From Synechococcus sp. JA-3-3Ab (GTDB lineage Bacteria > Cyanobacteriota > Cyanobacteriia > Thermostichales > Thermostichaceae): 64,000 nt of DNA. Position 1 is the stretch's first letter, and each line of letters opens with the position of its first letter. The notes under the pieces were generated by a model. The model made no database searches, was not told the DNA's origin, and was given only the letters and a program-made list of their open reading frames with translations. Position numbers and translations under genes: made by a program. This document shows positions 1 through 64,000 of the stretch, piece after piece. The stretch is from positions 496,001 through 560,000 of the forward strand of contig NC_007775.1 in assembly GCF_000013205.1 (NCBI RefSeq), in the 5' to 3' direction.

Positions 1-440
1 TTTGGGCCTTCGATTCTGTAGATAAAGCTACAGAACGCTGCGCGCTTGCTATCATAACAATCCTCCCGGCTATTACGCCTAACAACTCCGCCAATAGGCT
101 GGCGACAGGGCGAGGCGACGCCTCAGCAGCTGCCAAAAGCTACAACAATCTTTGCAAAAGGGAAGGCCTAGCCACTCACTTGAGGGAGAGCTTTTAGCAA
201 CTCTGCTGTTTCTTTTTTTAGATGTTGGCCCTACACCTCGCCCACTTCAATTTTAGTCTCTTGCCCTGGGAAGATGTTTTTGTGGGCGCATTTTTAACCG
301 TGTTTTTTAATGTTGTCTTAAGAGTTTGCTGGAAAGAGTTTTGACCTTTTCCCTCGCCGAAGGGCCGACCTATGCTGAGGTAGGGCAGCCCCGGTTGCCC
401 CACCAGAAGACCTGGTGTTCGCGTTAGCAGTGCGTTTTCT
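1..440. other. Intergenic region upstream of hppD
   Basis: I see no convincing gene here. Positions 14-35 form a perfect hairpin (8-bp stem TTCTGTAG/CTACAGAA with a 6-nt loop), and a T-rich run lies near 205-219. A direct repeat TTTTCTATGAA lies over the start of hppD (about 434-455). An 82-codon reading frame on the minus strand (218-466) runs into hppD and resembles nothing I recognise, so it is not called. Confidence 0.5.
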
Positions 441-1505
441 ATGAAGTTTTCTATGAACCCGTCCATTCGAATTGTCCAAGGGATCCACCACCTGCACTTC
501 TACCTTTGGGATCTGCCCCGTTGGCGGGAACACTTTTGTCGGGTTTGGGGCTTCCGGGTGGCAAGCGACGCCGGCAACACCCTGGAGCTGGAGCAGGGAT
601 CCCTGCGCTTGCGCCTGTCTCAGCCGGCACGGGCGGGGGACGAGGTGGACCGCCATTTGCAGCGGCATGGGCCGGGGGTGGTGGATGTGGCCTTGGCGGT
701 GGGAGAGCAGGAGCTACCGGCCTTGGCGGAGCTGTTGCGGGGCCGAGGCGCCCAACTGGCGTGGATCCCGGCAGCAGCGGCGCTCTGCCTCCACACCCCC
801 TACGGGATCCGGCATTCTCTGATCCCTGGCCCCTTGGATGCCGCCCCTGCCGAAGCGGGCCTGTTTTCCCACTGGGATCACGTGGTGTTGAACGTGGAGC
901 AGGGATCCCTGCAGGCGGCAGCCGACTGGTATGGGCGGGTGCTGGGCTGGCGGCGGCTGTACCGCTACAGCATCGGCACCGCCACCTCCGGCCTGGAAAG
1001 CGTGGTGGTGGGGGATCCGGAAGCGGGGATCCAATGGGCCATCAACGAGCCCACCTGTGCCGCTTCCCAGATTCAGGAGTTTTTGCATGCCCATGGCGGC
1101 CCGGGCATTCAGCACGCGGCGCTGCACAGCTCAGACATTGTTGCCAGCCTGCGCCGGTTGCGGCAGGGGGGAGTGGACTTTTTGCAAGTGGCGCCGCAGT
1201 ACTACACCAGCCTGGAAAGGGAGCTGGGGTTGGCGCTCCGTTCTGCCCTTGGGCAGGCCATCTCCTGGCAAGACCTGGTGGAGCAGCAGATCCTTCTGGA
1301 TGCTACCCTGCCCGCTTCTGATGGCCAGGATCGCCCCCTTCTGCTGCAGACCTTTACCCAGCCCCTCTTTGGTCGGCCCACCTTTTTCTTTGAAGTCATT
1401 CAACGGCTAGGCGGGGCCACGGGCTTTGGCGAGGCCAATTTTCAGGCTTTGTTCGAGGCCCTGGAACGGCAACAGCGACAGCGACACCAGGCGCTGACCC
1501 CTTAG
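441..1505 (+). CDS. hppD: 4-hydroxyphenylpyruvate dioxygenase
   Basis: This Fe(II) enzyme converts 4-hydroxyphenylpyruvate to homogentisate, the head-group precursor of tocopherol in cyanobacteria. The protein has 354 residues and two VOC-fold halves. The three metal ligands can be read in order: His in SHWDHVV (about residue 146), His in GIQHAALHSSDI (about 228) and Glu in PTFFFEVIQR (about 315). The length matches bacterial HPPDs. Two in-frame ATGs (441 and 453) lie within a direct repeat, so the start could be four codons later. It appears to be monocistronic; the next gene is on the opposite strand. Confidence 0.92.
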   Translation: MKFSMNPSIRIVQGIHHLHFYLWDLPRWREHFCRVWGFRVASDAGNTLELEQGSLRLRLSQPARAGDEVDRHLQRHGPGVVDVALAVGEQELPALAELLRGRGAQLAWIPAAAALCLHTPYGIRHSLIPGPLDAAPAEAGLFSHWDHVVLNVEQGSLQAAADWYGRVLGWRRLYRYSIGTATSGLESVVVGDPEAGIQWAINEPTCAASQIQEFLHAHGGPGIQHAALHSSDIVASLRRLRQGGVDFLQVAPQYYTSLERELGLALRSALGQAISWQDLVEQQILLDATLPASDGQDRPLLLQTFTQPLFGRPTFFFEVIQRLGGATGFGEANFQALFEALERQQRQRHQALTP

Positions 1506-1586
1506 CTACAGCCGGCAGGGATCCGGAAAACTTTTCTCGGTTCCCTGGAAGTTTTATCCCAATAGTAAATGGCTATAGCTAAGAGT

Positions 1587-1952
1587 TCAGAGCAGTTGGG
1601 CGGCGATTGCTCTCAACAGGTGATTTTGGTCGATGGGCTTGGTTAAGTAGGCATTAGAGCCAAGCCGCAGCCCTTCTTCCATGTCTTCTCGGCTGGTTTT
1701 CGAGGAGAGAAAGACAAAGGGGATGTGGGCAGTGGACCGACCCCATCTCACGGCATCTAACACTCCATAGCCGTTCAGCTTGGGCATGACCACATCGCAC
1801 AACACCAAATCCGGCAGGAGAGCGTGCACCATCTGTAATCCTTCCTCCCCATCGCTGGCCGCGACAGTGTCGTACCCAGCTCGTTGCAACACTTTCTGCA
1901 AATAGGTGCGGATGGCGGGTTCGTCTTCAATCACCAAGATGCGTTTGGACAT
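1587..1952 (-). CDS. Single-domain CheY-like response regulator
   Basis: A 121-residue receiver domain with no output domain. The acidic pair ED is at residues 9-10, the phospho-acceptor Asp is in LVLCDVVMP, the Ser/Thr switch is in FLSSKT and the conserved Lys is in LTKPID. The reading frame extends upstream to 2111, but that part is low-complexity and unrelated; the ATG at 1952 (MSKRILVIEDE) gives a standard receiver start. No histidine kinase is adjacent, so the partner is unknown. Such stand-alone receivers usually act through protein contacts in phosphorelays or motility systems. Confidence 0.88.
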   Translation of the reverse strand: MSKRILVIEDEPAIRTYLQKVLQRAGYDTVAASDGEEGLQMVHALLPDLVLCDVVMPKLNGYGVLDAVRWGRSTAHIPFVFLSSKTSREDMEEGLRLGSNAYLTKPIDQNHLLRAIAAQLL

Positions 1953-2223
1953 GTGGCTTCGTAAAAAAGCAAACAAGAAACCCCCAATCCCTTGGGCTGG
2001 CCGTCGGCTTCCTGGAACAACCGAGAGCCGAGTTGATGCGGGAACGAACAGGGAAGCTACAGAGACAGCATAGAAAAACTCTGGGGAAAAAAGCTCCGCC
2101 AAATGGCTCATTCTGGTACCCTAACCCTCTGCAAAAATCCTGATACGGTGCAGAACCCCTTTCCTCATCCGCGGATTTGCGGCTATGGTCATTTCAAATA
2201 GCAATGCAACGTTTATCCCTAAC
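1953..2223. other. Intergenic region between regulator and gpsA
   Basis: No gene is seen. The stretch holds the presumed promoter of the response regulator and then runs into a dispersed GC-rich repeat at the 3' end of gpsA. Confidence 0.4.
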
Positions 2224-2262
2224 TCCCCTCTCCCAGAGGGAGAGGGGCAGGGGGGTGAGGGT
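2224..2262. repeat. REP-like dispersed repeat, copy 1
   Basis: An imperfect palindrome built on CCCCTCTCCCAGAGGGAGAG followed by a G-rich GGGGTGAGGG arm. Related copies lie at 33431-33476, 48146-48206 and 56482-56521, all between genes. This copy sits just past the gpsA stop codon and could fold in the 3' end of its transcript. Confidence 0.7.
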
Positions 2263-2263
2263 C

Positions 2264-3196
2264 TTATTCCGAGGTGAGTTGTCGCTCCATCAGCCTGGCC
2301 AGGGCAGCAGTGGGGGTGGTCTGTCCTTGCAACAACCGATGCACCTCCTGGGTGATAGGCACCCGGATGTTGTGTTGGGCGGCGATCTTGACCACGACAG
2401 GAGCGGTGTAAACTCCTTCGGCAGTGCCCTCGATTTCAGCCAGAACCTGGGACAAAGGCCTACCTTGGCCCAACCCGTAGCCCACCTGGTAGTTGCGGCT
2501 CAGAGGACTGTGACAGGTGGCCAGCAGATCCCCCAGGCCTGAGAGGCCGTTGAAGGTCTCAGGCCGCGCCCCTAAGCGGGATCCCACCCGGATCATCTCT
2601 GCCAAGCCGCGGGTAACCAGGGCAGCCCGAGCATTGGTGCCCAGGTGCAGCGCATCACACACCCCCACGGCGATGGCGATAACATTTTTCAGGATGCCTC
2701 CCAGCTCCACCCCCAGCGGATCGCTGCTGGTGTAGAGGCGAAAGCGCTCTGAAGCCAGGGCATGCTGCACCTGCACGGCTGCCCAGAGATCCCGGCTGGC
2801 TACCACTGCTGCTGCCGGCAAACCCTGGCGGATCTCGGCGGAAAGGTTAGGCCCGGAGAGCACCACCAACGGCTGGTTGGGGAAGGCAGCCCCCCAGATT
2901 TGGGCAGGAGTCAAAAGTTGGAGCGGATCCAGTCCCTTAGTGGCTGAGACCAAAATAACCTGCGGTGGGATCCCCACCTGGCGCACAACCTCGGCCACGG
3001 GGCGCACCCCTGCCATCGAGACTGCCGAGATGAGGATTTGGGATCCCTGGAGCACCTCTTTGAGATCCAGATCTTTGCGCCGGTCCCAAACCTGCACTCG
3101 GTGCCCCTGGGCCTGGGCCAGCAGAGCCAGCGTACTTCCCCAGGCTCCCGCCCCTAGAATGGCGATCTTCTGGGGGGATGTTGTGTTAGTTTTCAT
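2264..3196 (-). CDS. gpsA: NAD(P)-dependent glycerol-3-phosphate dehydrogenase
   Basis: Reduces dihydroxyacetone phosphate to sn-glycerol-3-phosphate, the backbone for membrane lipids. The 310-residue protein starts with a Rossmann GxGxxG motif (LGAGAWGSTLA). It also shows VSATKGLDP, the catalytic Lys region LGGILKNVIAIAVG and the C-terminal NARAALVTRGLAEM signature. The frame is open 30 codons further upstream, but the ATG at 3196 has an AAAGG-type ribosome site and places the Rossmann motif properly. The length is close to the family norm of about 330. A GC-rich repeat lies directly downstream. Confidence 0.93.
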   Translation of the reverse strand: MKTNTTSPQKIAILGAGAWGSTLALLAQAQGHRVQVWDRRKDLDLKEVLQGSQILISAVSMAGVRPVAEVVRQVGIPPQVILVSATKGLDPLQLLTPAQIWGAAFPNQPLVVLSGPNLSAEIRQGLPAAAVVASRDLWAAVQVQHALASERFRLYTSSDPLGVELGGILKNVIAIAVGVCDALHLGTNARAALVTRGLAEMIRVGSRLGARPETFNGLSGLGDLLATCHSPLSRNYQVGYGLGQGRPLSQVLAEIEGTAEGVYTAPVVVKIAAQHNIRVPITQEVHRLLQGQTTPTAALARLMERQLTSE

Positions 3197-3315
3197 CTGA
3201 CCTTTGCAGCCGCAGCTTCTCTCCCAGGATGCCTTAAACTCCCCGTTAGCAAGAGAGCGACAAAGGTTAGTATGGTTGGATACCAAATCATGGGTTCGGC
3301 CAAAGAGCAGACGAG

Positions 3316-4221
3316 ATGACAGAAGCAGGGATCCGACGCCTTCCTGCTGAGGTAGCCGCCAAGATGGGGAGCTGGCGGCACGGCTATGCCCTCACCAATG
3401 GTATTCAACTGCACTACGTCACCCAGGGGGAAGGGGAGCTGGCCATCTTGCTGCATGGTTTCCCGGAGTTTTGGTACTCCTGGCGGCACCAGATCCCGGT
3501 GTTGGCGCAGCGGTTTTGCGTGGTGGCCCCCGATCTACGCGGCTACAACGATTCCGACAAGCCGGATCACGGCTACGACCTAGATACCCTCACGGCGGAT
3601 GTCCGCGGCCTCCTGGATCACTTTGGGGCCAAGAGGGCGGTAGTGGTGGCCCACAACTGGGGAGGGGCTATTGCTTGGCACTGGGCGCAACTTTTTCCCC
3701 AGGAGATCCGCAAGCTGGCCGTGCTCAACTCTCCTCACCCCGCTTGCTTTCGCCGGGAGTTCCTGACCAATTTGGACCAGATGCGCCGCAGTTGGTACTT
3801 GTTTTTCTTCCAGTTGCCCTGGCTGCCGGAGTGGGTGCTCCAGTGGAACTTGGGCGATTGGGTGCAGCGCATCTTCCGAGAGACCTCGGTGCGCAAAAGC
3901 GCCTTCACCCGACACGACCTGAAGATCTACCAAGAGGCTCTCGCCAAACCCAAGGTGCTCACCTCTGCCCTTAACTACTACCGCCACCTGTTTAGCCTGC
4001 CCACTCTGCAGAACCTGTTTTTACAGCCCCTGCGGCAGATCCTCGCCCCCACCCTGCTCATTTGGGGAGAGGAAGACTTTGCCCTCAGCCGCGAGCTGAC
4101 CGAGGGAATGGATCCCTTTTTCCCCAACGGCATTCGCAAAGAATACATCCCCGAGTGCGGCCACTGGGCGCAGCAGGAGGCGCCGCAAACCGTGAATCGG
4201 CTGCTGATGGAGTTCCTCTAG
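3316..4221 (+). CDS. Epoxide-hydrolase-like alpha/beta hydrolase with Asn at the nucleophile position
   Basis: A 301-residue alpha/beta hydrolase of the soluble epoxide hydrolase / haloalkane dehalogenase group. The oxyanion motif HGFPEFWYSW, cap-domain tyrosines (SWYLFFF and NYYRHLF), the acid in IWGEEDFAL and the base in CGHWAQQEAP are all present. At the nucleophile elbow the sequence reads AHNWGG, whereas the family has HDWGG with Asp attacking the substrate; the codon is AAC. The protein may use another chemistry, may be inactive, or the Asn may be deamidated to Asp. The substrate is unknown. It is upstream of gcvH on the same strand, with no sign of a functional link. Confidence 0.82.
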   Translation: MTEAGIRRLPAEVAAKMGSWRHGYALTNGIQLHYVTQGEGELAILLHGFPEFWYSWRHQIPVLAQRFCVVAPDLRGYNDSDKPDHGYDLDTLTADVRGLLDHFGAKRAVVVAHNWGGAIAWHWAQLFPQEIRKLAVLNSPHPACFRREFLTNLDQMRRSWYLFFFQLPWLPEWVLQWNLGDWVQRIFRETSVRKSAFTRHDLKIYQEALAKPKVLTSALNYYRHLFSLPTLQNLFLQPLRQILAPTLLIWGEEDFALSRELTEGMDPFFPNGIRKEYIPECGHWAQQEAPQTVNRLLMEFL

Positions 4222-4299
4222 GTGTCAAGTTGGGAGAGCTTTACCAGCCCCAGGGGTTCACCCTAGAATAATCCACTGAATTCTAGCAGGGGAAACGGC

Positions 4300-4689
4300 A
4301 TGGCCCTGGAGTATCCGCCCCATCTGCGCTATGTGGACACCCACGAGTACATCCGCGTTGAGGATGACATTGCGGTGATTGGGATCACGGCTTATGCCGT
4401 CGATCAGCTGGGAGACATCGTCTTCGTCGGCTTGCCCGAGGAAGGGACAGAAATTGAAAAGGGGGAGAGCTTTGGCTCCGTGGAGTCCGTCAAGGCCGTG
4501 GAGGATCTGTATGCCCCTGTTTCGGGGAAAGTGGTGGCGGTAAACAAAGCGGTGGTGGACAGCCCAGAGAGCATTGCCGACGATCCCTATGGAGACGGCT
4601 GGCTGATCAAGGTGCGCATGACCAACCCGGAAGATCTCGACGACACGATGAGCGCGGAGGCTTACGCCAGCTTGGTGGAGGGATCCTAA
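4300..4689 (+). CDS. gcvH: Glycine cleavage system H protein
   Basis: The lipoyl-carrying protein that shuttles the aminomethyl group between GcvP, GcvT and GcvL; in cyanobacteria it also serves photorespiratory glycine. The 129-residue length is typical. The lipoylation Lys sits in the classical turn FGSVESVKAVEDLYAPVSG at about residue 67. The N-terminal RYVDTHEYIRVEDDIAVIGIT is conserved. An AGGGG ribosome site precedes the ATG. The other glycine-cleavage genes are not in the window. Confidence 0.96.
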   Translation: MALEYPPHLRYVDTHEYIRVEDDIAVIGITAYAVDQLGDIVFVGLPEEGTEIEKGESFGSVESVKAVEDLYAPVSGKVVAVNKAVVDSPESIADDPYGDGWLIKVRMTNPEDLDDTMSAEAYASLVEGS

Positions 4690-4692
4690 GCC

Positions 4693-5598
4693 CTACAGCA
4701 ACACTTCCCGGTTGCCCCCCTGCCTTTTGGCCTGGTAGAGGGCTTGGTCGGCTGCCTCTAGAAAGCTTTGGACGGAAGTTTCTGCTGAAAGGCTGAGCCA
4801 AGAGGCGACGCCAATGCTACAGGTGAGGTGGATAACTTCCGCTCCCACCTGCAGAGGGAGGGATTGGACGGCCTGCCGCAGGCGCTTGGCCAACTGCAGG
4901 ATTTGAGCTTCCGGAACCCCGCGCACCATGAGGACAAATTCGTCGCCCCCCATGCGGGCCAGCAGATCCTCTTGGCGAACCTGGTCCTGCAGTTGGCGGG
5001 CCACCTGGATCAGGGCTTGATCCCCGGCCAAGTGCCCCCAGCGGTCGTTGATGAGCTTGAAGTTGTCCAAGTCCAGGTAAAGCAAGTGGAGGGGAAAGCT
5101 ATGGCGGCGGGCAAAGGCCATCTCCCTCTGCAGGTGCTCTAGGAAAAACCGACGGTTGTGCAGCCCCGTGAGCGGGTCGTAGAGAGCGGCGGCAGCGACC
5201 TGGAAAAAGAAAGCCTCCTCCAGCCGGTCATAATAGGCAAACTGCAGGAGGCTATTCCCCAGCTGGATGCGATCCCTATCGGCCAAGGGAAGGCGAGTTA
5301 CCCTCTGCCAGTTGACATAGGTACCGTTGAGGCTGCCTAGGTCGGTGAGGATGTAGGTTCCCCCTTCTCTCTCCAGCCGACAGTGCTGCCGAGAAACGGC
5401 GTGATCCCAGAGCTGAATGTCAGCCTGGGAGCTGCGCCCCACTACCGCTGTTTCCCCCAAGGGAAAGGTCATGCCCATATTGGCCCCCCAGAGCACGGTC
5501 AAAAAGGCGCCCACAGGCTCTCTCTCCACTCCCAGCCCATAGCACTCCAGGGAGATGCAGGTGGTCGGCTCTTCGAGAGACAAAGGGTAAGTATCCAA
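4693..5598 (-). CDS. FHA-GGDEF diguanylate cyclase
   Basis: A 301-residue protein with an N-terminal FHA phosphothreonine-binding domain (about residues 45-115: GRSSQADI, SRQHC, LGSLNGTYVN) and a C-terminal GGDEF domain (about 135-300) that makes c-di-GMP from two GTP. The active-site loop reads MGGDEF and is intact. RQED lies exactly five residues before it and matches the RxxD inhibitory I-site for product feedback. No membrane segment is seen, so it is probably cytosolic and recruited to phosphorylated partners through FHA. It converges on gcvH with only three bases between the stop codons. Confidence 0.92.
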   Translation of the reverse strand: MDTYPLSLEEPTTCISLECYGLGVEREPVGAFLTVLWGANMGMTFPLGETAVVGRSSQADIQLWDHAVSRQHCRLEREGGTYILTDLGSLNGTYVNWQRVTRLPLADRDRIQLGNSLLQFAYYDRLEEAFFFQVAAAALYDPLTGLHNRRFFLEHLQREMAFARRHSFPLHLLYLDLDNFKLINDRWGHLAGDQALIQVARQLQDQVRQEDLLARMGGDEFVLMVRGVPEAQILQLAKRLRQAVQSLPLQVGAEVIHLTCSIGVASWLSLSAETSVQSFLEAADQALYQAKRQGGNREVLL

Positions 5599-5722
5599 AG
5601 TTACAGGGATCCCACCTAGGCAGAGGTTATGGAAGGCTTAAGACGGCCTCTCTCCGTATTATGACGGTTTTGTCGAGCTCTGCCCACCCTCCTGCCTGCC
5701 CCGCCAGGACAAGAGGGATCCT

Positions 5723-6670
5723 CTACTCCAGGCCCAGCCGGCGGCGAAAGTAGGGGATAGTCAGCTCCAGGCCAAGCTGCAGAGGAATCTGGGGATCCCA
5801 GCCCAGCAGGGCGCGGGCCTTGTTGATGTCGGGCCGGCGCTGCTTGGGATCGTCGGTTGGGAGAGGCCGGTGGACGATGGGAGAAGAGCTGCCGGTGAGG
5901 GCCAAAACCTGCCGAGCCAACTCTAGAATGGTGACCTCCTGCGGGTTGCCCAGGTTAAAGGGGCCGGGATAAGGGCTGTTCATCAGGCGCACCAGGCCCT
6001 CGATGAGGTCGGAGATGTAGCAGAAGCTACGGGTCTGGGAGCCATCTCCATAGACGGTGAGGGGATTCCCGCGCAGCGCCTGGACGATGAAGTTGCTGAC
6101 CACACGGCCATCGTCTTCCCGCATGGCCGGGCCATAGGTGTTGAAGATGCGGGCCACGCGGATCTCGGTTTGGTGTTGCCGCTGCCAGTCAAAGGTCAGG
6201 GTTTCGGCCAGGCGCTTGGACTCGTCGTAGCAGGCCCGCGGGCCGATGGGGTTGACATGGCCCCAGTAGTCCTCCGGCTGGGGGTGCACCTGGGGATCCC
6301 CGTACACTTCTGAAGTGGAGGCCAGCAGGAACCTGGCCCCCGTTTTCTGGGCCAGCTCCAGCAGGTGGTAGGTGCCCCAGACGCCGGTGCGGATGGTGCG
6401 GATGGGATCCGCCTGGTAGTGGGGCGGCGAGGCGGGACAGGCCAGGTGGTAGATTTGCTCAATGCCAGCTTTCTCCAGCTCCGGCGGCAGCGGCTCGGCC
6501 ACGTCGTGCCACAGCAAGGTCAAGGCAGGGTTGTTGCGGTGGGCCTGCAGGTTCTCCTCCCGCCCCGTGTAGCCGTTGTCGAGGCAGATCACCGTGTGGC
6601 CCTCCTGCAGCAGACGGCTGACCAGATGGGAGCCGATAAACCCCAAACCACCCGTAACCAGGATCTTCAC
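5723..6670 (-). CDS. uxs: UDP-glucuronate decarboxylase (UDP-xylose synthase)
   Basis: An extended short-chain dehydrogenase of 315 residues. It has the NAD-binding motif [11 protein letters not shown], the active-site STSEVYGDP and ACYDESKR (YxxxK), plus [10 protein letters not shown] and [12 protein letters not shown], which are typical of UXS enzymes. It oxidises, decarboxylates and re-reduces UDP-glucuronate to UDP-xylose. Its start overlaps the stop of ugd by four bases (ATGA), so the two are translationally coupled and the pathway runs UDP-Glc to UDP-GlcA to UDP-Xyl. A dTDP-glucose-dehydratase-like role is a weaker alternative. Confidence 0.88.
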
Positions 6671-8085
6671 CAGCCCACTCCAATCAGGGTAATGCCCGCC
6701 TGCTGAACGGCCTGCCGGTCAAGGCAGTTGCGGCCGTCGAGGATGAGGGGCCGCCGCATCAGCTCGGCAAGGCGCCGGTAATCCAGCGACAAAAACTCCG
6801 GCCACTCGGTCACCAGCACCAGGGCGTCGCAATCCTGGGCCAGGCGGAACACGTCCGTTTCCACCACCACGTGGGCCAGGCCCTCCCGCATCCCCGAAGC
6901 CGACACAATGGGATCATAGGCTTTTACCTTGGCCCCCAGCCGGTGGAGCTGCTCGATGAGGGTCAGGGACGGCGCATCCCGCAGGTCGTCGGTGTGGGGC
7001 TTGAAGGTGAGGCCCAGAAGGCCGATGGTCTTGCCCTTGAGCACCTTGAGGGCCTGCTGCAGCTTTTCCAGCAGGCGCTGCCGCTGCTCGCGGTTGACCT
7101 CGACGGTGGCCCGCAACAGCTTGGCCTCATAGCCGTAGTCGGCTGCCGTCTGGATCAAAGCGGCCAGATCCTTGGGAAAGCAGCTCCCTCCCCAGCCTAG
7201 ACCAGCGTTGAGGAAGGCGCGGCCAATGCGCTTATCGAGGCCGATCCCTTCGGCCACCTGGGTGATGTCGGCGCCAGTGCGCTCGCAGATGTTGGCGATC
7301 TCGTTGATGAAGCTGATCTTGGTGGCCAGGAAGGCGTTGGCCGCATATTTGATCATCTCGGCCGAGGCCAGGTCGGTGACCAGCAAGGGCACGGGATCCC
7401 CGCCCAAGCCCTGCTGGCGGCTGAGGATGGGCTCGTAAAGCTGCCGCAGGATCTCGATGGCCCGGGGGCTGTTGGAGCCAATCACGATGCGGTCGGGGTA
7501 AAAGGTATCCTGGATGGCGCTGCCCTCCCGCAGAAACTCGGGGTTGCTCACCACGTCGAAGGGCGGCACCCAGGAAGACCTGTCCAGGGTGGCCAGGGAG
7601 GAGGGGGTGGGATCCCCCCCAGCCAGGGCCATCTGTTGGCTGCTTAGGCGCTGCTGGACAGCCTCGGCGGCGCCGTCGAGGATGAGCATGCGCACCCAGT
7701 CGCCGGAGCCGATGGGCACGGTGGACTTGTTGACGATGACGCGGTAGCGGTTGTCCAGGTGCTGGCCGATCCCTCGCGCCACGGCCTCTACGTAGCGCAG
7801 GTCTGGCTCGCCGCTGGGCAAAGCCGGGGTGCCCACGGCAATGAAGATCACTTCGCTGGCCTTCACCCCCAGGCCCAGGTCGGTGGTAAAGTGCAGCCGG
7901 CCAGCCTCGGCGCCTTCCCGCACCAGCTCTTCCAGGCCGGGCTCGTAGATGGGCAGACGACCTCGCTGCAGGTTTTCGATTTTGACAGGGTTGTTGTCTA
8001 TACAAATAACGCTGTGGCCCAGGTGGGCCAGACAGGCGCCGGTTACCAACCCCACATAGCCAGCTCCCACGACCGCCATGTCCAT
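6667..8085 (-). CDS. ugd: UDP-glucose 6-dehydrogenase
   Basis: Oxidises UDP-glucose to UDP-glucuronate with two NAD. The 472-residue protein has the N-terminal Rossmann motif [20 protein letters not shown], then [12 protein letters not shown], the [10 protein letters not shown] motif, and the catalytic Cys in [11 protein letters not shown] (about residue 270). The UDP-binding C-terminal domain begins near [13 protein letters not shown]. The frame is open to 8772, but that extension overlaps the opposite CDF gene. The start at 8085 has a strong GAGGGGGAGG ribosome site and the family N-terminus. It is first in the operon with uxs. Confidence 0.95.
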
Positions 8086-8226
8086 GGCCGCCTCCCCCTC
8101 GCGTCGGTGCTTGGTTCTAAAATACCCCGCCGGCCCGCATTTCCTATCCCCTCGAAGAAGGTCGGCCCCTAGGGGGAGTCGGTGGCAAAATAAAGCTGAA
8201 CCGGCTTGGTCTGAGGCTCCCCAGCG

Positions 8227-9141
8227 GTGAGCTTCCCCGATTCTGCTGCCATAGCCAGCCGCCGTCAGCGCCAGGTGCAGAGGGTGCTCTATGTCACCCT
8301 GGGGCTCAATCTTTTGGTGTTTTCGGTCAAGTTGATCCTGGGATTGGCGACGGGATCCCTCAGCTTGGTGGCCGATGCCCTGCACAGTGTTACCGACAGC
8401 GCCAGCAACATTCTTGCCCTGCTGGCAGCCCGCTTTTCCTCGCCAGAGCCGGACGAAGACCATCCCTATGGCCGCAGCAAGTTTGAGGCCATTGGAGCGC
8501 TGGGGATCGCCGCCTTTTTGGGAGTGGCCAGCTTCGAGATCCTCAGCGCAGCGGTGGGGCGGTTTTTTGCACCCCAGCCGCCGCAGCTCCGGATCGAGGG
8601 GTTGACCTTGACGCTGATGCTGGGCGTGCTGGGGATCAACCTCTTCGTGGCCGTCTATGAACGTTTCTGGGGCAGGGCGCTGGCCAGCTCGCTGCTCTTG
8701 GCCGATGCCCGCCATACCCTCAGCGATGTCTGGGTAACCCTGACGGTATTGCTGGGTCTGGCCGGGATCCACTTCTGGGGGATCCCTTGGCTGGACCAGG
8801 TGCTGGCGGTGCCGGTGGGGCTGCTGGTGTTCTGGAGCGGCTGGGAAGTGCTGCGGGAAAACGTTCCCTTCTTAACCGACCGGGTGGCTATCCCCCCCAA
8901 AACCTTGCGGGAGCTGGTTCTCAGCCTGCCCGGGATCCTCGACTGCCACGACATCACCTCCCGCGGCATCCCGGGGCAGATGATCTTTATCGAAATGCAC
9001 ATGGTGGTGGAGCCGCTGGATGTGGAGTCGGCCCATCGCCTTACCGAAGCGGTGGAGCAACTGCTGCAGCAGCGCTACGGGCCGGTGCGGGTCACCATCC
9101 ACCTGGAGCCCTACTCCCACATCGAGGGATCCCGTTCCTAG
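8227..9141 (+). CDS. Cation diffusion facilitator transporter
   Basis: A 304-residue CDF-family metal/proton antiporter, probably for Zn(II) or a similar divalent ion. Six membrane segments are expected. The two metal-site motifs are ADALHSVTDSASN (HxxxD, helix 2) and ADARHTLSDVWV (HxxxD, helix 5). A cytosolic metallochaperone-like C-terminal domain follows (about residues 215-300, with EMHMVVEP). GTG at 8227 is the start, giving the normal N-terminal length. HxxxD in both helices is the pattern usually linked to Zn/Cd transport, but specificity cannot be fixed from sequence. Confidence 0.92.
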   Translation: MSFPDSAAIASRRQRQVQRVLYVTLGLNLLVFSVKLILGLATGSLSLVADALHSVTDSASNILALLAARFSSPEPDEDHPYGRSKFEAIGALGIAAFLGVASFEILSAAVGRFFAPQPPQLRIEGLTLTLMLGVLGINLFVAVYERFWGRALASSLLLADARHTLSDVWVTLTVLLGLAGIHFWGIPWLDQVLAVPVGLLVFWSGWEVLRENVPFLTDRVAIPPKTLRELVLSLPGILDCHDITSRGIPGQMIFIEMHMVVEPLDVESAHRLTEAVEQLLQQRYGPVRVTIHLEPYSHIEGSRS

Positions 9142-9240
9142 CCACAATGGGCCTTGCATTCCTTGCTCTGCGCGGGTTTAATGGGGGTAGATTTCCCCCT
9201 TCGGGGGGATTCCTAGAGAGTGGAAAGAAAGTGGAAAGCC

Positions 9241-9510
9241 CGTCCTCATAGCCAAAAGCTCGGTAGTAGCGGGGAAACTCTGCCAATGCCTCGGGCTGGG
9301 GCACGTCGTGGTTGCCGGGCACCACAAAAGCCGGAAAAGGTAAACGGGCCAGCCGCTCTGCCAACCAAGCGTGGTTTTCTGGCTCCCCGTGCTGGGTCAG
9401 ATCCCTCGGCAGCAGCAAAAAATCCAAGAGCAACTGCATCCGGTGTTGCAAAACCTGCTCCAGAGCCGGGATGCTTAGCTTCACCAAATGAAACCGGTTG
9501 AGATGATCCC
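9241..9510 (-). pseudogene. Metallophosphoesterase remnant
   Basis: Translated on the minus strand, this fragment reads DLTQHGEPENHAWLAERL followed by FVVPGNHDVPQ and ends soon after YEDG. These are the GDxxxxG and GNHD blocks of calcineurin-like phosphoesterases. The Gly of the first motif is replaced (PRDLTQ), no proper start is seen, and the conserved C-terminal GHxH blocks are missing. It is therefore a leftover of a larger gene. Upstream, the same frame continues (LNRFHLVKLSIPALEQVL) without a good start codon. Confidence 0.6.
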
Positions 9511-9531
9511 AAAGGACAGATCCGGCGCAAG

Positions 9532-9664
9532 GCCCGATTGCCCCTGGGGGGATTCCGGTCTTTTGGCAGAGGATCTCCGGGATAACCTCGGCAAGGCCAC
9601 CTTACAGGTGACGGCTGGGGAGGCCGACGGGGAGCAAATCGAGCTGAAAAAGCCCAATCTCTAA
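9532..9664 (+). pseudogene. Unidentified coding-like 3' remnant
   Basis: The plus-strand frame ending at the stop near 9664 has protein-like composition (DLRDNLGKATLQVTAGEA and then EQIELKKPNL). It has no start, no recognisable domain and no intact neighbour. It could be the tail of a lost gene or chance. I cannot assign a family. Confidence 0.25.
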
Positions 9665-9953
9665 CTCTGATTACCAACTTCGGCCGCGAGCCGGAGCAGC
9701 CTCAGCAGCCGAAGCCCACCCTGCCTGGGATTAGGGCCGGCTCTAACAGCAAGGGCTAGAAAGTGCCTCGGGATCTCGATCCACCACGTCGGGATCCTGT
9801 TGTGCTGAGCCGGCAGAGGGAAGGGAACCCGAGGTTTTACCGGAGTGAAGTGGGCTACCTCGCCTCTAAAGCTGTGTTAAGATTTTGCGTAACTTCAAGA
9901 GAGCTGGCGCCTTTCAGATCCGGTAGGGGATTTCGTCAGCGGTGCGTAGCACT

Positions 9954-10490
9954 ATGGGCAAGGTTTTGGTTTTAAATGCCTCCTACGATCCGCTCAACAT
10001 CACCAGTTGGCGCAGAGCTGTTGTCCTTTTGCTCAAGGGCAAGGCCGAGCAAATCGAGCACAATGGCAAAGTAGTCTACGGCAACATCCCTCTGCCCACC
10101 GTCATCCGCCTGCGCCACTACGTTCACGTTCCCCACAAGGAGATCCCCCTGACGCGGCGCAATGTCCTCTACCGCGATGGGCACCGCTGCCAGTACTGCG
10201 GCTGTTACGGCGAAGACCTAACCCTGGATCACGTGATCCCGCGCTCCCGCGGCGGTGAAGATACCTGGGAGAATGTAGTCAGCGCCTGTGTGCGCTGCAA
10301 CGTGAAAAAAGGGAATCGCACCCCTTGGGAGGCCGGCATGCCCTTGCTCCGCCAGCCCCGCCGCCCCCACAGCACCCTTTACTTTGAAATCTCCAAAGCC
10401 GTCGGCAGCGGATCCCATCGGGAATGGCTGAAGTACGCCATCGGCCTGGAAGGGGATCCGCCGCCGGAGCTGGCAGTCAAGCCCGCCTAG
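9954..10490 (+). CDS. HNH endonuclease family protein
   Basis: A 178-residue protein with a DUF-like N-terminal region (MGKVLVLNASYDPLNITSWRR) and a C-terminal HNH fold (about residues 70-125). Zinc cysteines are in HRCQYCGCYGEDL and ACVRCNVKKGNRTP; the catalytic HNH elements are in LDHVIPRSRGG and TWENVV. The GTG at 9942 opens the frame, but the ATG at 9954 matches the N-terminus that is near-invariant in cyanobacteria. It is widely conserved and stand-alone; its role is unknown and it is not part of a visible restriction system. Confidence 0.9.
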   Translation: MGKVLVLNASYDPLNITSWRRAVVLLLKGKAEQIEHNGKVVYGNIPLPTVIRLRHYVHVPHKEIPLTRRNVLYRDGHRCQYCGCYGEDLTLDHVIPRSRGGEDTWENVVSACVRCNVKKGNRTPWEAGMPLLRQPRRPHSTLYFEISKAVGSGSHREWLKYAIGLEGDPPPELAVKPA

Positions 10491-10499
10491 CTCCCAAGG

Positions 10500-11435
10500 C
10501 TAAGGATGCAGGTCTGAGACCGGCGCTGCTTTGGAAAGGGGAGGAGAGGTGGTGGCCGGGATCCCCAGCTCGATCCAGCGATGGATCAGGGCGTTGACCT
10601 CTTCGGGGCGCTCATCGTGAGGGCAGTGGCCGGCCTCCAGGAAGTATTCCACCGCCTGAGGGTAGTGAGCCCGGTAGAGCTTAGAGCGCTCGCGGACCCG
10701 CATCCAGGGATCCCGTTCGCCCCAAATCAACAACAGGGGGCGCACCAAGCTGCGCAGCAGCTCGTCCACATAGCGCCCCTTCTGCCCGCCCCGCATCAGG
10801 GCCACGAACACATCGGCAGCCCCCGGATCCCGCGTGGGGCGATGAATGTCTTCCACCAGTTGATCCGTCACTGCCGCCGGGTCGTAATAGACCTGCTTCA
10901 GCTTGGAGCGAATCACCCGCGGCTGCCGCAAATACTGAAACAATAGGTAAGACACCAGGCGCTGGCGCAGGCCCCAGCCTACCAGGCCACCCAGCCATTG
11001 CCGCCAGCCAGATGGGGATCCCTTAACCGTGGAAAAGCCGCCTGCCCCGTTAAGCAGCACCACCCCCCGCACCCACTCCGGCCACTCTGCCGCCAGGCTG
11101 AGCACCACATAGCCGCCCAGGGAGTTGCCAATGGCCACCACAGGCCGCCGGATCACCTGTTGACAGAAATCCCGCAGTTGATCCCGCCAGATCTCGGCGC
11201 GATAGTCCCAGTTGGGCTTGGCCGAACGGCCAAAGCCGAGCAAATCGATGGCATAGACCTGGTAGTGTTGAGCCAATTCGGGAATGTTTTTACGCCAGTG
11301 GTCGGTGGAAGCCCCAAAGCCGTGCACCAAAAGCAAAGGCTGCCCCTGCTCGCCCTGTTTGACGTAATGGACGGATTGCCCCCGCCAAATCCAGCGTGCC
11401 GAGATAGGAGTGGCCGATGCCGATGTTGAAGCCAT
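10500..11435 (-). CDS. Alpha/beta hydrolase
   Basis: A 311-residue serine hydrolase-type protein. It has the oxyanion motif VHGFGASTDHWRKN, the nucleophile elbow IGNSLGGYV (Ser about residue 104), the acid in IWGERDPWMRV and the base in AGHCPHDERPEEVN. The pattern DLLGFGRSAKP is typical of cyanobacterial and chloroplast hydrolases of the meta-cleavage hydrolase / pheophytinase-like group. The substrate cannot be fixed from sequence. It converges on the HNH gene with a nine-base gap. Confidence 0.88.
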   Translation of the reverse strand: MASTSASATPISARWIWRGQSVHYVKQGEQGQPLLLVHGFGASTDHWRKNIPELAQHYQVYAIDLLGFGRSAKPNWDYRAEIWRDQLRDFCQQVIRRPVVAIGNSLGGYVVLSLAAEWPEWVRGVVLLNGAGGFSTVKGSPSGWRQWLGGLVGWGLRQRLVSYLLFQYLRQPRVIRSKLKQVYYDPAAVTDQLVEDIHRPTRDPGAADVFVALMRGGQKGRYVDELLRSLVRPLLLIWGERDPWMRVRERSKLYRAHYPQAVEYFLEAGHCPHDERPEEVNALIHRWIELGIPATTSPPLSKAAPVSDLHP

Positions 11436-11551
11436 AGAGGTCGCTTGTAAGCTTTTGTTATTTAAGTATTCTAGATTCTTTTAGATTCTGCTCGGCCGAC
11501 TCTGGAGCTGTAGCCGAGCAGCGTATCCTAAACACGGATTGGACTCGCAGC

Positions 11552-12166
11552 ATGATCGCGTTTTTGAGCGGCCACCTCGTCGCCATCGAATGGGGAGAGC
11601 GCAGTAGCCTCACCGTTGAGGTGCAGGGGATCGGCTATCGGGTCAAGGCCCCGGCGCGTTTTCTCAAGCAACTGCCCCCCATCGGAGAGCCCGTGCGGGT
11701 GTTTACCCACTTGGTGGTGCGAGAGACCGAGCTGGTGTTGTACGGGTTTGGCTCGCCAGCCGAGCGCGATGTGTTTGTGGAGCTCATCAAAGTTTCGGGG
11801 GTGGGGCCGGCTTTGGGCTTGGCTCTGCTGAATACCTTCGGCCTGCCGGAGCTGGTTCAGGCAGTGGTGACCGAAAACGTGCGCCTACTTTCCCTCACGC
11901 CAGGGGTAGGGCACAAAACGGCCCAACGGCTAGCCTTGGAGCTGAAAACCAAGCTGGCCCACTGGCGACAAGGCCTGGAGAACGCCGATCGCCCCCTGGC
12001 CGGCGGGCCGCCTCCGGCCATCCGGGAAGAGGTGGAAATGGCCTTGCTGGCCCTCGGCTACAGCCTCCAAGAAATTCAAGCGGCCCTGCAAGCTTTGCCC
12101 TCCCAACCCCGCCCAACGGAAGAGTGGCTGCGGGATGCCATCACCTACCTCAGCCGGCAGCCATGA
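11552..12166 (+). CDS. ruvA: Holliday junction helicase subunit RuvA
   Basis: Tetrameric Holliday-junction binding protein that loads RuvB for branch migration. The 204-residue length is usual. It has an N-terminal OB fold (MIAFLSGHLVAIEWGERSS), two helix-hairpin-helix motifs (VSGVGPALGLALL and LTPGVGHKTAQRLALEL) and a C-terminal RuvB-binding domain (EEVEMALLALGYS). Its stop overlaps the start of nadD as ATGA, so the two are probably co-translated. ruvB is not in the window. Confidence 0.96.
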   Translation: MIAFLSGHLVAIEWGERSSLTVEVQGIGYRVKAPARFLKQLPPIGEPVRVFTHLVVRETELVLYGFGSPAERDVFVELIKVSGVGPALGLALLNTFGLPELVQAVVTENVRLLSLTPGVGHKTAQRLALELKTKLAHWRQGLENADRPLAGGPPPAIREEVEMALLALGYSLQEIQAALQALPSQPRPTEEWLRDAITYLSRQP

Positions 12167-12786
12167 GCCCTCCGGATCCCCAGCAGCGCCGCATTGGCAT
12201 TCTGGGCGGCACCTTCAACCCCGTCCACCACGGCCATCTGATCATGGCGGAGCAGGCCCTCTGGCAGTTCAACCTGGATCAGGTGCTGTGGATGCCGGCA
12301 GGGGATCCTCCCCACAAGCCCTTGGCCGCCGGCGCCAGCAAAGCCGATCGCCTGGCCATGGTGAAGCTGGCCATTGCCGACCACGAGCGCTTTGCCTGCT
12401 CCGACCTGGAGATCCGCCGTCCCGGCCCCTCCTACACCATCGAGACGCTGCGCAGCCTGATGCAAGAGCAGCCGGATACCCAGTGGTATTGGATTATCGG
12501 CGTGGATGCCCTGCGGGATCTGCCCCAGTGGTACCAGGCGGAAGAATTGGCCCGCCTCTGCCATTGGATTGTTGCCCCCCGTATCGATGCCGGCGACGCC
12601 GCCCAAGTGCTGCGGTCGGTGGCCGCAAAGCTGCCCATCCGGGCAGCAATCCTGGACGCCCCCACCCTAACGCTCTCTTCCACCTACCTGCGCCAGCAAA
12701 TCCAAAAGGGGGGATCCATCCGCTACCTGGTGCCCCCTGCTGTGGAGCACTACATTCGCCAACACCGGCTCTACCTCGACCCTTGA
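12163..12786 (+). CDS. nadD: Nicotinate-nucleotide adenylyltransferase
   Basis: Adenylates nicotinate mononucleotide in NAD synthesis. The 207-residue protein has the nucleotidyltransferase motif GILGGTFNPVHHGHL and the C-terminal SSTYLRQQIQKG (the ISSTxIR motif). An in-frame codon at 12124 would add 13 residues inside ruvA. The ATG at 12163, which overlaps the ruvA stop, gives the correct start. Confidence 0.95.
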   Translation: MSPPDPQQRRIGILGGTFNPVHHGHLIMAEQALWQFNLDQVLWMPAGDPPHKPLAAGASKADRLAMVKLAIADHERFACSDLEIRRPGPSYTIETLRSLMQEQPDTQWYWIIGVDALRDLPQWYQAEELARLCHWIVAPRIDAGDAAQVLRSVAAKLPIRAAILDAPTLTLSSTYLRQQIQKGGSIRYLVPPAVEHYIRQHRLYLDP

Positions 12787-12814
12787 AGAAAAAAAGAGGA
12801 GGGATCCCTCCTCT
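12787..12814 (-). terminator. Rho-independent terminator of psaC
   Basis: A perfect 20-bp palindrome at 12795-12814, centred on GGGATCCC, is followed on the minus strand by a run of T residues (seen as A at 12789-12795). It lies about 130 nt past the psaC stop. It also follows nadD, but without a T-run in that direction. The iterated octamer itself forms the core of the stem. Confidence 0.8.
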
Positions 12815-12946
12815 CCGATAAACCCGTTCACTAGAGCAACAGCCCGCCCAACTTTTTCCCAGCCAGGAGGGGCTGAAGAGAGGCTGTTTCGCTGAAAGTA
12901 GGAAGGCTTGTCTCAAATGAAAATTGCAACCCAACCTGCCGATGGC

Positions 12947-13195
12947 TTAGTAAGCCAAGCCCATGCTGCGGGTGGTTTCGGGGCCAAGGTAGACGCGGAT
13001 GCTCAAGAAGTCCGTGGGGCAGGCAGTCTCACAGCGTTTGCAGCCAACACAGTCTTCGGTGCGGGGGGCTGCGGCAATCATGCCGGCCTTGTTGTTCCCC
13101 TTCCAGGGCACCATTTCCAACACATCAGTAGGGCAGGCCCGCACACACTGAGTACAGCCGATGCAGGTGTCGTAGATCTTGACCGTGTGAGCCAT
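12947..13195 (-). CDS. psaC: Photosystem I iron-sulfur subunit PsaC
   Basis: Binds the terminal [4Fe-4S] clusters FA and FB on the stromal face of photosystem I and passes electrons to ferredoxin. Both cluster motifs are intact: [12 protein letters not shown] (residues 11-22) and [12 protein letters not shown] (49-60), eight cysteines in all. The protein has 82 residues; the usual length is 81. The loop after VPW reads [13 protein letters not shown], one residue longer than the common form, and lacks the extra non-ligand Cys found there in most cyanobacteria. It is monocistronic, with its own terminator. Confidence 0.97.
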
Positions 13196-13433
13196 TAGCG
13201 TTCTCCAGTCGAGCTGTTTGAAAGATTAAAAAAAGGTTTACCGAAGGGCGTGGCAGCAACACCACTGCACGGGTGCCTTCAGTGTACTGTAGTCCTGCCA
13301 AACCACCCCGAACTGCGATCCAAATGTTCAGACAAATTTACATCCCCAGGGATCCCTTGCCGCGCCGACGGGAAGGTCGCCCTCGCGGTTGGGCTAGGAT
13401 TGCCTGAGGAAGGACAGGGCAAGGATCCTACGA

Positions 13434-13811
13434 ATGGGACGCTCGCTGCGGAATTGGAGAAGGCAAACTCGAAGCCAAATGCACCGCCTGGGGCCCGTTT
13501 TGGCCGGCATTCTCCAGGAAATCTATGCGGAGAACATACCTCGCCTGCGCCGCTGGGATCGGCAGCTCACCGACTGGGTGTACAGGCGTGGCTGGAGGGT
13601 GGATCCTTCCTTGCCCAAGGTGGCCATCTACGTGTTGGGCGCAGTGGTGATCCTGGCGATTCCAATTCTCACCTTGGCAGTTTTAGTGGCTCTCGCGGCC
13701 TTTCTTGCCATCCAAATAGCCCAAAAGTGGCCCCAGGAAGCCCGCCGTTATCTTCCCAGCGCCGACGAGGAAGACGACTCCGATCCCCGCCAAGGGGACT
13801 GGGACTATTGA
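13434..13811 (+). CDS. Small membrane protein of unknown function
   Basis: A 125-residue protein. A basic N-terminal region is followed by an amphipathic stretch and one long hydrophobic region at about residues 63-95 (VAIYVLGAVVILAIPILTL onwards), enough for one or two membrane spans. The tail is acidic (DEEDDSD). I do not recognise a family. The ATG at 13434 lies shortly after an AAGGAT site. A longer frame in another phase (13250-13819) covers the same bases but has no protein-like features. Confidence 0.6.
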   Translation: MGRSLRNWRRQTRSQMHRLGPVLAGILQEIYAENIPRLRRWDRQLTDWVYRRGWRVDPSLPKVAIYVLGAVVILAIPILTLAVLVALAAFLAIQIAQKWPQEARRYLPSADEEDDSDPRQGDWDY

Positions 13812-13830
13812 CAGGCTAGCCGTCCCTGCC

Positions 13831-14205
13831 CTAAAGCGGGGCATCGCCCTCGGGCGGACGGGGCGAGTCTTTTTGGCTGCTAAGGCGCTGCTTCATCCGT
13901 CTGACCAGCTTTTGCTGGGAGTGGCTTTCCAGCCTGTTGAGGCCGAGGGCGCCGGCCAGGATCCCTAACTGTAAGGCCAAGCTGGGCAGGGTGGTCTCCA
14001 GATCCCGCCCTGCCAAGGCTCGAAAGAAAAATACAAATGCCCCGATGGTGGCCGAAAAACCCACCGCCAGGTAGACAAAGCGCCGCAGACTGCGGTAGGG
14101 GGCGGCCAGTTCCGTGAGCAGCCTCACCCGATCTGCCGCTGGATCCCGACCTGGGGGCAGGGGCGAGCCAGGTTTTGGGGAAGGTTTGGGCTCCGATGTT
14201 GCCAC
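13831..14205 (-). CDS. DUF3493 (LPA1/Rep27-like) membrane protein
   Basis: A 124-residue protein. A proline-rich N-terminus is followed by the core APYRSLRRFVYLAVGFSATIG and a second hydrophobic helix (SLALQLGILAGALGLNRLE), giving two predicted membrane spans. The RxLRRFxY core is the signature of DUF3493; the plant and algal relatives LPA1 and Rep27 help photosystem II assembly or D1 turnover. That role is inference for this protein. It lies two bases downstream of ccmP on the same strand, so the pair is probably an operon. Confidence 0.72.
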   Translation of the reverse strand: MATSEPKPSPKPGSPLPPGRDPAADRVRLLTELAAPYRSLRRFVYLAVGFSATIGAFVFFFRALAGRDLETTLPSLALQLGILAGALGLNRLESHSQQKLVRRMKQRLSSQKDSPRPPEGDAPL

Positions 14206-14207
14206 GG

Positions 14208-14849
14208 CTACACCTCCTCGGGCAATAGTAGGGGATCCCGGCCAGAAATCGCCGCCAAGCTTTCCTCGGCAGCCCGACAGGCAGCCAGAATATCTTGCTC
14301 TTCCCCGCCCAAGTAGACGCGGCCAAAGCTGCCAAAGGGCATCACTTCGAGGATGTTGATGCGGGCCGATTTTTCTGCCTCGTTGGCGGCCAGGGGGGCA
14401 TAGCCTGCCGGCTGCACCTCCAGGATGTAGAGGGTTTGGCCGGCTAGGAGCATCTGGCCGCGGCGGAAACGGTTGATCAACTGGGTTTGGTGGGGATCGA
14501 TGTTGCGAATGATCTGGCTGGAGATGATGCGCGGCCTGAGGCGCTCCTTTTCGCTCACCCCCAAAGCCGCCAGGATGGCCCGACCGGCAGTGCGGGTATC
14601 CCCCTGGTTGCTGGAGTGTACCTCCAAAAGGCCGTAGAGGCGCTCCACCACCTGCAGCCCCGGCCTTACCGAGGTGGCTTTGAGGGCGATGTCCATAACG
14701 CGGTTGATCTCGATGCCGGGGGAAATCTCGACCCAGAGGGAAGTATCCCCTGGCAGAGGCAAAAAGCCCTGGGCCACCGTGCCCAGATAAGCAGCGTACT
14801 GGGGCTGGAGCCGATCCAAAAACACGTAACTGCGCAGGTCAATCCCCAA
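14208..14849 (-). CDS. ccmP: Tandem-BMC carboxysome shell protein CcmP
   Basis: A tandem bacterial-microcompartment protein whose trimers stack face to face and may gate metabolite passage through the carboxysome shell. The sequence shows [37 protein letters not shown] and, in the second BMC half, [20 protein letters not shown] and [19 protein letters not shown] at 14927 would give 239 residues. The TTG at 14849 has a GGGGGAG ribosome site six bases upstream and gives 213 residues starting (M)GIDLRSYVF, matching the family length. The other ccm genes are not in the window. Confidence 0.9.
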
Positions 14850-14981
14850 AGGAGTTCTCCCCCCTGTCTGTTGGGCTGGGTTGGACGTCGGACGACGGGG
14901 CCGGCATTCCTCCCTTTCTAGTCTCACGCCATCTCTTGGCTTTTGGGGAGAACAGCAGTTCGGTATCCCAACTTTCCCCTG

Positions 14982-16283
14982 CTACAGGTCACCCTGAGCC
15001 ACTACCTTCACCGTTGTCAAGGCTTCCAGGTCGATGGGCCCGCGCACGTGCAGCCGCTGGGTGGAAATGCCCAAAGACAGGTCGCGAAACGCTCCCAAGG
15101 TGGGGATCCCGGCTCCCCGGCCTGCCGAGAGGGGAGAGGTGTTGATGTGGATCAGGGCGGCATCCACCTCCTGGAGAAAGCGCTGGGCTGCCGATTGGCT
15201 GTCGGTGAGGATCGTCTCCGATTGACGACAGCCATTTTTGTTGATCCAGGCGATCGCCTCCGTCAGGTCGGCAACGGGCTGGAGGCGCAGATGAGGCCGT
15301 TCTGTGGAGTCAAAGCCTTCCCCCAGCGGCTGAAGCTGGGGGAATCGCTCCAGAATGGGGGCTGCTGCCTGTATATCGATCCCTTGACCCAGCAAGTCTT
15401 CAATCAGGGCGGTCAGATGATGGGCGGCCCAATCGGTGTGGATCAGCAGCCAAAGGGTGAGGGGCTGATAGATCGGGATCCCTTCTGGGCCATAGCGAGC
15501 CAAGGGATCCAACAAAACCGACTTCACCAAAGGCCAAGGAGCGGTGCGATCCACATAGATGTGGCCGTACCCCAGATGCGTGACCAGAGTCGGCACTTTG
15601 CTGGCCTGCAACAGGAACTCCACCCAGCCGGGGCGACCGCAGGGGATCACCAGATCCACATAGCGGGTTTGCTGCAACAACAGCAACAGTGGGGAATCGG
15701 CCTGGGGATCGGTCGCTTGGTCTTGGGCGGGGAGGGTTTGAATGGCCCCTTCCGGGATCCCGTGCTCGTAGGCGGTCTCTGCCAACAGGTTGACCAGGGC
15801 CTGATGGGTTTTCTGGATGGGGCCGCTGCCGGCCAAGATCACGCCATTGCTCGTCTTGAGACACATGCCAATGCCATTCAAGGCAAACTCGGGGTAGATC
15901 TCGTAGACCAAGGCGATCAGCCCCAAAGGGACGCGGTAGCGGCCAATAAACAGCCCGTTGTCCTGACGGCACCCCCTCTCCAGGCTCCCGATGGGATCCG
16001 GCTGTTGGGCCAGGAGAGCAAGCAACTGGGCGGATCGCTGCAGGCGCTCGGGGGTAAGCTTGAGGCCGTTGAGGATCCACTCCGGCAGGGTTTGCTCGCG
16101 GCAGCTTTCCAGGTCGAGGGTATTGGCCTCCAACAGCAGATCGGAGCGCTCCAGCAAACGGCGCGAGAGAGCCAGCAGGGCCTGGCGTTTGGTTTCGCCG
16201 CTCAAGCGCTGGAGCTGAGGCAGTAAGCGGCGCACCTGGCGCAGGGTGGTGCTGAGGTCAAAGGCTGAACCAAAATCGGTCAC
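14982..16283 (-). CDS. ProA paralogue lacking the catalytic cysteine
   Basis: A 433-residue protein aligned along its length with gamma-glutamyl phosphate reductase, the NADPH enzyme of proline synthesis. The family blocks are recognisable: VPLGLIALVYEIYP, CLKTSNGVILAGSG, DLVIPCGRPGWVEFL and GISTQRLHVRGPI. The catalytic block, normally with Cys before HVYVD, reads LGYGHIYVD, so the Cys is Gly. The usual NASTRFxDG also reads NTSPLSAG. It is therefore unlikely to carry out the thioester chemistry. A second, true proA would be expected elsewhere in the genome. Confidence 0.8.
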   Translation of the reverse strand: MTDFGSAFDLSTTLRQVRRLLPQLQRLSGETKRQALLALSRRLLERSDLLLEANTLDLESCREQTLPEWILNGLKLTPERLQRSAQLLALLAQQPDPIGSLERGCRQDNGLFIGRYRVPLGLIALVYEIYPEFALNGIGMCLKTSNGVILAGSGPIQKTHQALVNLLAETAYEHGIPEGAIQTLPAQDQATDPQADSPLLLLLQQTRYVDLVIPCGRPGWVEFLLQASKVPTLVTHLGYGHIYVDRTAPWPLVKSVLLDPLARYGPEGIPIYQPLTLWLLIHTDWAAHHLTALIEDLLGQGIDIQAAAPILERFPQLQPLGEGFDSTERPHLRLQPVADLTEAIAWINKNGCRQSETILTDSQSAAQRFLQEVDAALIHINTSPLSAGRGAGIPTLGAFRDLSLGISTQRLHVRGPIDLEALTTVKVVAQGDL

Positions 16284-16400
16284 TCGCTTCCCTCCTGCCC
16301 GGCTGACCGACGACAGACCTGCTCCTGACCACTGCTAACAAGAAATGGCTAGATCCACAAGGGCTGAAACTAGGGATCCCTGGCAACGATCCCAAGCATC

Positions 16401-16853
16401 TCAAGGCCGCCGCAGCAGCAGGATCGCCGTCACCATCAACAGCGTCAGCAACAGGCAAAGAATCAGGAACCAACTGAGCAACTGGGCTTGGCTGGGGAAG
16501 AGCAACACGCCCAGAAACCCCACCGCCAAAGCAACCCCCAGGCTGAGGGTGAGGCCCAAGAGCGCAGATCCCTGGAAAGTGCTTTGCCGGTGCAACACCC
16601 ACTGATGGCCGTTCCAGAACCAGATTTTACGGTAGGGGTAGGAGACGGCCAGTTGCTCAATGTGCAAACGGTCGGGGGTGATGGCGAAAATATGCTGGCA
16701 ACGGCTGCAGCCAAAAGCCTCAGTCAGGGTAATCAGGCGCAACTGACCTTGGTGGCAACAGGGGCAGGGGTAAATTTTGGTGGGCTCGATGGGCTGAGCC
16801 ACTCGCAGGGACGATTTCTGCCGAGGCCACTTGTGGGGAGAGGAAAACGCCAC
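16401..16853 (-). CDS. Zinc-ribbon membrane protein of unknown function
   Basis: A 150-residue protein. The N-terminal half carries a zinc-ribbon pattern, CPCC at about residues 31-34 and CSRC at about 49-52. A region that looks folded follows (YPYRKIWFWNGHQWVLHRQ), then two strong hydrophobic helices (about 97-117 and 124-146). I recognise the layout as a conserved cyanobacterial hypothetical protein but cannot name a function. It lies downstream of the mannosyltransferase on the same strand. Confidence 0.65.
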   Translation of the reverse strand: MAFSSPHKWPRQKSSLRVAQPIEPTKIYPCPCCHQGQLRLITLTEAFGCSRCQHIFAITPDRLHIEQLAVSYPYRKIWFWNGHQWVLHRQSTFQGSALLGLTLSLGVALAVGFLGVLLFPSQAQLLSWFLILCLLLTLLMVTAILLLRRP

Positions 16854-16910
16854 AGCTCTCAGTCGGTGAGAAGTCGGGATCCCTCACATCCTATCCTCAA
16901 GAAAGCAGGG

Positions 16911-18188
16911 TCAAGCCACCCAGAGATGGTGGACGTAGCGCCAGGTCAAGATCTGGTTGAGGACGAGGAAGATCAGGCCCAGAAGCCCATAGCCCAGCTT
17001 GAGAACTCTGCTTAGGTGGGGGCGCGCCCACAGGGGAAGGAAGCCGAAATCTGTGTGCTTGGCCCAGTGCAGGAGGGCCAGCACTTGCACGAGGTGAACC
17101 GGTAGGCAGTAGCGAATCATGCTTCGCTGGCCTAGGGGACTCATGCCGGCTACAGCGATGTAGAACATAGCCCAGGCAGCTAGGTGAAACCCCAGCCGCT
17201 CCTGCCAGCGCCGGCTCTTACCGGCCACGACACTCAAACCATCCAGCAAGCCTGTAACAACTAGGGATCCCAGCGTAACAGACACAAACAGTTGGCTGAG
17301 AGCATCAGACCACAGGCCAGGATCCTGCAGCGGTGCAGAAGGAGAGAGCAAGACCTGCCATCGCTCAGGGGAAAGAACATAGGTATGAGCCTGGAAAAGG
17401 GCTTGGTAATTGGCCTGGACGCCGGTAAAGTAGCGCTGCATCTCCATGTAGAGATCCCAGCGACCGAAGCGGAGCTGACAGTAGAGGAAAAAACTCAGCC
17501 CCCCCAACAAGGCCAAAACAACGGCGCCTGCCGTCCAAAACCAACGGCGGGATAGCCGCAGCAGGGGAACCAGCGCCACCGGCAAACCCACAATGCGGGT
17601 GGCACTCATCGCAAAACCGTGGATCCCGGCCAGGAGCCCTGCCTTCATCGAATTCAAGCAGGCCAACCAGTAGAAAAAACCCAACAAGCTGGCCATGAAG
17701 AGGGATTCGCTGTAGCCCACGACAAGGTAAAAACTGCTGGGATAGACCAAGATAATCAGACTTGCCAAAACTTGCCAAAGAGTGGGGATCTGCCAGCGGC
17801 GGTAAAACAGGAAAAGGTAAATCCACATCAGCCAGCAAAAGAGCTGGGCAGTGAGATAAAGCCCCAGTTCAGGGTCAACTCCCAACAGGCGGCTCATGGC
17901 GGCCACCGCCAGGGGATAGCCTGGAAAGAAGGCCACATTGCTCTGCTCGTAGGCAATCTTGTCAAAGCCCACAAACTGATACCCCCGCTCCACAATGCTC
18001 AGGTACCAGTAGCTATCGCGCTGGGTTAAACCCTTGAAGATGGAAGCATAGTCATCCTCCTGGCTCCAAAAGGAGATCAAGAAAATCTGCAGCAGCGTCA
18101 AAGCCACAGCGGGAAGCAAAACTTGGACGGCAAAAGAGACCAGATGCTGCCGGCTGTGCTGCAAGAGGTGGCTAGGAGGGAAGCTCAT
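16911..18188 (-). CDS. PIG-V-like mannosyltransferase family membrane protein
   Basis: A 425-residue polytopic protein with about ten hydrophobic segments. It has motifs of the GT-C / PIG-V family: DSYWYLSIVERGYQ, NVAFFPGYPLAVA, VGYSESLFMASLLGFFYWL and SATRIVGLPVALVP. Such enzymes transfer a sugar from a polyprenyl-phosphate donor on the outer face of the membrane. The start overlaps the upstream oxidoreductase by four bases, so the two are coupled. The sugar and acceptor are unknown. Confidence 0.75.
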   Translation of the reverse strand: MSFPPSHLLQHSRQHLVSFAVQVLLPAVALTLLQIFLISFWSQEDDYASIFKGLTQRDSYWYLSIVERGYQFVGFDKIAYEQSNVAFFPGYPLAVAAMSRLLGVDPELGLYLTAQLFCWLMWIYLFLFYRRWQIPTLWQVLASLIILVYPSSFYLVVGYSESLFMASLLGFFYWLACLNSMKAGLLAGIHGFAMSATRIVGLPVALVPLLRLSRRWFWTAGAVVLALLGGLSFFLYCQLRFGRWDLYMEMQRYFTGVQANYQALFQAHTYVLSPERWQVLLSPSAPLQDPGLWSDALSQLFVSVTLGSLVVTGLLDGLSVVAGKSRRWQERLGFHLAAWAMFYIAVAGMSPLGQRSMIRYCLPVHLVQVLALLHWAKHTDFGFLPLWARPHLSRVLKLGYGLLGLIFLVLNQILTWRYVHHLWVA

Positions 18189-19624
18189 TGTCGCACCTTT
18201 GCGGGTGGGGATGGCACTTTAATCTCCTCTTGGTAATCGTCATCGGAGTTCACCTGCCAGAGATCGTGGCTGCCGGGTTGGAGAATGTTCTCAGCAGCCA
18301 GCAGGCCCATCAGCAAACTGTGATCTTGGTTGTTATACTTAAACGAGCCGTAGCGGCCTACCAGTTGCAGATTTTCAAACTCGCCAAGATACCTCTGCAA
18401 AATGGCCAAGTCTTCTTTGTAGCTGCCGGCGTAGATGGGATAGGTGCGGGGCAGGCGCACCACAAAGCCACCGCAGATCTTCTGATCCTGGAGCAGGCCA
18501 ATTTGGCGCAGCTCCCTCTCAGCCAAAGCCAGCAATTCCTCCTCAGGGGCTTGCCACAAGGGATCCTCAAAGTTGCACCAATACTCACAGCACAAGGGGG
18601 TTTGTTCTCGGTTGGGGAGCATAGCCGGCGACCAATTGGCAAAATTGGTTACCCGACCAACTTGTACTGTTGGTTCATTGATATACAGCCAGTTATCGGG
18701 GAAAAGCTGGGATCCCTGCACAATCAAGTAAACCAAAACGGTGTTGCGAAACTTGAGCTTGCGAGCTGCCTGCAGCACTTGGGGGGGAGGCAGTTCCCGC
18801 AGGCTCTGCACCAACACTGTCAAAGGGATGGAAGAAATGACGTGGGAGGGGGAGACCCAAGTTTCCCTTCCATCCTGGAGATGGCGCAATTGCAGCTCGA
18901 CAATCCGGGATCCCTGATGTCTAAGGGCGATGACTTCTGTATTTAGCCAAACCTTTTGACCCTCAGCCAGCAAAAACTCCTGCATTTTTTCGTAGAGCTG
19001 TCCGGATCCCAGGCGGGGAAACTGAAACTGGTCGATCAGGGATTTGACCGAACCGCGCTTCCAGCCCAAGGCCTTGCGGATGGCTTGCCCAAGGCTGAGA
19101 CCTTTGATGCGCTGGGCAGCCCAATCGGCGCTGATTTCGGTACAAGGGATCCCCCAGAGCTTTTCCGTGTAGCTCTTGAAGAACATCTGAAAAAGCCGGC
19201 TACCAAATTTTCCCTTGACCCAGTCGGCAAAGTTCTGGGGAGCTGGGTGCGGGATAAGTTGGGCCCAGAGGTAGGAAAGAACAATGAGCAGGCTTTCCCA
19301 CCACCCCACTTTGCGCAGGACTTCCCAGGCTTGAATGGGGTACTGAAAATAGTGCTTGCGGTAGTAGATGCGGGTAAGCCGCCGGACAGTCACTTGTTCG
19401 GATCCCAAAACCTGGTTCCACAGCTCCAGCACCGCTGGGATCTTGGTAAAAAAGCGGTGCGGGCCATAGTCGAGAATGAACCCCCGGTAGCAAATGCTTT
19501 TGGCCAAGCCCCCAACCCTGTCTTCCCGTTCCACTACCACCACAGGGAAGCCCAGTTGGGTCAAGCGGTAGGCAGCCGCCATGCCCGCCGGCCCTGCTCC
19601 CAGAATGTAGATGGGATCCCGCAT
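18185..19624 (-). CDS. FAD-dependent oxidoreductase, amine-oxidase/UDP-galactopyranose-mutase-like
   Basis: A 479-residue flavoprotein. It has the N-terminal dinucleotide motif ILGAGPAGMAAAYRLTQLG, the VVEREDRVGGLAKS block, GPHRFFTK and a C-terminal FAD contact (VGRYGSFKYNNQDHSLLMG). The middle (FFKSYTEKLWGIP, ISADWAAQRIKG) is typical of the subgroup found beside glycosyltransferases and often annotated as UDP-galactopyranose-mutase-like or protoporphyrinogen-oxidase-like. Its translational overlap with a PIG-V-like gene supports a role in glycolipid or surface sugar synthesis; the substrate is not known. Confidence 0.78.
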   Translation of the reverse strand: MRDPIYILGAGPAGMAAAYRLTQLGFPVVVVEREDRVGGLAKSICYRGFILDYGPHRFFTKIPAVLELWNQVLGSEQVTVRRLTRIYYRKHYFQYPIQAWEVLRKVGWWESLLIVLSYLWAQLIPHPAPQNFADWVKGKFGSRLFQMFFKSYTEKLWGIPCTEISADWAAQRIKGLSLGQAIRKALGWKRGSVKSLIDQFQFPRLGSGQLYEKMQEFLLAEGQKVWLNTEVIALRHQGSRIVELQLRHLQDGRETWVSPSHVISSIPLTVLVQSLRELPPPQVLQAARKLKFRNTVLVYLIVQGSQLFPDNWLYINEPTVQVGRVTNFANWSPAMLPNREQTPLCCEYWCNFEDPLWQAPEEELLALAERELRQIGLLQDQKICGGFVVRLPRTYPIYAGSYKEDLAILQRYLGEFENLQLVGRYGSFKYNNQDHSLLMGLLAAENILQPGSHDLWQVNSDDDYQEEIKVPSPPAKVRQ

Positions 19625-19719
19625 CTGGCCTTGCGCTCGCCTTCAAGCCTTGCCGACATTGTAGTACCTGCAAAACCCTGGGAAAATAGGCAGAGGAGGC
19701 TGCGGCTGGAGGCTGGCCT

Positions 19720-20856
19720 GTGCTGTTGACCAAGGGCTTTGAGGTAGAGATGTACACCGGCACCGCCGCCGGAGAAGTGGTGGGGTTGTCGGATCGCATC
19801 TGCCAGGCTTTGCCGGGGTTTGTGCGAGAACCAGATCGGCGCAACGTCGAGTACATCACTCCGCCCCTTCGCCGCTACGAGGATCTGCTCTGTGCCCTGC
19901 TGCGGCCTCGGCTGCAACTGCGGCAATTTTTGCGCCGCCTTGGCCCCTACACCCTGTTGCCGGGGAGCACGCTGGCTTTGGGCGGCAGCGACCACTTTGA
20001 GCGCTCGGATCCGGACAACCCCTACCACGACTACATCGAGCGCACCTACGGCACGCGGGTGGTGACCGCCAGCATTCACATCAATGTTGGCCTGCCGGAT
20101 AGCGAGGCCATTTTTCTTGCCTGCCGTTTGCTGCGGGCGGAAGCTCCCCTGTACTTGGCCCTGAGCGCTTCTTCTCCGTTTCTGGACGGCCAGGTGACAG
20201 GCTACCATTCCAGCCGTTGGCAGGTGTTTCCCAAAACGCCGGCCCAGGTGCCCTTCTTCCGGGATCACGCCCATTACATCGCCTGGATGCGGGAGCAACT
20301 GGCCCTGGGCACGATGCAGAATGTGCGCCACCTCTGGGCCTCTGTGCGGCCCAACGGCCCAGAGCGGCCCTACCATCTCAACCGGGTGGAGCTGCGCATC
20401 TGCGACCTGGTGGCAGATCCGGTGATGACCCTGGCCATCACTGCCTTGGTAGAGGCCCGTCTCTGGCAGTTGCTGGCCCAGCCAGAAGCGCTGGATCCCT
20501 TGCGGGGGCCTTTGACACCGACGGAGCTGGAGAGCCTTTGCGAGGCCAACGAGCAGGCCGCTGCTCGCGAGTCCTTGCGAGCCCGTCTGGTCGATTGGCG
20601 CACGGGCCGAGAACGGGTGGCCCAGGAGTGGATTGAAGAGCTGCTGACCGAAGCGTGGCGCCTCGGCCAACCCCAGGGCCTGGGCTGCTTTTTGGCTCCC
20701 CTGCAAACTCTGCTCCAACAGGGCAACGAGGCCCAGCGCTGGCTGAAGCAGGTCGACCAGGGATCCACACCCGCCCAGGTGTACCAACGGGCCATTCAGG
20801 AGCTGGCCGAACAAGACCGAGAAAGACAAGAGACCCTCTGCCAGCTTGTTGGCTAA
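19720..20856 (+). CDS. gshA: Glutamate-cysteine ligase, cyanobacterial type
   Basis: Catalyses the first step of glutathione synthesis. The 378-residue protein follows the cyanobacterial family, which is distinct from proteobacterial GshA: KGFEVEMYTG near the start, EPDRRNVEYITPP, RTYGTRVVTASIHINVGLP, LSASSPFLDGQ and HLNRVELRICDLV. GTG at 19720, preceded by GGAGG, is the start. It is divergent from the oxidoreductase gene. A decayed insertion element begins about 120 bases past its stop. Confidence 0.92.
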   Translation: MLLTKGFEVEMYTGTAAGEVVGLSDRICQALPGFVREPDRRNVEYITPPLRRYEDLLCALLRPRLQLRQFLRRLGPYTLLPGSTLALGGSDHFERSDPDNPYHDYIERTYGTRVVTASIHINVGLPDSEAIFLACRLLRAEAPLYLALSASSPFLDGQVTGYHSSRWQVFPKTPAQVPFFRDHAHYIAWMREQLALGTMQNVRHLWASVRPNGPERPYHLNRVELRICDLVADPVMTLAITALVEARLWQLLAQPEALDPLRGPLTPTELESLCEANEQAAARESLRARLVDWRTGRERVAQEWIEELLTEAWRLGQPQGLGCFLAPLQTLLQQGNEAQRWLKQVDQGSTPAQVYQRAIQELAEQDRERQETLCQLVG

Positions 20857-21330
20857 GCCTTTGCCCAACGGTGGGCGCTTCTCAGTCCGGTGCCTGCCCC
20901 CCACCAGATCCCCAGTTCAAACCTGACTTAGATTCGCCTAGACAGGCTCCACCACTTCCCCTAGGGCTTGCCGAGCCACACAAAAGGATAGCTTGGTAGC
21001 CCCGCACTTGAGTGCGGGGCGGAAAAGCCCGCTAGCGACTTTGGTCGCTTACCCATGATGGGGGTCGTTGATATAGTTTCATAGCTCAAACAACCTCTTC
21101 CTGACTTCTCCTACCAAGACCTCTTTCCTTCTCTTTAGCCAAAAAATAAGATAAACAACCGCTAGCCCCACACCATGGTTGTAGTGATTGTACCGTTGAC
21201 TTTCCTCTCGCACTATCGCTTGCCCATGTCAGACTGCGGTTGTCATGCCGCTTGCCAACAATGATGGAGTACGGCTGTCAGCAGGTTATAGTCAGGAACA
21301 GAGAGCTAGTCCCCCTATTAGTGTGTCAAC

Positions 21331-22159
21331 AGTCTAATAAGCAACTGTGCTTTGTACTATGCGAGACAAGTCTATTTCAAAACGAAGCGATGGGCAAGCT
21401 ATGGTGAGCTTTGCGCTGAGATGGGGAGAACCCAAAGCAAGCACTTCATCGCAATGTATGTTTCCGCCGCGCAACAGACCTGCAAGTCTGTAGCTGAAGT
21501 GGGTCTATGCCAAGCCTGCTCAACCTCAATCGCTGGATCCGAGAAAAGCTTTAGCAATTGACCACGGAGTCAACAACTGGCTTACGTGCGTTAGCAACTT
21601 AGGACATAGCTTCATCATTGACGGCCGCAAAGTCAAGTCCTTTAACCAGGGGTACAACAAGGAGCTGGCTAGGCTCAAGACTCACAAGCTGCCGGGGTTT
21701 TGATTGCAAAAGCTTGGTCGAATTACGGAAAAAAGAAACCGGCGGATGCGGGATGCAATCCACAAAGCTGCGCGCAAGGTCATTGACTTCTGTTTACACC
21801 ACTCAATTGGGAGAATCGTCTTTGGTTGGAACAAAGAACAAAAACAAGAATGCGGCTTTAACCAAAACTTTGTTTTCATTCCAACAGGTCGGTTCAAGGA
21901 GCGTATTGCGCAATTATGTCAGCATTATGGCATGGAGTTTATTGAGGTAGAGGAGGCGTACAGCTCGCAGGCAAGCTTCCTAGATGGAGATGAGCTACCT
22001 AATTATGGTGAAAAACCCGACGGGTGGAGACCCTCTAGGCTGAGGCGAATGCTGCCACCAACCTACTTAAGAAAGTCAGCAGAACCTTGGGGCTTTGCGT
22101 GAAGGAACTGTCTAGAGGCGCTTTGACAACGCCGTTACGGGTTCTTTTGTGGACTGCGT
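21331..22159 (+). pseudogene. tnpB: tnpB remnant (RNA-guided nuclease of IS200/IS605)
   Basis: Fragments in three frames read as one TnpB: YYARQVYFKTKRWASYGEL (from about 21355), AIDHGVNNWLTCVSNLG (RuvC-I region), DFCLHHSIGRIVFGWNKEQ and FIEVEEAYSSQASFLDGDE (RuvC-II, zinc-ribbon side), then AANLL-type residues and a C-terminal ELSRGALTTPLRVLLWTA ending at the TAA at 22157-22159. The N-terminus is missing, a block is deleted after SVAE, and frameshifts occur near 21700 and 22030. The protein cannot be functional as it stands. Confidence 0.85.
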
Positions 22160-22194
22160 AAGAATCCCCCGCCTTTAGGCGGTGGGAGTGTCAA
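22060..22194 (+). ncRNA. Putative omega-RNA scaffold at the right end of copy A
   Basis: TnpB systems use an RNA that runs from the 3' coding part of tnpB through the right end into flanking DNA, which serves as the guide. This segment contains the matching hairpins and ends at 22194, so the guide would be the antiporter sequence that follows. The call rests on position and on similarity to copies B, C and D, not on expression evidence. Confidence 0.4.
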
Positions 22195-23815
22195 TTCTGG
22201 CTTTCCCGAACTCCTCTTCTTCCACCAAAATCACCGGGATGGGGCTGGTCTCCAACACCGCTTGCGAAGTGGATCCCAGCAATACTTGCTCCCAGCCCCG
22301 CTGGCCCCGCTTGCCCATGACTATATCGGTAACCTGACGCTCCTGGGCTAGGCCCACGATGGTCTCTGCCAAAGGCCCGGAGGCCAGGCAAAATTCGTGG
22401 CGAATGTCGGCCAAGAGGCGCTGGGCCAGCTGCCGCAACTGTTCTACTCTCTTCCCCTGCGGCTCGTCGGTAACATGGAGCACAATCACTTCCCCGTCCA
22501 GCCGCCGCGCCAGATCCGCTGCCTTGCGCAGCACTGCCTCGGCCAAGGGAGAAGTATCGACGGCTGCCAAGAAGCTCACCTTGCCCTGGCTGCCCACCTT
22601 GGTGGGATCCACCTCCCCTTTTTCCAGCAGGCGAGGGGCAAAGACCTGGGTCAGCCAAGCCCCTAGGGGTGCTGTGGCCAGAATCGACAAGGCCGCTATG
22701 GCCAGGATGGTCTCTCCGCCAGGGATCCCTTGGGCCAAGGGGATGCCGCCGATGGCCGCCTGCACCGTGGCCTTGGCCATGTTGCCCGGCAGCAAAAAGA
22801 GCCGCTCCCGCCAGTTCCAGTTGCTCCCTACCGTGGAAAGCCACCAGCCCAGGCCCCGGCCCAACAGCAGGCTCAGGGTCAAAAGCAGCAAGCCGGGCAA
22901 GAGCAGGGATCCCAGTACCTGCAGATCCAAAGAGGCCCCCAGCAGGACAAACAGCACGATCTCCGCCACCGTCCAGAGGGCGTCGAACCCAAGCCGCAGC
23001 CGCCGCGCCAGCGGCCCATCCAGTTGGACGAGAAAAAACCCCAGGGCCATCACCGCCGGGTAGCCGGAAAAATAGGGCCACACCTGCGACGCCAACACCA
23101 GGCCCAGCGCCAGGCAGGCTGCCAGCAACACCTCTTGCGTGCTGTTGCGCGTCCAGTTCTGCTGCACCAGGAGCGCCACCAAAAGCCGCGCCCCCAGGTA
23201 GCCGATGACCACCCCCAGCAGGATCTCCATCCCCACCTGGAACGGCAGCCACTGCAGCGGCGACAGCTCCAGGCCGAACAGGCGAAGGCCCTCTGGAGAT
23301 CCCTGCCCCAAAAAGCTCAGCAACAGGCTAAAGCCCAACAGCAGCAGCACGTCGGAAAGGGCGCTGCCGGTCAAAATGGCGTCCGGGATCCCTTTGGCCA
23401 CCCCCCAGCCCAAGCTCTTGAGGCGCAACATCCCCGGCACGATCACCGCCGGCGACTCCGCCCCGATTACACAGCCCAAAAGCAGCCCCGTCGCCCAGTC
23501 CAACCCCAGGATCCAGCGGCTCAAGAGCGCCACCGCCAGCGCCTCACAGGCTGCCGGCAAAAACCCCAGCCGCAGCGCCACGGATCCCTGCTGGGCCAGC
23601 TTTTCCCGATCCAGCCCCAGCCCGGCCTTCATCAGGATAATCGTGACGGCCACCAAGCGCAGATCCCCGGCTGCCGCCAACAGCTCTGGGGACAAGACCT
23701 CTTGCAACAGGATCCCGACCAGGATCATCCCCACTAGCGGCGGCATTCCCAGCCGGCCCAGGATCTGGCCGACAAAAAAGCCCATCCCCAAGATCCACAG
23801 CCAACTGCCCAGCAT
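22175..23815 (-). CDS. CPA-type sodium/proton antiporter with C-terminal universal stress domain, 3' end cut by IS
   Basis: A 546-residue protein. About twelve hydrophobic segments (residues 1-385) with GRLGMPPLVGMILVGILL and VIGAESPAVIVPGML belong to the monovalent cation:proton antiporter group. A cytosolic universal stress protein domain follows (about 400-535), with MGKRGQRGWEQVLLGSTSQAV as the nucleotide-binding loop. The ATG at 23815 has a GGAGAGAGG site. The last residues DTPTA and the TAA stop lie in the right end of the insertion element, so the native C-terminus has been replaced. The core domains are intact, so it may still work. Confidence 0.88.
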   Translation of the reverse strand: MLGSWLWILGMGFFVGQILGRLGMPPLVGMILVGILLQEVLSPELLAAAGDLRLVAVTIILMKAGLGLDREKLAQQGSVALRLGFLPAACEALAVALLSRWILGLDWATGLLLGCVIGAESPAVIVPGMLRLKSLGWGVAKGIPDAILTGSALSDVLLLLGFSLLLSFLGQGSPEGLRLFGLELSPLQWLPFQVGMEILLGVVIGYLGARLLVALLVQQNWTRNSTQEVLLAACLALGLVLASQVWPYFSGYPAVMALGFFLVQLDGPLARRLRLGFDALWTVAEIVLFVLLGASLDLQVLGSLLLPGLLLLTLSLLLGRGLGWWLSTVGSNWNWRERLFLLPGNMAKATVQAAIGGIPLAQGIPGGETILAIAALSILATAPLGAWLTQVFAPRLLEKGEVDPTKVGSQGKVSFLAAVDTSPLAEAVLRKAADLARRLDGEVIVLHVTDEPQGKRVEQLRQLAQRLLADIRHEFCLASGPLAETIVGLAQERQVTDIVMGKRGQRGWEQVLLGSTSQAVLETSPIPVILVEEEEFGKARIDTPTA

Positions 23816-24080
23816 CAACAAAACCTCTCTCCTCGCCGTCCGCGTGTTGAAGGGCAGCCCAGGGAGAAAAAGCCGTTCGCGTTTCTGCGGGGTGAGAACT
23901 CAACATCAAAGACTCCCACCCCCTGGATCTGCCCAGAAGAGTAGGAGTCATCAGCCCCAGCTCTAAGTCTTAGAGAAACTTTATCCCTAGGATCTGCCTG
24001 AGGCGGTTGCGGCGAACCCCATCGCCCGTTGCCGGGAAGGACCAAGCAGCCTGCCCGCAACACATGTGCCCCTTACCATA

Positions 24081-24749
24081 TCACGCCCCATCTTCCACCG
24101 CAACCAAGCGATAGGGGTGATGGGAACGGCCAATGGAGCCATAGAAATCGCTGCAGACATTGTGGGTAAAGCGATCGCTGAGGCCGCGGGTAACCTGCTG
24201 CACCACCTGGCTGCCCACTTTCTGAACCAACTTGCGCGGCAGAACCTGCAAAAACTTGGGCAAATGCAGCCGGATATTCAGCTGGAGATCCCAGTGGACG
24301 CGGGTGGTGGCCAGGGATCCCGGTAGTTCTTCCAGCCGGAAGCTGGCCCGACAATCCACCCAGTAGGGCAGGGCGGCATCCCCCGGCAGCTCAATGGAAG
24401 TCAGCCGAAACAGGTAATCTTCCTCTGGCCAGATCTTCACCCCAAAGCTGGGCTCCAGCTCAAACCCCAGCCCGCCCATGCGGAAAAACTGCAGCCTATA
24501 GATTTCGGCAGAGAGGGGCTCCACCTGGAGTGGCCGGAAGCAGCGCTGGATCCACTGGCCATGGCCGCGCAGGTAACGGGCCAAAGTCTCCCGGTCGGTT
24601 TCCAGATCCACCTGGCCCCGTCGCGCAGCCTGTAAATCTAGGTAGGTCTTGGCGGGGGGTTGCTCCATCTCCTCCAAAGGCAGCTCCCCCTCCTCGGACA
24701 GAGCACCTTCACTGAGGGGAACGGCGGGCTTGGAGCTGGCGATAGACAT
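24081..24749 (-). CDS. DUF1997 family protein
   Basis: A protein of about 222 residues. The cyanobacterial and plastid DUF1997 region covers most of it ([21 protein letters not shown] through LRLHLP-like residues to [15 protein letters not shown]). No membrane segment is seen and the function is not established. If translation starts at 24749, it overlaps the 3' end of hisIE by 41 bases; an internal ATG at 24668 behind GGAGGAG is a possible alternative. The overlap suggests co-transcription with hisIE. Confidence 0.75.
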
Positions 24750-25404
24750 CCCGAATATCCACCTGATGATGAGCAAGAGCCACGAGGCAGTGGTACCAGA
24801 GATCCGCCACCTCGCGGGCCAGGGCTGCCTTGTCTCCCTCTTTTGCCGCCATCACCACTTCAGCCGTCTCCTCGCCGAGTTTTTTCAGGATGGCGTTGTC
24901 TCCCTTGGCCAGCAGGCTGCTGGTGTAGGAATCGGGCCGGGGATCCGCCTGGCGGGCCTTGACCACGGCAAACACCTGCGACAGGGTATCGGCGGCCGGC
25001 ATGGGATCCCCTTCCTTCTCGGGGAGAGTGCGGAAGAAGCAGCTTCGCGCCCCTGTGTGGCAGGCCGCCTCTCCCACCTGCTCCACCAAGATAACCAGCG
25101 CGTCGCTGTCGCAGTCGTAGCGGATTTGCTTGACCCACTGCACGTGGCCAGAAGTTTCCCCCTTGGGCCACAGCGCCTGGCGGGAGCGGCTCCAGAACCA
25201 GGTGCGGCCCGTTTCCAGAGTCTTCTGCAGCGACTCGCGGTTCATCCAGGCCATCATCAGCACCGTCCCGTCCAGGTAGTCCTGCACGATGGCCGGGATC
25301 AAACCCTGTTCGTTGTAGCTGAGGTTGTCTAGATGGGCGATTTCCGCCGGCAGAAGAGTGCGGGGCAGATTTGCTGAAGCAAGAGAGGCCAAAGCAACAA
25401 CCAT
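24709..25404 (-). CDS. hisIE: Bifunctional phosphoribosyl-AMP cyclohydrolase / phosphoribosyl-ATP pyrophosphatase
   Basis: Catalyses the second and third steps of histidine synthesis in one chain of about 231 residues. The N-terminal HisI domain shows [34 protein letters not shown] and the metal-binding [10 protein letters not shown]. The C-terminal HisE domain shows [19 protein letters not shown] and [14 protein letters not shown]. The frame extends to 25527, but the ATG at 25404 gives a normal N-terminus. No other his gene is nearby. Confidence 0.93.
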
Positions 25405-25664
25405 CAAAGGCGGCAGAAAATCAGAAAGGTTAAAGATTCCTGAAAGCAGGATAGCAGAACTCGCCCCAGAAAGGATATCTCTCACTCCCCCCAGATCCCA
25501 ACCCCGCTCGGCCACTTTCACGCGCAACAGTCGCGACCAGCCTGGCTTCTGCCGGGAGAAACTTCACCCTGCAAACCAGGGGGGCCTAGCCTGGCTTTGG
25601 CCTCAGCTTGAGGTTAAATCGCTGCGCTCACCAACTCTTTGCAGCTATGGCTGTGGGGAGTATG

Positions 25665-28028
25665 TCAATCCAGAGCCGCTCTCGGCAGCAGCTTCCGGGT
25701 CGGCTTGCGCTCCAGAGGCCAAGTTGGCCGCTCCAGACGGGTATCCACCAACACAGAGGCTGGGGCGAGATTAACCCGCTCCAGTAAGCGTTGCAGCAGT
25801 TGAGCATCGATGGCATCCACCCTAAGGACTCCGTCCCACGGACGCGATCGGGACAGGGTTGCCGTTCCCGCCACCAGGGGAGTGGGGGTTGTTTGCGGGG
25901 ATCCCGTCTCACCGCCCCCAGCTAAGGACTCCGTCCCGCTGACGCGATCGGTCAACAGCAACTCTGCCACTGCCTGGGCCACCTCATTGCCATACACCCC
26001 ATCGGGGCCAGAGGGGAGCAGATCCAGCCGTCCCTGCTGAGCGGCCAGGCGGCTTAAGCCCAGTTGCACCGCCACCACGGCCGGGCCCCGCTCCCCCCGC
26101 TTGAGGGTGCGCTGGCCGGCCAGGATGCTCTCCAGCTGCGCCTTGGCCACTTCCTGGTCGCCGCTGGGGAGCAACTGCACCAGCCCCTCCAGCTGGCTGC
26201 CGGGAGAGTTGGCGCTTGCCTGCTGCTGGGGATCCTCCCTCCACAAACGGGTTAGGTCGTAGAGCAAAATGGCATGGGGCACCGGGCGGCTGGGCTGGTT
26301 GGGGCCGGCATGGCCAGTGGCCAGAATTTCTCCTCGGTAAACCAACGAAGTGCTAAAGCCAGAGTCCAGCAGCACCGCCTCGCGGATCCCGATTTTGGGC
26401 AATAGGCTAGCCAGGATGGCGGCGTTGACGTGGGTTTTGGTAACTCCGATTACCACCTGATCCTGGTCGTCCACCCCAAAAAAGGCGCGGGGTCGGAACT
26501 CGGCGGCGCTAGAGAGGCGAAACGAGTCAATCTCCGCTGGCGAAAGGGCCCGGCCATCCTTGACCAGCCACAAGCCCGCCACAAACAGGTCCGTGACATC
26601 CGGCATGAGCTGGCGAAGGTTGTCGAGCTGAGTCATCGTGTCGGGATCAAAAGGCACAAAGCGCAGCCGATCCCTGCCCAGCAGCACCAGGGGGCGACCG
26701 CGCACCACCTTGTCGTCTTCGGGGCGACCGGGGATGAACGTCTTGTGGTTGGCGGCCATCACCGGTCCCACCATGACGTTGCTGGCGGAGTTGATCCAAG
26801 GAATGGAGAAGAAGCTGCCGTTGATGCCGGCATCGGCCTGGTAGCGCTGGGCCAAGGTTCTCACCTCGTAGCGCCGCTCCGCGTGCACCGTGGCTGCCCG
26901 TCCGCCGCGGATGGTGAGGATCCTCACCCCGTCAATGACCTCATCGGTCGGGGCCAGGGGCTGAGTCACATCCAGCCAGTAGTCGGGGCTGCGGCTGAGG
27001 GTGAAGGTGCGGGCGCCGATGATGGCCTCGGTGATGCGAAACTGGTTAAAGCGCCGTACCTCCAGCAAGTTGGGCGACTGTCCCGTAAAGCCGGGATCCA
27101 TCGTAAAGGCCATCCAGTAACCCGCCTCGGCCAGGTATTGCTTTACCCGCTCGTCCCGATTGCCTTCCGGATAGGCGAAGTAGTGGATGGGGTGGCCCAG
27201 CTCCTCTTCCAGCTTGGTCTTGCAGTCAAACACCTCTCGCCGCAGGCGGGCATCGTCTAGCACCCGTAGGTCAGGGGGATGGTTGACGGTGTGGGCAGCA
27301 AAGTCGATCAACCCGCTGGCATCCATCTCCCGCATCTGATCCCAGGTGAAGTGATCTTTGCTGGTGGGCACGCCGACAAAGCCGGTCTGCACAAAGTAGG
27401 TGGCGGGGTAGTTGTACTCCTTCAAAAGCGGGTAGGCGTTTTCGTAAAGCCCAAGGTAGGCGTCGTCAAAGGTGAGCAAAATGGCCTTTTCCGGCAAGGG
27501 ATCCCCATCTCGCAGGTGTTTGTAAAGCTGGTCGATGTGGATGGGAATCAGCCCCGCCTGCTTGATGGCTTCAAAGTGCTGTCGCAGCTCCGCCGCCGTG
27601 GTGTCAAACCAAACCTCTTTGCGGCCGGCCACCACATCGTGATACATGATGGCGGGCACGTAGGAGAGGCTGGCCAAGGGATCCAACGCAAAGGGATCCC
27701 GCTGCAGTTGCGGCTGTTGGGGGAGGGGCGGGCGCTGTCGGGCTGCCTTGGCCTCGGCCCGAGGCGCTGGCAACTCGGCTGGGGGTGGCAGCAGCCCCGA
27801 CAGGCGGCTCACCCAACCAGGATGGGCAGTGGCCCAGGCCACCAGGGCTCCCGTCCCAAATCCCAGCACTGTGGTCAACAAAGCCAAGAAGCGGAGCAGC
27901 TGGAAGCGCAACTGGGTTGGCGGTCGCTGCGCAGAGCTAGAAAGACTTCGGCCCAGGAAGGGGGATCCCCTTTTTGCCCTAGGAACTGGATGGCCGCCCC
28001 GGCGCGTCGGCGGCTGTCGAGACGTCAT
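25665..28028 (-). CDS. Polysaccharide deacetylase / phosphodiester glycosidase fusion, membrane-anchored
   Basis: A 787-residue multidomain protein. One N-terminal membrane span (about residues 44-68) is followed by a proline-rich linker, then a NodB deacetylase domain (about 120-330) with LTFDDAYLG, HTVNHPPDL and YFAYPEGNRD. A NAGPA-type (DUF2233) domain follows (about 360-600) with ADAGINGSFFSIPW, VTKTHVNAAILASLLPKIG and LLDSGFSTSLVYRG. The end carries a peptidoglycan-binding-like repeat (LKRGERGPAVVAVQLGLS) and low-complexity sequence. It probably trims envelope polysaccharide outside the cell. Two DNA copies of a short repeat lie inside the last part. Confidence 0.85.
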   Translation of the reverse strand: MTSRQPPTRRGGHPVPRAKRGSPFLGRSLSSSAQRPPTQLRFQLLRFLALLTTVLGFGTGALVAWATAHPGWVSRLSGLLPPPAELPAPRAEAKAARQRPPLPQQPQLQRDPFALDPLASLSYVPAIMYHDVVAGRKEVWFDTTAAELRQHFEAIKQAGLIPIHIDQLYKHLRDGDPLPEKAILLTFDDAYLGLYENAYPLLKEYNYPATYFVQTGFVGVPTSKDHFTWDQMREMDASGLIDFAAHTVNHPPDLRVLDDARLRREVFDCKTKLEEELGHPIHYFAYPEGNRDERVKQYLAEAGYWMAFTMDPGFTGQSPNLLEVRRFNQFRITEAIIGARTFTLSRSPDYWLDVTQPLAPTDEVIDGVRILTIRGGRAATVHAERRYEVRTLAQRYQADAGINGSFFSIPWINSASNVMVGPVMAANHKTFIPGRPEDDKVVRGRPLVLLGRDRLRFVPFDPDTMTQLDNLRQLMPDVTDLFVAGLWLVKDGRALSPAEIDSFRLSSAAEFRPRAFFGVDDQDQVVIGVTKTHVNAAILASLLPKIGIREAVLLDSGFSTSLVYRGEILATGHAGPNQPSRPVPHAILLYDLTRLWREDPQQQASANSPGSQLEGLVQLLPSGDQEVAKAQLESILAGQRTLKRGERGPAVVAVQLGLSRLAAQQGRLDLLPSGPDGVYGNEVAQAVAELLLTDRVSGTESLAGGGETGSPQTTPTPLVAGTATLSRSRPWDGVLRVDAIDAQLLQRLLERVNLAPASVLVDTRLERPTWPLERKPTRKLLPRAALD
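25822..25954. repeat. Pair of about 32-bp palindromic repeats inside a coding region
   Basis: CTAAGGACTCCGTCCC and then GACGCGATCG occur at 25822-25853 and again at 25922-25953, exactly 100 bp apart. Because 100 is not a multiple of three, the same DNA is read in two frames within the deacetylase-glycosidase gene (as RSRPWDGVLR and as LLTDRVSGTES). Each copy can form a small CGTC/GACG hairpin and contains GCGATCG. Confidence 0.75.
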
Positions 28029-28216
28029 GTCCTCCTCCTCACCGGCAAAACCAACGTCAGCCTACCACCCCCATCTCCTGGTTGGGGATAGGGAAGCCCT
28101 TGCCCGTGGTTCCCTCCAAAACGCCCAGGGATCCCTTTCCTCGCCCAGGTAGCACCCCAGCCCATAGAAGTGGCAGCAGAGCCAAAGCCCACCGCCCCAG
28201 ATGCCTTCCAGGCAAG

Positions 28217-28708
28217 TTAGTCGAGGTTGCTCAACAAATTGGACTCCGTAATGCTGACGATCTTGCCCCCCCTTTGGGTAATCCGCTTTACTTCTTGAGA
28301 AAGGCGGCTGAAGGGCACTTTGTACTCGACAACGCTTTTGCGCACGCCCCCTCCCACCAGACCGGCTACCTTGATGGTGAAGATCTTGTCGCTGTTGGGC
28401 AGGGACGAGGCTGCCGAAGGGGCAACCTGAGCAGGTTTGGTCGCTGGAGCCGCTTCCGCTTGCGGTGCAGCGGCACTCTCCCGCTCCAGAAGCAGCCGCC
28501 AACTGCGAGGATAGGCGGGAGCCAGACGATAAACCACCTTGTAAGAGCCGGTTACATGGTCATCTTCCGACTCCACCCTCACCACTGTTCCTGCTGGGAT
28601 ATCCAGTTTGGCGCCCTTGGACATGATTTTAATTCCAGGCCAATTGGTGGGCACATCCGTCAGCAGCTCAACTTCAAAGGACTGATCCCCCAACAACAAC
28701 TTGGCCAT
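28217..28708 (-). CDS. CpcD-domain protein with an unknown N-terminal domain
   Basis: A 163-residue protein. The C-terminal 55 residues (DKIFTIKVAGLVGG, VPFSRLSQEVKRITQRGGK) match the CpcD/ApcC fold that caps phycobilisome rods or cores and also occurs at the N-terminus of cyanobacterial FNR. The first 65 residues (MAKLLLGDQSFEVELL to YKVVYRLAPA) look beta-rich and are not a linker domain I know. An Ala/Pro-rich hinge joins the two. The ATG at 28708 has a GGAG site. It may attach an unknown module to phycobilisomes; this is inference. Confidence 0.72.
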   Translation of the reverse strand: MAKLLLGDQSFEVELLTDVPTNWPGIKIMSKGAKLDIPAGTVVRVESEDDHVTGSYKVVYRLAPAYPRSWRLLLERESAAAPQAEAAPATKPAQVAPSAASSLPNSDKIFTIKVAGLVGGGVRKSVVEYKVPFSRLSQEVKRITQRGGKIVSITESNLLSNLD

Positions 28709-28897
28709 GTGAATAACTCCGTTTTGCTCATCAGCAGGCGGCAGCCGAAGATCTGTGGCCGACCACGGCTTCACCGCTAGACATTTTACCGTTGCGGCTG
28801 CACCCCCTGAAGCTTCCCGCCGGCATCTGTCATCGAAAGTGGGTTTGTTGTAGATTTGTTAAGAAGTTGTAGTTGTCCCGAAGGTGGAGGGATCCCT

Positions 28898-29431
28898 ATG
28901 CTGAGTGTGGCTCTGCCCGATCTGTCGGCAACTTCGGAGAGGTTGACGGCTGCCTTGCAGCCGGTGGCCCAGTTTTTTGCCGGCTTCAACCTGCCCCAGC
29001 CAATCGTGCAATGGGGACATCCTTTGATGATGGGCATTGTGGTAGTGGTCATGGGCAGCTTTGTCGGCCTGACCGGCTGGCGGGGGCGGGTCTTGCGCCT
29101 AGCAGCCGAGGGATCCCTGCCGGAATCGGCCCAAAAGCCGCTTTGGGATCACCGCAAGCTGGCCCCTTGGATGGCCACCTTCATTGCCCTAGGCTACACC
29201 GGCGGCCTTCTCTCCTTGGTCATGCAGGGCCAGCCCCTGCTGAGCAGCCCCCATTTTTGGACGGGATCCCTGGTGTTGCTGCTGTTGGCAGCCAACGGTG
29301 CCCTGTCCCTAAGTGGCTTTGGGGGCAACCGCGAGGCCCTGCGCACCACCCATGCCTACTTAGGCAGCCTCATCCTCTGCGTGCTCTTCGCCCATGCTTT
29401 GCTGGGACTGAAGCTGGGCCTATCTCTGTAG
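28898..29431 (+). CDS. DUF4079 membrane protein
   Basis: A 177-residue protein with four hydrophobic helices. Histidines are placed as in heme-binding four-helix proteins: QWGHPLMMG, WDHRKLAPW, RTTHAYLGS and FAHALLGL. This is the DUF4079 pattern found in cyanobacteria and chloroplasts; cytochrome b561-like heme binding is plausible but not shown. The ATG at 28898 follows GGAGG by seven bases, so the longer frame from 28856 is not used. Confidence 0.82.
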   Translation: MLSVALPDLSATSERLTAALQPVAQFFAGFNLPQPIVQWGHPLMMGIVVVVMGSFVGLTGWRGRVLRLAAEGSLPESAQKPLWDHRKLAPWMATFIALGYTGGLLSLVMQGQPLLSSPHFWTGSLVLLLLAANGALSLSGFGGNREALRTTHAYLGSLILCVLFAHALLGLKLGLSL

Positions 29432-29483
29432 GCGATCCCGGCTTTCTTCCTTCCAGTGCCTGGGGTGGGGGCGTTGCTCAGCG

Positions 29484-29601
29484 AAGTAAGCAGAACCTTA
29501 GGGCTTTGCCCTAGAGAACTGTGTAGGGGCGTCTTGACAACGACTTGATGAGTCCGCTTGTGGACTGCGTAGGAATCCCCCGACTTTAGTCGGGGGAGTG
29601 T
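29484..29601 (+). mobile_element. Solo IS200/IS605 right end, omega-RNA-like (copy B)
   Basis: A right end without left end or transposase. It begins CGAAGTAAGCAGAAC, as in copy C. It then has hairpin arms TAGGGC/GCCCTA, AGTCC/GGACT and CCCCCGAC/GTCGGGGG, and ends GGGGGAGTGT. Coding traces of the tnpB C-terminus (VSRTLGLCPREL) remain in it. The bases that follow (TTCGGGACAAAG) would be the guide if it were transcribed. Confidence 0.75.
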
Positions 29602-29743
29602 TTCGGGACAAAGAGACGGCCCCAGAAGTTGTAGCCAAGGGATTTTTCTGGAACTTCAAGGGAGATGAGGCTCTGTTCCCGCTGGTTTCCGAAGCCTAAC
29701 GAATTCGTCTAGCCCACTTTTCAATCCCCTACTTCCAGTTCAT

Positions 29744-30255
29744 ACCTCCCTGGCGGAACCTCTGCCCTACCAGATTAGCGCCGTCTATGAAAAAATGCTG
29801 ACGCGGCAGCCGCTGCGCTTTTTGCTGGCTGAAGATCCCGGCGCCGGCAAGAGAGTTATGGCGGGGCTCTTGATTCGCGGCAATCTGCACCGTTGTCTCA
29901 TTGTCTGTCCTGGCAGCCTAGTGCTGCAGCGGATTGAAGCTGCGCGAACGGGAAATTTGTTTCAAGAGATCCCTTTGCTGATTGCCCGGCTGGATAAACT
30001 GAGCCGAGATGAGGCGCTGCAAGAAAAGCTGAAGGCAACAGATTGGGATTTGATTGCTGTCAATGAGGCTCACAAGCTCTCGGCCTCTTTTTTCGGCGGA
30101 GAAGTCAAGGAAACCAAGCGCTATAAGCTAGGTAAGTTGCTCTCCCAGCTAACGCGCCATTTCTTGCTAATGACAGCTACCTCCCACAATGGTAGGGAAG
30201 AGGATTTTCAGCTCTTCCTAGCCCTTCCGGGCGGGGATCGCTTTGAGGGAAGATT
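29744..30255 (+). pseudogene. SNF2/DEAD-type helicase fragment from a defence-type gene
   Basis: The frame reads [46 protein letters not shown], then [21 protein letters not shown] and [20 protein letters not shown]. This is the N-terminal helicase domain of large proteins found in restriction and DISARM-like loci (DrmD-type). Walker A has lost its Thr (GAGKR), the DEAH box reads NEAH, a segment is missing after CPGSLV, and everything after DRFEGRF is gone. It is a dead fragment, cut by an IS630 remnant. Confidence 0.8.
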
Positions 30256-30562
30256 CTCAAGAAAGTGATGGCAATTATTGCGGAACAACCAGACTTCTAC
30301 CTGTGGCAGTATCAAGAACTCTTGCGGGAGGGCTTAGCGATTGATGTGAGTACCGTCACGATACACAATCTCTTGAAAAAGCAAGGAATGACTCTAAAAA
30401 AAGACTTACCGCAGTGCGAGAGACCAAGAAGAAGAGGTGCAAAGAGAACGACTAGCTTATAGTCAAGAAGTCAGGGATATTCCAGCGGAGGATTTGATTG
30501 CCCTCGACCAGACAGGGGTGTGGGAGGGAATGAAACGGGGAGTAGCTCGGAAAAGAGGGCCT
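30256..30562 (+). mobile_element. IS630-family transposase fragment
   Basis: Two frames together read as the middle of an IS630/Tc1 transposase: MAIIAEQPDFYLWQYQELLR, VSTVTIHNLLKKQGMTLKK, then after a frameshift RERLAYSQEVRDIPAEDLIA and LDQTGVWEGMKR. The second part includes the first catalytic Asp region (ALDQTG). Both ends of the gene and any terminal repeats are missing. It lies directly between the helicase fragment and the lipoprotein pseudogene. Confidence 0.8.
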
Positions 30563-31144
30563 ATGAGCAGGAGACAGGCACTGGCTAGAGCAGTTCTGGG
30601 CGGCTTAGCTTGTGTCGGCTTAGGTTTTGGGTGTGGTCGCGGCCCTTGGCTGCGCCAGTTGGGCACCCCTTCCTCTGACGAAGCCCGCGCCATCGCGATT
30701 GATGCCCAGGGAAATGTTTGGGTGGCAGGGGTAACCGAGGGAAACTTTTTTGGCCAAAGCTCGGCGGGGAGCAGCGATGTTTTCTTGCGCAAGTACACAA
30801 GAGGATAGCTTGGTAGCCCCGTACTTGAGTGCGGGGCGGAAAAGCCCTTGAGCAACTTTAGTTGCTTCTTTGTTATAGTTAGTACAGAGCTTCTCCAGGA
30901 AAACAACCTACTGCGGTGCAAAACCCGCGCGGCAATAACTAACCTGGAGGAACTTAAGTCCGAAGTAAGCAGAACTTTGAGGTTATGCCTCAAAGGACTG
31001 TCTAGGGGCGTCTTGACAGCGCCTTTGCGAGTCCATTTTGGGCTGCGTAAGAATCCCCTGGGTGGGAGTGTCAACCAGGGAACTTTCCCCGGCCAGACCA
31101 GCGCCGGCGGGCAGGCTGCTTTTGTGCTTAAGTACGGTCGCTAA
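30563..31144 (+). pseudogene. Beta-propeller (SBBP) lipoprotein split by an IS derivative
   Basis: The first part begins at the ATG at 30563 with MSRRQALARAV and a lipobox-like GLGFGC. It then has a propeller repeat, GNVWVAGVTEGNFFGQ through SSDVFLRKY. After the 280-bp element, QGTFPGQTSAGGQAAFVLKY continues to a stop at 31144. The second part resembles the end of another SBBP repeat, but residues between the halves are missing and the frames do not join. The gene was therefore both interrupted and deleted. It would have been an exported, lipid-anchored protein. Confidence 0.75.
30795..31074 (+). mobile_element. 280-bp non-autonomous IS200/IS605 derivative (copy C)
   Basis: A miniature element that keeps both ends of copy A. 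The left end is ACACAAGAGGATAGCTTGGT with the hairpin GCCCCGTACTTGAGTGCGGGGC and then GCAACTTTAGTTGC. The right end runs from CGAAGTAAGCAGAAC to GGTGGGAGTGTCAA. The interior has no transposase frame apart from the tnpB C-terminal trace. It interrupts the lipoprotein gene. The final hairpin of the right end is partly lost (CCCCTGGGTGGG). Confidence 0.8.
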
Positions 31145-31197
31145 GCTGAGGTGTACGCTGAGGAGAAGTTACTGGCGGAGCGCTTGGCGCTGGCTCT

Positions 31198-33402
31198 ATG
31201 CATCGGATAGCCGCTTTGCCAGGGGGATGGGATCCTTCGCAAGGCGGGGTCGTTTTCCTGGAGCAGGATCCGGCCCCCATCGTTGTCCTGTCGGCAGCCG
31301 ACACGGATCTGACGGCCTTGAGCGCGGCGATGCGGCTGCTGCCGGCTGATTTTCCAGCGGTGCGGGCGGCCAATTTGCTGCAGTTGCAACAGCCCCTGAG
31401 CATCGACGACTACGCCGAGAAAGTGTTGCGGCGGGCCCAGGTGGTGCTCCTTCGCCTTTTGGGGGGAAGGGCCTACTGGAGCTATGGCCTGGAGGTGGCC
31501 AAAGAGGTAGCGGCAGCAGCGGGATCCACCCTGATTGTGATCCCTGGGGATGACCGCCCCGACTGGGATTTGGTCAGCCACTCCACCGTGCCCCTAGCGG
31601 TGGCAGACCGGGTGTGGCAGTACTGGCTGGAAGGGGGGGCGGCCAATGTGGCGGCCTGCTTGAAACTCTTGGCCAGGGAGTTCCTGGGGCAGGAGTACGC
31701 CGTGCCGGAGCCGCAGGTGCTGCCCCGCCTGGGGATCTACTATCCCCCCCTGCCCAGGGATCCCCACGCCCCCAAGGTAGGGATCCTGCTCTACCGGGCC
31801 CATGTTTTGGCGGGGAATACGCAGCCCATAGATGCCCTGGCCGAAGCCCTGCAGGAGCGGGGGTTGCAGCCGCTGTGTCTTTATACCTACAGCCTGCAGG
31901 AGCCGGACTTGCCCCAGGCCATGCGGGAGCACTTCGGCGGCCAAATTGAACTTTTGTTGAACACCACCAGTTTTTCCCTCGCTCGGCTGGAGAGCGAGCA
32001 GCCCGATGTTCGCCTTTGGCAGGAGCTGGATGTGCCGGTTGTGCAGGTGGTCTTGAGCAGCGGGTCGCGGGAGCGCTGGGAGAACGCCACGCGAGGCTTG
32101 GGGGCGCGGGATCTGGCCATGAACGTGGTGCTGCCAGAGGTGGACGGGCGCATCCTCAGCCGGGCCATCTCGTTCAAGACGGTTCAACAGTGGGATCCCC
32201 GCCTGCAGACGGAGATCATGGCCTATGAGGCCGTGCCGGATCGGGTGGCGTTTGTGGCCGAGCTGGCGGCCAACTGGGTAAAGCTGCGGCGCACCCCTGC
32301 CGAGCAGCGCCGTCTGGCCTTGATTTTGGCCAACTACCCCAGCCGGGATGGGCGGCTGGCCAATGGGGTAGGGTTGGATACACCGGCAAGCTGCGTCGAG
32401 ATCCTCAAAGCCCTGGCGCAAGCCGGCTACCGCGCCTGTCCACTGCCCCAGAGCGGAGATGAGCTCATCCGCTGGCTAACCCAGGGCCAAACCTATGATC
32501 CGCTGGGATCCCTACGCCCGGCGCGGCAGGTGCTGCCGGCTGCCCTCTATCGGGAGTGGTTTGCCCAGTTGCCTGCCGCTGTCCAAGGCGATCTGCTGCG
32601 GCAGTGGGGGGATCCGCCTGCCCACGACATCCCCATTGTCGGCCTGCAGCTAGGGCACGTTTTTGTCGGGATCCAGCCGCCGCGGGGCTACGACCGGGAT
32701 CCCTCTTTGAACTACCACGCTCCGGATCTGGTGCCACCCCACGAGTACCTGGCCTTTTACCTGTGGCTGCGCCAGGTGTTCGGCGTCCACGCGGTGGTGC
32801 ATGTGGGCAAGCACGGCAACCTGGAGTGGCTGCCCGGCAAGGGATCCGCCCTTTCCGCCACCTGCTACCCAGAAATTGCCCTAGGGCCTCTGCCCCACTT
32901 CTATCCTTTCATCGTCAACGACCCCGGCGAAGGATCCCAGGCCAAGCGGCGGGCCCAAGCGGTGATCCTCGACCACCTCACCCCGCCCCTGACCCGCGCC
33001 GAGCTCTACGGCCCCTTGGCAGAGTTGGAGCGGCTGATGGACGAGTACTACGAGGCCCAGCAGATGGATCCGGGCCGCTGCCCCCTGATTCGCGCCCAGA
33101 TCCAAGAGCTGGTTCGCCGAGAGCAGCTGGACTGGCAGTTCAACCTGGAGAAAGAGGAAGACTGGGGCCGCCTCGATGGCTACCTCTGCGAGCTCAAAGA
33201 ATCCCAGATCCGGGATGGGCTGCACATTTTTGGCCGCACCCCCACTGGCGAGCAACTGGTGGATCTCCTGTTGGCCCTGGCCCGCTACCCGGGCGCTGGC
33301 CAGTTGGGCCTCACCCAGGCCATTGCCCGCGACTGGGGCTGGGACTGGGATCCCCTAGCCGTTGACCTGACAGAGCCCTGGCCGGACAAACCGCCGGCTT
33401 AG
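31198..33402 (+). CDS. cobN: CobN/magnesium-chelatase-H-like protein, half length
   Basis: A 734-residue protein matching the N-terminal part of cobaltochelatase CobN, which inserts Co(II) into the corrin ring. Recognisable blocks are YWSYGLEVAKEVA, AHVLAGNTQPIDALAEAL, GARDLAMNVVLPEVDGRILS and HVGKHGNLEWLPGKGSALS. Full CobN has about 1200-1300 residues; here the frame ends soon after DWDWDPLAVDLTEPWPD, where the family continues. No C-terminal half lies downstream before rbp. Either the subunit is split and the rest is elsewhere, or the gene is truncated. It abuts the mobile-element graveyard. Confidence 0.82.
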   Translation: MHRIAALPGGWDPSQGGVVFLEQDPAPIVVLSAADTDLTALSAAMRLLPADFPAVRAANLLQLQQPLSIDDYAEKVLRRAQVVLLRLLGGRAYWSYGLEVAKEVAAAAGSTLIVIPGDDRPDWDLVSHSTVPLAVADRVWQYWLEGGAANVAACLKLLAREFLGQEYAVPEPQVLPRLGIYYPPLPRDPHAPKVGILLYRAHVLAGNTQPIDALAEALQERGLQPLCLYTYSLQEPDLPQAMREHFGGQIELLLNTTSFSLARLESEQPDVRLWQELDVPVVQVVLSSGSRERWENATRGLGARDLAMNVVLPEVDGRILSRAISFKTVQQWDPRLQTEIMAYEAVPDRVAFVAELAANWVKLRRTPAEQRRLALILANYPSRDGRLANGVGLDTPASCVEILKALAQAGYRACPLPQSGDELIRWLTQGQTYDPLGSLRPARQVLPAALYREWFAQLPAAVQGDLLRQWGDPPAHDIPIVGLQLGHVFVGIQPPRGYDRDPSLNYHAPDLVPPHEYLAFYLWLRQVFGVHAVVHVGKHGNLEWLPGKGSALSATCYPEIALGPLPHFYPFIVNDPGEGSQAKRRAQAVILDHLTPPLTRAELYGPLAELERLMDEYYEAQQMDPGRCPLIRAQIQELVRREQLDWQFNLEKEEDWGRLDGYLCELKESQIRDGLHIFGRTPTGEQLVDLLLALARYPGAGQLGLTQAIARDWGWDWDPLAVDLTEPWPDKPPA

Positions 33403-33430
33403 TTGCAAGAAAAGGCTCGTTGTCTCGATC

Positions 33431-33476
33431 CCCAACCCCCCTCTCCCTCTGGGAGAGGGGCCGGGGGTGAGGGGTT
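33431..33476. repeat. REP-like dispersed repeat, copy 2
   Basis: CCCCTCTCCCTCTGGGAGAG followed by GGGCCGGGGGTGAGGGG, the same design as copies 1, 3 and 4. It lies between the truncated cobN and the convergent rbp gene. Confidence 0.7.
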
Positions 33477-33493
33477 GACGTTTTAATAGCGAG

Positions 33494-33808
33494 TTAATAG
33501 CGAGATTGGAAGTTGCGCCGCCGCTCGCCGCCGTTACCAGAGCGGAAACCGGAGGTGGGGCGTTCTTCCCGCGGGCGAGCCTTGTTGACCTTGAGGTCGC
33601 GGCCCATCCATTCCGCGCCATCCAGAGCGGCAATGGCAGCCTGCTCTTCGGCCTCAGAGCTCATTTCCACAAACCCAAAGCCGCGGATGCGGCCCGTCTC
33701 GCGGTCGGTGGGGATCTGCACCCGCTTCACAGAACCGTACTCGGCAAACACAGCGGTCAATTCCGCTTCCGTCACCTTAAAGGAAAGGTTACCTACATAA
33801 ATCGACAT
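33494..33808 (-). CDS. rbp: RRM-type RNA-binding protein
   Basis: A 104-residue cyanobacterial Rbp. A single RRM domain has RNP2 (IYVGNL) at residues 3-8 and RNP1 (RGFGFVEM) at about 42-49. The tail is short and rich in Arg and Gly. The family is often cold- or stress-regulated and helps thylakoid-protein mRNAs reach the membrane. The about 250-bp upstream region up to the valS stop is its presumed promoter and 5' leader. Confidence 0.93.
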   Translation of the reverse strand: MSIYVGNLSFKVTEAELTAVFAEYGSVKRVQIPTDRETGRIRGFGFVEMSSEAEEQAAIAALDGAEWMGRDLKVNKARPREERPTSGFRSGNGGERRRNFQSRY

Positions 33809-34062
33809 CGACGATCTCCGAAAGAGAGAGGAACAAGCGAGATATTCGGAGAGCCGTCTGCCAATACAAAACGTGAAAACCCGTCCAGACCGGAAGAACC
33901 GAACGCTACAACCGACATTTATCTCGAGCTAAGCCTTATCGTAACACAGAGATGGGGAATGGCCACTGCAATTTCGCAAAAATAGCCGGTGCCATTAAGC
34001 TCGAGGCTACGAAAGTCGGCTGCCCAGGGCAAGAGCCGCCAAGGAGAGCGCTCCCCACTGCT

Positions 34063-36801
34063 CTAGCCCAACTTTTCCATGCGGGCTTGCAAAAGCTGCA
34101 TCTGGGCCTCCAGCTCCGCCAGTTGCTCGCGGCTGGCCTGCACCACTTCGGGGTTGGCCCGGTTGAGGAAATTGGGGTTCTCCAGGCGGGCGCGGATCCC
34201 TTGGGCTTCTTTTTCCAGCTTGGCCAGATCTTTTTGCACCTTGGCCCGCAGCGCCTCCACATCCACCAGCCCTGCCAGGGGCACCAGCACCTGCACTGTG
34301 CCCACTACGGCAGCCGCCACCTGCTTGGGATCCCTGGCCAGGGATCCCGTGATTTCTAAGGACTCCACCTTGGCCAGCTCGCGGATGTAGGCCTGGGCGG
34401 TGGTGAGGATCCGCTGCTCGTCCGGATCGGCGGTAACCAGAAAGGCGGCGATGGTCTGATGCGGCTTAAGGCCAGCCTCTGCCCGCAGGTTGCGCAGGCT
34501 GCTGATGGTCTGGATCACCAGGCCAAACTCCCGCTCCAGTTGCGGGTTAACCCAGCTGGGGTCGGGGGTGGGATAGGGCTGGACGGAGATGGAGGTGGCT
34601 TGGTTGGCCTGGGTGAGGAGCTGCCAGACTTCTTCGGTGATATGGGGCATCCAGGGGTGCAGCAGCCGGAGGATGGTCTCCAGCACGCTGGCCAACACCT
34701 GCTGTGCCGTGCGCTTGGAGGTGGGGTCTTCCCGCCGCAGCCGCGGCTTGACCAGCTCGATGTACCAGTCACAAAAGTCATCCCAAATCAGGGAGTACAA
34801 GAGCCGCGCCCCCTCGCCCAGGCCGTAGGCTTCCAGCTCTTCAATAACCTGGGTGGCCGTGGAGTGCAGCCGCGACAGGATCCAGCGATCGGCCAGCTCC
34901 AGCGCCTCCGGAGCCGGGGATCCCAGTTGGGCGGGGGTTTGCCCCTCTAGGTTCAGCAGCACAAAGCGGGAGGCGTTCCAGATCTTGTTGGCAAAGTTGC
35001 GGGCCGCCTCGACGCTGGCGCTCTCGCCAGTCTTGCGGTCGTAGGCCAGGCGGATATCCTGGCCGGCCCCCACCACTTCTTTAACCAAAGCGTAGCGCAG
35101 GGCGTCGGTGCCGTACTTGTCCAAAAGCTCGATGGGATCGATGCCGTTGCCCTTGGACTTGGACATTTTCGCCCCGTGCTCGTCCCGCACCAGGCCGTTG
35201 ATGTAGACATCTTTGAAGGGGATCTGGCCGGTAAACTGCACTCCCATCATGGCCATGCGGGCCACCCAGAAGAAGATGATGTCGAAGCCCGTAGACATCA
35301 GGGAGGTGGGGTAGTAGCGCTTGAAGTCCTCCGTCTCCTCCGGCCAGCCCAGCGTGGAAAAAGGCCACAGCGCCGAGCTAAACCAGGTGTCCAACACATC
35401 GGGATCCCGCTCCAGCCGCTCCACGTCGGGGCCGAACTTCTCCCGCGCCTTGGCCCACGCCTCTTCGGCGTTGCGGGCCACCACAAAAGCCTGCGGATCC
35501 TCAGGGAGCTGGCCGTCGATGACCGGATACCAGGCCGGGATCTGGTGCCCCCACCACAGTTGCCGCGAGATACACCAGGGGCGCAGCTTCTCCAGCCAGC
35601 CCGTGTAAACCTTGGTCCAGCGCTCCGGAATAAAGCGGGGGTTGTGGTGTTCCCGCTCCTCCTGCAAGCAGCGGGCCGCCATCCCGGAAACATCGCAAAA
35701 CCACTGAATGGAGAGCAGCGGCTCAATGGGCACACCCCCGCGGTCGCTGTAGGGCACGCTGTGGGTGTACTCCTCCACCTTCTCCAGCAGGCCGTGCTCA
35801 GCAAACCACTGCACCACCTTCTCGCGGGCCACAAAGCGATCCAGGCCGGTGAAGGGATCCCCGTTCTCGTTGAGGGTGCCGTCCTTGTTGAGAATGTTGA
35901 TCAAGGGCAACTGGTGGCGCCGGCCCATCTCAAAGTCGTTGGGGTCGTGGGCCGGGGTGACCTTGACGCAGCCAGACCCAAAGGTGGGATCCACATACTC
36001 GTCGGCGATGATGGGGATGAGGCGATCCTTGATGGGCAGCCGCACAAACTGGCCGATGAGATGGCGGTAGCGCTCGTCTTGGGGGTGGACCGCCACGGCT
36101 GTATCCCCCAGCATCGTCTCCGGGCGGGTGGTGGCCACCACCAGGTACTGGCTGGGGTCGGCGGCCAAGGGGTAGCGGAAATGCCAGAGGTGGCCCTTGA
36201 CCTCTTTGTTGTCCACCTCGATGTCGGAGACTGCTGACTGGGTGGCCGGACACCAGTTGACCAAATACTCGCCCCGATAGATCAGCCCTGCTTCGTAGAG
36301 GCGGACAAAGGCTTCCGTAACTGCCCGGCTCAGGCCCTCGTCGAGGGTAAAGCGATCCCGCGTCCAGTCCAGCGACAGGCCCAGCCGCCGCAGTTGGCTT
36401 TTGATGGTGCCCTGCGATTGCTCCTTCCAGGCCCAGGCCCGCTCTAGAAAAGCCTCGCGGCCCAGGTCAAAGCGGCTCTTGCCCTCCTGGCGCAGTTGGT
36501 TTTCCAGAATGGTGTGCACGGCAATGCTGGCATGATCCGTGCCCGGCAGCCAGAGGACGTTGTAGCCGCGCATGCGCTTGTAGCGCACCACCACATCGGG
36601 CAGGGTAAAGGCAAAGGCATGGCCCATGTGTAGGCTGCCGGTGACATTGGGCGGGGGCAGCACCATGCTGAAGGCTTCTCCCGGCGCCTTGGGATCCGCT
36701 ACGTAAAACCCCTTTTCCTCCCAAAAGCGCTGCCACTTCGGCTCGGTCTCAAAGGGGTTGTACTGGCTGGGCAGGTGGGCGAGGGAAGGTGCAGCAGTCA
36801 T
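34063..36801 (-). CDS. valS: Valyl-tRNA synthetase
   Basis: Charges tRNA-Val. The 912-residue class I synthetase has the HIGH-type motif [15 protein letters not shown] (about residue 50) and the KMSKS loop [12 protein letters not shown] (about 550). The editing domain contains the [17 protein letters not shown] block. The C-terminal coiled-coil arm, rich in Glu, Lys and Leu, spans about 845-910. The length is typical. It is transcribed alone, divergent from merR. Confidence 0.97.
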
Positions 36802-36888
36802 GCAGAATCCAGGCCAGGCTTGTTAAAGGACTACCCTATAGGTTAGCAGGCTTACTTTAAGCCGGCGGGCTCTTGCTAGGGATCCCTC

Positions 36889-36920
36889 TTGACCTTGTAG
36901 TTAGCTATAGGGTTTAGGCT
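36889..36920 (+). promoter_or_regulatory. MerR-type promoter/operator
   Basis: A -35 box TTGACC (36889-36894) and a -10 box TAGGCT (36915-36920) are separated by 20 bp, the over-long spacer typical of promoters twisted open by MerR proteins. The spacer carries the dyad ACCTTGTAG-TTAG-CTATAGGGT (36892-36913). A related palindromic stretch, CTACCCTATAGGTTAG, lies upstream at about 36829-36844 and could be a second site. Confidence 0.78.
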
Positions 36921-36954
36921 GAGAGAGCTTCTGGAGAGAGGGAATCAACCGGGC

Positions 36955-37377
36955 ATGTCTGAACTGCTGCGGGTGGGTCAGGTAGCCGAGAAACTGGGCA
37001 TCACCCCCCAAACCCTCTACTTCTACGAGCGCCTGGGGCTCATTCCCAAGCCGCGCAGGACGGAGGGGGGCTATCGCCTCTACGGGGAGCCTGAGCTGGA
37101 GCGGCTGGCTTTCATCGCCCGCGCCAAGGCTTTGGGACTTACCCTAGCCGAGATCAAGGAACTGCTCTTGCTTCAGGAGAATGGGCAGGCTTTGCCCTGT
37201 TGGCAGGTGTACGTAAAGCTAACCGAAAAGCTCAGACAAATCGATAAGTCAATTGCCCATCTGCAGGAACTCAGAGGGGAGTTGTCAACACTCATTGAAA
37301 AGTGTCAACAAAAATTTTCTGAGCAAGAGAAAAGCTCTTCTTGCGCCATCTTTCAACAACAGCTTGATAACTCATGA
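36955..37377 (+). CDS. MerR-family metal-responsive regulator
   Basis: A 140-residue activator with a winged-helix DNA-binding N-terminus (RVGQVAEKLGITPQTLYFYER, then GYRLYGEPELERLAFI) and a long dimerisation helix. Metal-type cysteines occur at PCWQ, EKCQQ and SSSCA. The first two are 35 residues apart, as in mercury MerR, but the third is 13 residues further, with a longer loop. It probably senses a thiophilic metal (Hg, Cd, Pb, Zn or Cu). It overlaps the next gene by four bases and sits behind a matching operator, so it is autoregulated. Confidence 0.88.
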   Translation: MSELLRVGQVAEKLGITPQTLYFYERLGLIPKPRRTEGGYRLYGEPELERLAFIARAKALGLTLAEIKELLLLQENGQALPCWQVYVKLTEKLRQIDKSIAHLQELRGELSTLIEKCQQKFSEQEKSSSCAIFQQQLDNS

Positions 37378-37835
37378 CAAGAGAACCCCTTGTACCATTT
37401 TCTGCTAGTGCTTGGCAGCCCTTGTGCCCAAGAAGTGGGGAGCAGGGGATCTCAATTCAACTGATTACCCTGAAGAGCCTGCTATCTCCTCCAGCTTTGG
37501 CACAATTGGATGCCGACAGCAGCTATGCGTTTTGTCGGGATCCCATTTGTCCTGTTGTTTATTTTTCTGAGCAAGGTCAGAGCTTTGGGGTTGACGACCT
37601 CAAGGTTCCAGTCTTTCAAAAAGAAAGTGGCGAGGACGTGCCCGTCTGCTACTGTTTTGGCTGGACGCGCCAGCGCATCCGGCAAGAGCTGAAGGGATCC
37701 AAAACGCCCCAGGCCATTCTGGAGGAAATTGCCGCCCACATCAAAGCCAAGCGCTGCGGCTGCCAGGTCAACAACCCGCAGGGGTTTTGCTGTCTGGAAA
37801 ATGTTAGGCAGTTTATCTCTGAAGTGCAACAATGA
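37374..37835 (+). CDS. CopZ-N-terminal-domain-like iron-sulfur metallochaperone
   Basis: A 153-residue protein resembling the N-terminal domain of Archaeoglobus CopZ, which binds a [2Fe-2S] cluster and a zinc ion. The Cys blocks are CPRSG near the start, YAFCRDPICPVVYFSEQG, PVCYCFGWTRQRI and RCGCQVNNPQGFCC. The C-terminal HMA copper-binding domain of CopZ is absent. Translational coupling to a MerR regulator (ATGA overlap) indicates metal-induced expression. A role in metal reduction, delivery or sequestration is inferred. Confidence 0.8.
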   Translation: MTREPLVPFSASAWQPLCPRSGEQGISIQLITLKSLLSPPALAQLDADSSYAFCRDPICPVVYFSEQGQSFGVDDLKVPVFQKESGEDVPVCYCFGWTRQRIRQELKGSKTPQAILEEIAAHIKAKRCGCQVNNPQGFCCLENVRQFISEVQQ

Positions 37836-37974
37836 AAAGCTCAGGAACAAAATAACTCGGACCTCTGCCCGCAACTCTAGCTATCTCAAACCCAGTTGAG
37901 AGTTTTGCCGCCGACCCACAGCTCCGCGCTGCTATCGCAATACCCTCAGCCCTGAGAGATGCGGCTAAAGTATG

Positions 37975-38802
37975 TCAACGATTGAAATAGGCGCTAAGCC
38001 ACTCCAGGCATTGCATAAAGTAAAACACCAGGGGCCCGGTAAAGACGTAGCTATCTCCCCGATCCAAAATGCCGCCGTGGCCGGGGATGAGATCCCCGGA
38101 ATCCTTGACGCCGGCATCTCGCTTCATCAGCGATTCGGTCAGATCCCCCAGCAGGCTGGTCAGCCCAATTAAAAACCCCAACACCCCGCCGCTCAGCCAG
38201 CTCCACGGCCACTTGAGGTAGTAGGCTCCCGCCACAGCCAGGGCCATGCTGGCGGCAATCCCCGCTACGGCCCCTTCCACCGTCTTCTTGGGGCTGAGGA
38301 TGGAGAGCTTGGTGCGCCCAAAGGTCCGCCCACAGAGATAGGCGGCCACATCCGCTGCTATGACACAGCCGATGGCCAGCAGCGTAATCCACAGTCCTTC
38401 CCCAAGCTCTTGGGAAAAAGACAGGGCCCTGACCCGGATCCAAAAGCTGGGCAACAGCGCACAGTAAAACAACCCCAAAATCGAAGTGGCAATGTCGGCA
38501 ATGGTGGCCACCTTGGGCTTAAAGAGCAAATAAAAACAGATGATGGATCCCGCCACAATAAAAGCAGGGCTGGTCCATTCCGGCTTTGCCTGCTGCAAAA
38601 ACACCAGCACCTGGCTAGACAACATGGTGGTGCGCATGGCCGGCGCATTGCCCTTGGCCTGCACCAGGCGGAAGAACTCCAGTTGGGCCAGGAAAATGAT
38701 CAGCCCCATGGCTGCTGTGAAGTACCAGCCCCCTAGCAGGGTAACCGTCAGGGCAAACAGGACCGCCGCAAAACCGCTAACCCAACGGGCTCCCATAGGC
38801 AC
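37975..38802 (-). CDS. cdsA: Phosphatidate cytidylyltransferase
   Basis: Makes CDP-diacylglycerol for phosphatidylglycerol and other lipids. The 275-residue polytopic membrane protein has the C-terminal family signature MKRDAGVKDSGDLIPGHGG followed by ILDRGDS. About seven hydrophobic segments are visible. The start is GTG at 38802 or ATG at 38796; the difference is two residues. Confidence 0.95.
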   Translation of the reverse strand: MPMGARWVSGFAAVLFALTVTLLGGWYFTAAMGLIIFLAQLEFFRLVQAKGNAPAMRTTMLSSQVLVFLQQAKPEWTSPAFIVAGSIICFYLLFKPKVATIADIATSILGLFYCALLPSFWIRVRALSFSQELGEGLWITLLAIGCVIAADVAAYLCGRTFGRTKLSILSPKKTVEGAVAGIAASMALAVAGAYYLKWPWSWLSGGVLGFLIGLTSLLGDLTESLMKRDAGVKDSGDLIPGHGGILDRGDSYVFTGPLVFYFMQCLEWLSAYFNR

Positions 38803-39115
38803 ACCCCGTCACGTTGGTTGGCCAAAGACCTCCTGCCCGCGGCTCCAGGTCAAAGTCCACGCCGAAGGCAGAAGCAGCCCTCAGCCTTGCGCTCTTGGTG
38901 TTTAGGATTTGCGTCTGCGCGATGAAGTCCTGCTGCGGCTGCTGCAACGAAAATGCCTCTTGCCCTAGCCTTCCAGTTTACTCTTCTTGATCCCAGAGGA
39001 ACCCCTCTCTGGAACTGGGATCCCTACCTATCCCTGGGTTGGGGGCTTCAGATGTCGCGGAGCATGGAATAATTGAAAAGCTGCAAAAATTGGTTACCCT
39101 CGACCCGATTCCAGC
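38803..39115. other. Intergenic region between cdsA and pdhA
   Basis: Divergent promoter region of about 310 bp. No gene, hairpin terminator or repeat stands out other than copies of the GGATCC-type octamer. Confidence 0.4.
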
Positions 39116-40117
39116 ATGGTTCAGGAACTGACGTCCCCCGTGGCTAGCGCTCGCATCTCTGCCGAAGAAGCCCGCATGCTCTACGAAGACATGGTGCTGG
39201 GCCGCCTGTTTGAGGACAAGTGCGCCGAAATGTACTACAAGGGCAAGATGTTCGGCTTTGTGCACCTGTACAACGGGCAGGAAGCCGTCTCCACGGGGGT
39301 GATCAAGGCGCTCAAGCCCACCGACTACGTCTGCAGCACCTACCGGGATCACGTGCATGCCCTTAGCACCGGGATTCCCCCACGAGCAGTGATGGCGGAG
39401 CTCTTTGGCAAGGCTACCGGCTGCAGCAAGGGCCGCGGCGGCTCGATGCACCTGTTTTCGGCAGAGCACAACTTTTTGGGGGGCTATGCCTTTGTGGCCG
39501 AAGGGATCCCGGTGGCGACGGGAGCAGCGTTTTCGGCCAAGTACCGCGGCACCGACCAGGTGACCGTCTGCTTTTTTGGGGATGGAGCCTGCAACAACGG
39601 CCAGTTCTATGAATGCCTCAACATGGCCGCCCTCTGGAAGTTGCCCATCGTCTACGTAGTGGAAAACAACTTCTGGGCCATTGGCATGGCCCACAAACGG
39701 GCCACCTCGGTAACCGACATCTACCTCAAGGGCCCCGCCTTTGGCATGCCCGGCTACCAAGTAGACGGTATGGACGTGCTGGCGGTGCGGGAGGCAGCCC
39801 AGCAGGCCATTGCCCGTGCCCGCGCCGGGGAAGGCCCCACCTTGCTAGAGTGCATCACCTATCGTTTCCGGGGCCATTCTCTGGCCGACCCTGACGAGCT
39901 GCGCAGTCCTGAGGAAAAAGAGTTCTGGCGGCAGCGGGATCCCATCAAACGACTGGAGCGCTACGCCTTGGAACACAACTTGATGACTGAAGCGGACTTC
40001 CAGGCCATTCAGGAAAAGGTGAGCGCCGTGATTGAGGATGCCGTCCTTTTCGCGCTGGAAAGCCCTGAGCCTACCCTGGACGAGTTGCACCGCTTCGTTT
40101 TCGCTGAAGACGAGTAG
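39116..40117 (+). CDS. pdhA: Pyruvate dehydrogenase E1 component, alpha subunit
   Basis: The thiamine-diphosphate subunit that decarboxylates pyruvate and feeds acetyl-CoA to lipid synthesis. The 333-residue protein has the ThDP motif [19 protein letters not shown] through VVENN (about residues 145-185), the YRDHVHAL and [15 protein letters not shown] blocks, and the loop [14 protein letters not shown]. The length matches cyanobacterial and plastid PdhA. The beta subunit is not adjacent, as is usual in cyanobacteria. Confidence 0.96.
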
Positions 40118-40337
40118 ATCCTGCTTGGTTCCCAGTGTCGAGGGAGTGCGGGGGCCCAACTCCGCGCAACTTTCCACCCGGGCTGCCATCGCCGCTCCCT
40201 TGGCAATCCTCCCGGCTTAGCCTCAGAGAAACCTTCTCCAGATCTGCGCAAGAGCGCAGATCTGTAAAAATCGCTTTCCATTTGTTTACATAGCTTCATA
40301 TCATTGGGGTATCGAGCATGAGTATTTATTCCCGGTC

Positions 40338-41918
40338 ATGAGCAATTCTCTTGAGTTTCCCTGGCTGTCGGCCCTGGTGCTCTTGCCGCTGCTGGCAGCC
40401 TTTGGGATCCCCCTGCTCCCCCAGAGCCGCTGGGCGCGTTGGTATGCCCTTGCCGTGGGGGCTTTGGATTTGGGCCTGATGGCCTACATCTTTGGGTGGC
40501 ACTACGACCTGCGGGATTTTTCGCTGCAACTGGCCGAGCGCTACGCCTGGGTTCCCCAGATTGGGTTCCACTGGTCGCTGGCGGTGGATGGCCTCTCCTT
40601 CCCGCTGGTGCTGCTGTCGGGCTTGATTACGACTTTGGCGATCGTGGCGGCTTGGAATCTCACCCACAAGCCGCGTTTGTTTTTCTTCCTGCTGCTGCTG
40701 ATGTACGGCGCCCAGGTGGGCGTGTTCTTGGCGCAGGATCTGCTCCTCTTTTTCTTGATGTGGGAGATCGAGCTGGTGCCCGTTTATCTCCTGATTGCCA
40801 TCTGGGGTGGGCCACAGCGCCAGTACGCCGCCACCAAGTTTATCCTCTACACCGCTGCCGCCTCTATTTTCATTCTGGTGGGATCCCTGGCGATGGCCTT
40901 TGGCAGCGAGGGCTTTAGCTTGGAGATGGCAGAGCTGGGGGCCAAGTCCTATCCGCTGGCTCTCCAGATCTTGGCGTATGCAGCTTTCCTAATTGCCTTT
41001 GGGGTGAAGCTGCCGGTCTTTCCGCTGCACACCTGGCTGCCGGATGCTCATAGCGAAGCCTCGGCGCCCATTTCCATGATCCTGGCCGGGGTGCTGCTCA
41101 AGATGGGGGGCTACGGCCTGATCCGCCTAAACGTGGGCATCTTGTCGGAGGCGCATGTGTACTTCGCGCCAGTGCTGGCGGTGCTGGGGGCAGTGAACAT
41201 CGTCTACGGAGCCCTGGCCGCCCTGGGGCAAAACTACCTCAAGCGGCGCTTGGCCTATTCCTCCATTGCCCATATGGGCTTTGTCTTGATCGGCATTGCC
41301 GCTTTTACGGAGCTAGGTCTCAACGGCGCCCTCTTGCAGATGATCTCCCACGGTCTGATCGCTGCGGTTTTGTTCTTCCTGACGGGGATCACCTACGAGC
41401 GCACCCACACCCTTGCCCTCGACAAGTTGGGCGGGTTGGCTAAGCAAATGCCGAAGGCCTTTGCCCTGTTTACAGCAGGATCCCTGGCCTCGTTGGCGCT
41501 ACCCGGAATGAGCGGATTTGTGGGCGAGCTGACGGTGTTCTTGGGCTTGATCACCAGCGATGCCTATGCGCCGACCTTCAAGGCAGGAATTGCTCTGCTG
41601 GCGGCAGTGGGCATTATTCTGACGCCCATTTACTTGCTCTCTATGCTGCGGCAGGTGTTCTATGGGGCTCAGGATCCCGGCTTGGTGTTGGAAGACTACC
41701 TGGGGGATCTGCGCCCGCGAGAAATGGCGGTGGCTCTCTGTCTGCTGTTGCCGATTCTCGGCATTGGCCTCTACCCGCGGCTGGCTACCCAAACCTACGA
41801 CGTTACAACGGTGGCGGTAGCTGCTCAGTTGCGCAGTGCCCTGCCGACGGAAATTGTGCAACGGCCCCTCCTGCCGGTGCAACCGGCTCAGGTGGCGGCT
41901 TTGCCCCCGACAGATTAG
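40338..41918 (+). CDS. ndhD: NAD(P)H-quinone oxidoreductase chain 4 (NdhD)
   Basis: A proton-pumping membrane subunit of NDH-1, used in cyclic electron flow and respiration. The 526-residue protein has about 14 hydrophobic helices. Conserved charged sites lie in [20 protein letters not shown] (Glu of the channel), [20 protein letters not shown] and [12 protein letters not shown]. Cyanobacteria have several NdhD paralogues; whether this is the respiratory type (with NdhF1) or a CO2-uptake type cannot be settled from this window, and no ndhF is adjacent. A strong terminator follows. Confidence 0.94.
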
Positions 41919-41964
41919 GGAGCATCGGGATCCCCGCTTCTCTCTATTGGTCTCGCCTTGAACG

Positions 41965-42023
41965 GAAGAGCTGTTGCTTGAGAAGTTGCTTACCTCAAGT
42001 TTCAGCTCTTCTTTTGTTTTTTT
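41965..42023 (+). terminator. Rho-independent terminator of ndhD
   Basis: Stem GAAGAGCTG (41965-41973) pairs with CAGCTCTTC (42003-42011), with an inner stem CTTGAG/CTCAAG, followed by TTTTGTTTTTTT. It lies about 50 bp past the ndhD stop. Confidence 0.88.
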
Positions 42024-42609
42024 AGCTTGCTTTAACTTTCGAGTTGGACTCGTGAGTGAGGATGTTTTGGGCTGGAATTCCCTTCTAACCGACTCTCCTT
42101 GGGCTGTCAATCCTAGCGAGGATCAGAATGAATGGAGTTGTGCTCGCTCAGATTGAGCTGCACCACCAGCCACCAAAGGGTAACGTCGGAGTAAGTTGCC
42201 CGCCGCTTCAGCCGGGAAATGGAATGAACCGGATTTTGGCTGTCGATCATCCACTCCGAAGCGATGATTTGGCTCCGTTGCTGAGCATTCATTGCCTCTC
42301 CCCCTTCGCAACTGCTCAAGACTTGGAATAGCTAATATCTAATATTTAGGATGGCGAATTTGTAGGGGAGCGTGTGAAAAAATATATTACGCAGGGATCC
42401 CTAAGGACAGCTAACTTTCTTAGCAATTGGGATCTCGACGGCTGCTCAGTTGAGGACCTACTGGCCGAGGAGCCCAAAAAACTTTGCAAAAGATGAAAGA
42501 TTGAGCAGGGAGATTTGTCTTTGTCTTTACAAGTCTTAAGACCCAGAAAAATTCAATTCTCTCCTTCTCTGCCAGCCTGGAAACATGGGTCTTCAGCAGG
42601 GATCCCTCC
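42024..42609. other. Gene-poor stretch between ndhD and the V4R cluster
   Basis: About 590 bp lying between the ndhD terminator and the V4R gene. A possible 59-codon minus-strand gene occupies 42113-42292. The part from about 42320 to 42400 is A+T-rich (TAATATCTAATATTTAGG), unlike its surroundings, and could hold a promoter. I see nothing else. Confidence 0.45.
42113..42292 (-). CDS. Possible small protein, 59 residues
   Basis: The ATG at 42292 (MNAQQRSQIIASEWMIDS) has a strong GGGGGAG ribosome site eight bases upstream, and an A+T-rich stretch with TATTAG-like boxes lies behind it on the same strand. The product (ISRLKRRATYSDVTLWWLVV in the middle) is basic to neutral with one hydrophobic patch. 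I do not recognise it. The good ribosome site and its isolation are the only support. Confidence 0.4.
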   Translation of the reverse strand: MNAQQRSQIIASEWMIDSQNPVHSISRLKRRATYSDVTLWWLVVQLNLSEHNSIHSDPR

Positions 42610-43299
42610 CTAGGAACCGGCGGCCAGCCGATCCCAAATCTCCTCGTGGGAGAGGCCTTTGCGCACCCATTCTTCACAATTGTGCAGGCGCTGGGCGGTG
42701 CCGATGAGGAAGCGGTTGAGGTCGGCCCCCAGGGACTCGCAGGTGGTCTGCACACAGACTAGATCCCGTTCCGAGAGCAAGGAGAAGAGGCCGGCCAGCA
42801 TGCCCGCCTCCAGATGGCCAGCCGGCTCCCGCCGCGCAGACAGTTCCTCCGGCCTAAGGCTGGCACGAGCAGCCAGGGCAAAGCCGGAGTTGCGGATCTT
42901 GGCTTGAACCAGGCCGCGGTCGGCGGCGGAAAAATCCAGCTCCAGGCGGCCCCAGCCGTGGGTGGCCCAGAGATCGCTGAGGGCATCGAGGAAGATCCCC
43001 ATCGGCAATTCCTGCAACGGCTGTTGGTAGTAGCGGGAGAGTTCGTCTTCAATGCGGCGGAAAAACGCCTCTCCCCACTCGCGACCACAGTTGTAGAGGA
43101 TGACGCGGGTGGCTTGGCCGGTTTCGTAGCGCAAGCCGGCGTAGATGGCTTCCAAGAGGGGCATGGGAAAGGCCGCCAGGCGGTATCCTCCCCGGCTGTA
43201 GAGCAGGCCGCTGTGGATGTCGGGGCGGATGTAGTAGGCAGGGCTGAAGCAGTGGCCGGGCAGGATCTGGTCTTGCAGGAGCTCTTGCAGGGTGGTCAT
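42610..43299 (-). CDS. V4R-domain protein (last gene of PAP-like cluster)
   Basis: A 229-residue protein. It contains a V4R (4-vinyl reductase) domain related to BchJ and to small-ligand sensors: RVILYNCGREWGEAFFRRIE in the middle, and HLEAGMLAGLFSLLSERDLV with VCVQTTCESLGADLNRFLIG at the end. It pairs with the second V4R gene at 44751-45434. In Synechocystis the slr0144-slr0152 (PAP) operon, linked to photosystem II assembly, also has two V4R proteins; this one is probably the Slr0144-type. Tetrapyrrole binding is a reasonable inference but is not shown by sequence. Confidence 0.82.
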   Translation of the reverse strand: MTTLQELLQDQILPGHCFSPAYYIRPDIHSGLLYSRGGYRLAAFPMPLLEAIYAGLRYETGQATRVILYNCGREWGEAFFRRIEDELSRYYQQPLQELPMGIFLDALSDLWATHGWGRLELDFSAADRGLVQAKIRNSGFALAARASLRPEELSARREPAGHLEAGMLAGLFSLLSERDLVCVQTTCESLGADLNRFLIGTAQRLHNCEEWVRKGLSHEEIWDRLAAGS

Positions 43300-43315
43300 G
43301 GCTGTCCTCTGGACT

Positions 43316-43795
43316 CTAGTTGACCAGCATCGACTTGGCCAAGAGCACGTAGGGGCGGATGGACTCGCTCTCTTCGGGGCCGAAAACAGCGCTGAGGGAG
43401 TCGAGCATCAACTTGTAGGCGGGCTGGCACTGGTCGCGCATCTTGAAAGATTTCAGGATCGTCTCCAGCCAGTAGAGCAACTTATCCCGCAGGTAATCCT
43501 CGTCATTGAGCAGCATAGCCAGGCAGCAGTAGCGCCACACCATGATCAGGTCGCGGCGGCAGCGCTCCCAGGCCAGGTGCCCATGTTGGCGGGGCAAATT
43601 CGGCATCATCTGTTGGAACTTTTCCATCACCCAATCCACCAGCTCCTGCTCCTTGGCCTGCAGGACTTGATACAGGCGGACTCGTTTGGGGATCCCTTCC
43701 ACGTAGGCGTGTAGGGTTTTCAACTCATCTGGGCACAGATAGCGACCCTCGCTTTGCTGCATCAGCTCGGCCACGCTTGAATTCATCAGCATCAT
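43316..43795 (-). CDS. Phycobiliprotein-like globin with a CxRD bilin motif
   Basis: A 159-residue protein with the phycobilisome globin pattern: GRYLCPDELKTLHAYVEGIP and RLYQVLQAKEQELVDWVMEK in the front helices, then WERCRRDLIMVWRYCCLAML and LKSF. CRRD aligns with the CxRD sequence whose Cys holds phycocyanobilin in allophycocyanin. It is about as long as APC subunits but far diverged, and it sits in a photosystem-assembly-type cluster, not a phycobilisome operon. It may bind a bilin or another tetrapyrrole. Confidence 0.78.
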   Translation of the reverse strand: MMLMNSSVAELMQQSEGRYLCPDELKTLHAYVEGIPKRVRLYQVLQAKEQELVDWVMEKFQQMMPNLPRQHGHLAWERCRRDLIMVWRYCCLAMLLNDEDYLRDKLLYWLETILKSFKMRDQCQPAYKLMLDSLSAVFGPEESESIRPYVLLAKSMLVN

Positions 43796-43817
43796 CGGGA
43801 GCCTCCGTTGGCTGGTC

Positions 43818-44342
43818 TTACGCGAACATTTCCATCAGGGTAGGTGCCGGTTCCGAGGCCCCTTCTGCCTTGGCTTTAGGCAAAGGGGCAGAAGAGGGAT
43901 CCCCAGTAACCCGCAGGAGTTGCCAGTAGGGGGCAAGCAGTTCCCATTGCTCTGCTGACAGGGATCCCTGCACCACTGCACCTAGTTGATCCAGCGCCTG
44001 CGGCAGCCCCAAATACTGTTCCATCGCGCCAAGGGTCCCCTGCTGCAGAGGGGTGGGATCCCCCAGCAACAGGCTCAAGCCCAGGGAGCGCAGGCAGAAG
44101 GCCAGTTGCCGGGCCAAGAGGCGCTGAGCGGGGGTAAGAGAGGATTCTGCCCCGCCGGTGTACCCGTGCTGTTGCAGAACCTGCTCGATCCACGCCCGCT
44201 CTTGTTGTTGCAAGACTTGGTAGAGATCCAGCCGCTCTGGAAACGAGAGGGCGTAGCGGATGAGATCTTGCAGATCGTCGGGTGTCAGGTAATCCCCTTC
44301 TCGATCGGCAATGCGCTCCGGCCAAGGGCGAAGGTCGTTCAT
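43818..44342 (-). CDS. Phycobiliprotein-like protein without the bilin cysteine
   Basis: A 174-residue paralogue of the next gene: DYLTPDDLQDLIRYALSFPE and RLDLYQVLQQQERAWIEQVL match its front helices, and LARQLAFCLRSLGLSLLLGD matches the chromophore helix. Here the CxRD motif reads LARQ, so no covalent bilin is expected. The ATG at 44342 is chosen; the frame continues upstream only because it runs into the preceding frameshifted gene. The Pro/Ala-rich C-terminal tail ends APTLMEMFA. Confidence 0.75.
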   Translation of the reverse strand: MNDLRPWPERIADREGDYLTPDDLQDLIRYALSFPERLDLYQVLQQQERAWIEQVLQQHGYTGGAESSLTPAQRLLARQLAFCLRSLGLSLLLGDPTPLQQGTLGAMEQYLGLPQALDQLGAVVQGSLSAEQWELLAPYWQLLRVTGDPSSAPLPKAKAEGASEPAPTLMEMFA

Positions 44343-44427
44343 GGGTGAGGTCTCCTTAAAAAACGCGATACGAGTCAAAAGATCGAGCGGCTCGAGGAAG
44401 CAAGGCCTAAGTTGGGGCCAAGCAGGG

Positions 44428-44696
44428 CTAAAGCAAAGCTCCGCCAAACAAAGCGGCAAAATCCTCAAGGGTAAAGGGATCCTCTGGCGGCAGCTCTGGG
44501 CGCAGGCAGATGCCCGACCAATTGCAGCCGGCAAAAACACCGACTGGGCCAAAAGCAGGGACGCGCCGAACTCCGGCAACACTTCTGAGGAGAAAAAGGT
44601 CTGGACTGAGGGACGGTTATCCCAATTCAACCCTTGCAAAAAAACTGCTAGCGGTTGCCCTAAGTCCAGATTGGGGTTGAGGTTGGAAGTAAGCAT
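44428..44696 (-). pseudogene. Small PAP-cluster protein split by a one-base frameshift
   Basis: The start at 44696 has GGGGAGG six bases upstream. The first frame reads LGQPLAVFLQGLNWDNRPSV and then FFSSEVLPEFGASLLLAQSV; a second frame continues FAGCNWSGICLRPELPPEDP and TLEDFAALFGGALL to a stop at 44428. The frames join if the five-A run at 44533-44537 (T on the coding strand) had six bases, giving AQSVFFAGCNWSG in an 89-residue protein with two QGLNW/AGCNW-type repeats. It may be a real mutation, a sequencing error or slippage at the homopolymer. Confidence 0.7.
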
Positions 44697-44750
44697 AGGC
44701 ATCCTCCCCACAATGCCGAAGAGAGGGACTGCAAAAGCCACAGGCAGGCC

Positions 44751-45434
44751 TCACAGTTGGCGCAAACGCTGCTCGATCTCACGGGCGCTGGCCCCTTCGC
44801 TCATCCAGAAATTGGCGGCATCGATGCGCTCTTGGCTGCCCAGCAAAAACTTGCAGTAGGTTTCGCCCATTGCGTAGCACTGGATCTCGATGCAGGCCAG
44901 CTCACGGGAGGTCATGGCAGAGAAAAATCCGGCAAACAGCCCGGCATAGAGGTGACAAACCGGTTTGCCCACGTCGCCCAGGGTGCGGGCCACCATCGAG
45001 TCAAACAGGTTGATGAACAAGAACCCTTTTTGTTTGGATTCGGTTTCCACCTCCCACTTGCCCCACCCTTGCGCCGTAAAGGGCCACCACCAGGTCTCCA
45101 GCAAAAACAAAAGGTTGGACTGCTTGACCCCAACCCCGTACTCCCGCTCGTACCACTGGGAAAAGTGCTGGGCATCGCGGACGCCCCACTCCTTGCCGAT
45201 GGTGTACATCACCGCCGCAGAGGCATCGCCCACTTCCCGCTCTAGGCCGGCCTGCAGGCCGACAATGAAGTCTTCGCTAAGCAGCAGGTTTTGGGTGTTA
45301 TTCCAGTCGATAATCGTGCCTTGCTCTCGGTTAAAGCGGAAGAAATCGCGGTAGCTGTAGTGAGCGTGCTTGTCGCGGCCCACCGGCATGGTGACTGCGG
45401 GACGGGGATCCGATCGAGTGGTGGTGCTAACCAT
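44751..45434 (-). CDS. V4R-domain protein (Slr0147-type)
   Basis: A 227-residue protein with a C-terminal V4R domain: AAVMYTIGKEWGVRDAQHFS at the front, and HLYAGLFAGFFSAMTSRELA with CIEIQCYAMGETYCKFLLGS at the end. WWWPFTAQGWGKWEVE in the middle is unusually aromatic and could line a ligand pocket. It is the second gene of the cluster after the ferredoxin-like protein, an arrangement that recalls Synechocystis slr0147-slr0148. No membrane segment is present. Confidence 0.84.
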   Translation of the reverse strand: MVSTTTRSDPRPAVTMPVGRDKHAHYSYRDFFRFNREQGTIIDWNNTQNLLLSEDFIVGLQAGLEREVGDASAAVMYTIGKEWGVRDAQHFSQWYEREYGVGVKQSNLLFLLETWWWPFTAQGWGKWEVETESKQKGFLFINLFDSMVARTLGDVGKPVCHLYAGLFAGFFSAMTSRELACIEIQCYAMGETYCKFLLGSQERIDAANFWMSEGASAREIEQRLRQL

Positions 45435-45606
45435 GGCTTTCTCCTAAGGAGCAATCTAGACGGCAAAGTAATCGGAAAAGTCCCTAGCTTTGATGGGCTG
45501 CCTTCTTGTTGAAATTCAATCTATTGAGCCTCTAGCCTGGCCTTTTTTGCCTGTGAGCCACGGGGATTGCGCCCCCGCAGCGGCCTAGCTAAGCTGCCGC
45601 GATCCC

Positions 45607-46092
45607 TTAGGCCTCGCTGGTCTGGGCAAGGGTGCTGCCGATGATGCGAAAATCTTCGTTTTCCAGTTGCTTGACGGTGGAGCGAGTGATGATCTTGCCC
45701 TGCTCCACCAAAACGCGCCCCGTCCGCGGGTGGAGCAGATCTTGTTCGGCCCGCCGACCGATGAGCACTTCGATATCCCTGAGCGAGTTCACGTACATCC
45801 CCGGCGGCAGCTCCACCACCACCCCATCGGCCACCACCCGCGCCTGACAGGCCAGCCGGGAATTGCTGCGGGCGCTGGTGATTGTCTCCAGGGTTTTCGC
45901 CTCGCGGGGGGTGATGGGGGTAAGAGCCTCCATCCCCTCCTTGACGTGGACATGACAGGTGGCGCAGAGGCCGCGACCGTTGCATTCCTTTGAGACATGG
46001 AGCTCCTCCGACAAAATGGCCGACAGCAAATTGCTGTAGGTATCCACCTCCGAGACGCGGGATAGGGGCTCTAGCCGGATTTGTTTCACCAT
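45607..46092 (-). CDS. [2Fe-2S] ferredoxin-like protein (Slr0148-type)
   Basis: A 161-residue protein with an adrenodoxin/plant-type fold in the first 105 residues: CNGRGLCATCHVHV supplies three cluster cysteines (CxxxxxCxxC) and SRLACQARV the fourth. A C-terminal extension of about 50 residues (DLLHPRTGRVLVEQGKIITR) is not part of normal ferredoxins. The ATG at 46092 is the start (MVKQIRLEPL). It is first in the PAP-like cluster, so it probably supplies electrons to a cluster partner; this is inference. Confidence 0.88.
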   Translation of the reverse strand: MVKQIRLEPLSRVSEVDTYSNLLSAILSEELHVSKECNGRGLCATCHVHVKEGMEALTPITPREAKTLETITSARSNSRLACQARVVADGVVVELPPGMYVNSLRDIEVLIGRRAEQDLLHPRTGRVLVEQGKIITRSTVKQLENEDFRIIGSTLAQTSEA

Positions 46093-46536
46093 AGGCGGGA
46101 TCCCCAAGTTCAAAGCAAACAAAACCTCTGCCGACAGGCACGCCCTGCCGCAAAAGCAATGCAAGCGGAAAATCAGTTTCTACTCGTATTCTGGATTTTG
46201 ACCAGGCTGGAAGAATCAAAATGTCATAATCTTTAACTACGAGTAGATACGGAAAAGTTATCCATCCAGAAAGCTGGAAAGTAGAATCACGTAAACCCGA
46301 GAAAACTGTGGCCTTCTCGTAAATATTTATCGCAAGCTTCCCCAGTTCATCTTATCGACAAGATAAATCTTGAGTAGGGCTTTTGCTCGATTGGGTTCCA
46401 GGTTGGCATTGACAATTTTTGGATCGGGCTACTGCCGACTGTAAAAGTTATCGAGCAACTCTATCTTCATCGTTTCTTTAAGTCGATCTTTTGGCTAATC
46501 GCTTTTTGTCGGTCGCGTTGCTTGGGAGCTATCGCT
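46093..46536. promoter_or_regulatory. Divergent control region of the PAP-like cluster and linker gene
   Basis: A 444-bp A+T-rich region between two divergent genes. It contains a perfect 10-bp inverted repeat, TCTACTCGTA at 46179-46188 and TACGAGTAGA at 46238-46247, with 49 bp between. This could be two operator half-sites or a hairpin in the leader of the ferredoxin-like gene. TTGACA at about 46409 is a possible -35 box for the linker gene. I see no small gene in it. Confidence 0.55.
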
Positions 46537-47100
46537 ATGGAACTACGCCAGCGGGATCCGCAACTGTTGCAAAACCTGTTGCGGGCCGCCTACCAACAGC
46601 TTTTGGAACGCCAGCCCTACCAGCACGAGAAGGCGGGAGAGCTGGAGAAGATCGAGCAGGACTTCTTGCGGGGCCAAATTGGGATCAAGCGCTTGGTTCG
46701 CCAAATTGGGGGATCCCGGCTCTACCGGCAGCTCTTTTTCAGTGCCGGCTGCAACACCCGCTGTGTGGAGCAGGCTTTTAAGCACTTTTTGGGACGGGCG
46801 CCGGCCAGCAGGGAGGAGGTGGCGGCCTATCACAACATTCTGGTGCGCCAGGGCTTTCAAGCCATGGTCAATGCCTTTATCGACTCGGAGGAATACCGCC
46901 GCACGTTTGGCAACGACCGTCTGCCCCACCCGCGGCAGCGGCTGAGCGGCTACCCGCCTCTGGCCTACCTGCTGACAGAGCAGATGCACCGGCGCCATGA
47001 GCTGGCGATGCAGGGATCGCCGCGGCTGCAGAGCTTGGCGGTGATGGAGGGAGGTGGGATCCCTCAGGCGGTGGGGCCGGGGAGAAAGTCGAGGCTGTAG
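46537..47100 (+). CDS. Phycobilisome rod-core-type linker, short form
   Basis: A 187-residue protein made almost entirely of one phycobilisome linker domain (about residues 3-130: QNLLRAAYQQLLERQPYQ, FLRGQIGIKRLVRQIGGSRL, NTRCVEQAFKHFLGRAP, AFIDSEEYRRTFG). CpcG-type linkers are about 250 residues long with a C-terminal extension; here the tail is short. The ATG at 46537 has a GGGAG site. It diverges from the PAP-like cluster and overlaps the convergent binding-protein gene by 37 bp. It may dock an unusual phycobiliprotein, perhaps a cluster product. Confidence 0.82.
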   Translation: MELRQRDPQLLQNLLRAAYQQLLERQPYQHEKAGELEKIEQDFLRGQIGIKRLVRQIGGSRLYRQLFFSAGCNTRCVEQAFKHFLGRAPASREEVAAYHNILVRQGFQAMVNAFIDSEEYRRTFGNDRLPHPRQRLSGYPPLAYLLTEQMHRRHELAMQGSPRLQSLAVMEGGGIPQAVGPGRKSRL

Positions 47101-48068
47101 GCCTGGCGGACATTCAGGCCAGCTTCGACAATTCCCAGGGCAACCATTTCCTGAAAATAGGTCTGCCAGCGCTGGTGGGTCATGGCGCCGATCCCCAGGG
47201 TGGCGGCGTCGCCGCCGGTGAGGAGGTTGTAGTCTTGCAGGGCTTGGTGGGCATAGGCCAGAAGGGCCTCGCTCATGTTGGGGTTGTCCTGGCGGATGAG
47301 GCGGTTGCCGGGGCGGGGATCCTCCAGGTAGCTCTGCCAGCCCTGGATGGAGGCGGCCACAAATTTTCGCACCTCCTCAGGGTGTCGTTCGGCAAAGGGG
47401 CGGGTGGTCTCCAGGGTGGTAGCATAAGGGGAATAGCCGTAGTCGGCCAGCAGGAAGACGACCGGATCAAAGCCGCCCTCCTGGCGCACGCGGAAGGGCT
47501 CGGAGGTGACATAGCCCTGCTGGGCAGAGGATTTGTCCAGCAGGAAGGGGGTGAGGCTGAAGTTGTAGGGGCGCTTTTGCTCGTCGGTAAAGCCAAACTT
47601 GGCCCGCAAGAAAGGCCAGTAGGTGAGGTTGGCCCCTGGAGAGACCCAGATGGGCTTGCCCCGCAGGTCTTCTAGGCGCTCGATGCCCACCCCCGGATGG
47701 GCCAAAAGACACTGGGGATCCTTCTGGAAAAAGGCGGCCACGGTGAGCACGGGGATCCCTGACTGCAGAGCCGCTAGGGCCTCGGGGCTGCCGCCGAGGA
47801 CAAAGTCTGCCGCTCCCCCGGCCAGCAGTTGCAACACGTTAACCGCCGTTCCCCCCATGCGGATTTCCACCTGCAGGCCATAGTCGGCGTAGATGCCTAG
47901 GGCCAGGGCCTGGTAGAAGCCGCCGTGTTCCGCTTGGGCATACCAGTTGGTCACCAGGCGCAGGGGCCGGGAGTGGGAGCGACGGGATCCCGCTGCTGCT
48001 GCCACTAGAGCAGCTCCACTGGCCAGAAAGCGCCGCCGGGGCCAGAGCTCTGCAGTTACACCAGACAT
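47064..48068 (-). CDS. NMT1/THI5-like ABC transporter substrate-binding protein
   Basis: A 334-residue exported binding protein. The N-terminus carries a twin-arginine-like signal (PRRRFLASGAALVAAAA). The mature part begins near LRLVTNWYAQAEHGGFYQAL, the NMT1/SsuA-type fold, with YADYGLQVEIRMGG and ADFVLGGSPEALAAL following. Family members bind thiamine-pyrimidine precursors, riboflavin, sulfonates or nitrate; the WYAQAEHGGFYQA block favours the ThiY/RibY side. No permease or ATPase gene is adjacent, so it is an orphan in this window. Confidence 0.82.
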   Translation of the reverse strand: MSGVTAELWPRRRFLASGAALVAAAAGSRRSHSRPLRLVTNWYAQAEHGGFYQALALGIYADYGLQVEIRMGGTAVNVLQLLAGGAADFVLGGSPEALAALQSGIPVLTVAAFFQKDPQCLLAHPGVGIERLEDLRGKPIWVSPGANLTYWPFLRAKFGFTDEQKRPYNFSLTPFLLDKSSAQQGYVTSEPFRVRQEGGFDPVVFLLADYGYSPYATTLETTRPFAERHPEEVRKFVAASIQGWQSYLEDPRPGNRLIRQDNPNMSEALLAYAHQALQDYNLLTGGDAATLGIGAMTHQRWQTYFQEMVALGIVEAGLNVRQAYSLDFLPGPTA

Positions 48069-48145
48069 GGGCAGGGATCCTCAGGCTGCAACGCTTTCAG
48101 TATCTCGCAGGCAGGCGGTTTTTGCCTCAGCTTGGCCCAAGTGGC

Positions 48146-48206
48146 CCCAACCCCTCTCCCTGAGGACCCTCACCCCCAGCCCCTCTCCCAGAGGGAGAGG
48201 GGAGCG
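48146..48206. repeat. REP-like dispersed repeat, copy 3
   Basis: A longer copy: CCAACCCCTCTCCCTGAGG and then CCCTCACCCCCAGCCCCTCT with the mirror arm AGAGGGAGAGGGGA. It lies between the binding-protein gene and cobA-hemD and includes what seems to be a partial second unit. Confidence 0.7.
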
Positions 48207-48261
48207 GGATCCCGCTTTTGCGGCAGGATCAACAGGTAGAGGGCAAGATAAGGGGTGCGGC

Positions 48262-49764
48262 ATGGGCAAGGTGTATCTGGTGGGCGCGGGGCTGGGCGGG
48301 CGGGCGGGCCTGACGCAAGGGGCGTTGGAGATCCTGCGGCGGGCCGAGGCAGTCTGGGTGGACGAGCTGGTGGACGAGCGCTTGTTGGCGGAGCTCCCCG
48401 CCCAAGCGCAGGTGTGGCGACGTTCAGGAGCAGCGGGTTTGCAGGAGGGCCTTCGCTGGCTCATCCAGCGCTGCCGCGAGGGCAAGCAGGTGGTTCACCT
48501 CAAGGCGGGGGATCCCTTGATCTTTGGCCGTGCCCGCGAGGAGGTGCAGGCCCTGCGGGAGGCGGGCTGCCCGTTTGAGATCTGGCCAGGTCTATCTTCG
48601 GCCTTGGCCGGCCCCCTGTGGGCGGGGATCCCCCTGACGGACAAGCACTTGAGCCGCGCCTTTGCCGTGCTGACGGCCCACGAGCTGGAGGCCCTGCCCT
48701 GGAGCGCCCTGGCCCAGTTGGATACGTTGGTTATTTTGATGGGATCCCGGCAGCGGCAGCAGATTGCGGCCCAGTTGATGGCAGCGGGGATCCCGCCGGA
48801 GCGAGCGGCGGCCCTGATCTGGGGGGCGGGGCAGGCGGAGCAGCGGGTTTGGGTGGGCACCCTGGCAGAGCTGCAACAGGGGGAAGGGCCAGAAGCTGGG
48901 GAGAAGTTGCCCGGCCTGCTGGTGGTGGGCGAGGTGGTGCGGCTGCGGCAGGAATTTTTGCCGGGGATCCCACCGTTGCCGCCACCGGCTCCTTTGGCAG
49001 GCAAGACGGTGCTGGTCACCCGTGCTGAGGGGCAGTCGCCGGCTTTTCGCGAGCTGCTGCGGGCTCAGGGGGCGCGGGTGTTGGAGATGCCTGCCCTGGT
49101 CATCCAGCCGCCTAGCAGTTGGGATCCCTTGGACGCGGCCATTGCCAACCTGGAGAAGTTCGACTGGCTGCTGCTGACTTCGGCCAATGGGGTGCAGGCT
49201 TTCTTCGAGCGGCTGCAGCAGCAGGGGCGAGACAGCCGGGCGCTCCACTCCCTGCAAGTGGCGGTGGTGGGAGCCAAAACAGCGGCGGCGCTAGCGCAGT
49301 ACGGCATCCGCCCAGATTTGATGCCCTCCGCGTTTGTGGCCGAAGCCTTGCTGCCCATTTGGCCAGAGCCGGTGCAGGGGCAGCGCATCCTCTTTCCCCG
49401 CGTCGAATCCGGAGGACGGGAGGAGCTGGTGCAGGGGCTGCGGCAACGCGGAGCTGAGGTGGTGGAGGTGGCTGCCTATCAATCGACCTGTCCGGCAGCG
49501 GCGGATCCCCAAGTCCTGGAAGCCCTAAAGACCCGCCAGGTGGATATTCTCACCTTTGCCAGCTCCAAAACGGTGCAGCATTTTGCCCATCTCCTGCGCC
49601 AGGCAGGGCTAGGCCCTGAGGTCTGGGATCCGCCGGTGCAGATTGCGGCCATTGGCCCCAAAACGGCGGCAACCTGCAGGCAGATCTTGGGGCGGGTAGA
49701 TGTGGTGGCCCAGGAGTACACCCTGGAAGGGCTGGTGGGATCCCTCCTGCAGACTGTCCCCTAG
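48262..49764 (+). CDS. cobA-hemD: Fused uroporphyrinogen-III C-methyltransferase / uroporphyrinogen-III synthase
   Basis: A 500-residue fusion. Residues 1-235 are a CobA/SUMT methyltransferase (precorrin-2 for siroheme and B12), with VHLKAGDPLIFGRAREEV and the late VVGEVVRL block. Residues 250-498 are HemD uroporphyrinogen-III synthase (KTVLVTRAEGQ, WLLLTSANGVQAFFERL, ILTFASSKTVQHF, AAIGPKTAATC). The usual GPGDPxLLT motif reads VGAGLGGRAGLTQGAL, so the methyltransferase half is atypical. The frame is open from 47947, but that stretch covers the repeat; the ATG at 48262 is the family start. Confidence 0.87.
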   Translation: MGKVYLVGAGLGGRAGLTQGALEILRRAEAVWVDELVDERLLAELPAQAQVWRRSGAAGLQEGLRWLIQRCREGKQVVHLKAGDPLIFGRAREEVQALREAGCPFEIWPGLSSALAGPLWAGIPLTDKHLSRAFAVLTAHELEALPWSALAQLDTLVILMGSRQRQQIAAQLMAAGIPPERAAALIWGAGQAEQRVWVGTLAELQQGEGPEAGEKLPGLLVVGEVVRLRQEFLPGIPPLPPPAPLAGKTVLVTRAEGQSPAFRELLRAQGARVLEMPALVIQPPSSWDPLDAAIANLEKFDWLLLTSANGVQAFFERLQQQGRDSRALHSLQVAVVGAKTAAALAQYGIRPDLMPSAFVAEALLPIWPEPVQGQRILFPRVESGGREELVQGLRQRGAEVVEVAAYQSTCPAAADPQVLEALKTRQVDILTFASSKTVQHFAHLLRQAGLGPEVWDPPVQIAAIGPKTAATCRQILGRVDVVAQEYTLEGLVGSLLQTVP

Positions 49765-49800
49765 CAGGATAATGGGAGGGCAGTTGGGACGCTGGACACC

Positions 49801-50625
49801 ATGTGGCAGACGGCCAAGCTCTACGAAGACATCCTCTACGAGAAGACCGACGGCATTGCCAAGATCACCATCAACCGCCCCCACAAGCGCAACGCCTTCC
49901 GCCCCAAGACCGTTGCCGAGATGATCGATGCCTTTGTAGATGCGCGGGAGGATCCCAAGATTGGAGTCGTGCTCTTGACGGGCGCCGGGCCCCACACGGA
50001 TGGAAAGTATGCCTTCTGCGCCGGCGGGGATCAGAGCGTGCGGGGAGAGGCCGGCTACCTGGACGAGGCGGGGATCCCGCGCCTCAATGTGCTGGATCTG
50101 CAGCGCCTCATCCGCTCCTTGCCCAAGGTGGTGATTGCCCTAGTGGCCGGCTACGCCATTGGGGGAGGCCATGTTTTGCATCTCCTCTGCGATCTCACCA
50201 TTGCCGCCGACAACGCCATCTTTGGCCAGACCGGGCCTCGCGTGGGCAGCTTCGACGGCGGCTTTGGGGCCAGCTACCTGGCGCGGGTGGTGGGGCAGAA
50301 GAAAGCGCGCGAAATCTGGTTTCTCTGCCGCCAGTACACAGCCGCCCAGGCGCTGGAGATGGGCCTGGTCAATGCGGTGGTGCCCGTGGAGGAACTAGAG
50401 GCAGAAGGGATCCGCTGGGCGCGGGAGATCCTCCAGCACAGCCCCCTGGCCATCCGCTGCCTCAAGGCCGCCTTCAACGCCGATTGCGACGGCCAGATGG
50501 GACTGCAGGAGCTGGCGGGAGACGCGACGCTCTTGTATTACATGACCGAGGAAGCTGCCGAGGGCAGACGCGCTTTTTTGGAGAAGCGTCCTCCCAACTT
50601 TCGCCAGTTTCCCTGGCGGCCCTAG
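49801..50625 (+). CDS. menB: 1,4-dihydroxy-2-naphthoyl-CoA synthase
   Basis: A crotonase-fold enzyme that cyclises o-succinylbenzoyl-CoA in phylloquinone synthesis, the quinone of photosystem I. The 274-residue protein shows [18 protein letters not shown], the oxyanion-hole blocks [13 protein letters not shown] and [19 protein letters not shown], then [20 protein letters not shown] and the C-terminal [13 protein letters not shown]. All are diagnostic of MenB. Its neighbours are unrelated in pathway. Confidence 0.96.
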
Positions 50626-50669
50626 GGGGCAGCAAACGATAGGCTGGACTCAGTTGTTGGTCTTGGCCG

Positions 50670-53456
50670 ATGGCTTCCCACCCTCAGACGCTCCTTTTGG
50701 TCGATGGCCACTCCCTGGCCTACCGCTCTTTTTACGCCTTTGCCCATAGCCGCGAGGGGGGCTTGCGCACCTCCACCGGGATCCCGACCAGTGTCAGCTT
50801 TGGCTTTTTGAAATCGCTACTGGAGGTCTTGGAGAAATACCCCCCCACCCACATAGCTGTTGCCTTTGATACCCGGCAGCCCACCTTTCGCCACGAGGCC
50901 GATGAAACCTACAAAGCAGGCCGTCCGGAAACGCCGCCGGAGTTCGTTGAGGATGTGGAGAACCTCCAGCAGGTGTTGGCGGCGCTGCGCATTCCGATTT
51001 TGGCAGTGCCCGGCTTTGAGGCTGACGACGTTCTGGGTACGCTCTGCAGGCTTGCCCCCCAAGAGTATCGGGTGCAGATCTTAAGCGGCGACCAGGATCT
51101 CTTTCAGTTGATTGACCCCGAGGGAAGAATTCGGGTTCTGCACCTCAACAGCAAAGATCGCGTCAGCGAATTTGGCCCCCAAGAGGTCAAAGAGAAACTC
51201 GGCATCTGGCCTTGGCAGGTGGTCGACTACAAAGCCCTCTGCGGTGACCCTTCCGACAACATTCCCGGTGTCAAGGGGATCGGCCCCAAGCGAGCGGCGG
51301 AGCTCTTGCAGCGCTATGGCAGCCTGGAGGAGATTTTCAACCATCTGGGGGAGATCCCTGGCAAAATCCAGCAGTACCTCAGGGAAGGGATCCCAGCAGC
51401 CCAGCACTCCCAATTTCTGGCTCGAATTCACTGCGATGTCCCCCTTTCGCCTGACTGGGAGAGCATGAGGTTAACTGGGTTTGACCCAGAGGAAGTGCTG
51501 CCGCTTTTGGAGAAACTAGAGTTTCGCAGTTTCATTGCTCAAGTGCGCAAGCTGCAAGCCACTTTGGGCGGGATCCCAGCCCAAGCCTCTCAAGCAAGGA
51601 CAACTTCAAAGGATGGCTCTACCTACGACGAGGCTCTTTGGTTTGATTTTCCCGCTGCTCCCGCTCCCTCTTTGCCAGCAGTGTGCATCGTGGATACAGC
51701 GGAGAAATTGGAGCTGTTGCGGCAGGAGCTGTTGGCCTGTTCCGGGATCGTAGCCTGGGACACAGAAACCACGAGTCTGGATCCCCGCGACGCCCAACTG
51801 GTGGGGATTGGCTGCTGCTGGTCAGAACGGGATGTTGCCTATTTGCCCCTTGGCCATCGCCAGGGATCCAACTTGGACTGGGACCTGGTCAAACAGAGTC
51901 TACAGCCCATTTGGGAGGATCCCAATCGGCCCAAAAGCCTGCAAAACTGCAAGTATGATCTCAGCATTTTTCGCGCCCATAGCATCCGCCTGCAAGGGAT
52001 CCAATTTGATCCCATGCTGGCCAGCTACGTTCTCAATCCAGAGGCCAGCCACAACTTGGCCGACTTGGCAGCTAGCTATTTAAATTTGCCCACCACCAGC
52101 TACGAAAAGTTGCTGGGCAAAGCAGAGTCCCTCGCCGATCTGCCCATTGCCAAAGTGGCAGAATACTGCGGCACCGATGCCTACTGCGCCTATCGTTTGG
52201 TGCCCATCCTCACCGAAAAGCTGCAACAGACTGACCCACGCCTCTGGAATCTTTTTGTCCAAGTGGAGTTGCCTTTGGCCCATGTTTTGGAAGAAATGGA
52301 GTGGGTCGGCATCCGCATCGACACTGAGTTTCTTCGGCAGTTTTCCCAGGAGCTGGAAAAAGAGCTACACAGTCTAGAGCAGAAAGCCTATGCTCAAGCA
52401 GGCGAGGTGTTTAACCTCAACTCTCCCAAACAACTGGGATCCCTGCTCTTTGAAAAGCTCAAGCTAGATGTCCGCAAAACTCGCAAGACGGCCACCGGCT
52501 ACTCCACCGACGCCTCGGTTTTGGAAAAGCTGGAAGGGGATCACCCAGTCATTGAAACCATTCTCCAGTACCGCACCCTGGCCAAGCTCAAATCCACCTA
52601 TGTGGACGCGCTGCCGGCTCTGGTAAGACGCGATACGGGTAGGGTGCACACCAGCTTCAACCAGACCGTTACTGCCACTGGCCGGCTCAGCTCCTCCAAC
52701 CCCAATTTGCAAAATATCCCCATCCGCAGCGAGTTTAGCCGCCGCATTCGCCAGGCCTTCGTTCCCCAGGAGGGATGGCTGTTGGCCTCGGCTGACTACT
52801 CGCAAATTGAGCTGCGCATCCTGGCCCACCTCAGCCAAGAGCCAACCCTCATCGAGTGCTTTCGCTCTGGGGAAGATGTGCATACCCTTACCGCTCGCTT
52901 GCTCTTTGAAAAACAAGAAGTAACCAGCGAAGAACGCCGCCTGGCCAAGACGATTAACTATGGGGTGATCTACGGCATGGGGGCGCAGCGTTTTGCCCGC
53001 ACTGCCGGCGTCTCTCTAGCGGAGGCGAAGGAATTTTTGCGGCGATTTAACGAGCGCTACGCCGGCGTTTTTGCCTATCTCCGCGCCACCGAAGCCTTTG
53101 TGGAAAAGCACGGCTATGTGGAAACCCTTTTAGGCCGCCGTCGCTATTTTCCCAATTTGTCTCAGCTATCCGGCCATCGCAAACAGGCCGAGCTGCGGGC
53201 TGCGGTGAACGCCCCCATCCAGGGATCCGCCTCAGACATCATCAAAGTGGCCATGGTTCGCCTGCAGGAAAAGCTGCAGAACTTTCGCTCGCGTTTGCTT
53301 TTGCAGGTTCACGACGAGCTGGTGTTTGAAGTAGAGCCCTCCGAATGGCAGGACTTACGGCCCCTCATTCAAAGAGAAATGGAAGAGGCAGTGCCCCTTT
53401 CCATACCGCTGGTGGTGGACATTCAAATTGGCCACAACTGGAAGGAGGCCAACTAA
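50670..53456 (+). CDS. polA: DNA polymerase I
   Basis: A 928-residue repair and Okazaki-fragment polymerase with all three activities. The 5'-3' nuclease covers about residues 1-295 (DGHSLAYRSFYAFA, ILSGDQDLFQL, IPGVKGIGPKRAAELLQ). The proofreading exonuclease covers about 335-530 and keeps its acidic residues (VAWDTETTSLDPRD, LQNCKYDLSIF, YCGTDAYCAYRL). The polymerase domain has motif A (LLASADYSQIELRILAHLS), motif B (RRLAKTINYGVIYGMG) and motif C (LLLQVHDELVFEV). Confidence 0.97.
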   Translation: MASHPQTLLLVDGHSLAYRSFYAFAHSREGGLRTSTGIPTSVSFGFLKSLLEVLEKYPPTHIAVAFDTRQPTFRHEADETYKAGRPETPPEFVEDVENLQQVLAALRIPILAVPGFEADDVLGTLCRLAPQEYRVQILSGDQDLFQLIDPEGRIRVLHLNSKDRVSEFGPQEVKEKLGIWPWQVVDYKALCGDPSDNIPGVKGIGPKRAAELLQRYGSLEEIFNHLGEIPGKIQQYLREGIPAAQHSQFLARIHCDVPLSPDWESMRLTGFDPEEVLPLLEKLEFRSFIAQVRKLQATLGGIPAQASQARTTSKDGSTYDEALWFDFPAAPAPSLPAVCIVDTAEKLELLRQELLACSGIVAWDTETTSLDPRDAQLVGIGCCWSERDVAYLPLGHRQGSNLDWDLVKQSLQPIWEDPNRPKSLQNCKYDLSIFRAHSIRLQGIQFDPMLASYVLNPEASHNLADLAASYLNLPTTSYEKLLGKAESLADLPIAKVAEYCGTDAYCAYRLVPILTEKLQQTDPRLWNLFVQVELPLAHVLEEMEWVGIRIDTEFLRQFSQELEKELHSLEQKAYAQAGEVFNLNSPKQLGSLLFEKLKLDVRKTRKTATGYSTDASVLEKLEGDHPVIETILQYRTLAKLKSTYVDALPALVRRDTGRVHTSFNQTVTATGRLSSSNPNLQNIPIRSEFSRRIRQAFVPQEGWLLASADYSQIELRILAHLSQEPTLIECFRSGEDVHTLTARLLFEKQEVTSEERRLAKTINYGVIYGMGAQRFARTAGVSLAEAKEFLRRFNERYAGVFAYLRATEAFVEKHGYVETLLGRRRYFPNLSQLSGHRKQAELRAAVNAPIQGSASDIIKVAMVRLQEKLQNFRSRLLLQVHDELVFEVEPSEWQDLRPLIQREMEEAVPLSIPLVVDIQIGHNWKEAN

Positions 53457-53521
53457 GGGATCCCGGCCTCGGAGAAATGTTAAGCTATGTAAAAGTGTGT
53501 GAAAGTGTTGGTTATCTCCCT

Positions 53522-53782
53522 ATGGCCGTTGAGATCTACACGTGGCGTTTTTGTCCCTTCTGCATCCGCGCCAAGCAACTGTTGGATCGCAAAGGGGTGA
53601 AGTACATCGAATACGCCATCGATGGGGATGAGGCGGCGCGGGCGGAGATGGCCAAGCGGGCCAACGGGCGCCGCTCCGTGCCCCAGATTTTCATCAACAA
53701 CCAGCACATCGGCGGCTGCGACGACCTCTACGCCCTTGAGGCCCAGGGCAAGCTGGATTTGCTCCTGCAGCAGGCCAGCTAG
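53522..53782 (+). CDS. grxC: Glutaredoxin 3
   Basis: An 86-residue dithiol glutaredoxin with the active site FCPFCIRAKQLL (CPFC at about residues 11-14), the cis-proline SVPQIFINNQHIGGCDDL and a thioredoxin fold. It uses glutathione, whose first synthetic enzyme is also in the window. The frame extends upstream into polA, but the ATG at 53522 gives the standard N-terminus (MAVEIYTWRFCP). Confidence 0.95.
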   Translation: MAVEIYTWRFCPFCIRAKQLLDRKGVKYIEYAIDGDEAARAEMAKRANGRRSVPQIFINNQHIGGCDDLYALEAQGKLDLLLQQAS

Positions 53783-53833
53783 CTGCCTGCTTTCCTGCTA
53801 GCCTGGGCGGGATCCAAACCCGTTAACTTGTGG

Positions 53834-54130
53834 CTAACCGGCGGCCTGCCTGAGCTGGGCACGGGCTTGTTTGAGCATGGCAATCAGGGTGTGGTGGGCA
53901 TCTTCAGAATCTTTGAGAGGGTGATCAAAGGGGATGCGCAGCTTCCGCACAGCCCCATCCACCTCCACCTGTAAGTCCATTCCTTCCGCGTCGATGGCCT
54001 CCATACGGGCCTGGACCACTCCTTCCACCTGGCCGAAGACCCTGGCGTAGAGGGCCACGGCATCGGCGTGGTCTTCGTTCATGTGCTTGCAGATGCGCTC
54101 GCTAACTTGAGGGGTGAGAGGATCGCCCAT
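53834..54130 (-). CDS. DUF2470 protein
   Basis: A 98-residue protein made of a single DUF2470 domain: ISxRICKHMNEDHADAVALYA near the start, then MEAIDAEGMDLQV and RIPFDHPLKDSEDAHHTLI. The domain also occurs at the C-terminus of heme-handling flavin-reductase-fold proteins such as HugZ and plastid relatives. As a stand-alone protein its role is not known. Confidence 0.86.
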   Translation of the reverse strand: MGDPLTPQVSERICKHMNEDHADAVALYARVFGQVEGVVQARMEAIDAEGMDLQVEVDGAVRKLRIPFDHPLKDSEDAHHTLIAMLKQARAQLRQAAG

Positions 54131-54210
54131 AGAAGGTGGGAATTGCCAGGTACAGGTTTTAGTCTAGCGGAGTCTTGACCGAAACCTTGGCGGCGCAGAT
54201 CCCGCTCTTC

Positions 54211-54245
54211 CCCTTTCCCCCCGTATACGGGGGATGAAAGGGGGG
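54211..54245. terminator. Strong GC hairpin, possible terminator
   Basis: CCCTTTC-CCCCCGTATACGGGGG-AT-GAAAGGG forms a long stem containing a perfect 16-bp palindrome. There is no T-run on either side. It lies between the DUF2470 gene and the cut 3' end of the methyltransferase gene, so it could act as the transcript end of the latter. Confidence 0.5.
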
Positions 54246-54278
54246 AGAACGCCAATCAAAGAGCTAGTTGAGGGCAGG

Positions 54279-54806
54279 CTAACGGTTGCCAGGGCCAGCC
54301 ATATCTCGGTCTAGGTTGCAGCCATCTCCGATCGCCCTCTGGATAGGGTTGAGACGCCTTTGCCAGCTTTGCACCTGGGGATCCGGGCTGAGGCCGTGCT
54401 CGAGAAAAAACAGCTTGCCCCCCACCCGCAGCACCCGCCGGATTTCCCCCAAAGCCTTGGCCAAATCGGGGATGCTACACAGGGTCCAGGTGCTGACCAC
54501 GCTGTCAAAACTCTGGTTCGAAAAAGGCAGCTCTTGGGCGTCCGCCACCAGCCAATCGACGGCGATGGAGGAAGCCGCGATGCGGCGGCGGGCCAGGGAT
54601 CCCATGCCGGGGTTGGGATCTGCCACTGTAATTTTTTGAATGTGCTCTGGGTAGCAGGCCAGGTTGAGGCCGGTGCCAAAGCCGATCTCCAAGACCGCTC
54701 CCCGCACCTGGGCCAGAAGCTGCCGCCGATAGCTCTCCAGACGCTCGCTGGCCAGAGCCCAATCCAGCAACCTCGGAAAAAGCACCTGCCGGTAGAAAGC
54801 CTTCAT
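54279..54806 (-). CDS. Class I SAM-dependent methyltransferase, C-terminally short
   Basis: A 175-residue methyltransferase of the METTL7/UbiE-like type. The SAM motif I is VLEIGFGTGLNLACYP (about residue 38); ITVADPNPGM, VADAQELPFSNQSFDSVVST and LRVGGKLFFLEHGLS follow. Relatives continue about 30 residues past the NPIQRAIGDGCNLDRD block; here the frame ends ten residues later with MAGPGNR. The tail seems to have been lost, so activity is uncertain. The substrate is unknown. Confidence 0.78.
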   Translation of the reverse strand: MKAFYRQVLFPRLLDWALASERLESYRRQLLAQVRGAVLEIGFGTGLNLACYPEHIQKITVADPNPGMGSLARRRIAASSIAVDWLVADAQELPFSNQSFDSVVSTWTLCSIPDLAKALGEIRRVLRVGGKLFFLEHGLSPDPQVQSWQRRLNPIQRAIGDGCNLDRDMAGPGNR

Positions 54807-54815
54807 AAGCCGGGC

Positions 54816-55700
54816 TCAAGAGGTTCGCGATCTATTTTCGGGCCGTTCGAGCGTAGCGGGGTTGGGGGCCAGCTTCAGGGAGTAGAGGCCGTAGCAGGCC
54901 AGCAGCCAATTGAGCAGGCGGGCCACCACGCGGGCGGTTGGCCGCGTCGCCGCTCCCACCGCCACTCCTCCCAAGGAAAGGCCGATCACAGGGCGGGCGG
55001 CGAAGATGGCCTCACAGGTTGTTAACAGTTGAAACCAACTCAGCCCCCCCGGCTCCGGGTGGTGCACCGCCGGCGCCAAAGAGGGATCCAGCACACTGCA
55101 GTCCACCACCAAAAACACCGGCTGCTCCGGCAAAGCCTCCACCACCTGCTGCGGATCCCAGCCATCCTGGGCCCAAAAGATCGGGCTGGCGTGGTTTTTC
55201 AGCCAGGCGTAGGCGCGGGCACTGCCGCTGCGCAGCCCCACATGCACCACCGGCAGCCTATGCTGGTAGAGCAACTCCACCCAGGCAGCGTTGCCATAGC
55301 CCATATCTTGCTCCGGCTGGGTCATCTCCTCGGGCGGCATCAGGTTGGCATGGGCGCTGCAATGCACCACACTCAGGGCGAGGTAGTGCTTCCAAAGGGC
55401 ACGAATGGCTCCCCAACTGGCCGCCAAGACCGAAGGCAACAGCACCGGCCACTGTTGTCGTCGCCAAGCCTGAATAACCGCCGCCTCACACATGCCATAG
55501 GGCGGCTCATCCACCAGCCCCGGCAACTGCGCCACTGCTATCTCATCCACATTGATCCCCAACCGCGGCTCAAAAGCACACAGCTCAGCACCGGCGTTGA
55601 GGATGGCCAGCGGCGCCTGCGTATCTGGGCCAAAGGCAGTGGGAATGAGGACAACCCTGGCGTTGGACTGGGAACTGGGATGGAGGGACCACTGGGCCAT
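54816..55700 (-). CDS. Ureohydrolase-like (arginase/agmatinase fold) protein lacking metal ligands
   Basis: A 294-residue protein that aligns with the arginase/agmatinase superfamily through VVDCSVLDPSLAPAVHHPEP and GGLSWFQLL, and through VVHCSAHANLMPPEE. In active members these blocks read DxDxxDP and DAHxD and, with the GGDHS block, hold two Mn ions. Here they read DCSVLDP and SAHAN, and the GGDHS position reads ASWGAI. Nearly all ligands are gone, so hydrolase activity is unlikely. It may be a regulatory or binding relative. It lies next to a truncated methyltransferase. Confidence 0.75.
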   Translation of the reverse strand: MAQWSLHPSSQSNARVVLIPTAFGPDTQAPLAILNAGAELCAFEPRLGINVDEIAVAQLPGLVDEPPYGMCEAAVIQAWRRQQWPVLLPSVLAASWGAIRALWKHYLALSVVHCSAHANLMPPEEMTQPEQDMGYGNAAWVELLYQHRLPVVHVGLRSGSARAYAWLKNHASPIFWAQDGWDPQQVVEALPEQPVFLVVDCSVLDPSLAPAVHHPEPGGLSWFQLLTTCEAIFAARPVIGLSLGGVAVGAATRPTARVVARLLNWLLACYGLYSLKLAPNPATLERPENRSRTS

Positions 55701-55922
55701 GGGCGTCGTTCCTGTTGCAAACGTGGGGCTCTGCCGCCTGCTTCTATGGTGGCTCAGAGAGTAAGCCGGGATCCGCCCGCGCCAGAGCTGGATCTGCTAC
55801 GAAAAATTACAGTTCGCCGGCAGATCTGGGGTCAAAAATCGGGCCGATGGTACATTCAAAGTGCTCCGCGCCTCAACCCCAAGCGCGGCCCAACAACGCA
55901 AACGACGACGAGAAGGTAGGCT

Positions 55923-56357
55923 ATGGCTGTGATGGAAGGCGATCCCCGTCAGGGGGCAAAGTTGCCCCTATTCGGGGGATCCACCGGAGGGCTGTTGAGC
56001 GCAGCCGAAACCGAAGAAAAATATGTGATCACCTGGACAGGCAAGCCGGGGCAAGTGTTTGAAATGCCCACCGGCGGCGCCGCCGAGATGGTGGAGGGCA
56101 AAAACTACCTCACCTTCGCCCGCAAAGAGCAGTGCCTGGCGCTCGGCGCTCAGTTGATCTCCGAGTTCAAGATCAAGGACTACCAGATCTTCCGCATCCC
56201 GGCGGGTGGACAGCCGGAACTGGTGCATCCCAAGGATGGTGTCTTTCCCGAGAAGGTCAACGAGGGGCGCCAGCCCGTCGGCAAGGTGGATCACAACATC
56301 GGCAAGAACAAAGAGCCGGTTACCTACAAATTCACCAACGGGAAACCCTGGGACTAA
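55923..56357 (+). CDS. psaD: Photosystem I subunit II (PsaD)
   Basis: A stromal photosystem I subunit that docks ferredoxin and stabilises PsaC. The 144-residue protein has [40 protein letters not shown] and [20 protein letters not shown], ending KFTNGKPWD, all diagnostic. It is monocistronic with a terminator just downstream. The preceding 220 bp hold its promoter; no gene is seen there. Confidence 0.97.
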
Positions 56358-56388
56358 TTCCGGCGACCTTTGTCTTTCTGTCTTGTCG

Positions 56389-56420
56389 GATCCCCTGGCC
56401 AGCCCAGGGGATCTTTATTT
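56389..56420 (+). terminator. Rho-independent terminator of psaD
   Basis: Stem GATCCCCTGG (56389-56398) pairs with CCAGGGGATC (56404-56413) across a 5-nt loop, followed by TTTATTTGTT. It is 32 bases past the psaD stop. Confidence 0.88.
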
Positions 56421-56481
56421 GTTCGTCTCCACATTTGTTCGTCTCCACTGGCAACCGGTTTGAAAGGGTTCGGCGCTGTTA

Positions 56482-56521
56482 GCCCTCACCCCCGGCCCCT
56501 CTCCCCGAGGGAGAGGGGAGG
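56482..56521. repeat. REP-like dispersed repeat, copy 4
   Basis: CCCTCACCCCCGGCCCCTCT with the arm CCCCGAGGGAGAGGGGA, as in copies 1-3. It lies between the psaD terminator and the solo right end of an insertion element. Confidence 0.7.
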
Positions 56522-56599
56522 CGGAAGGTCATGTTGAGAAGAGTCGGATCCTTTGTCGGGCTGCCTTTTGCTAAAAAAAAAGCTCCAGCAAAGCATACC

Positions 56600-56694
56600 T
56601 ACACGGAACTGTCTAGAGGTGTCTTGACAGCGCCTTTACGAGTCCGTTTATGGACTACGTGAGAATCCCCCGCCTTCAGGCGGGGGAGTGTCAA
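56600..56694 (+). mobile_element. Solo IS200/IS605 right end, omega-RNA-like (copy D)
   Basis: A shorter right end that keeps GAACTGTCTAGAGGTGTCTT, the AGTCCG/TGGACT hairpin and the terminal CCCCCGCC-TTCA-GGCGGGGG hairpin, ending GGGGGAGTGTCAA. A tnpB C-terminal trace (ELSRGVLTAPLRVRLWTT) can be translated from it. The 5' hairpin present in copies A-C is missing. There is no left end nearby. It lies about 30 bp past the stop of the convergent peroxiredoxin gene. Confidence 0.72.
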
Positions 56695-56726
56695 AACCCG
56701 GGATCCCTGACAGGGCCTGGACAAGC

Positions 56727-57335
56727 CTACTTGGCAACCGCCGCGAAGAACTCCTTGGATTTCACCGGGTCGGGGTTCAGGGTTCTCTGGCCGGGCTGCC
56801 AGTTGGCCGGGCAAACTTCATCGGGGTGAGCTTGCACGTACTGGATGGCCTGCAGGGTGCGCAGGGTTTCATCCACGCTGCGGCCAAAGGCCAGGTTGTT
56901 GATGGTGGCGTGCTGGATGATCCCTTCCTTGTCGATGATGAACAGGCCGCGCAAAGCCACCCCTGCCGCCGGATCCAGGACATTGTAGGCGGCGCTGATC
57001 TCCTTTTTCAGGTCGGAGACCAGCGGATACCTCAGCTCGCCCACCCCTCCGGCTTTGCGGTCGGTCTGAATCCAGGCCAGGTGAGAGTACTCGCTATCCA
57101 CCGAGACGCCGAGGATCTCCGTGTCCAGCTTGGCAAACTCGTCGTAGCGATCGCTGAAAGCCGTGATCTCCGTCGGGCAGACGAAGGTGAAGTCCAAGGG
57201 GTAGAAGAACAGCACCACGTACTTCTTGCCCCGGTAGTCGGAGAGCCTCACCGTCTTAAATTCCATGTCGTAAACGGCAGTGGCCGAAAAATCGGGAGCG
57301 GGCTGCCCCACCCGCAGACATCCTTCCTGAGACAT
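56727..57335 (-). CDS. 2-Cys peroxiredoxin
   Basis: A 202-residue typical 2-Cys peroxiredoxin (AhpC/TSA) that reduces hydrogen peroxide and organic peroxides using thioredoxin. The peroxidatic Cys lies in [15 protein letters not shown] (about residue 53) and the resolving Cys in [13 protein letters not shown] (about 175). A C-terminal YF-type tail is not obvious, as it ends FFAAVAK. The 160-bp upstream region is A+T-rich and probably its promoter. Confidence 0.95.
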
Positions 57336-57497
57336 CAGTCGACGCTCCTTACGGTAAAGTACAAATGTAAACTAAACCTAACATACCATACTCATAATGA
57401 CTTTGTCTTACTGGCTGGCTAAGCTGGAGCGCCGCGATCCAGGGGATCCCCATTTCTTTCCGTTTTTCGGCTCTGCCAGGTCAGGGAGTCGGTTGCC

Positions 57498-57734
57498 ATG
57501 AGGGTGGCGCTGCAGTTTCTCTACCACTTCTGTTGTGACCGCTGCCGGCGGTGGTGGAGAGGGGATCGCCTCTATTGCCCCTACTGTGGCTATCACAATT
57601 GCGTGGAGCGCATCGATACCTTTCGCGACGCCGCGCGAGGCAGTTGCCTCACCCGTCCTCCCGATGCCCCCTCTGCCGAGCTGCCCTGCGAGGAAACCGA
57701 GGCTCGGCCTCAGGAGCCGGGATCCCCAAGCTGA
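57498..57734 (+). CDS. Small zinc-ribbon-like protein
   Basis: A 78-residue protein with two Cys pairs, CCDRC and CPYCGYHNC (residues about 12-35), typical of a zinc ribbon. A disordered Glu/Pro-rich tail follows. The ATG at 57498 has a GGGAG site eight bases upstream. I cannot name a family. It ends one base before the convergent DUF1830 gene. Confidence 0.6.
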   Translation: MRVALQFLYHFCCDRCRRWWRGDRLYCPYCGYHNCVERIDTFRDAARGSCLTRPPDAPSAELPCEETEARPQEPGSPS

Positions 57735-57735
57735 T

Positions 57736-57993
57736 TCATCCGTTCACTGCATCTGCCAGCCTGTCCAGGTGGGGGTCAGCCTCAGGCAGTGAGGAGTCCA
57801 ACAAACGGCGGCAGGGGTGGCGCTCTTCCAAAATGGTGGTAGAACAGCAGCAGCTATAAACCTCCAGGTAGTCGTCCGGCTCTGCCTCGAAAATGGCATA
57901 CTGGCCGGGGAAGAGGGTGCGCTCCCAGTGGCCGGGAATTGTTCGGATGACCTGAACCTGCTGAGAACGGTTGACGAAAACGTATCTTTTCAT
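57736..57993 (-). CDS. DUF1830 protein
   Basis: An 85-residue cyanobacterial protein with the DUF1830 core: YVFVNRSQQVQVIRTIPGHW, ERTLFPGQYAIFEAEPDDYL and EVYSCCCSTTILEERHPCRR. The family is small, soluble and without known function. The starting ATG at 57993 is clear. A triple Cys (CCC) in the middle is unusual. Confidence 0.8.
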   Translation of the reverse strand: MKRYVFVNRSQQVQVIRTIPGHWERTLFPGQYAIFEAEPDDYLEVYSCCCSTTILEERHPCRRLLDSSLPEADPHLDRLADAVNG

Positions 57994-58248
57994 TGCGTTT
58001 TTTTAATCGCCTTAAGAAAAACTTATTGGCTTTAAGCCAGGCTATCACTCTTGATCCCCAGCCGACAATAGCCAACGGGCAAGACGGGGATCGCTCTTTC
58101 TGCTTGACTTTGGCCGATTTGTTTTCTCAGCTTATGAAAGCTGAGGCAAGGGGATCCCGAGAAGAAGCCCGCCTGGTAAACTGAGGGGAAGAGTCTGAAG
58201 ATATCCTTAATTGGCCTTCATCGTTCCGACATACCAAGGGGGCACGCC

Positions 58249-59292
58249 GTGGACAACAAGTTGGGGCTAGAGATCATCGAAGTGGTGGAGCAGGCTGCCA
58301 TCGCCGCTGCCCGTTGGATGGGCAAAGGCGACAACAAGACCGCCGATCAGGTGGCCGTCGAGGCCATGCGGGAGAAACTGAACCAGATCCCCATGCGCGG
58401 CCGCATCGTCATTGGGGAGGGAACCCGCGATGAGGCCCCCATGCTCTACATCGGGGAAGAGGTGGGCATCTGTACGCGCCCGGACGCCGAGCAGTTCTGC
58501 CGCGTGGAAGAGCTGGTGGAAATCGATATTGCCGTGGATCCCTGCGAAGGCACCAACCTGGTGGCCAAGGGCCAAAACGGCTCCATGGCGGTGCTGGCCA
58601 TCTCCGAAAAAGGCGGCCTTCTGCACGCGCCGGACATCTACATGCAGAAGCTGGCGGCTCCGCCCCAGGCCAAGGGCAAGGTACATCTCGACTATCCGCC
58701 GGAAAAGAATCTTCAGATTATCGCCGAAAGCCTGGATCGGGAGGTCTCCGATCTGACGGTGGTGGTCATGGACCGCAAGCGCCACGTCGATCTCATTCGC
58801 CAAATCCGGGAGGCGGGGGCGCGGGTAAAGCTGATTACCGACGGCGACATCTCGGCGGCCCTCTCGGCAGGCTTCAACGGCACCGGCATCCACGCCCTGA
58901 TGGGGATCGGGGCAGCCCCAGAGGGGGTGATCTCGGCGGCGGCGCTGCGCTGCCTCGGCGCCCACTTCCAAGGTCGGCTGATCTACGACCCCGAGGTGGT
59001 GCAGGCGGGCACCTACCTGCCGCCGGTGGAAGAGACAAGACGGCAACTGAAAGAACAGGGCATCGAGGATCCCGACAAGGTGTGGGAATGCGAAGAGCTA
59101 GCCAGCGGCAAGGAAGTCCTCTTTGCGGCCACCGGGATTACTGATGGCGACCTGATGCGCGGGGTGCGTTTCTTCGGCGGCGGGGCACGCACCGAGACCT
59201 TGGTGATCTCCAGCCAGTCGCGCACGGTGCGCTTTGTGGATACCATCCATATGAAAGACGGCCAACAGCCCCGCAGCCTGCAACTGCGCTGA
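58249..59292 (+). CDS. glpX: Fructose-1,6-/sedoheptulose-1,7-bisphosphatase, class II
   Basis: The dual-function phosphatase of the Calvin cycle in cyanobacteria, a Mg-dependent class II enzyme. The 347-residue protein shows [39 protein letters not shown], the metal-binding [20 protein letters not shown], and [17 protein letters not shown] at 58249 is the start ([14 protein letters not shown]). In cyanobacteria the enzyme is usually redox-regulated and inhibited by AMP; sequence alone does not show this here. Confidence 0.96.
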
Positions 59293-59610
59293 CGGATCCC
59301 CGGCCCGACATCTCCCTCGGCAAGGGCGGCTTTCCTCTGGCGAAGGTCGCTCTTGTCCTTTGGGAAGTTAAGAAATCTATCAGTCAGTCGCCCGAAAAAA
59401 CGTAATAACTCTTCAGCAAAATCCTGCAAAACCGGCTCGATACTGTTCTTAGGGTTTAGGTAGGCTGAGAAAAGTTACCTAAGCTTGCTGCAGCCGAGAC
59501 AAGGCAATCCCTTGACATCGGTCTTGCCTTCCTTGTCCTAGCTAGGTGAGTTTGCTTTTGTTCATAGTTTCTGTTTTTAATAACTGTTGCTGTACAGACG
59601 ACGGAGAGGC
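59293..59610. other. Intergenic region upstream of hemA
   Basis: No gene is seen. A 7-bp inverted repeat, TTAGGTA and TACCTAA, occurs at about 59456-59482, and a TTGACA box lies at about 59513. They could be an operator and a -35 element for hemA, but no proper -10 box at 17 bp is visible. Confidence 0.4.
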
Positions 59611-60906
59611 ATGTTTATCGCGGTTGTCGGTCTTAGCCATCGCACAGCTCCTGTGGAGATCCGGGAGCGCCTCAGCATTCCCGAGGCCGAGGTGGGGGAG
59701 CGGATCCAGCAGCTCCGTGCCCACCCCCACATTGAGGAAGCGGCGATCCTCAGCACCTGTAACCGGCTGGAGGTCTACATCGTCACTCCAGAAATGGAAA
59801 GTGGTGTCCGACAGACGATGCAGTTCTTGGCCGAGGCGAAAGGGATCCCGCTGCCCCAACTGCGCCCGCACCTGTTTACGCTGCTCTACCAGGATGCGGT
59901 GACGCACCTGATGCGGGTGGCCGCCGGGCTGGACAGCTTGGTATTAGGGGAAGGGCAGATCCTGTCGCAAGTGAAAAAAGCGCAGCAACTGGGCCAGGCC
60001 TGCAACGGCATGGATCGCATCCTCAACCGCCTCTTCAAGGCGGCCATCACCGCCGGCAAGCGCATCCGCACCGAGACGGGGATCGGCACTGGCGCCATGT
60101 CCATCAGCTCGGCAGCGGTGGAGTTGGCCTTGCAGGAGCAGGGATCCCTTTCTCAGGGCAAGGTGACCGTGGTGGGGGCGGGGAAAATGGCTCGCCTGTT
60201 GGTGCAGCACCTCTTGGCCAAAGGGGCGGTGGATATCACCGTGGTCAACCGCTCCTTGGAGCGGGCAGAAGCGCTGGCCAAGCAATTTGAGCAGCCAATT
60301 CAAGTATTGCCTTGGGAGTCGCTGCTGAGTAGCATAGCGGAGTCCAACCTGGTCTTCACCAGCACCGGCGCCACCCAGCCCATCCTCACCTACGAGCAAC
60401 TGGCGGGGGTGCTGCAGCCGGATCAGCCGCTGCTGTTGGTGGACATCTCGGTGCCCCGCAACATCGATCCCGGCGTGGAAAAGCTAAGAGGGGTACAGGT
60501 GTTCAACGTGGATCACCTCTCCCGTATCGTGGAAGAAAACCGCGCCCAACGGCAAAAGCTGGCCCTGGCCGCCGAAGCCTTGGTGGAAGAAGAAGTAGAA
60601 CAGTTTATGGAGTGGTGGCGCTCCTTGGAGACGGTGCCCACCATTTCCAGCCTGCGCCACAAGGTGGAGTCCATCCGCGAGCAGGAGATGGAAAAAGCCC
60701 TCTCCCGCCTGGGCAAAGACTTCGCCGAAAAGCACCTGGAGGTCATCGAGGCGCTCACCCGCGGCATTGTCAACAAGATCCTGCATGATCCCATGGTGCA
60801 ACTGCGGGCCCAGCGGGACATCGAGGCGCGGCGCAGGGCTATGCAAATTCTGCAGGAGCTGTTTAACCTCGATCCAATGCCGTTTCAGGCGCAGCAGGAG
60901 CGCTAG
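59611..60906 (+). CDS. hemA: Glutamyl-tRNA reductase
   Basis: The first committed enzyme of tetrapyrrole synthesis; it reduces glutamyl-tRNA to glutamate-1-semialdehyde. The 431-residue protein has the start [19 protein letters not shown], the catalytic Cys in [11 protein letters not shown] (about residue 50), the NADPH motif [15 protein letters not shown] and a C-terminal dimerisation helix region. The frame opens at 59587, but the ATG at 59611 behind GGAGAGG is correct. It supplies heme, bilins and chlorophyll. Confidence 0.96.
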
Positions 60907-61018
60907 GGATCCCCAGGGGGTGAAGTGGGGTCAGGTGTTGAAGAATTGTAACAGCTCTCTCATCTCAGGGGGAGAGCTGCCCTTAGGATACAAAACGTAA
61001 GCGCTGGGAGTTGGGGGC

Positions 61019-61126
61019 ATGTTCGGACAGTACGAAGTGTTTGTGCAGTTGCTGCTGTTGGCCTTGATCGTCCTGGCAGGGCCAGCGGTCATTCTGCTGC
61101 TTTACCTGCGCGGCGCCGATATGTAG
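61019..61126 (+). CDS. psb30: Photosystem II small subunit Psb30 (Ycf12)
   Basis: A 35-residue single-span protein, MFGQYEVFVQLLLLALIVLA then GPAVILLLYLRGADM. The pattern of a QL start to the helix, LALIVLAGPAVI and an LLxxRG end matches Psb30/Ycf12, which sits at the edge of photosystem II near PsbE and PsbK. The length fits, and a GGGAG/GGGGG-type site precedes the ATG. It lies between hemA and typA on the same strand. PsbK- or PsaM-like small subunits are less likely alternatives. Confidence 0.8.
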   Translation: MFGQYEVFVQLLLLALIVLAGPAVILLLYLRGADM

Positions 61127-61309
61127 GCGAGCCAGGCTGGTTGCCGGCGCAGTTGACAGAACCCCCTGAGCAGCCCCTGTCGGCATCGACCAGGGAGTTC
61201 GCCTTGTTTCTTTGTTATCTCTTAATGTAACGCTTCTTTGCGCTACAGTTATAGAGACAGCCCTAGGGCAAACTCGCCTGTAGGGCAATACTTTATGGGT
61301 TGATTATTT

Positions 61310-63127
61310 ATGTCACTCCCCATCCGCAACGTCGCCATCATCGCCCACGTCGACCACGGCAAAACCACACTTGTGGACGCCCTGTTGCGCCAGGCGGGCA
61401 CCTTCCGCGAGGGAGAAGACATTCCCGCCTGCGTGCTGGACTGCAACACGCTGGAGCGGGAGCGGGGCATCACCATCCTGGCCAAAAATACAGCCGTCCG
61501 CTACGGCGAAACCCTGATCAACATTGTCGATACCCCCGGCCACGCCGACTTCGGCGGGGAGGTGGAGCGGGTGCTGGGCATGGTGGAGGGCTGTCTGTTG
61601 GTTGTGGACGCCAACGAAGGCCCGATGCCGCAAACCCGCTTTGTGCTGCGCAAGGCGTTGGAAAAAGGCCTGCGCCCGCTCGTAGTGGTCAACAAAATCG
61701 ACCGCCCTCGCGCCGAGCCCTACAAAGTTGTCGACAAGGTTCTGGATCTGTTTTTGGAGCTGGGGGCAGACGAAGACCAGTGCGATTTCCCTTACCTCTT
61801 TGCCTCGGGGCTGCAGGGCTTTGCCCTGGAAGAAGCCGACCTGAAAGCCTTTTTGGAAGGGAGGTACAGCGGCCCCTTGGACATGAAGCCCCTCTTTGAA
61901 GCCATCCTCAAGCATGTCCCACCGCCGATTGGGGATCCGGCCAAGCCGCTGCAACTACAGGTCACCACGCTGGAGTACTCGGAGTACTTGGGCCGGATCG
62001 TGATCGGCAAGATCCACAACGGCACCATCCGCCTTGGGGATCAGTTGGCGGTGGTCAAAGAAGATGGGTCGATTGCCAAGGGCAAGGTAACCAAGCTGTT
62101 TGGCTTCCAGGGCTTGCAGCGTGTTGAGCTGACCGAGGCTACTGCCGGCCATATCGTCGCCGTGGCGGGGTTTGCCGAGGCCAACATCGGCTACACCCTC
62201 ACCTCTCCCGAAAACCCGCAGGCCCTGCCGCTCATTAAGGTGGACGAGCCGACGTTGCAGGTGATGATCTGCGTCAACGACTCTCCCTTTGCCGGCCAGG
62301 AGGGCACCTTTGTTACTTCGCGGCAATTGCGGGAGCGCCTGCTGCGGGAGCTAGAAACCAACGTGGCGCTGCGGGTGGAAGAAACCGACTCCCCCGATTG
62401 CTTTTTGGTCTCCGGGCGGGGCGAGCTGCACCTGGGCATTTTGCTGGAGACCATGCGGCGGGAGGGCTACGAGTTTCAGGTGGGGCAGCCGAAGGTGATC
62501 TTCCGCGAGGTAAATGGCCAGCCCTACGAGCCCTACGAGTGCTTGGTGCTGGATGTGCCGGAATCCACGGTGGGCGCCTGCATTGAACGGCTGGGGCAGC
62601 GGCGGGGAGAGATGCAGAACATGATGGTAGGCGCGGACGGACGGGCCCAGTTGGAGTTTGTCATCCCGGCCCGAGGGCTGATCGGCTTCCGCAGCGAGTT
62701 CATCCGCATTACCCGCGGCGAGGGGATCATGAGCCACAGCTTTTTGGAGTACCGTCCCCTGACGCCGGGGATCGAGACCCGCCGCAACGGCGTGCTGATC
62801 GCCTTTGAAGAGGGGGTGGCCACCACCTATGCCCTGAAAAATGCGGAAGACCGAGGGGTGTTCTTTATTACGCCAGGTACCCGCGTTTACAAGGGCATGA
62901 TCGTGGGCGAGCACAACCGGCCGCAGGACTTGGAGTTGAACGTCTGTAAAACCAAGCAACTGACCAACCATCGCGCTGCCGGCGGGGAGGAGCTGGTGCA
63001 TTTGCAGGCGCCGGTGGAGATGAACCTGGAGCGGGCGCTGGAGTACATCGGCGAGGACGAGCTGGTGGAGGTTACACCGAAGTCGGTGCGGCTGCGCAAG
63101 GCGCAGTTGACGGCCTCTCGCCGCTAG
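61310..63127 (+). CDS. typA: Ribosome-associated GTPase TypA/BipA
   Basis: A 605-residue translational GTPase needed under cold and other stress, and for ribosome assembly. The G motifs are [33 protein letters not shown] and [12 protein letters not shown]. The EF-G-like domain II and the TypA-specific C-terminal domain ([20 protein letters not shown] and after) are present. The ATG at 61310 gives [17 protein letters not shown]. It is probably transcribed on its own; the 180-bp leader region shows no clear terminator for psb30. Confidence 0.97.
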
Positions 63128-63137
63128 CGGTCGGCTC

Positions 63138-64000
63138 CTACCGTCGCAGGTAGAAGCGCAGGTTGGGAAAAGAGAAGGCCCCCCAGACGCCGAACAAGAC
63201 GACTCCCAGGCCGAACAACGCCAGCCACAGGCGGGGACGGCTGTGGAGCTGCTGGGATCCCGCCTGGACGTAGGCCAGATCCACCCAGGCGGTGTTGCCG
63301 CGGCGGAACCAGCCCACCACCTTGACGCGCTGACCCATGAGGGCGCGGAGCCGCTTCAGGCCGGAAAAGACATTGCCCACCGGCCCCAGGGAAGAGGTGA
63401 AGCGCAGCGGCATCAGCCCAGTGGCATCTTGCAGCTTCAGCTCTGCCCCCAGTTGGTAGCCAGCCTGTCCCAGCCCCACCAATTCCCCCTCCAACTCCAC
63501 CGGCTGGCTGCGGCAGGGATCCGCCTCGGGATCGGCCAGCAAGTGCAGCACATCGGTCGGCTGGGGCGACAGGGATCCGCGGTACATCAAGACCGCCTTG
63601 GATCCCAGGCCCAGGCCATAGCCCACCACCGCTGTTGCCGCAATCACCTTGGGATCGAGGCGATCTGGCAGCGCCAGATAGAGGATCAGCCCCAGGAGCC
63701 AGCCAATTACCATCCCGCTCACTTCGGCAGCATAGATAGCCAGATCCAGCCAGAAGCGGCTTTGCAGACGGGCCCCATCCAACTTGGGTCCGGATCCCAG
63801 GCTCAACTCTGGCAGCAGGCGCAGCCGTTGGGCATACCCCGCCAAGACCTGGAAGCGGTGCCCCAGCAACGGATGGCTGGAGTTGACCTGCATCCAGCGG
63901 GCCCAGGGGTTGAGCTGATCCCAGAGAAAGACTTGGCCGGCTTGGGCGGGATCCCGCAGGCGGCTGGCGGCACTGGCGGCGGCGGTGGTTTTGAAGTCCA
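63138..64000 (-). CDS. M48-type metalloprotease-like membrane protein, 5' end outside the window
   Basis: About 287 residues of the C-terminal part. The segment near the window edge reads AASRLRDPAQAGQVFLWDQL then NPWARWMQVNSSHPLLGHRF, the substrate-side region that follows the zinc site in HtpX/M48 peptidases. Two membrane helices come next (about GMVIGWLLGLILYLALP and AVVGYGLGLGSKAVLMY), followed by a soluble OB-like domain (PVELEGELVGLGQAGYQLGA) and a final membrane helix. The HExxH motif would lie beyond 64000, so the protease call is inferred. It converges on typA with an 11-base gap. Confidence 0.72.
   Translation of the reverse strand, partial: DFKTTAAASAASRLRDPAQAGQVFLWDQLNPWARWMQVNSSHPLLGHRFQVLAGYAQRLRLLPELSLGSGPKLDGARLQSRFWLDLAIYAAEVSGMVIGWLLGLILYLALPDRLDPKVIAATAVVGYGLGLGSKAVLMYRGSLSPQPTDVLHLLADPEADPCRSQPVELEGELVGLGQAGYQLGAELKLQDATGLMPLRFTSSLGPVGNVFSGLKRLRALMGQRVKVVGWFRRGNTAWVDLAYVQAGSQQLHSRPRLWLALFGLGVVLFGVWGAFSFPNLRFYLRR

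Follow-up and report, generated by a model that had tools for sequence, protein, structure and literature searches.

Results

Organization of the locus

We analysed a 64-kb stretch of Synechococcus sp. JA-3-3Ab DNA (NC_007775.1, positions 496,001 to 560,000), hereafter called the window. The host is a hot-spring-type cyanobacterium. The window carries a merR gene and a gene for a stand-alone CopZ-type protein, copZN, preceded by a promoter of the MerR type (Table 1). These elements, and the overlap of the two genes (4 bp, ATGA), had been proposed from the letters of the sequence alone (the original prediction) and were all recovered. The start of copZN is secure because the upstream in-frame stop lies only one codon (CTC) before the ATG.

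Table 1. Features of the merR-copZN locus (window coordinates; other loci and assemblies are designated in the text by L and G numbers)
Feature	Position	Strand	Basis or context
MerR-type promoter with imperfect dyad operator, CCTTGTAG-TTAG-CTATAGGG, 19-nt spacer	36889..36919	+	sequence; pattern from relatives
Inverted copy (9/9) of operator half CTATAGGGT	36833..36841	-	between valS and merR, in valS leader
merR, MerR-family activator/repressor, 140 aa, Cys82/117/130	36955..37377	+	
copZN, CopZ N-terminal-type Zn/[2Fe-2S] protein, 153 aa, NF047645, without HMA	37374..37835	+	

MerR proteins are described as activators of promoters with over-long spacers, acting through DNA distortion (PMC9909328). 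The promoter of merR is of this stretched type, as predicted: TTGACC (36889-36894) is followed by a 19-nt spacer (36895-36913) and TTAGGC (36914-36919). Its -10 element is weak, and an alternative reading with an 18-nt spacer and TTTAGG is possible. A sigma-70 scan restricted to spacers of 16-18 nt did not find it.

The operator pattern is degenerate, and was drawn by eye from about 10 relatives with the window site already in view. It matches the 64-kb window once, with 0 mismatches, and 100 shuffled windows gave 0 matches at up to 3 mismatches. The same pattern is present without mismatch in 11 of 29 loci of the MerR clade described below, and with one mismatch in L003, the closest relative of the locus. 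It is absent near L119, the second MerR of the JA-3-3Ab genome, and 5' of merR in L118 (assembly G295). At about 7110-7200 of L118, other DNA seemingly replaces the operator 5' half and the -35 element, and the merR-merF-copZN operon of L118 may thus have lost its control. The inverted half-operator upstream of the window promoter could be a second half-site or could be due to chance. Elsewhere in the window, a CobN/Mg-chelatase frame of 734 aa (31198-33402) looks cut short, as it covers profile positions 1-626 of 1090.

The MerR regulator

The merR product is a full MerR protein, with the Pfam domains MerR_1 and MerR-DNA-bind. Among PDB entries it most resembles 4ua1 (83 bits), a Bacillus MerR, and 5gpe. 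Compared with the NCBIfam equivalogs it scored 96.7 bits for MerR (TIGR02051, the Hg(II) regulator, cutoff 150.85), 97.2 for ZntR, 99.4 for CadR-PbrR and 92.3 for CueR, all below the cutoffs of 147-168. As no equivalog cutoff is passed, the family models are silent on the metal.

Cys82, 117 and 126 are given as the mercury ligands of Tn501 MerR in PMC5027573. Window MerR matches the first two of these, and its Cys82, 117 and 130 are spaced by 35 and then 13 residues, compared with 35 and 9 for the mercury ligands, which agrees with the prediction of a mercury-like first pair and an extended third position. The 35/13 set is common to L003, L004, L118 and L152, and the 35/9 set is found in MerR of L037, L083, L086, L087 and L076. 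According to PMC9909328, sensors of divalent ions are marked by a Cys instead of a Ser at the residue that corresponds to Cys82 (Cys77 in CadR, Cys79 in ZntR). Window MerR has the divalent-type residue, and C82 is invariant in 21/21 aligned MerR proteins. Window MerR is therefore likely to be a soft-metal sensor, mercury being the best single guess, and other metals are possible because of the permease branch of its clade.

This clade was defined by a search of 386 cyanobacterial genomes (E 1e-25), 36 of which, including that of JA-3-3Ab, contain a relative. We examined 29 loci (L154-L182), 9 further rows having no locus. The exact 35/13 spacing is found in 13 of the 29 proteins; L162 and L166 contain 35/13 plus extra Cys. 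A match to an ArsP-type permease lies downstream of merR in 16/29 loci. Pfam assigns this permease to ArsP_1, and its scores with the SO_0444 and SaoE models stay below cutoff. In the MerR tree the permease-associated proteins form a branch of their own (93/96). One recurrent operon type consists of merR (Cys 35/13), a gene for an MTH895/ArsE-like thioredoxin and one for an ArsP/SO_0444-like permease (L152, 4726-6988; L183, L184, L185 and L191). In L183, merR, the permease gene and copZN occur together, in this order.

The CopZN protein

CopZN scored 124 bits with NF047645 (CopZ_Nterm_CC), above the curated cutoff of 100; this model was matched by 42/42 members of alignment A1. The Pfam domain zf_CopZ was also recognized (66.7 bits), and Fer2_BFD weakly. 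As predicted, the domain search gave no HMA match, and there is no CXXC among the nine Cys of the protein. The predicted model (pLDDT 91.1) has the fold of the Archaeoglobus fulgidus CopZ N-terminal domain, 2hu9 (E 1.1e-07, Z 16.3, rmsd 2.6 over 129, 28% identity; TM 0.82-0.84 by target length). The one further row of the structure alignment, 5v1u_B (Z 2.4), is too weak to use. The A. fulgidus protein joins this N-terminal part to a copper-binding CXXC domain, and window CopZN has no such domain. A 2007 paper reportedly describes a [2Fe-2S] cluster and Zn in A. fulgidus CopZ-NT, and the reduction of Cu(II) by this domain.

All six Cys of the C-terminal set (C92, C94, C128, C130, C139 and C140) are present in CopZN. 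In an alignment of 95 loci, Cys was found at C92 in 95, C94 in 95, C54 in 92, C59 in 92, C18 in 87, C139 in 87, C128 in 86, C130 in 85 and C140 in 85, gaps being counted as misses and most misses coming from cut loci. Orthologues lacking these cysteines would, by its own terms, have refuted the original prediction; each of the nine Zn/FeS Cys counted here is instead found in 85-95 of the 95 loci, and the 35/13 set of MerR is kept in the orthologues listed above.

Two features that are common in the family, neither being a curated criterion of NF047645, are incomplete in the window protein. One is the four-Cys site C18/21/54/59, which we presume to bind Zn: C18, C54 and C59 are present, and the N-terminal CxxC lacks its second Cys, replaced by Ser21 (Cys at 21 in 71/87). 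The other is an N-terminal CC pair, for which the window protein has a gap and which is Cys in 83 and 80, respectively, of the 85 loci with residues there. The CC pair is also missing from L003, which could mean that a metal hand-over was lost in both. That loss of CC results from loss of merF is unsupported as a rule: L004 keeps merF and merT yet has just one Cys at this place, and the merR-copZN pairs of Bacillota keep CC.

The merR and copZN frames are both intact. The window and L003 proteins differ by 36-39%, with pN of 0.23-0.26 and pS of 0.73-0.82; as pS is near saturation, purifying selection is only indicated.

Origin of the gene pair

NF047645 matches are infrequent in cyanobacteria (17/292 genomes at E 0.001, 9/292 above the cutoff). 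Within the family of JA-3-3Ab, 3/8 genomes carry copZN: its own (G000), G295 and G296; the gene is absent from 3 of the 6 genus genomes examined. L003, which from its identical contig coordinates should belong to G296, is a second merR-copZN pair without other mercury genes, at the same valS-merR-copZN junction. The window and L003 form one continuous DNA alignment from valS through merR (1352 bp, 75.3%). In the congeners G177, G294 and G297, valS and cdsA are about 0.84, 0.82 and 0.24 kb apart, without the pair. Inspection by eye of the 217 bp that separate the two genes in L003 showed no merF remnant.

The nearest relatives outside these two pairs contain transporter genes. In G295 (L118) the pair is at another place, and merF lies between merR and copZN (Transport_MerF 54.3 bits, cutoff 24.3; NF033565 75.4 bits, cutoff 50). 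L004, from Gloeomargaritales, has the order merR::merF, merT::HMA, copZN, its MerT protein having a C-terminal HMA domain. The first gene of L004 (4727-5326) is an in-frame MerR::MerF fusion of 199 aa, both parts of which match their families (MerF 82.3 bits). As merR and merF of L118 are separate overlapping genes, it looks likely that the fusion arose by loss of the merR stop region. A membrane-tethered MerR regulator, as this fusion implies, would be unusual.

In the MerR tree the window and L003 proteins are sisters (89/80, not starred), next to the pair formed by L004 and L118 (97/93). The simplest reading of this weakly rooted tree, which would also allow merF to be ancestrally absent, is that a merR-merF-copZN operon lost merF in the lineage of the window and L003. 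A mobile copy was considered and rejected: the window locus shows no sign of being phage or plasmid cargo, its MerR had no plasmid match at E 1e-30, and the copZN relatives in 29 plasmid records are all below 60% identity. Three viral-collection contigs (L202, L203 and L204), which may be genuine viruses or misplaced fragments of plasmids or chromosomes, encode copZN relatives with 32-43% identity.

Gene neighbourhoods and mercury genes

The neighbourhoods of copZN relatives were surveyed by tblastn with 20 reference proteins at 95 loci, a set biased to relatives of the window protein and in which some loci end at contig ends. Two copies of the window (L001, L094) were removed before counting; L021 and L084, from the same plasmid, and the near-identical L032 and L083 were kept. 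As the MerA matches include weak flavoprotein relatives, the stricter count of MerF and MerT was used. At 25/95 loci a same-strand merF or merT gene lies no more than 2.5 kb away, and 18 of these loci also have merR. Where at least 5.5 kb of flank was available on both sides (49 loci), 8 had merF or merT nearby and none had either gene at 2.5-5.5 kb. MerR is encoded upstream of the copZN relative at 26/95 loci. Other partners may have been missed, since 40/95 loci have neither MerR nor a match to any mercury, pump or YnfA reference. In conclusion, the CopZN-type protein belongs often, but not always, to mercury-type operons.

MerR without MerF, MerT or MerA was found at 8/95 loci: the window, L003, L032, L037, L082, L083, L086 and L087. 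The label "unusual", given to a pair without pump or reductase, holds only in part, as such pairs recur, including in Bacillota, Deinococcus and Stenotrophomonas. In these six more distant loci MerR lies directly before copZN and no MerF, MerT or MerA is encoded within 2.5 kb, as in the window. They differ from the window in the spacing of the MerR cysteines, 35/9 in the four measured (L037, L083, L086 and L087), in having kept the CC pair, and, for L032 and L083, in the arsenic genes that follow copZN.

Neither merF nor merT was found above cutoff in the whole JA-3-3Ab genome. No MerA passed its cutoff either, the sole strong match to the MerA model being lipoamide dehydrogenase (447 bits, cutoff 408.8). 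By these cutoffs the genome has no mer operon as defined by merA or by merT/merF, and neither pump nor reductase lies near the pair, as predicted. Four of the congeners G177, G294, G295, G296 and G297 hold a MerA-like FAD oxidoreductase (367-381 bits, below the MerA cutoff), and pieces of such a gene are present in G297. Two long HMA-domain frames of the JA-3-3Ab genome look like P-type ATPases; at up to 3 mismatches, neither of these presumed Cu-ATPases has the operator pattern nearby.

Discussion

The predicted gene pair and its promoter are present as described; its interpretation as a stand-alone two-gene metal circuit holds only in part. Since the closest relatives have merF, or merF and merT, between the same genes, a mercury-type operon in reduced form describes the locus more aptly. 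We consider it probable that it derives, by loss of the transporter gene, from a cyanobacterial merR-merF-copZN operon, with Hg(II) as the most likely inducer. A MerR dimer bound to the 19-bp-spaced promoter would repress it until a divalent thiophilic ion, with Hg(II) the likeliest candidate, is coordinated across the dimer, by Cys82 from one subunit together with Cys117 and Cys130 from its partner. Metal-bound MerR would distort the promoter, switching on merR together with the overlapping copZN. Cytosolic CopZN, with its predicted Zn and [2Fe-2S] centres, would then take up the metal or pass it on, as a buffer or chaperone, possibly with a redox step. Uptake of mercury without its reduction harms the cell, so that loss of a mercury uptake protein is plausible in a genome devoid of MerA.

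The operons of L118, L004 and the annotated Stanieria plasmid (L079, thioredoxin-merR-merF-copZN) have the regulator in the same position as the window, with copZN after the transporter genes; the window differs by the lack of merF and merT. L118 and L004 also share the 35/13 spacing, whereas MerR of the L079 type belongs to another clade and has a 51/5 spacing. Cyanobacterial merR and merA are described in PMC6741143 as not being in one operon; merF or merA lies beside merR in the cyanobacterial loci L118, L004, L079 and L009. The same source gives the DNA bound by Slr0701, the Hg-responsive regulator of Synechocystis PCC 6803, as CCCTATACTTAGGTATAAGG (PMC6741143). By eye, this site shares a core dyad with CCTTATTCTTAGGTATAAGG of L003 and resembles the window operator core, which supports mercury as the inducer. 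Slr0701, compared here by operator only, controls merA (slr1849) at a distance, unlike window merR; a search by exact oligo match did not find Slr0701 itself among the loci examined.

Against mercury stand the MerR scores below every curated cutoff and the presence of an ArsP-type permease, not of mer genes, at 16/29 clade loci. Because of these permease loci the metal may differ from mercury: the same architecture may respond to Cd, Zn, Pb or As(III), as part of the stress response of a wider clade whose other members regulate a thioredoxin-like protein together with a permease of the ArsP/SO_0444 type. The merR-permease-copZN order of L183 and the ArsP_1 assignment are in line with this proposal, which we regard as doubtful since the nearest relatives of both genes are accompanied by merF and merT, and the permease branch stands apart in the tree. 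It is unlikely that the pair is a decaying remnant, no longer useful after loss of the transporter. Such decay would fit the lack of transporter and MerA, the missing CC pair and Cys21, and the patchy presence in the genus, but the frames are intact, every FeS Cys is kept, the operator has no mismatch, and L003 retains the pair despite the divergence of its proteins.

The fold shared with 2hu9 and the two ATPase-like frames also raise the idea that CopZN serves the P-type Cu-ATPases of the genome, as in A. fulgidus. This appears highly improbable and was rejected as the main reading: CopZN has neither HMA nor CXXC, the monovalent/divalent position of MerR is Cys rather than Ser, the operator pattern is missing near both ATPases, and a small HMA-like frame lies immediately before one of them. 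A broader proposal, which we hold to be quite unlikely, is that CopZ-NT-type [2Fe-2S] proteins are an unrecognized general component of mercury operons, the FeS protein here detoxifying the metal by passing photosynthetic electrons to Hg(II). PMC8261052 leaves an opening for it: according to this source MerA is generally missing from oxygenic cyanobacteria, yet Synechocystis reduces Hg(II), perhaps via ferredoxins. If true, it would supply a candidate for Hg(II) reduction in cyanobacteria without MerA.

No paper on a MerR-CopZ-NT pair was recognized in a literature search that covered few subscription journals; one paper contains "copper chaperone CopZ", merF and merR, but separately. The parts of the locus are of known kinds, and their putative joint use would proceed without pump or reductase. 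NF047645, a curated family named "putative iron-sulfur cluster-binding metallochaperone", is functionally uncharacterized as far as we found, and the present results link it to mercury-type operons across phyla. With a regulator and one protein only, the JA-3-3Ab locus offers a minimal natural case for testing what CopZN does when neither transporter nor reductase is present.

Follow-up and report, generated by a model that had tools for sequence, protein, structure and literature searches.

A conserved CxRD globin, its cysteine-less tandem paralogue and a distinct phycobilisome-type linker in Thermostichales: a candidate bilin-binding unit outside the antenna

Our analysis of a 64,000-nucleotide stretch of the genome of the hot-spring cyanobacterium Synechococcus sp. 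JA-3-3Ab (NC_007775.1, positions 496,001 to 560,000; hereafter, the window) identifies a gene cluster in which a globin with a predicted phycobiliprotein fold keeps the Cys, Arg and Asp of the bilin-attachment motif, lies in tandem with a paralogue lacking the Cys and the Asp, and is accompanied by a phycobilisome-type linker from a clade that, in other cyanobacteria, co-occurs with a further Cys- and Asp-bearing globin. As an explanation to which we assign an even chance, we propose that the first globin (globin A) binds a bilin, pairs with the second (globin B), acts together with the other proteins of the cluster and is tethered by the linker, the whole serving photosystem assembly or repair. 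The features concerned are the following:

42610-43299, minus strand: V4R-domain protein B (PF02830, 41 bits)
43316-43795, minus strand: globin A, a Cys-bearing globin of the BBAG (bilin biosynthesis-associated globin) type, 159 aa (PF00502 match, AlphaFold2 model, fold comparison)
43550-43561, minus strand: CRRD, putative bilin-attachment motif, globin A residues 79-82, Cys codon at 43559-43561 (alignment, conservation)
43818-44342, minus strand: globin B, a Cys-less and Asp-less paralogue, 174 aa, its C-terminal tail ending in TLMEMFA (PF00502, alignment, model)
44106-44117, minus strand: LARQ at the CxRD place, globin B residues 76-79 (alignment)
44431-44702, minus strand: remnant of a small cluster gene, LNWDNRP ... 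TLEDFAALF (comparison with relatives)
44751-45434, minus strand: V4R-domain protein A (PF02830, 71.3 bits; 16-member alignment)
45607-46164, minus strand: 2Fe-2S ferredoxin of the cluster, slr0148 type (PF00111, 34.4 bits)
46522-47100, plus strand: divergent single-domain phycobilisome-type linker of the LERQPY clade (PF00427, 126.8 bits; clade tree)

The original prediction had aligned CRRD with the CxRD motif of the bilin-binding Cys and had noted LARQ at the same place in the paralogue. Both alignments held: phmmer places the Cys of globin A (translation excerpt ...WERCRRDLIMVWRY..., read from the minus strand, the likely start being Met4 at 43786, which matches the start of its orthologues) under the bilin Cys of solved phycobiliproteins, and all Thermostichales orthologues of globin B (translation excerpt ...RLLARQLAFCLRS...) have Leu at the Cys place. 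The expected conservation of the Cys was likewise borne out, with C, R and D present in every globin A orthologue found, all of them from Thermostichales, down to 50% identity. To judge from a dN/dS of 0.07-0.10 among these orthologues, globin A is under strong purifying selection, and this value, together with the conservation, argues that the Cys-Arg-Asp motif is not due to chance. PF00502 matches both globins above the Pfam cut-off (E 4.8e-17 for A, 6.4e-7 for B), and globin A reaches no curated cut-off for a phycobiliprotein subunit, its 30 bits comparing with 228 required for ApcB.

Nothing in the monomer model of globin A spoke against the original prediction. Globin A was modelled by AlphaFold2 with a pLDDT of 93.3 and a pTM of 0.86 and has the full phycobiliprotein fold, N-terminal helices included; globin B was modelled with values of 85.4 and 0.75. 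The closest solved folds to both are allophycocyanins and their relatives, globin A superposing on an allophycocyanin-core chain with Z 18.9 and an rmsd of 2.2 Å over 154 residues and globin B on its nearest solved fold with Z 15.8 and 3.1 Å over 143 residues; phycobiliproteins and bilin-binding relatives alone stand near the top of the fold tables, which say nothing against other folds. At the equivalents of Asp13, Arg93 and Tyr97, which belong to the phycobiliprotein alpha-beta contact, globin A has Gln, Arg and Leu and globin B has Asp, Arg and Leu, against D, R and Y in each of the genome's eight phycobiliproteins. The near-constant Arg93 equivalent would fit a phycobiliprotein-like contact, with Asp13 retained in globin B only and Tyr97 in neither. 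Near the bilin, Tyr90 and Tyr91 are replaced in globin A by Met and Val.

On the minus strand, the genes follow in the order 2Fe-2S protein, V4R protein A, small-gene remnant, globin B, globin A and V4R protein B, an operon-like row from whose order and spacing we infer an operon; a promoter and terminator scan of the region gave matches no more numerous than in shuffles, and no tandem repeats were found there. With one V4R protein each from clades A and B, with a 2Fe-2S protein and without FDBR or HO, the locus fits the cyanobacterial BBAG cluster of Rockwell, Martin and Lagarias (2023), consisting of an Fe-S protein, two V4R proteins and a globin and exemplified by slr0144-slr0149 (PMC10151467). 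According to the same work, cyanobacterial BBAG clusters derive from bacterial clusters that make bilins, duplications have occurred within clusters, and CXRD is present in some cyanobacterial BBAGs, so that a Cys-bearing globin in such a cluster is a new instance of a reported kind. The BBAG-1, -2 and -3 proteins take up bilins in E. coli without lyases, according to PMC10151467, which assigns no function to the cyanobacterial BBAGs; the proteins Slr0144-Slr0149 are interaction partners at the thylakoid and have been tied to photosynthetic repair (PMC9880817). Judged by its bilin genes (one heme oxygenase and one bilin reductase, both located elsewhere), the JA-3-3Ab genome is one that makes bilin.

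We compared the globins of such clusters across 80 named loci and a systematic sample of the phylum. Type I globins, slr0149-like by cluster position, form a supported group (100/99) and retain the Asp in 74 of 75 cases, Trp-bearing proteins included; Cys is present in 26 of the 34 from the genome sample, the rest having mostly Trp, and Trp occupies the Cys place in 36 of the 41 from the V4R-nearest sample. Cys and Asp are found in all type III globins (100/99), and Cys-x-x-Asp in none of the 113 type II globins, located between the V4R genes, outside Thermostichales. At two-globin loci, an Asp-bearing type I globin stands beside an Asp-less type II globin in 65 of 70, which reflects one old duplication and not 65 independent events; a clear type I globin, often unlinked, also occurs in 15 of 16 genomes with type II, the exception being a draft (G223). 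The predicted combination of a motif-keeping and a motif-less globin stands, A having the full motif and B neither Cys nor Asp, but the suggestion that the pair mirrors the ancient alpha/beta split of the phycobilisome does not, because both antenna partners keep the Cys and because all BBAG-type globins form a group of their own, separate from the genome's eight phycobiliproteins (100/100; 97/96 with the type IV globins described below added).

JA-3-3Ab has four BBAG-type globins, namely A, B, the single globin of a second BBAG cluster (L025, CRRH) and an unlinked type I globin (L026, WRAD). A concatenated V4R tree unites the two Thermostichales clusters with 90/89 support, so that a duplication of the cluster within this lineage is probable, in agreement with PMC13326532. 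That globin A is the orthologue of slr0149 (type I) is ruled out by the WRAD copy, which is the type I globin of this genome. Among the origin trees, none of those joining A with type II, with types I and III or with type IV was rejected, nor was B with A or B with type II; close kinship of A with type IV has a p-AU of 0.27, and the tree slightly favours kinship with type II (88/78).

We note several features of these neighbourhoods. The type I globin gene of the genome (L026:5831-6304, minus strand) is divergent from an ftsH gene (6516-8450, plus strand; TIGR01241, 831 bits), and an FtsH-like sequence also adjoins the type I globin in G326; none was noticed around the G171 copy. A gvpA-like gas vesicle gene (L025:5133-5585, minus strand) lies immediately upstream of the second BBAG cluster. 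Type III clusters (L190-L195) have a single C-x-x-D globin and their own V4R clade (100/100), with a second 2Fe-2S gene in L191-L193 and L195. A cluster from a different class of the phylum (L141, genome G010) comprises genes for a 2Fe-2S protein, a V4R protein, an FF-x4-W-repeat protein, a globin (VSRD), a V4R protein and a heme oxygenase (PF01126), and its other strand encodes a separate 268-aa protein resembling two tandem phycobilisome-type globins.

Type IV, a further BBAG-like group, came to light in a check for genomes with type II but no type I. The Cys and Asp are invariant in the nine proteins aligned (mostly RC-x-YD), and the globin adjoins a single-domain phycobilisome-type linker with an LERQPY signature; the two-gene unit is present at L229-L233 and L235-L237 (genomes G280, G027, G011, G164, G223, G340, G276 and G123), the L235 linker having two LERQPY-type domains. 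The idea that type IV stands in for a type I globin without the Cys, giving one Cys-bearing BBAG per genome, was suggested by an exploration sample (type IV in 0 of 24 genomes with Cys-type I against 14 of 18 with Trp-type I) but did not hold in a second set made up mainly of new genomes (1 of 5 against 18 of 34, p = 0.34).

One clade (12 rows, 100/99), apart from the CpcG, CpcC and ApcE domains, unites the window linker with those beside type IV globins, and the window linker, outside the CpcG clade, scores 73.9 bits against a curated CpcG2 cut-off of 420. According to a survey of thermophile phycobilisomes, JA-3-3Ab has a single cpcG and a single cpcC (PMC10053587); since two other genes of the genome, which group with the CpcG and CpcC linker types (G000:C1:222473-222841 with the CpcG type), match these counts, the window linker seems to be uncatalogued. 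It is divergent from the 2Fe-2S gene and lies about 2.7 kb from globin A, hence not adjacent to it, and it stands beside the cluster in all Thermostichales having the locus. In a search of 386 genomes, with a wide score gap (at least 247 bits against at most 137), the LERQPY linker was found in 18, exactly the 15 with type IV globins and three Thermostichales, which have globin A and no type IV; in 14 of the 15 it adjoins the type IV globin. Among 41 further genomes, mostly fresh, of which at least two were already part of the first sample (L102 = G054, L080 = G283), both Thermostichales have the linker; of the remaining 39, it is present in 18 of the 19 with type IV and in 1 of the 20 without. 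Fisher p values for the co-occurrence with type IV, which ignore shared ancestry, are 3e-27 and 6e-9, respectively. We found no description of an association between a BBAG-type globin and a linker in the open-access literature, and the main text of PMC10151467 mentions linkers as phycobilisome parts only.

The small cluster gene is intact in three relatives (L137, L057 and L058) and frameshifted in JA-3-3Ab, where the 7 nt GGACAGT of these relatives are missing, a deletion that is either real or a sequence error; as a consequence, its N-terminal half runs in frame into globin B, yielding one 307-codon ORF. The small protein ends in FTLEDFAALF (L057:6499-6525), which the globin B tail PTLMEMFA (43818-43850; LTLAEMFV in relatives) resembles, and this resemblance suggests a shared docking motif.

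In the mechanism that we propose, Cys79 of globin A would covalently bind a bilin, probably phycocyanobilin, and Arg81 and Asp82 would hold the tetrapyrrole. A chromophore-bearing role for globin A is plausible from its motif, and we infer heterodimerisation with globin B, which would be a diverged, chromophore-less partner packing on A in the fashion of phycobiliprotein subunits. The partners of the A-B unit would be both V4R proteins, the cluster's 2Fe-2S ferredoxin and the small motif protein, and the linker would anchor the unit on either the photosynthetic membrane or the phycobilisome; its likely job would be photosystem assembly or repair, with the bilin as ligand, sensor or quencher, and not bulk light harvesting. 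Against bilin binding by such a pair speak the Gln/Leu and Met/Val replacements in globin A described above, the weak fluorescence of the BBAGs tested so far, and the main text of PMC10151467, where bilin-binding tests cover non-cyanobacterial BBAGs only; the distance and divergent orientation of the linker speak against its part in the proposal.

The A-B unit itself is called into question by the rapid evolution of globin B (dN/dS 0.18-0.37), which has a very long branch in the trees and could be decaying. These features, the reading frame merged with a broken neighbour in JA-3-3Ab and the single globin of the second cluster would be expected if globin A were a self-sufficient homodimeric bilin sensor or carrier and globin B a decaying duplicate without a chromophore role. 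We consider this somewhat unlikely, given that all five Thermostichales having the locus retain an intact globin B in tandem with globin A, that purifying selection on it persists, and that an Asp-less partner globin recurs in other cyanobacteria. Alternatively, CxRD may be a relic in a purely structural assembly factor that binds no bilin, like the Trp-bearing relatives. The frequent Trp of type I (with 8 of 34 lacking Cys in the genome sample), including the WRAD copy of this very genome, indicates that the family works without a thioether in many species; nevertheless, the retention of C, R and D even in the most distant globin A orthologues makes a relic unlikely, and the near-invariant Asp of type I suggests that even the Trp-bearing pocket may still hold a ligand.

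Very improbable, in our view, is that globin A is a true phycobilisome subunit, an allophycocyanin variant joined to the antenna via the linker. Its allophycocyanin-like fold and motif and the phycobilisome-type linker beside the cluster are what such a subunit would show, but globin A lies outside the phycobiliprotein clade, falls far below the ApcB cut-off and is devoid of the usual contact residues, and the linker belongs to none of the CpcG, CpcC and ApcE types.

The BBAG gene cluster touches photosystem II assembly, and the conserved linker association provides a BBAG-type globin with a testable partner. A distinct linker beside the cluster, paired elsewhere with a similar globin, hints at a second, non-antenna pigment-protein complex in cyanobacteria. 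As a tentative possibility, a Cys-bearing BBAG-type globin may dock on its own LERQPY linker subfamily, the two genes being paired in several cyanobacterial families and the globin part being taken by A and B in the early-branching Thermostichales, to form a small phycobilisome-like particle whose task would be photosystem assembly or sensing and not light harvesting. If this is true, the globin-plus-linker architecture of the antenna is used outside the antenna, an early-branching lineage included, which bears on the origin of the phycobilisome.

New in this study are the C/R/D conservation in globin A, the recurrent pairing of Asp-bearing and Asp-less globins, and the LERQPY clade with its co-occurring Cys/Asp globins. 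Like slr0144-slr0149 and other cyanobacterial BBAG clusters (PMC10151467), the locus joins PF00502 globins distinct from the light-harvesting phycobiliproteins to a V4R pair and a 2Fe-2S protein; unlike the slr0144-slr0149 type, it has Cys-bearing and Cys-less globins in tandem, a lineage confined to Thermostichales and a phycobilisome-type linker alongside. Globin A shares with allophycocyanin alpha and beta the predicted fold (Z 17-19, rmsd 2.2-2.5 Å, about 154 residues) and C-x-R-D at the same place, but is about 20% identical to them, lies outside the phycobiliprotein clade and lacks the Asp13/Tyr97 equivalents as described, and allophycocyanin carries bilin on both partners. The window linker, finally, has one PBS_linker_poly domain, as do the CpcG/CpcL rod-core linkers, but differs from them in its separate clade and in its score, far short of the CpcG2 cut-off.
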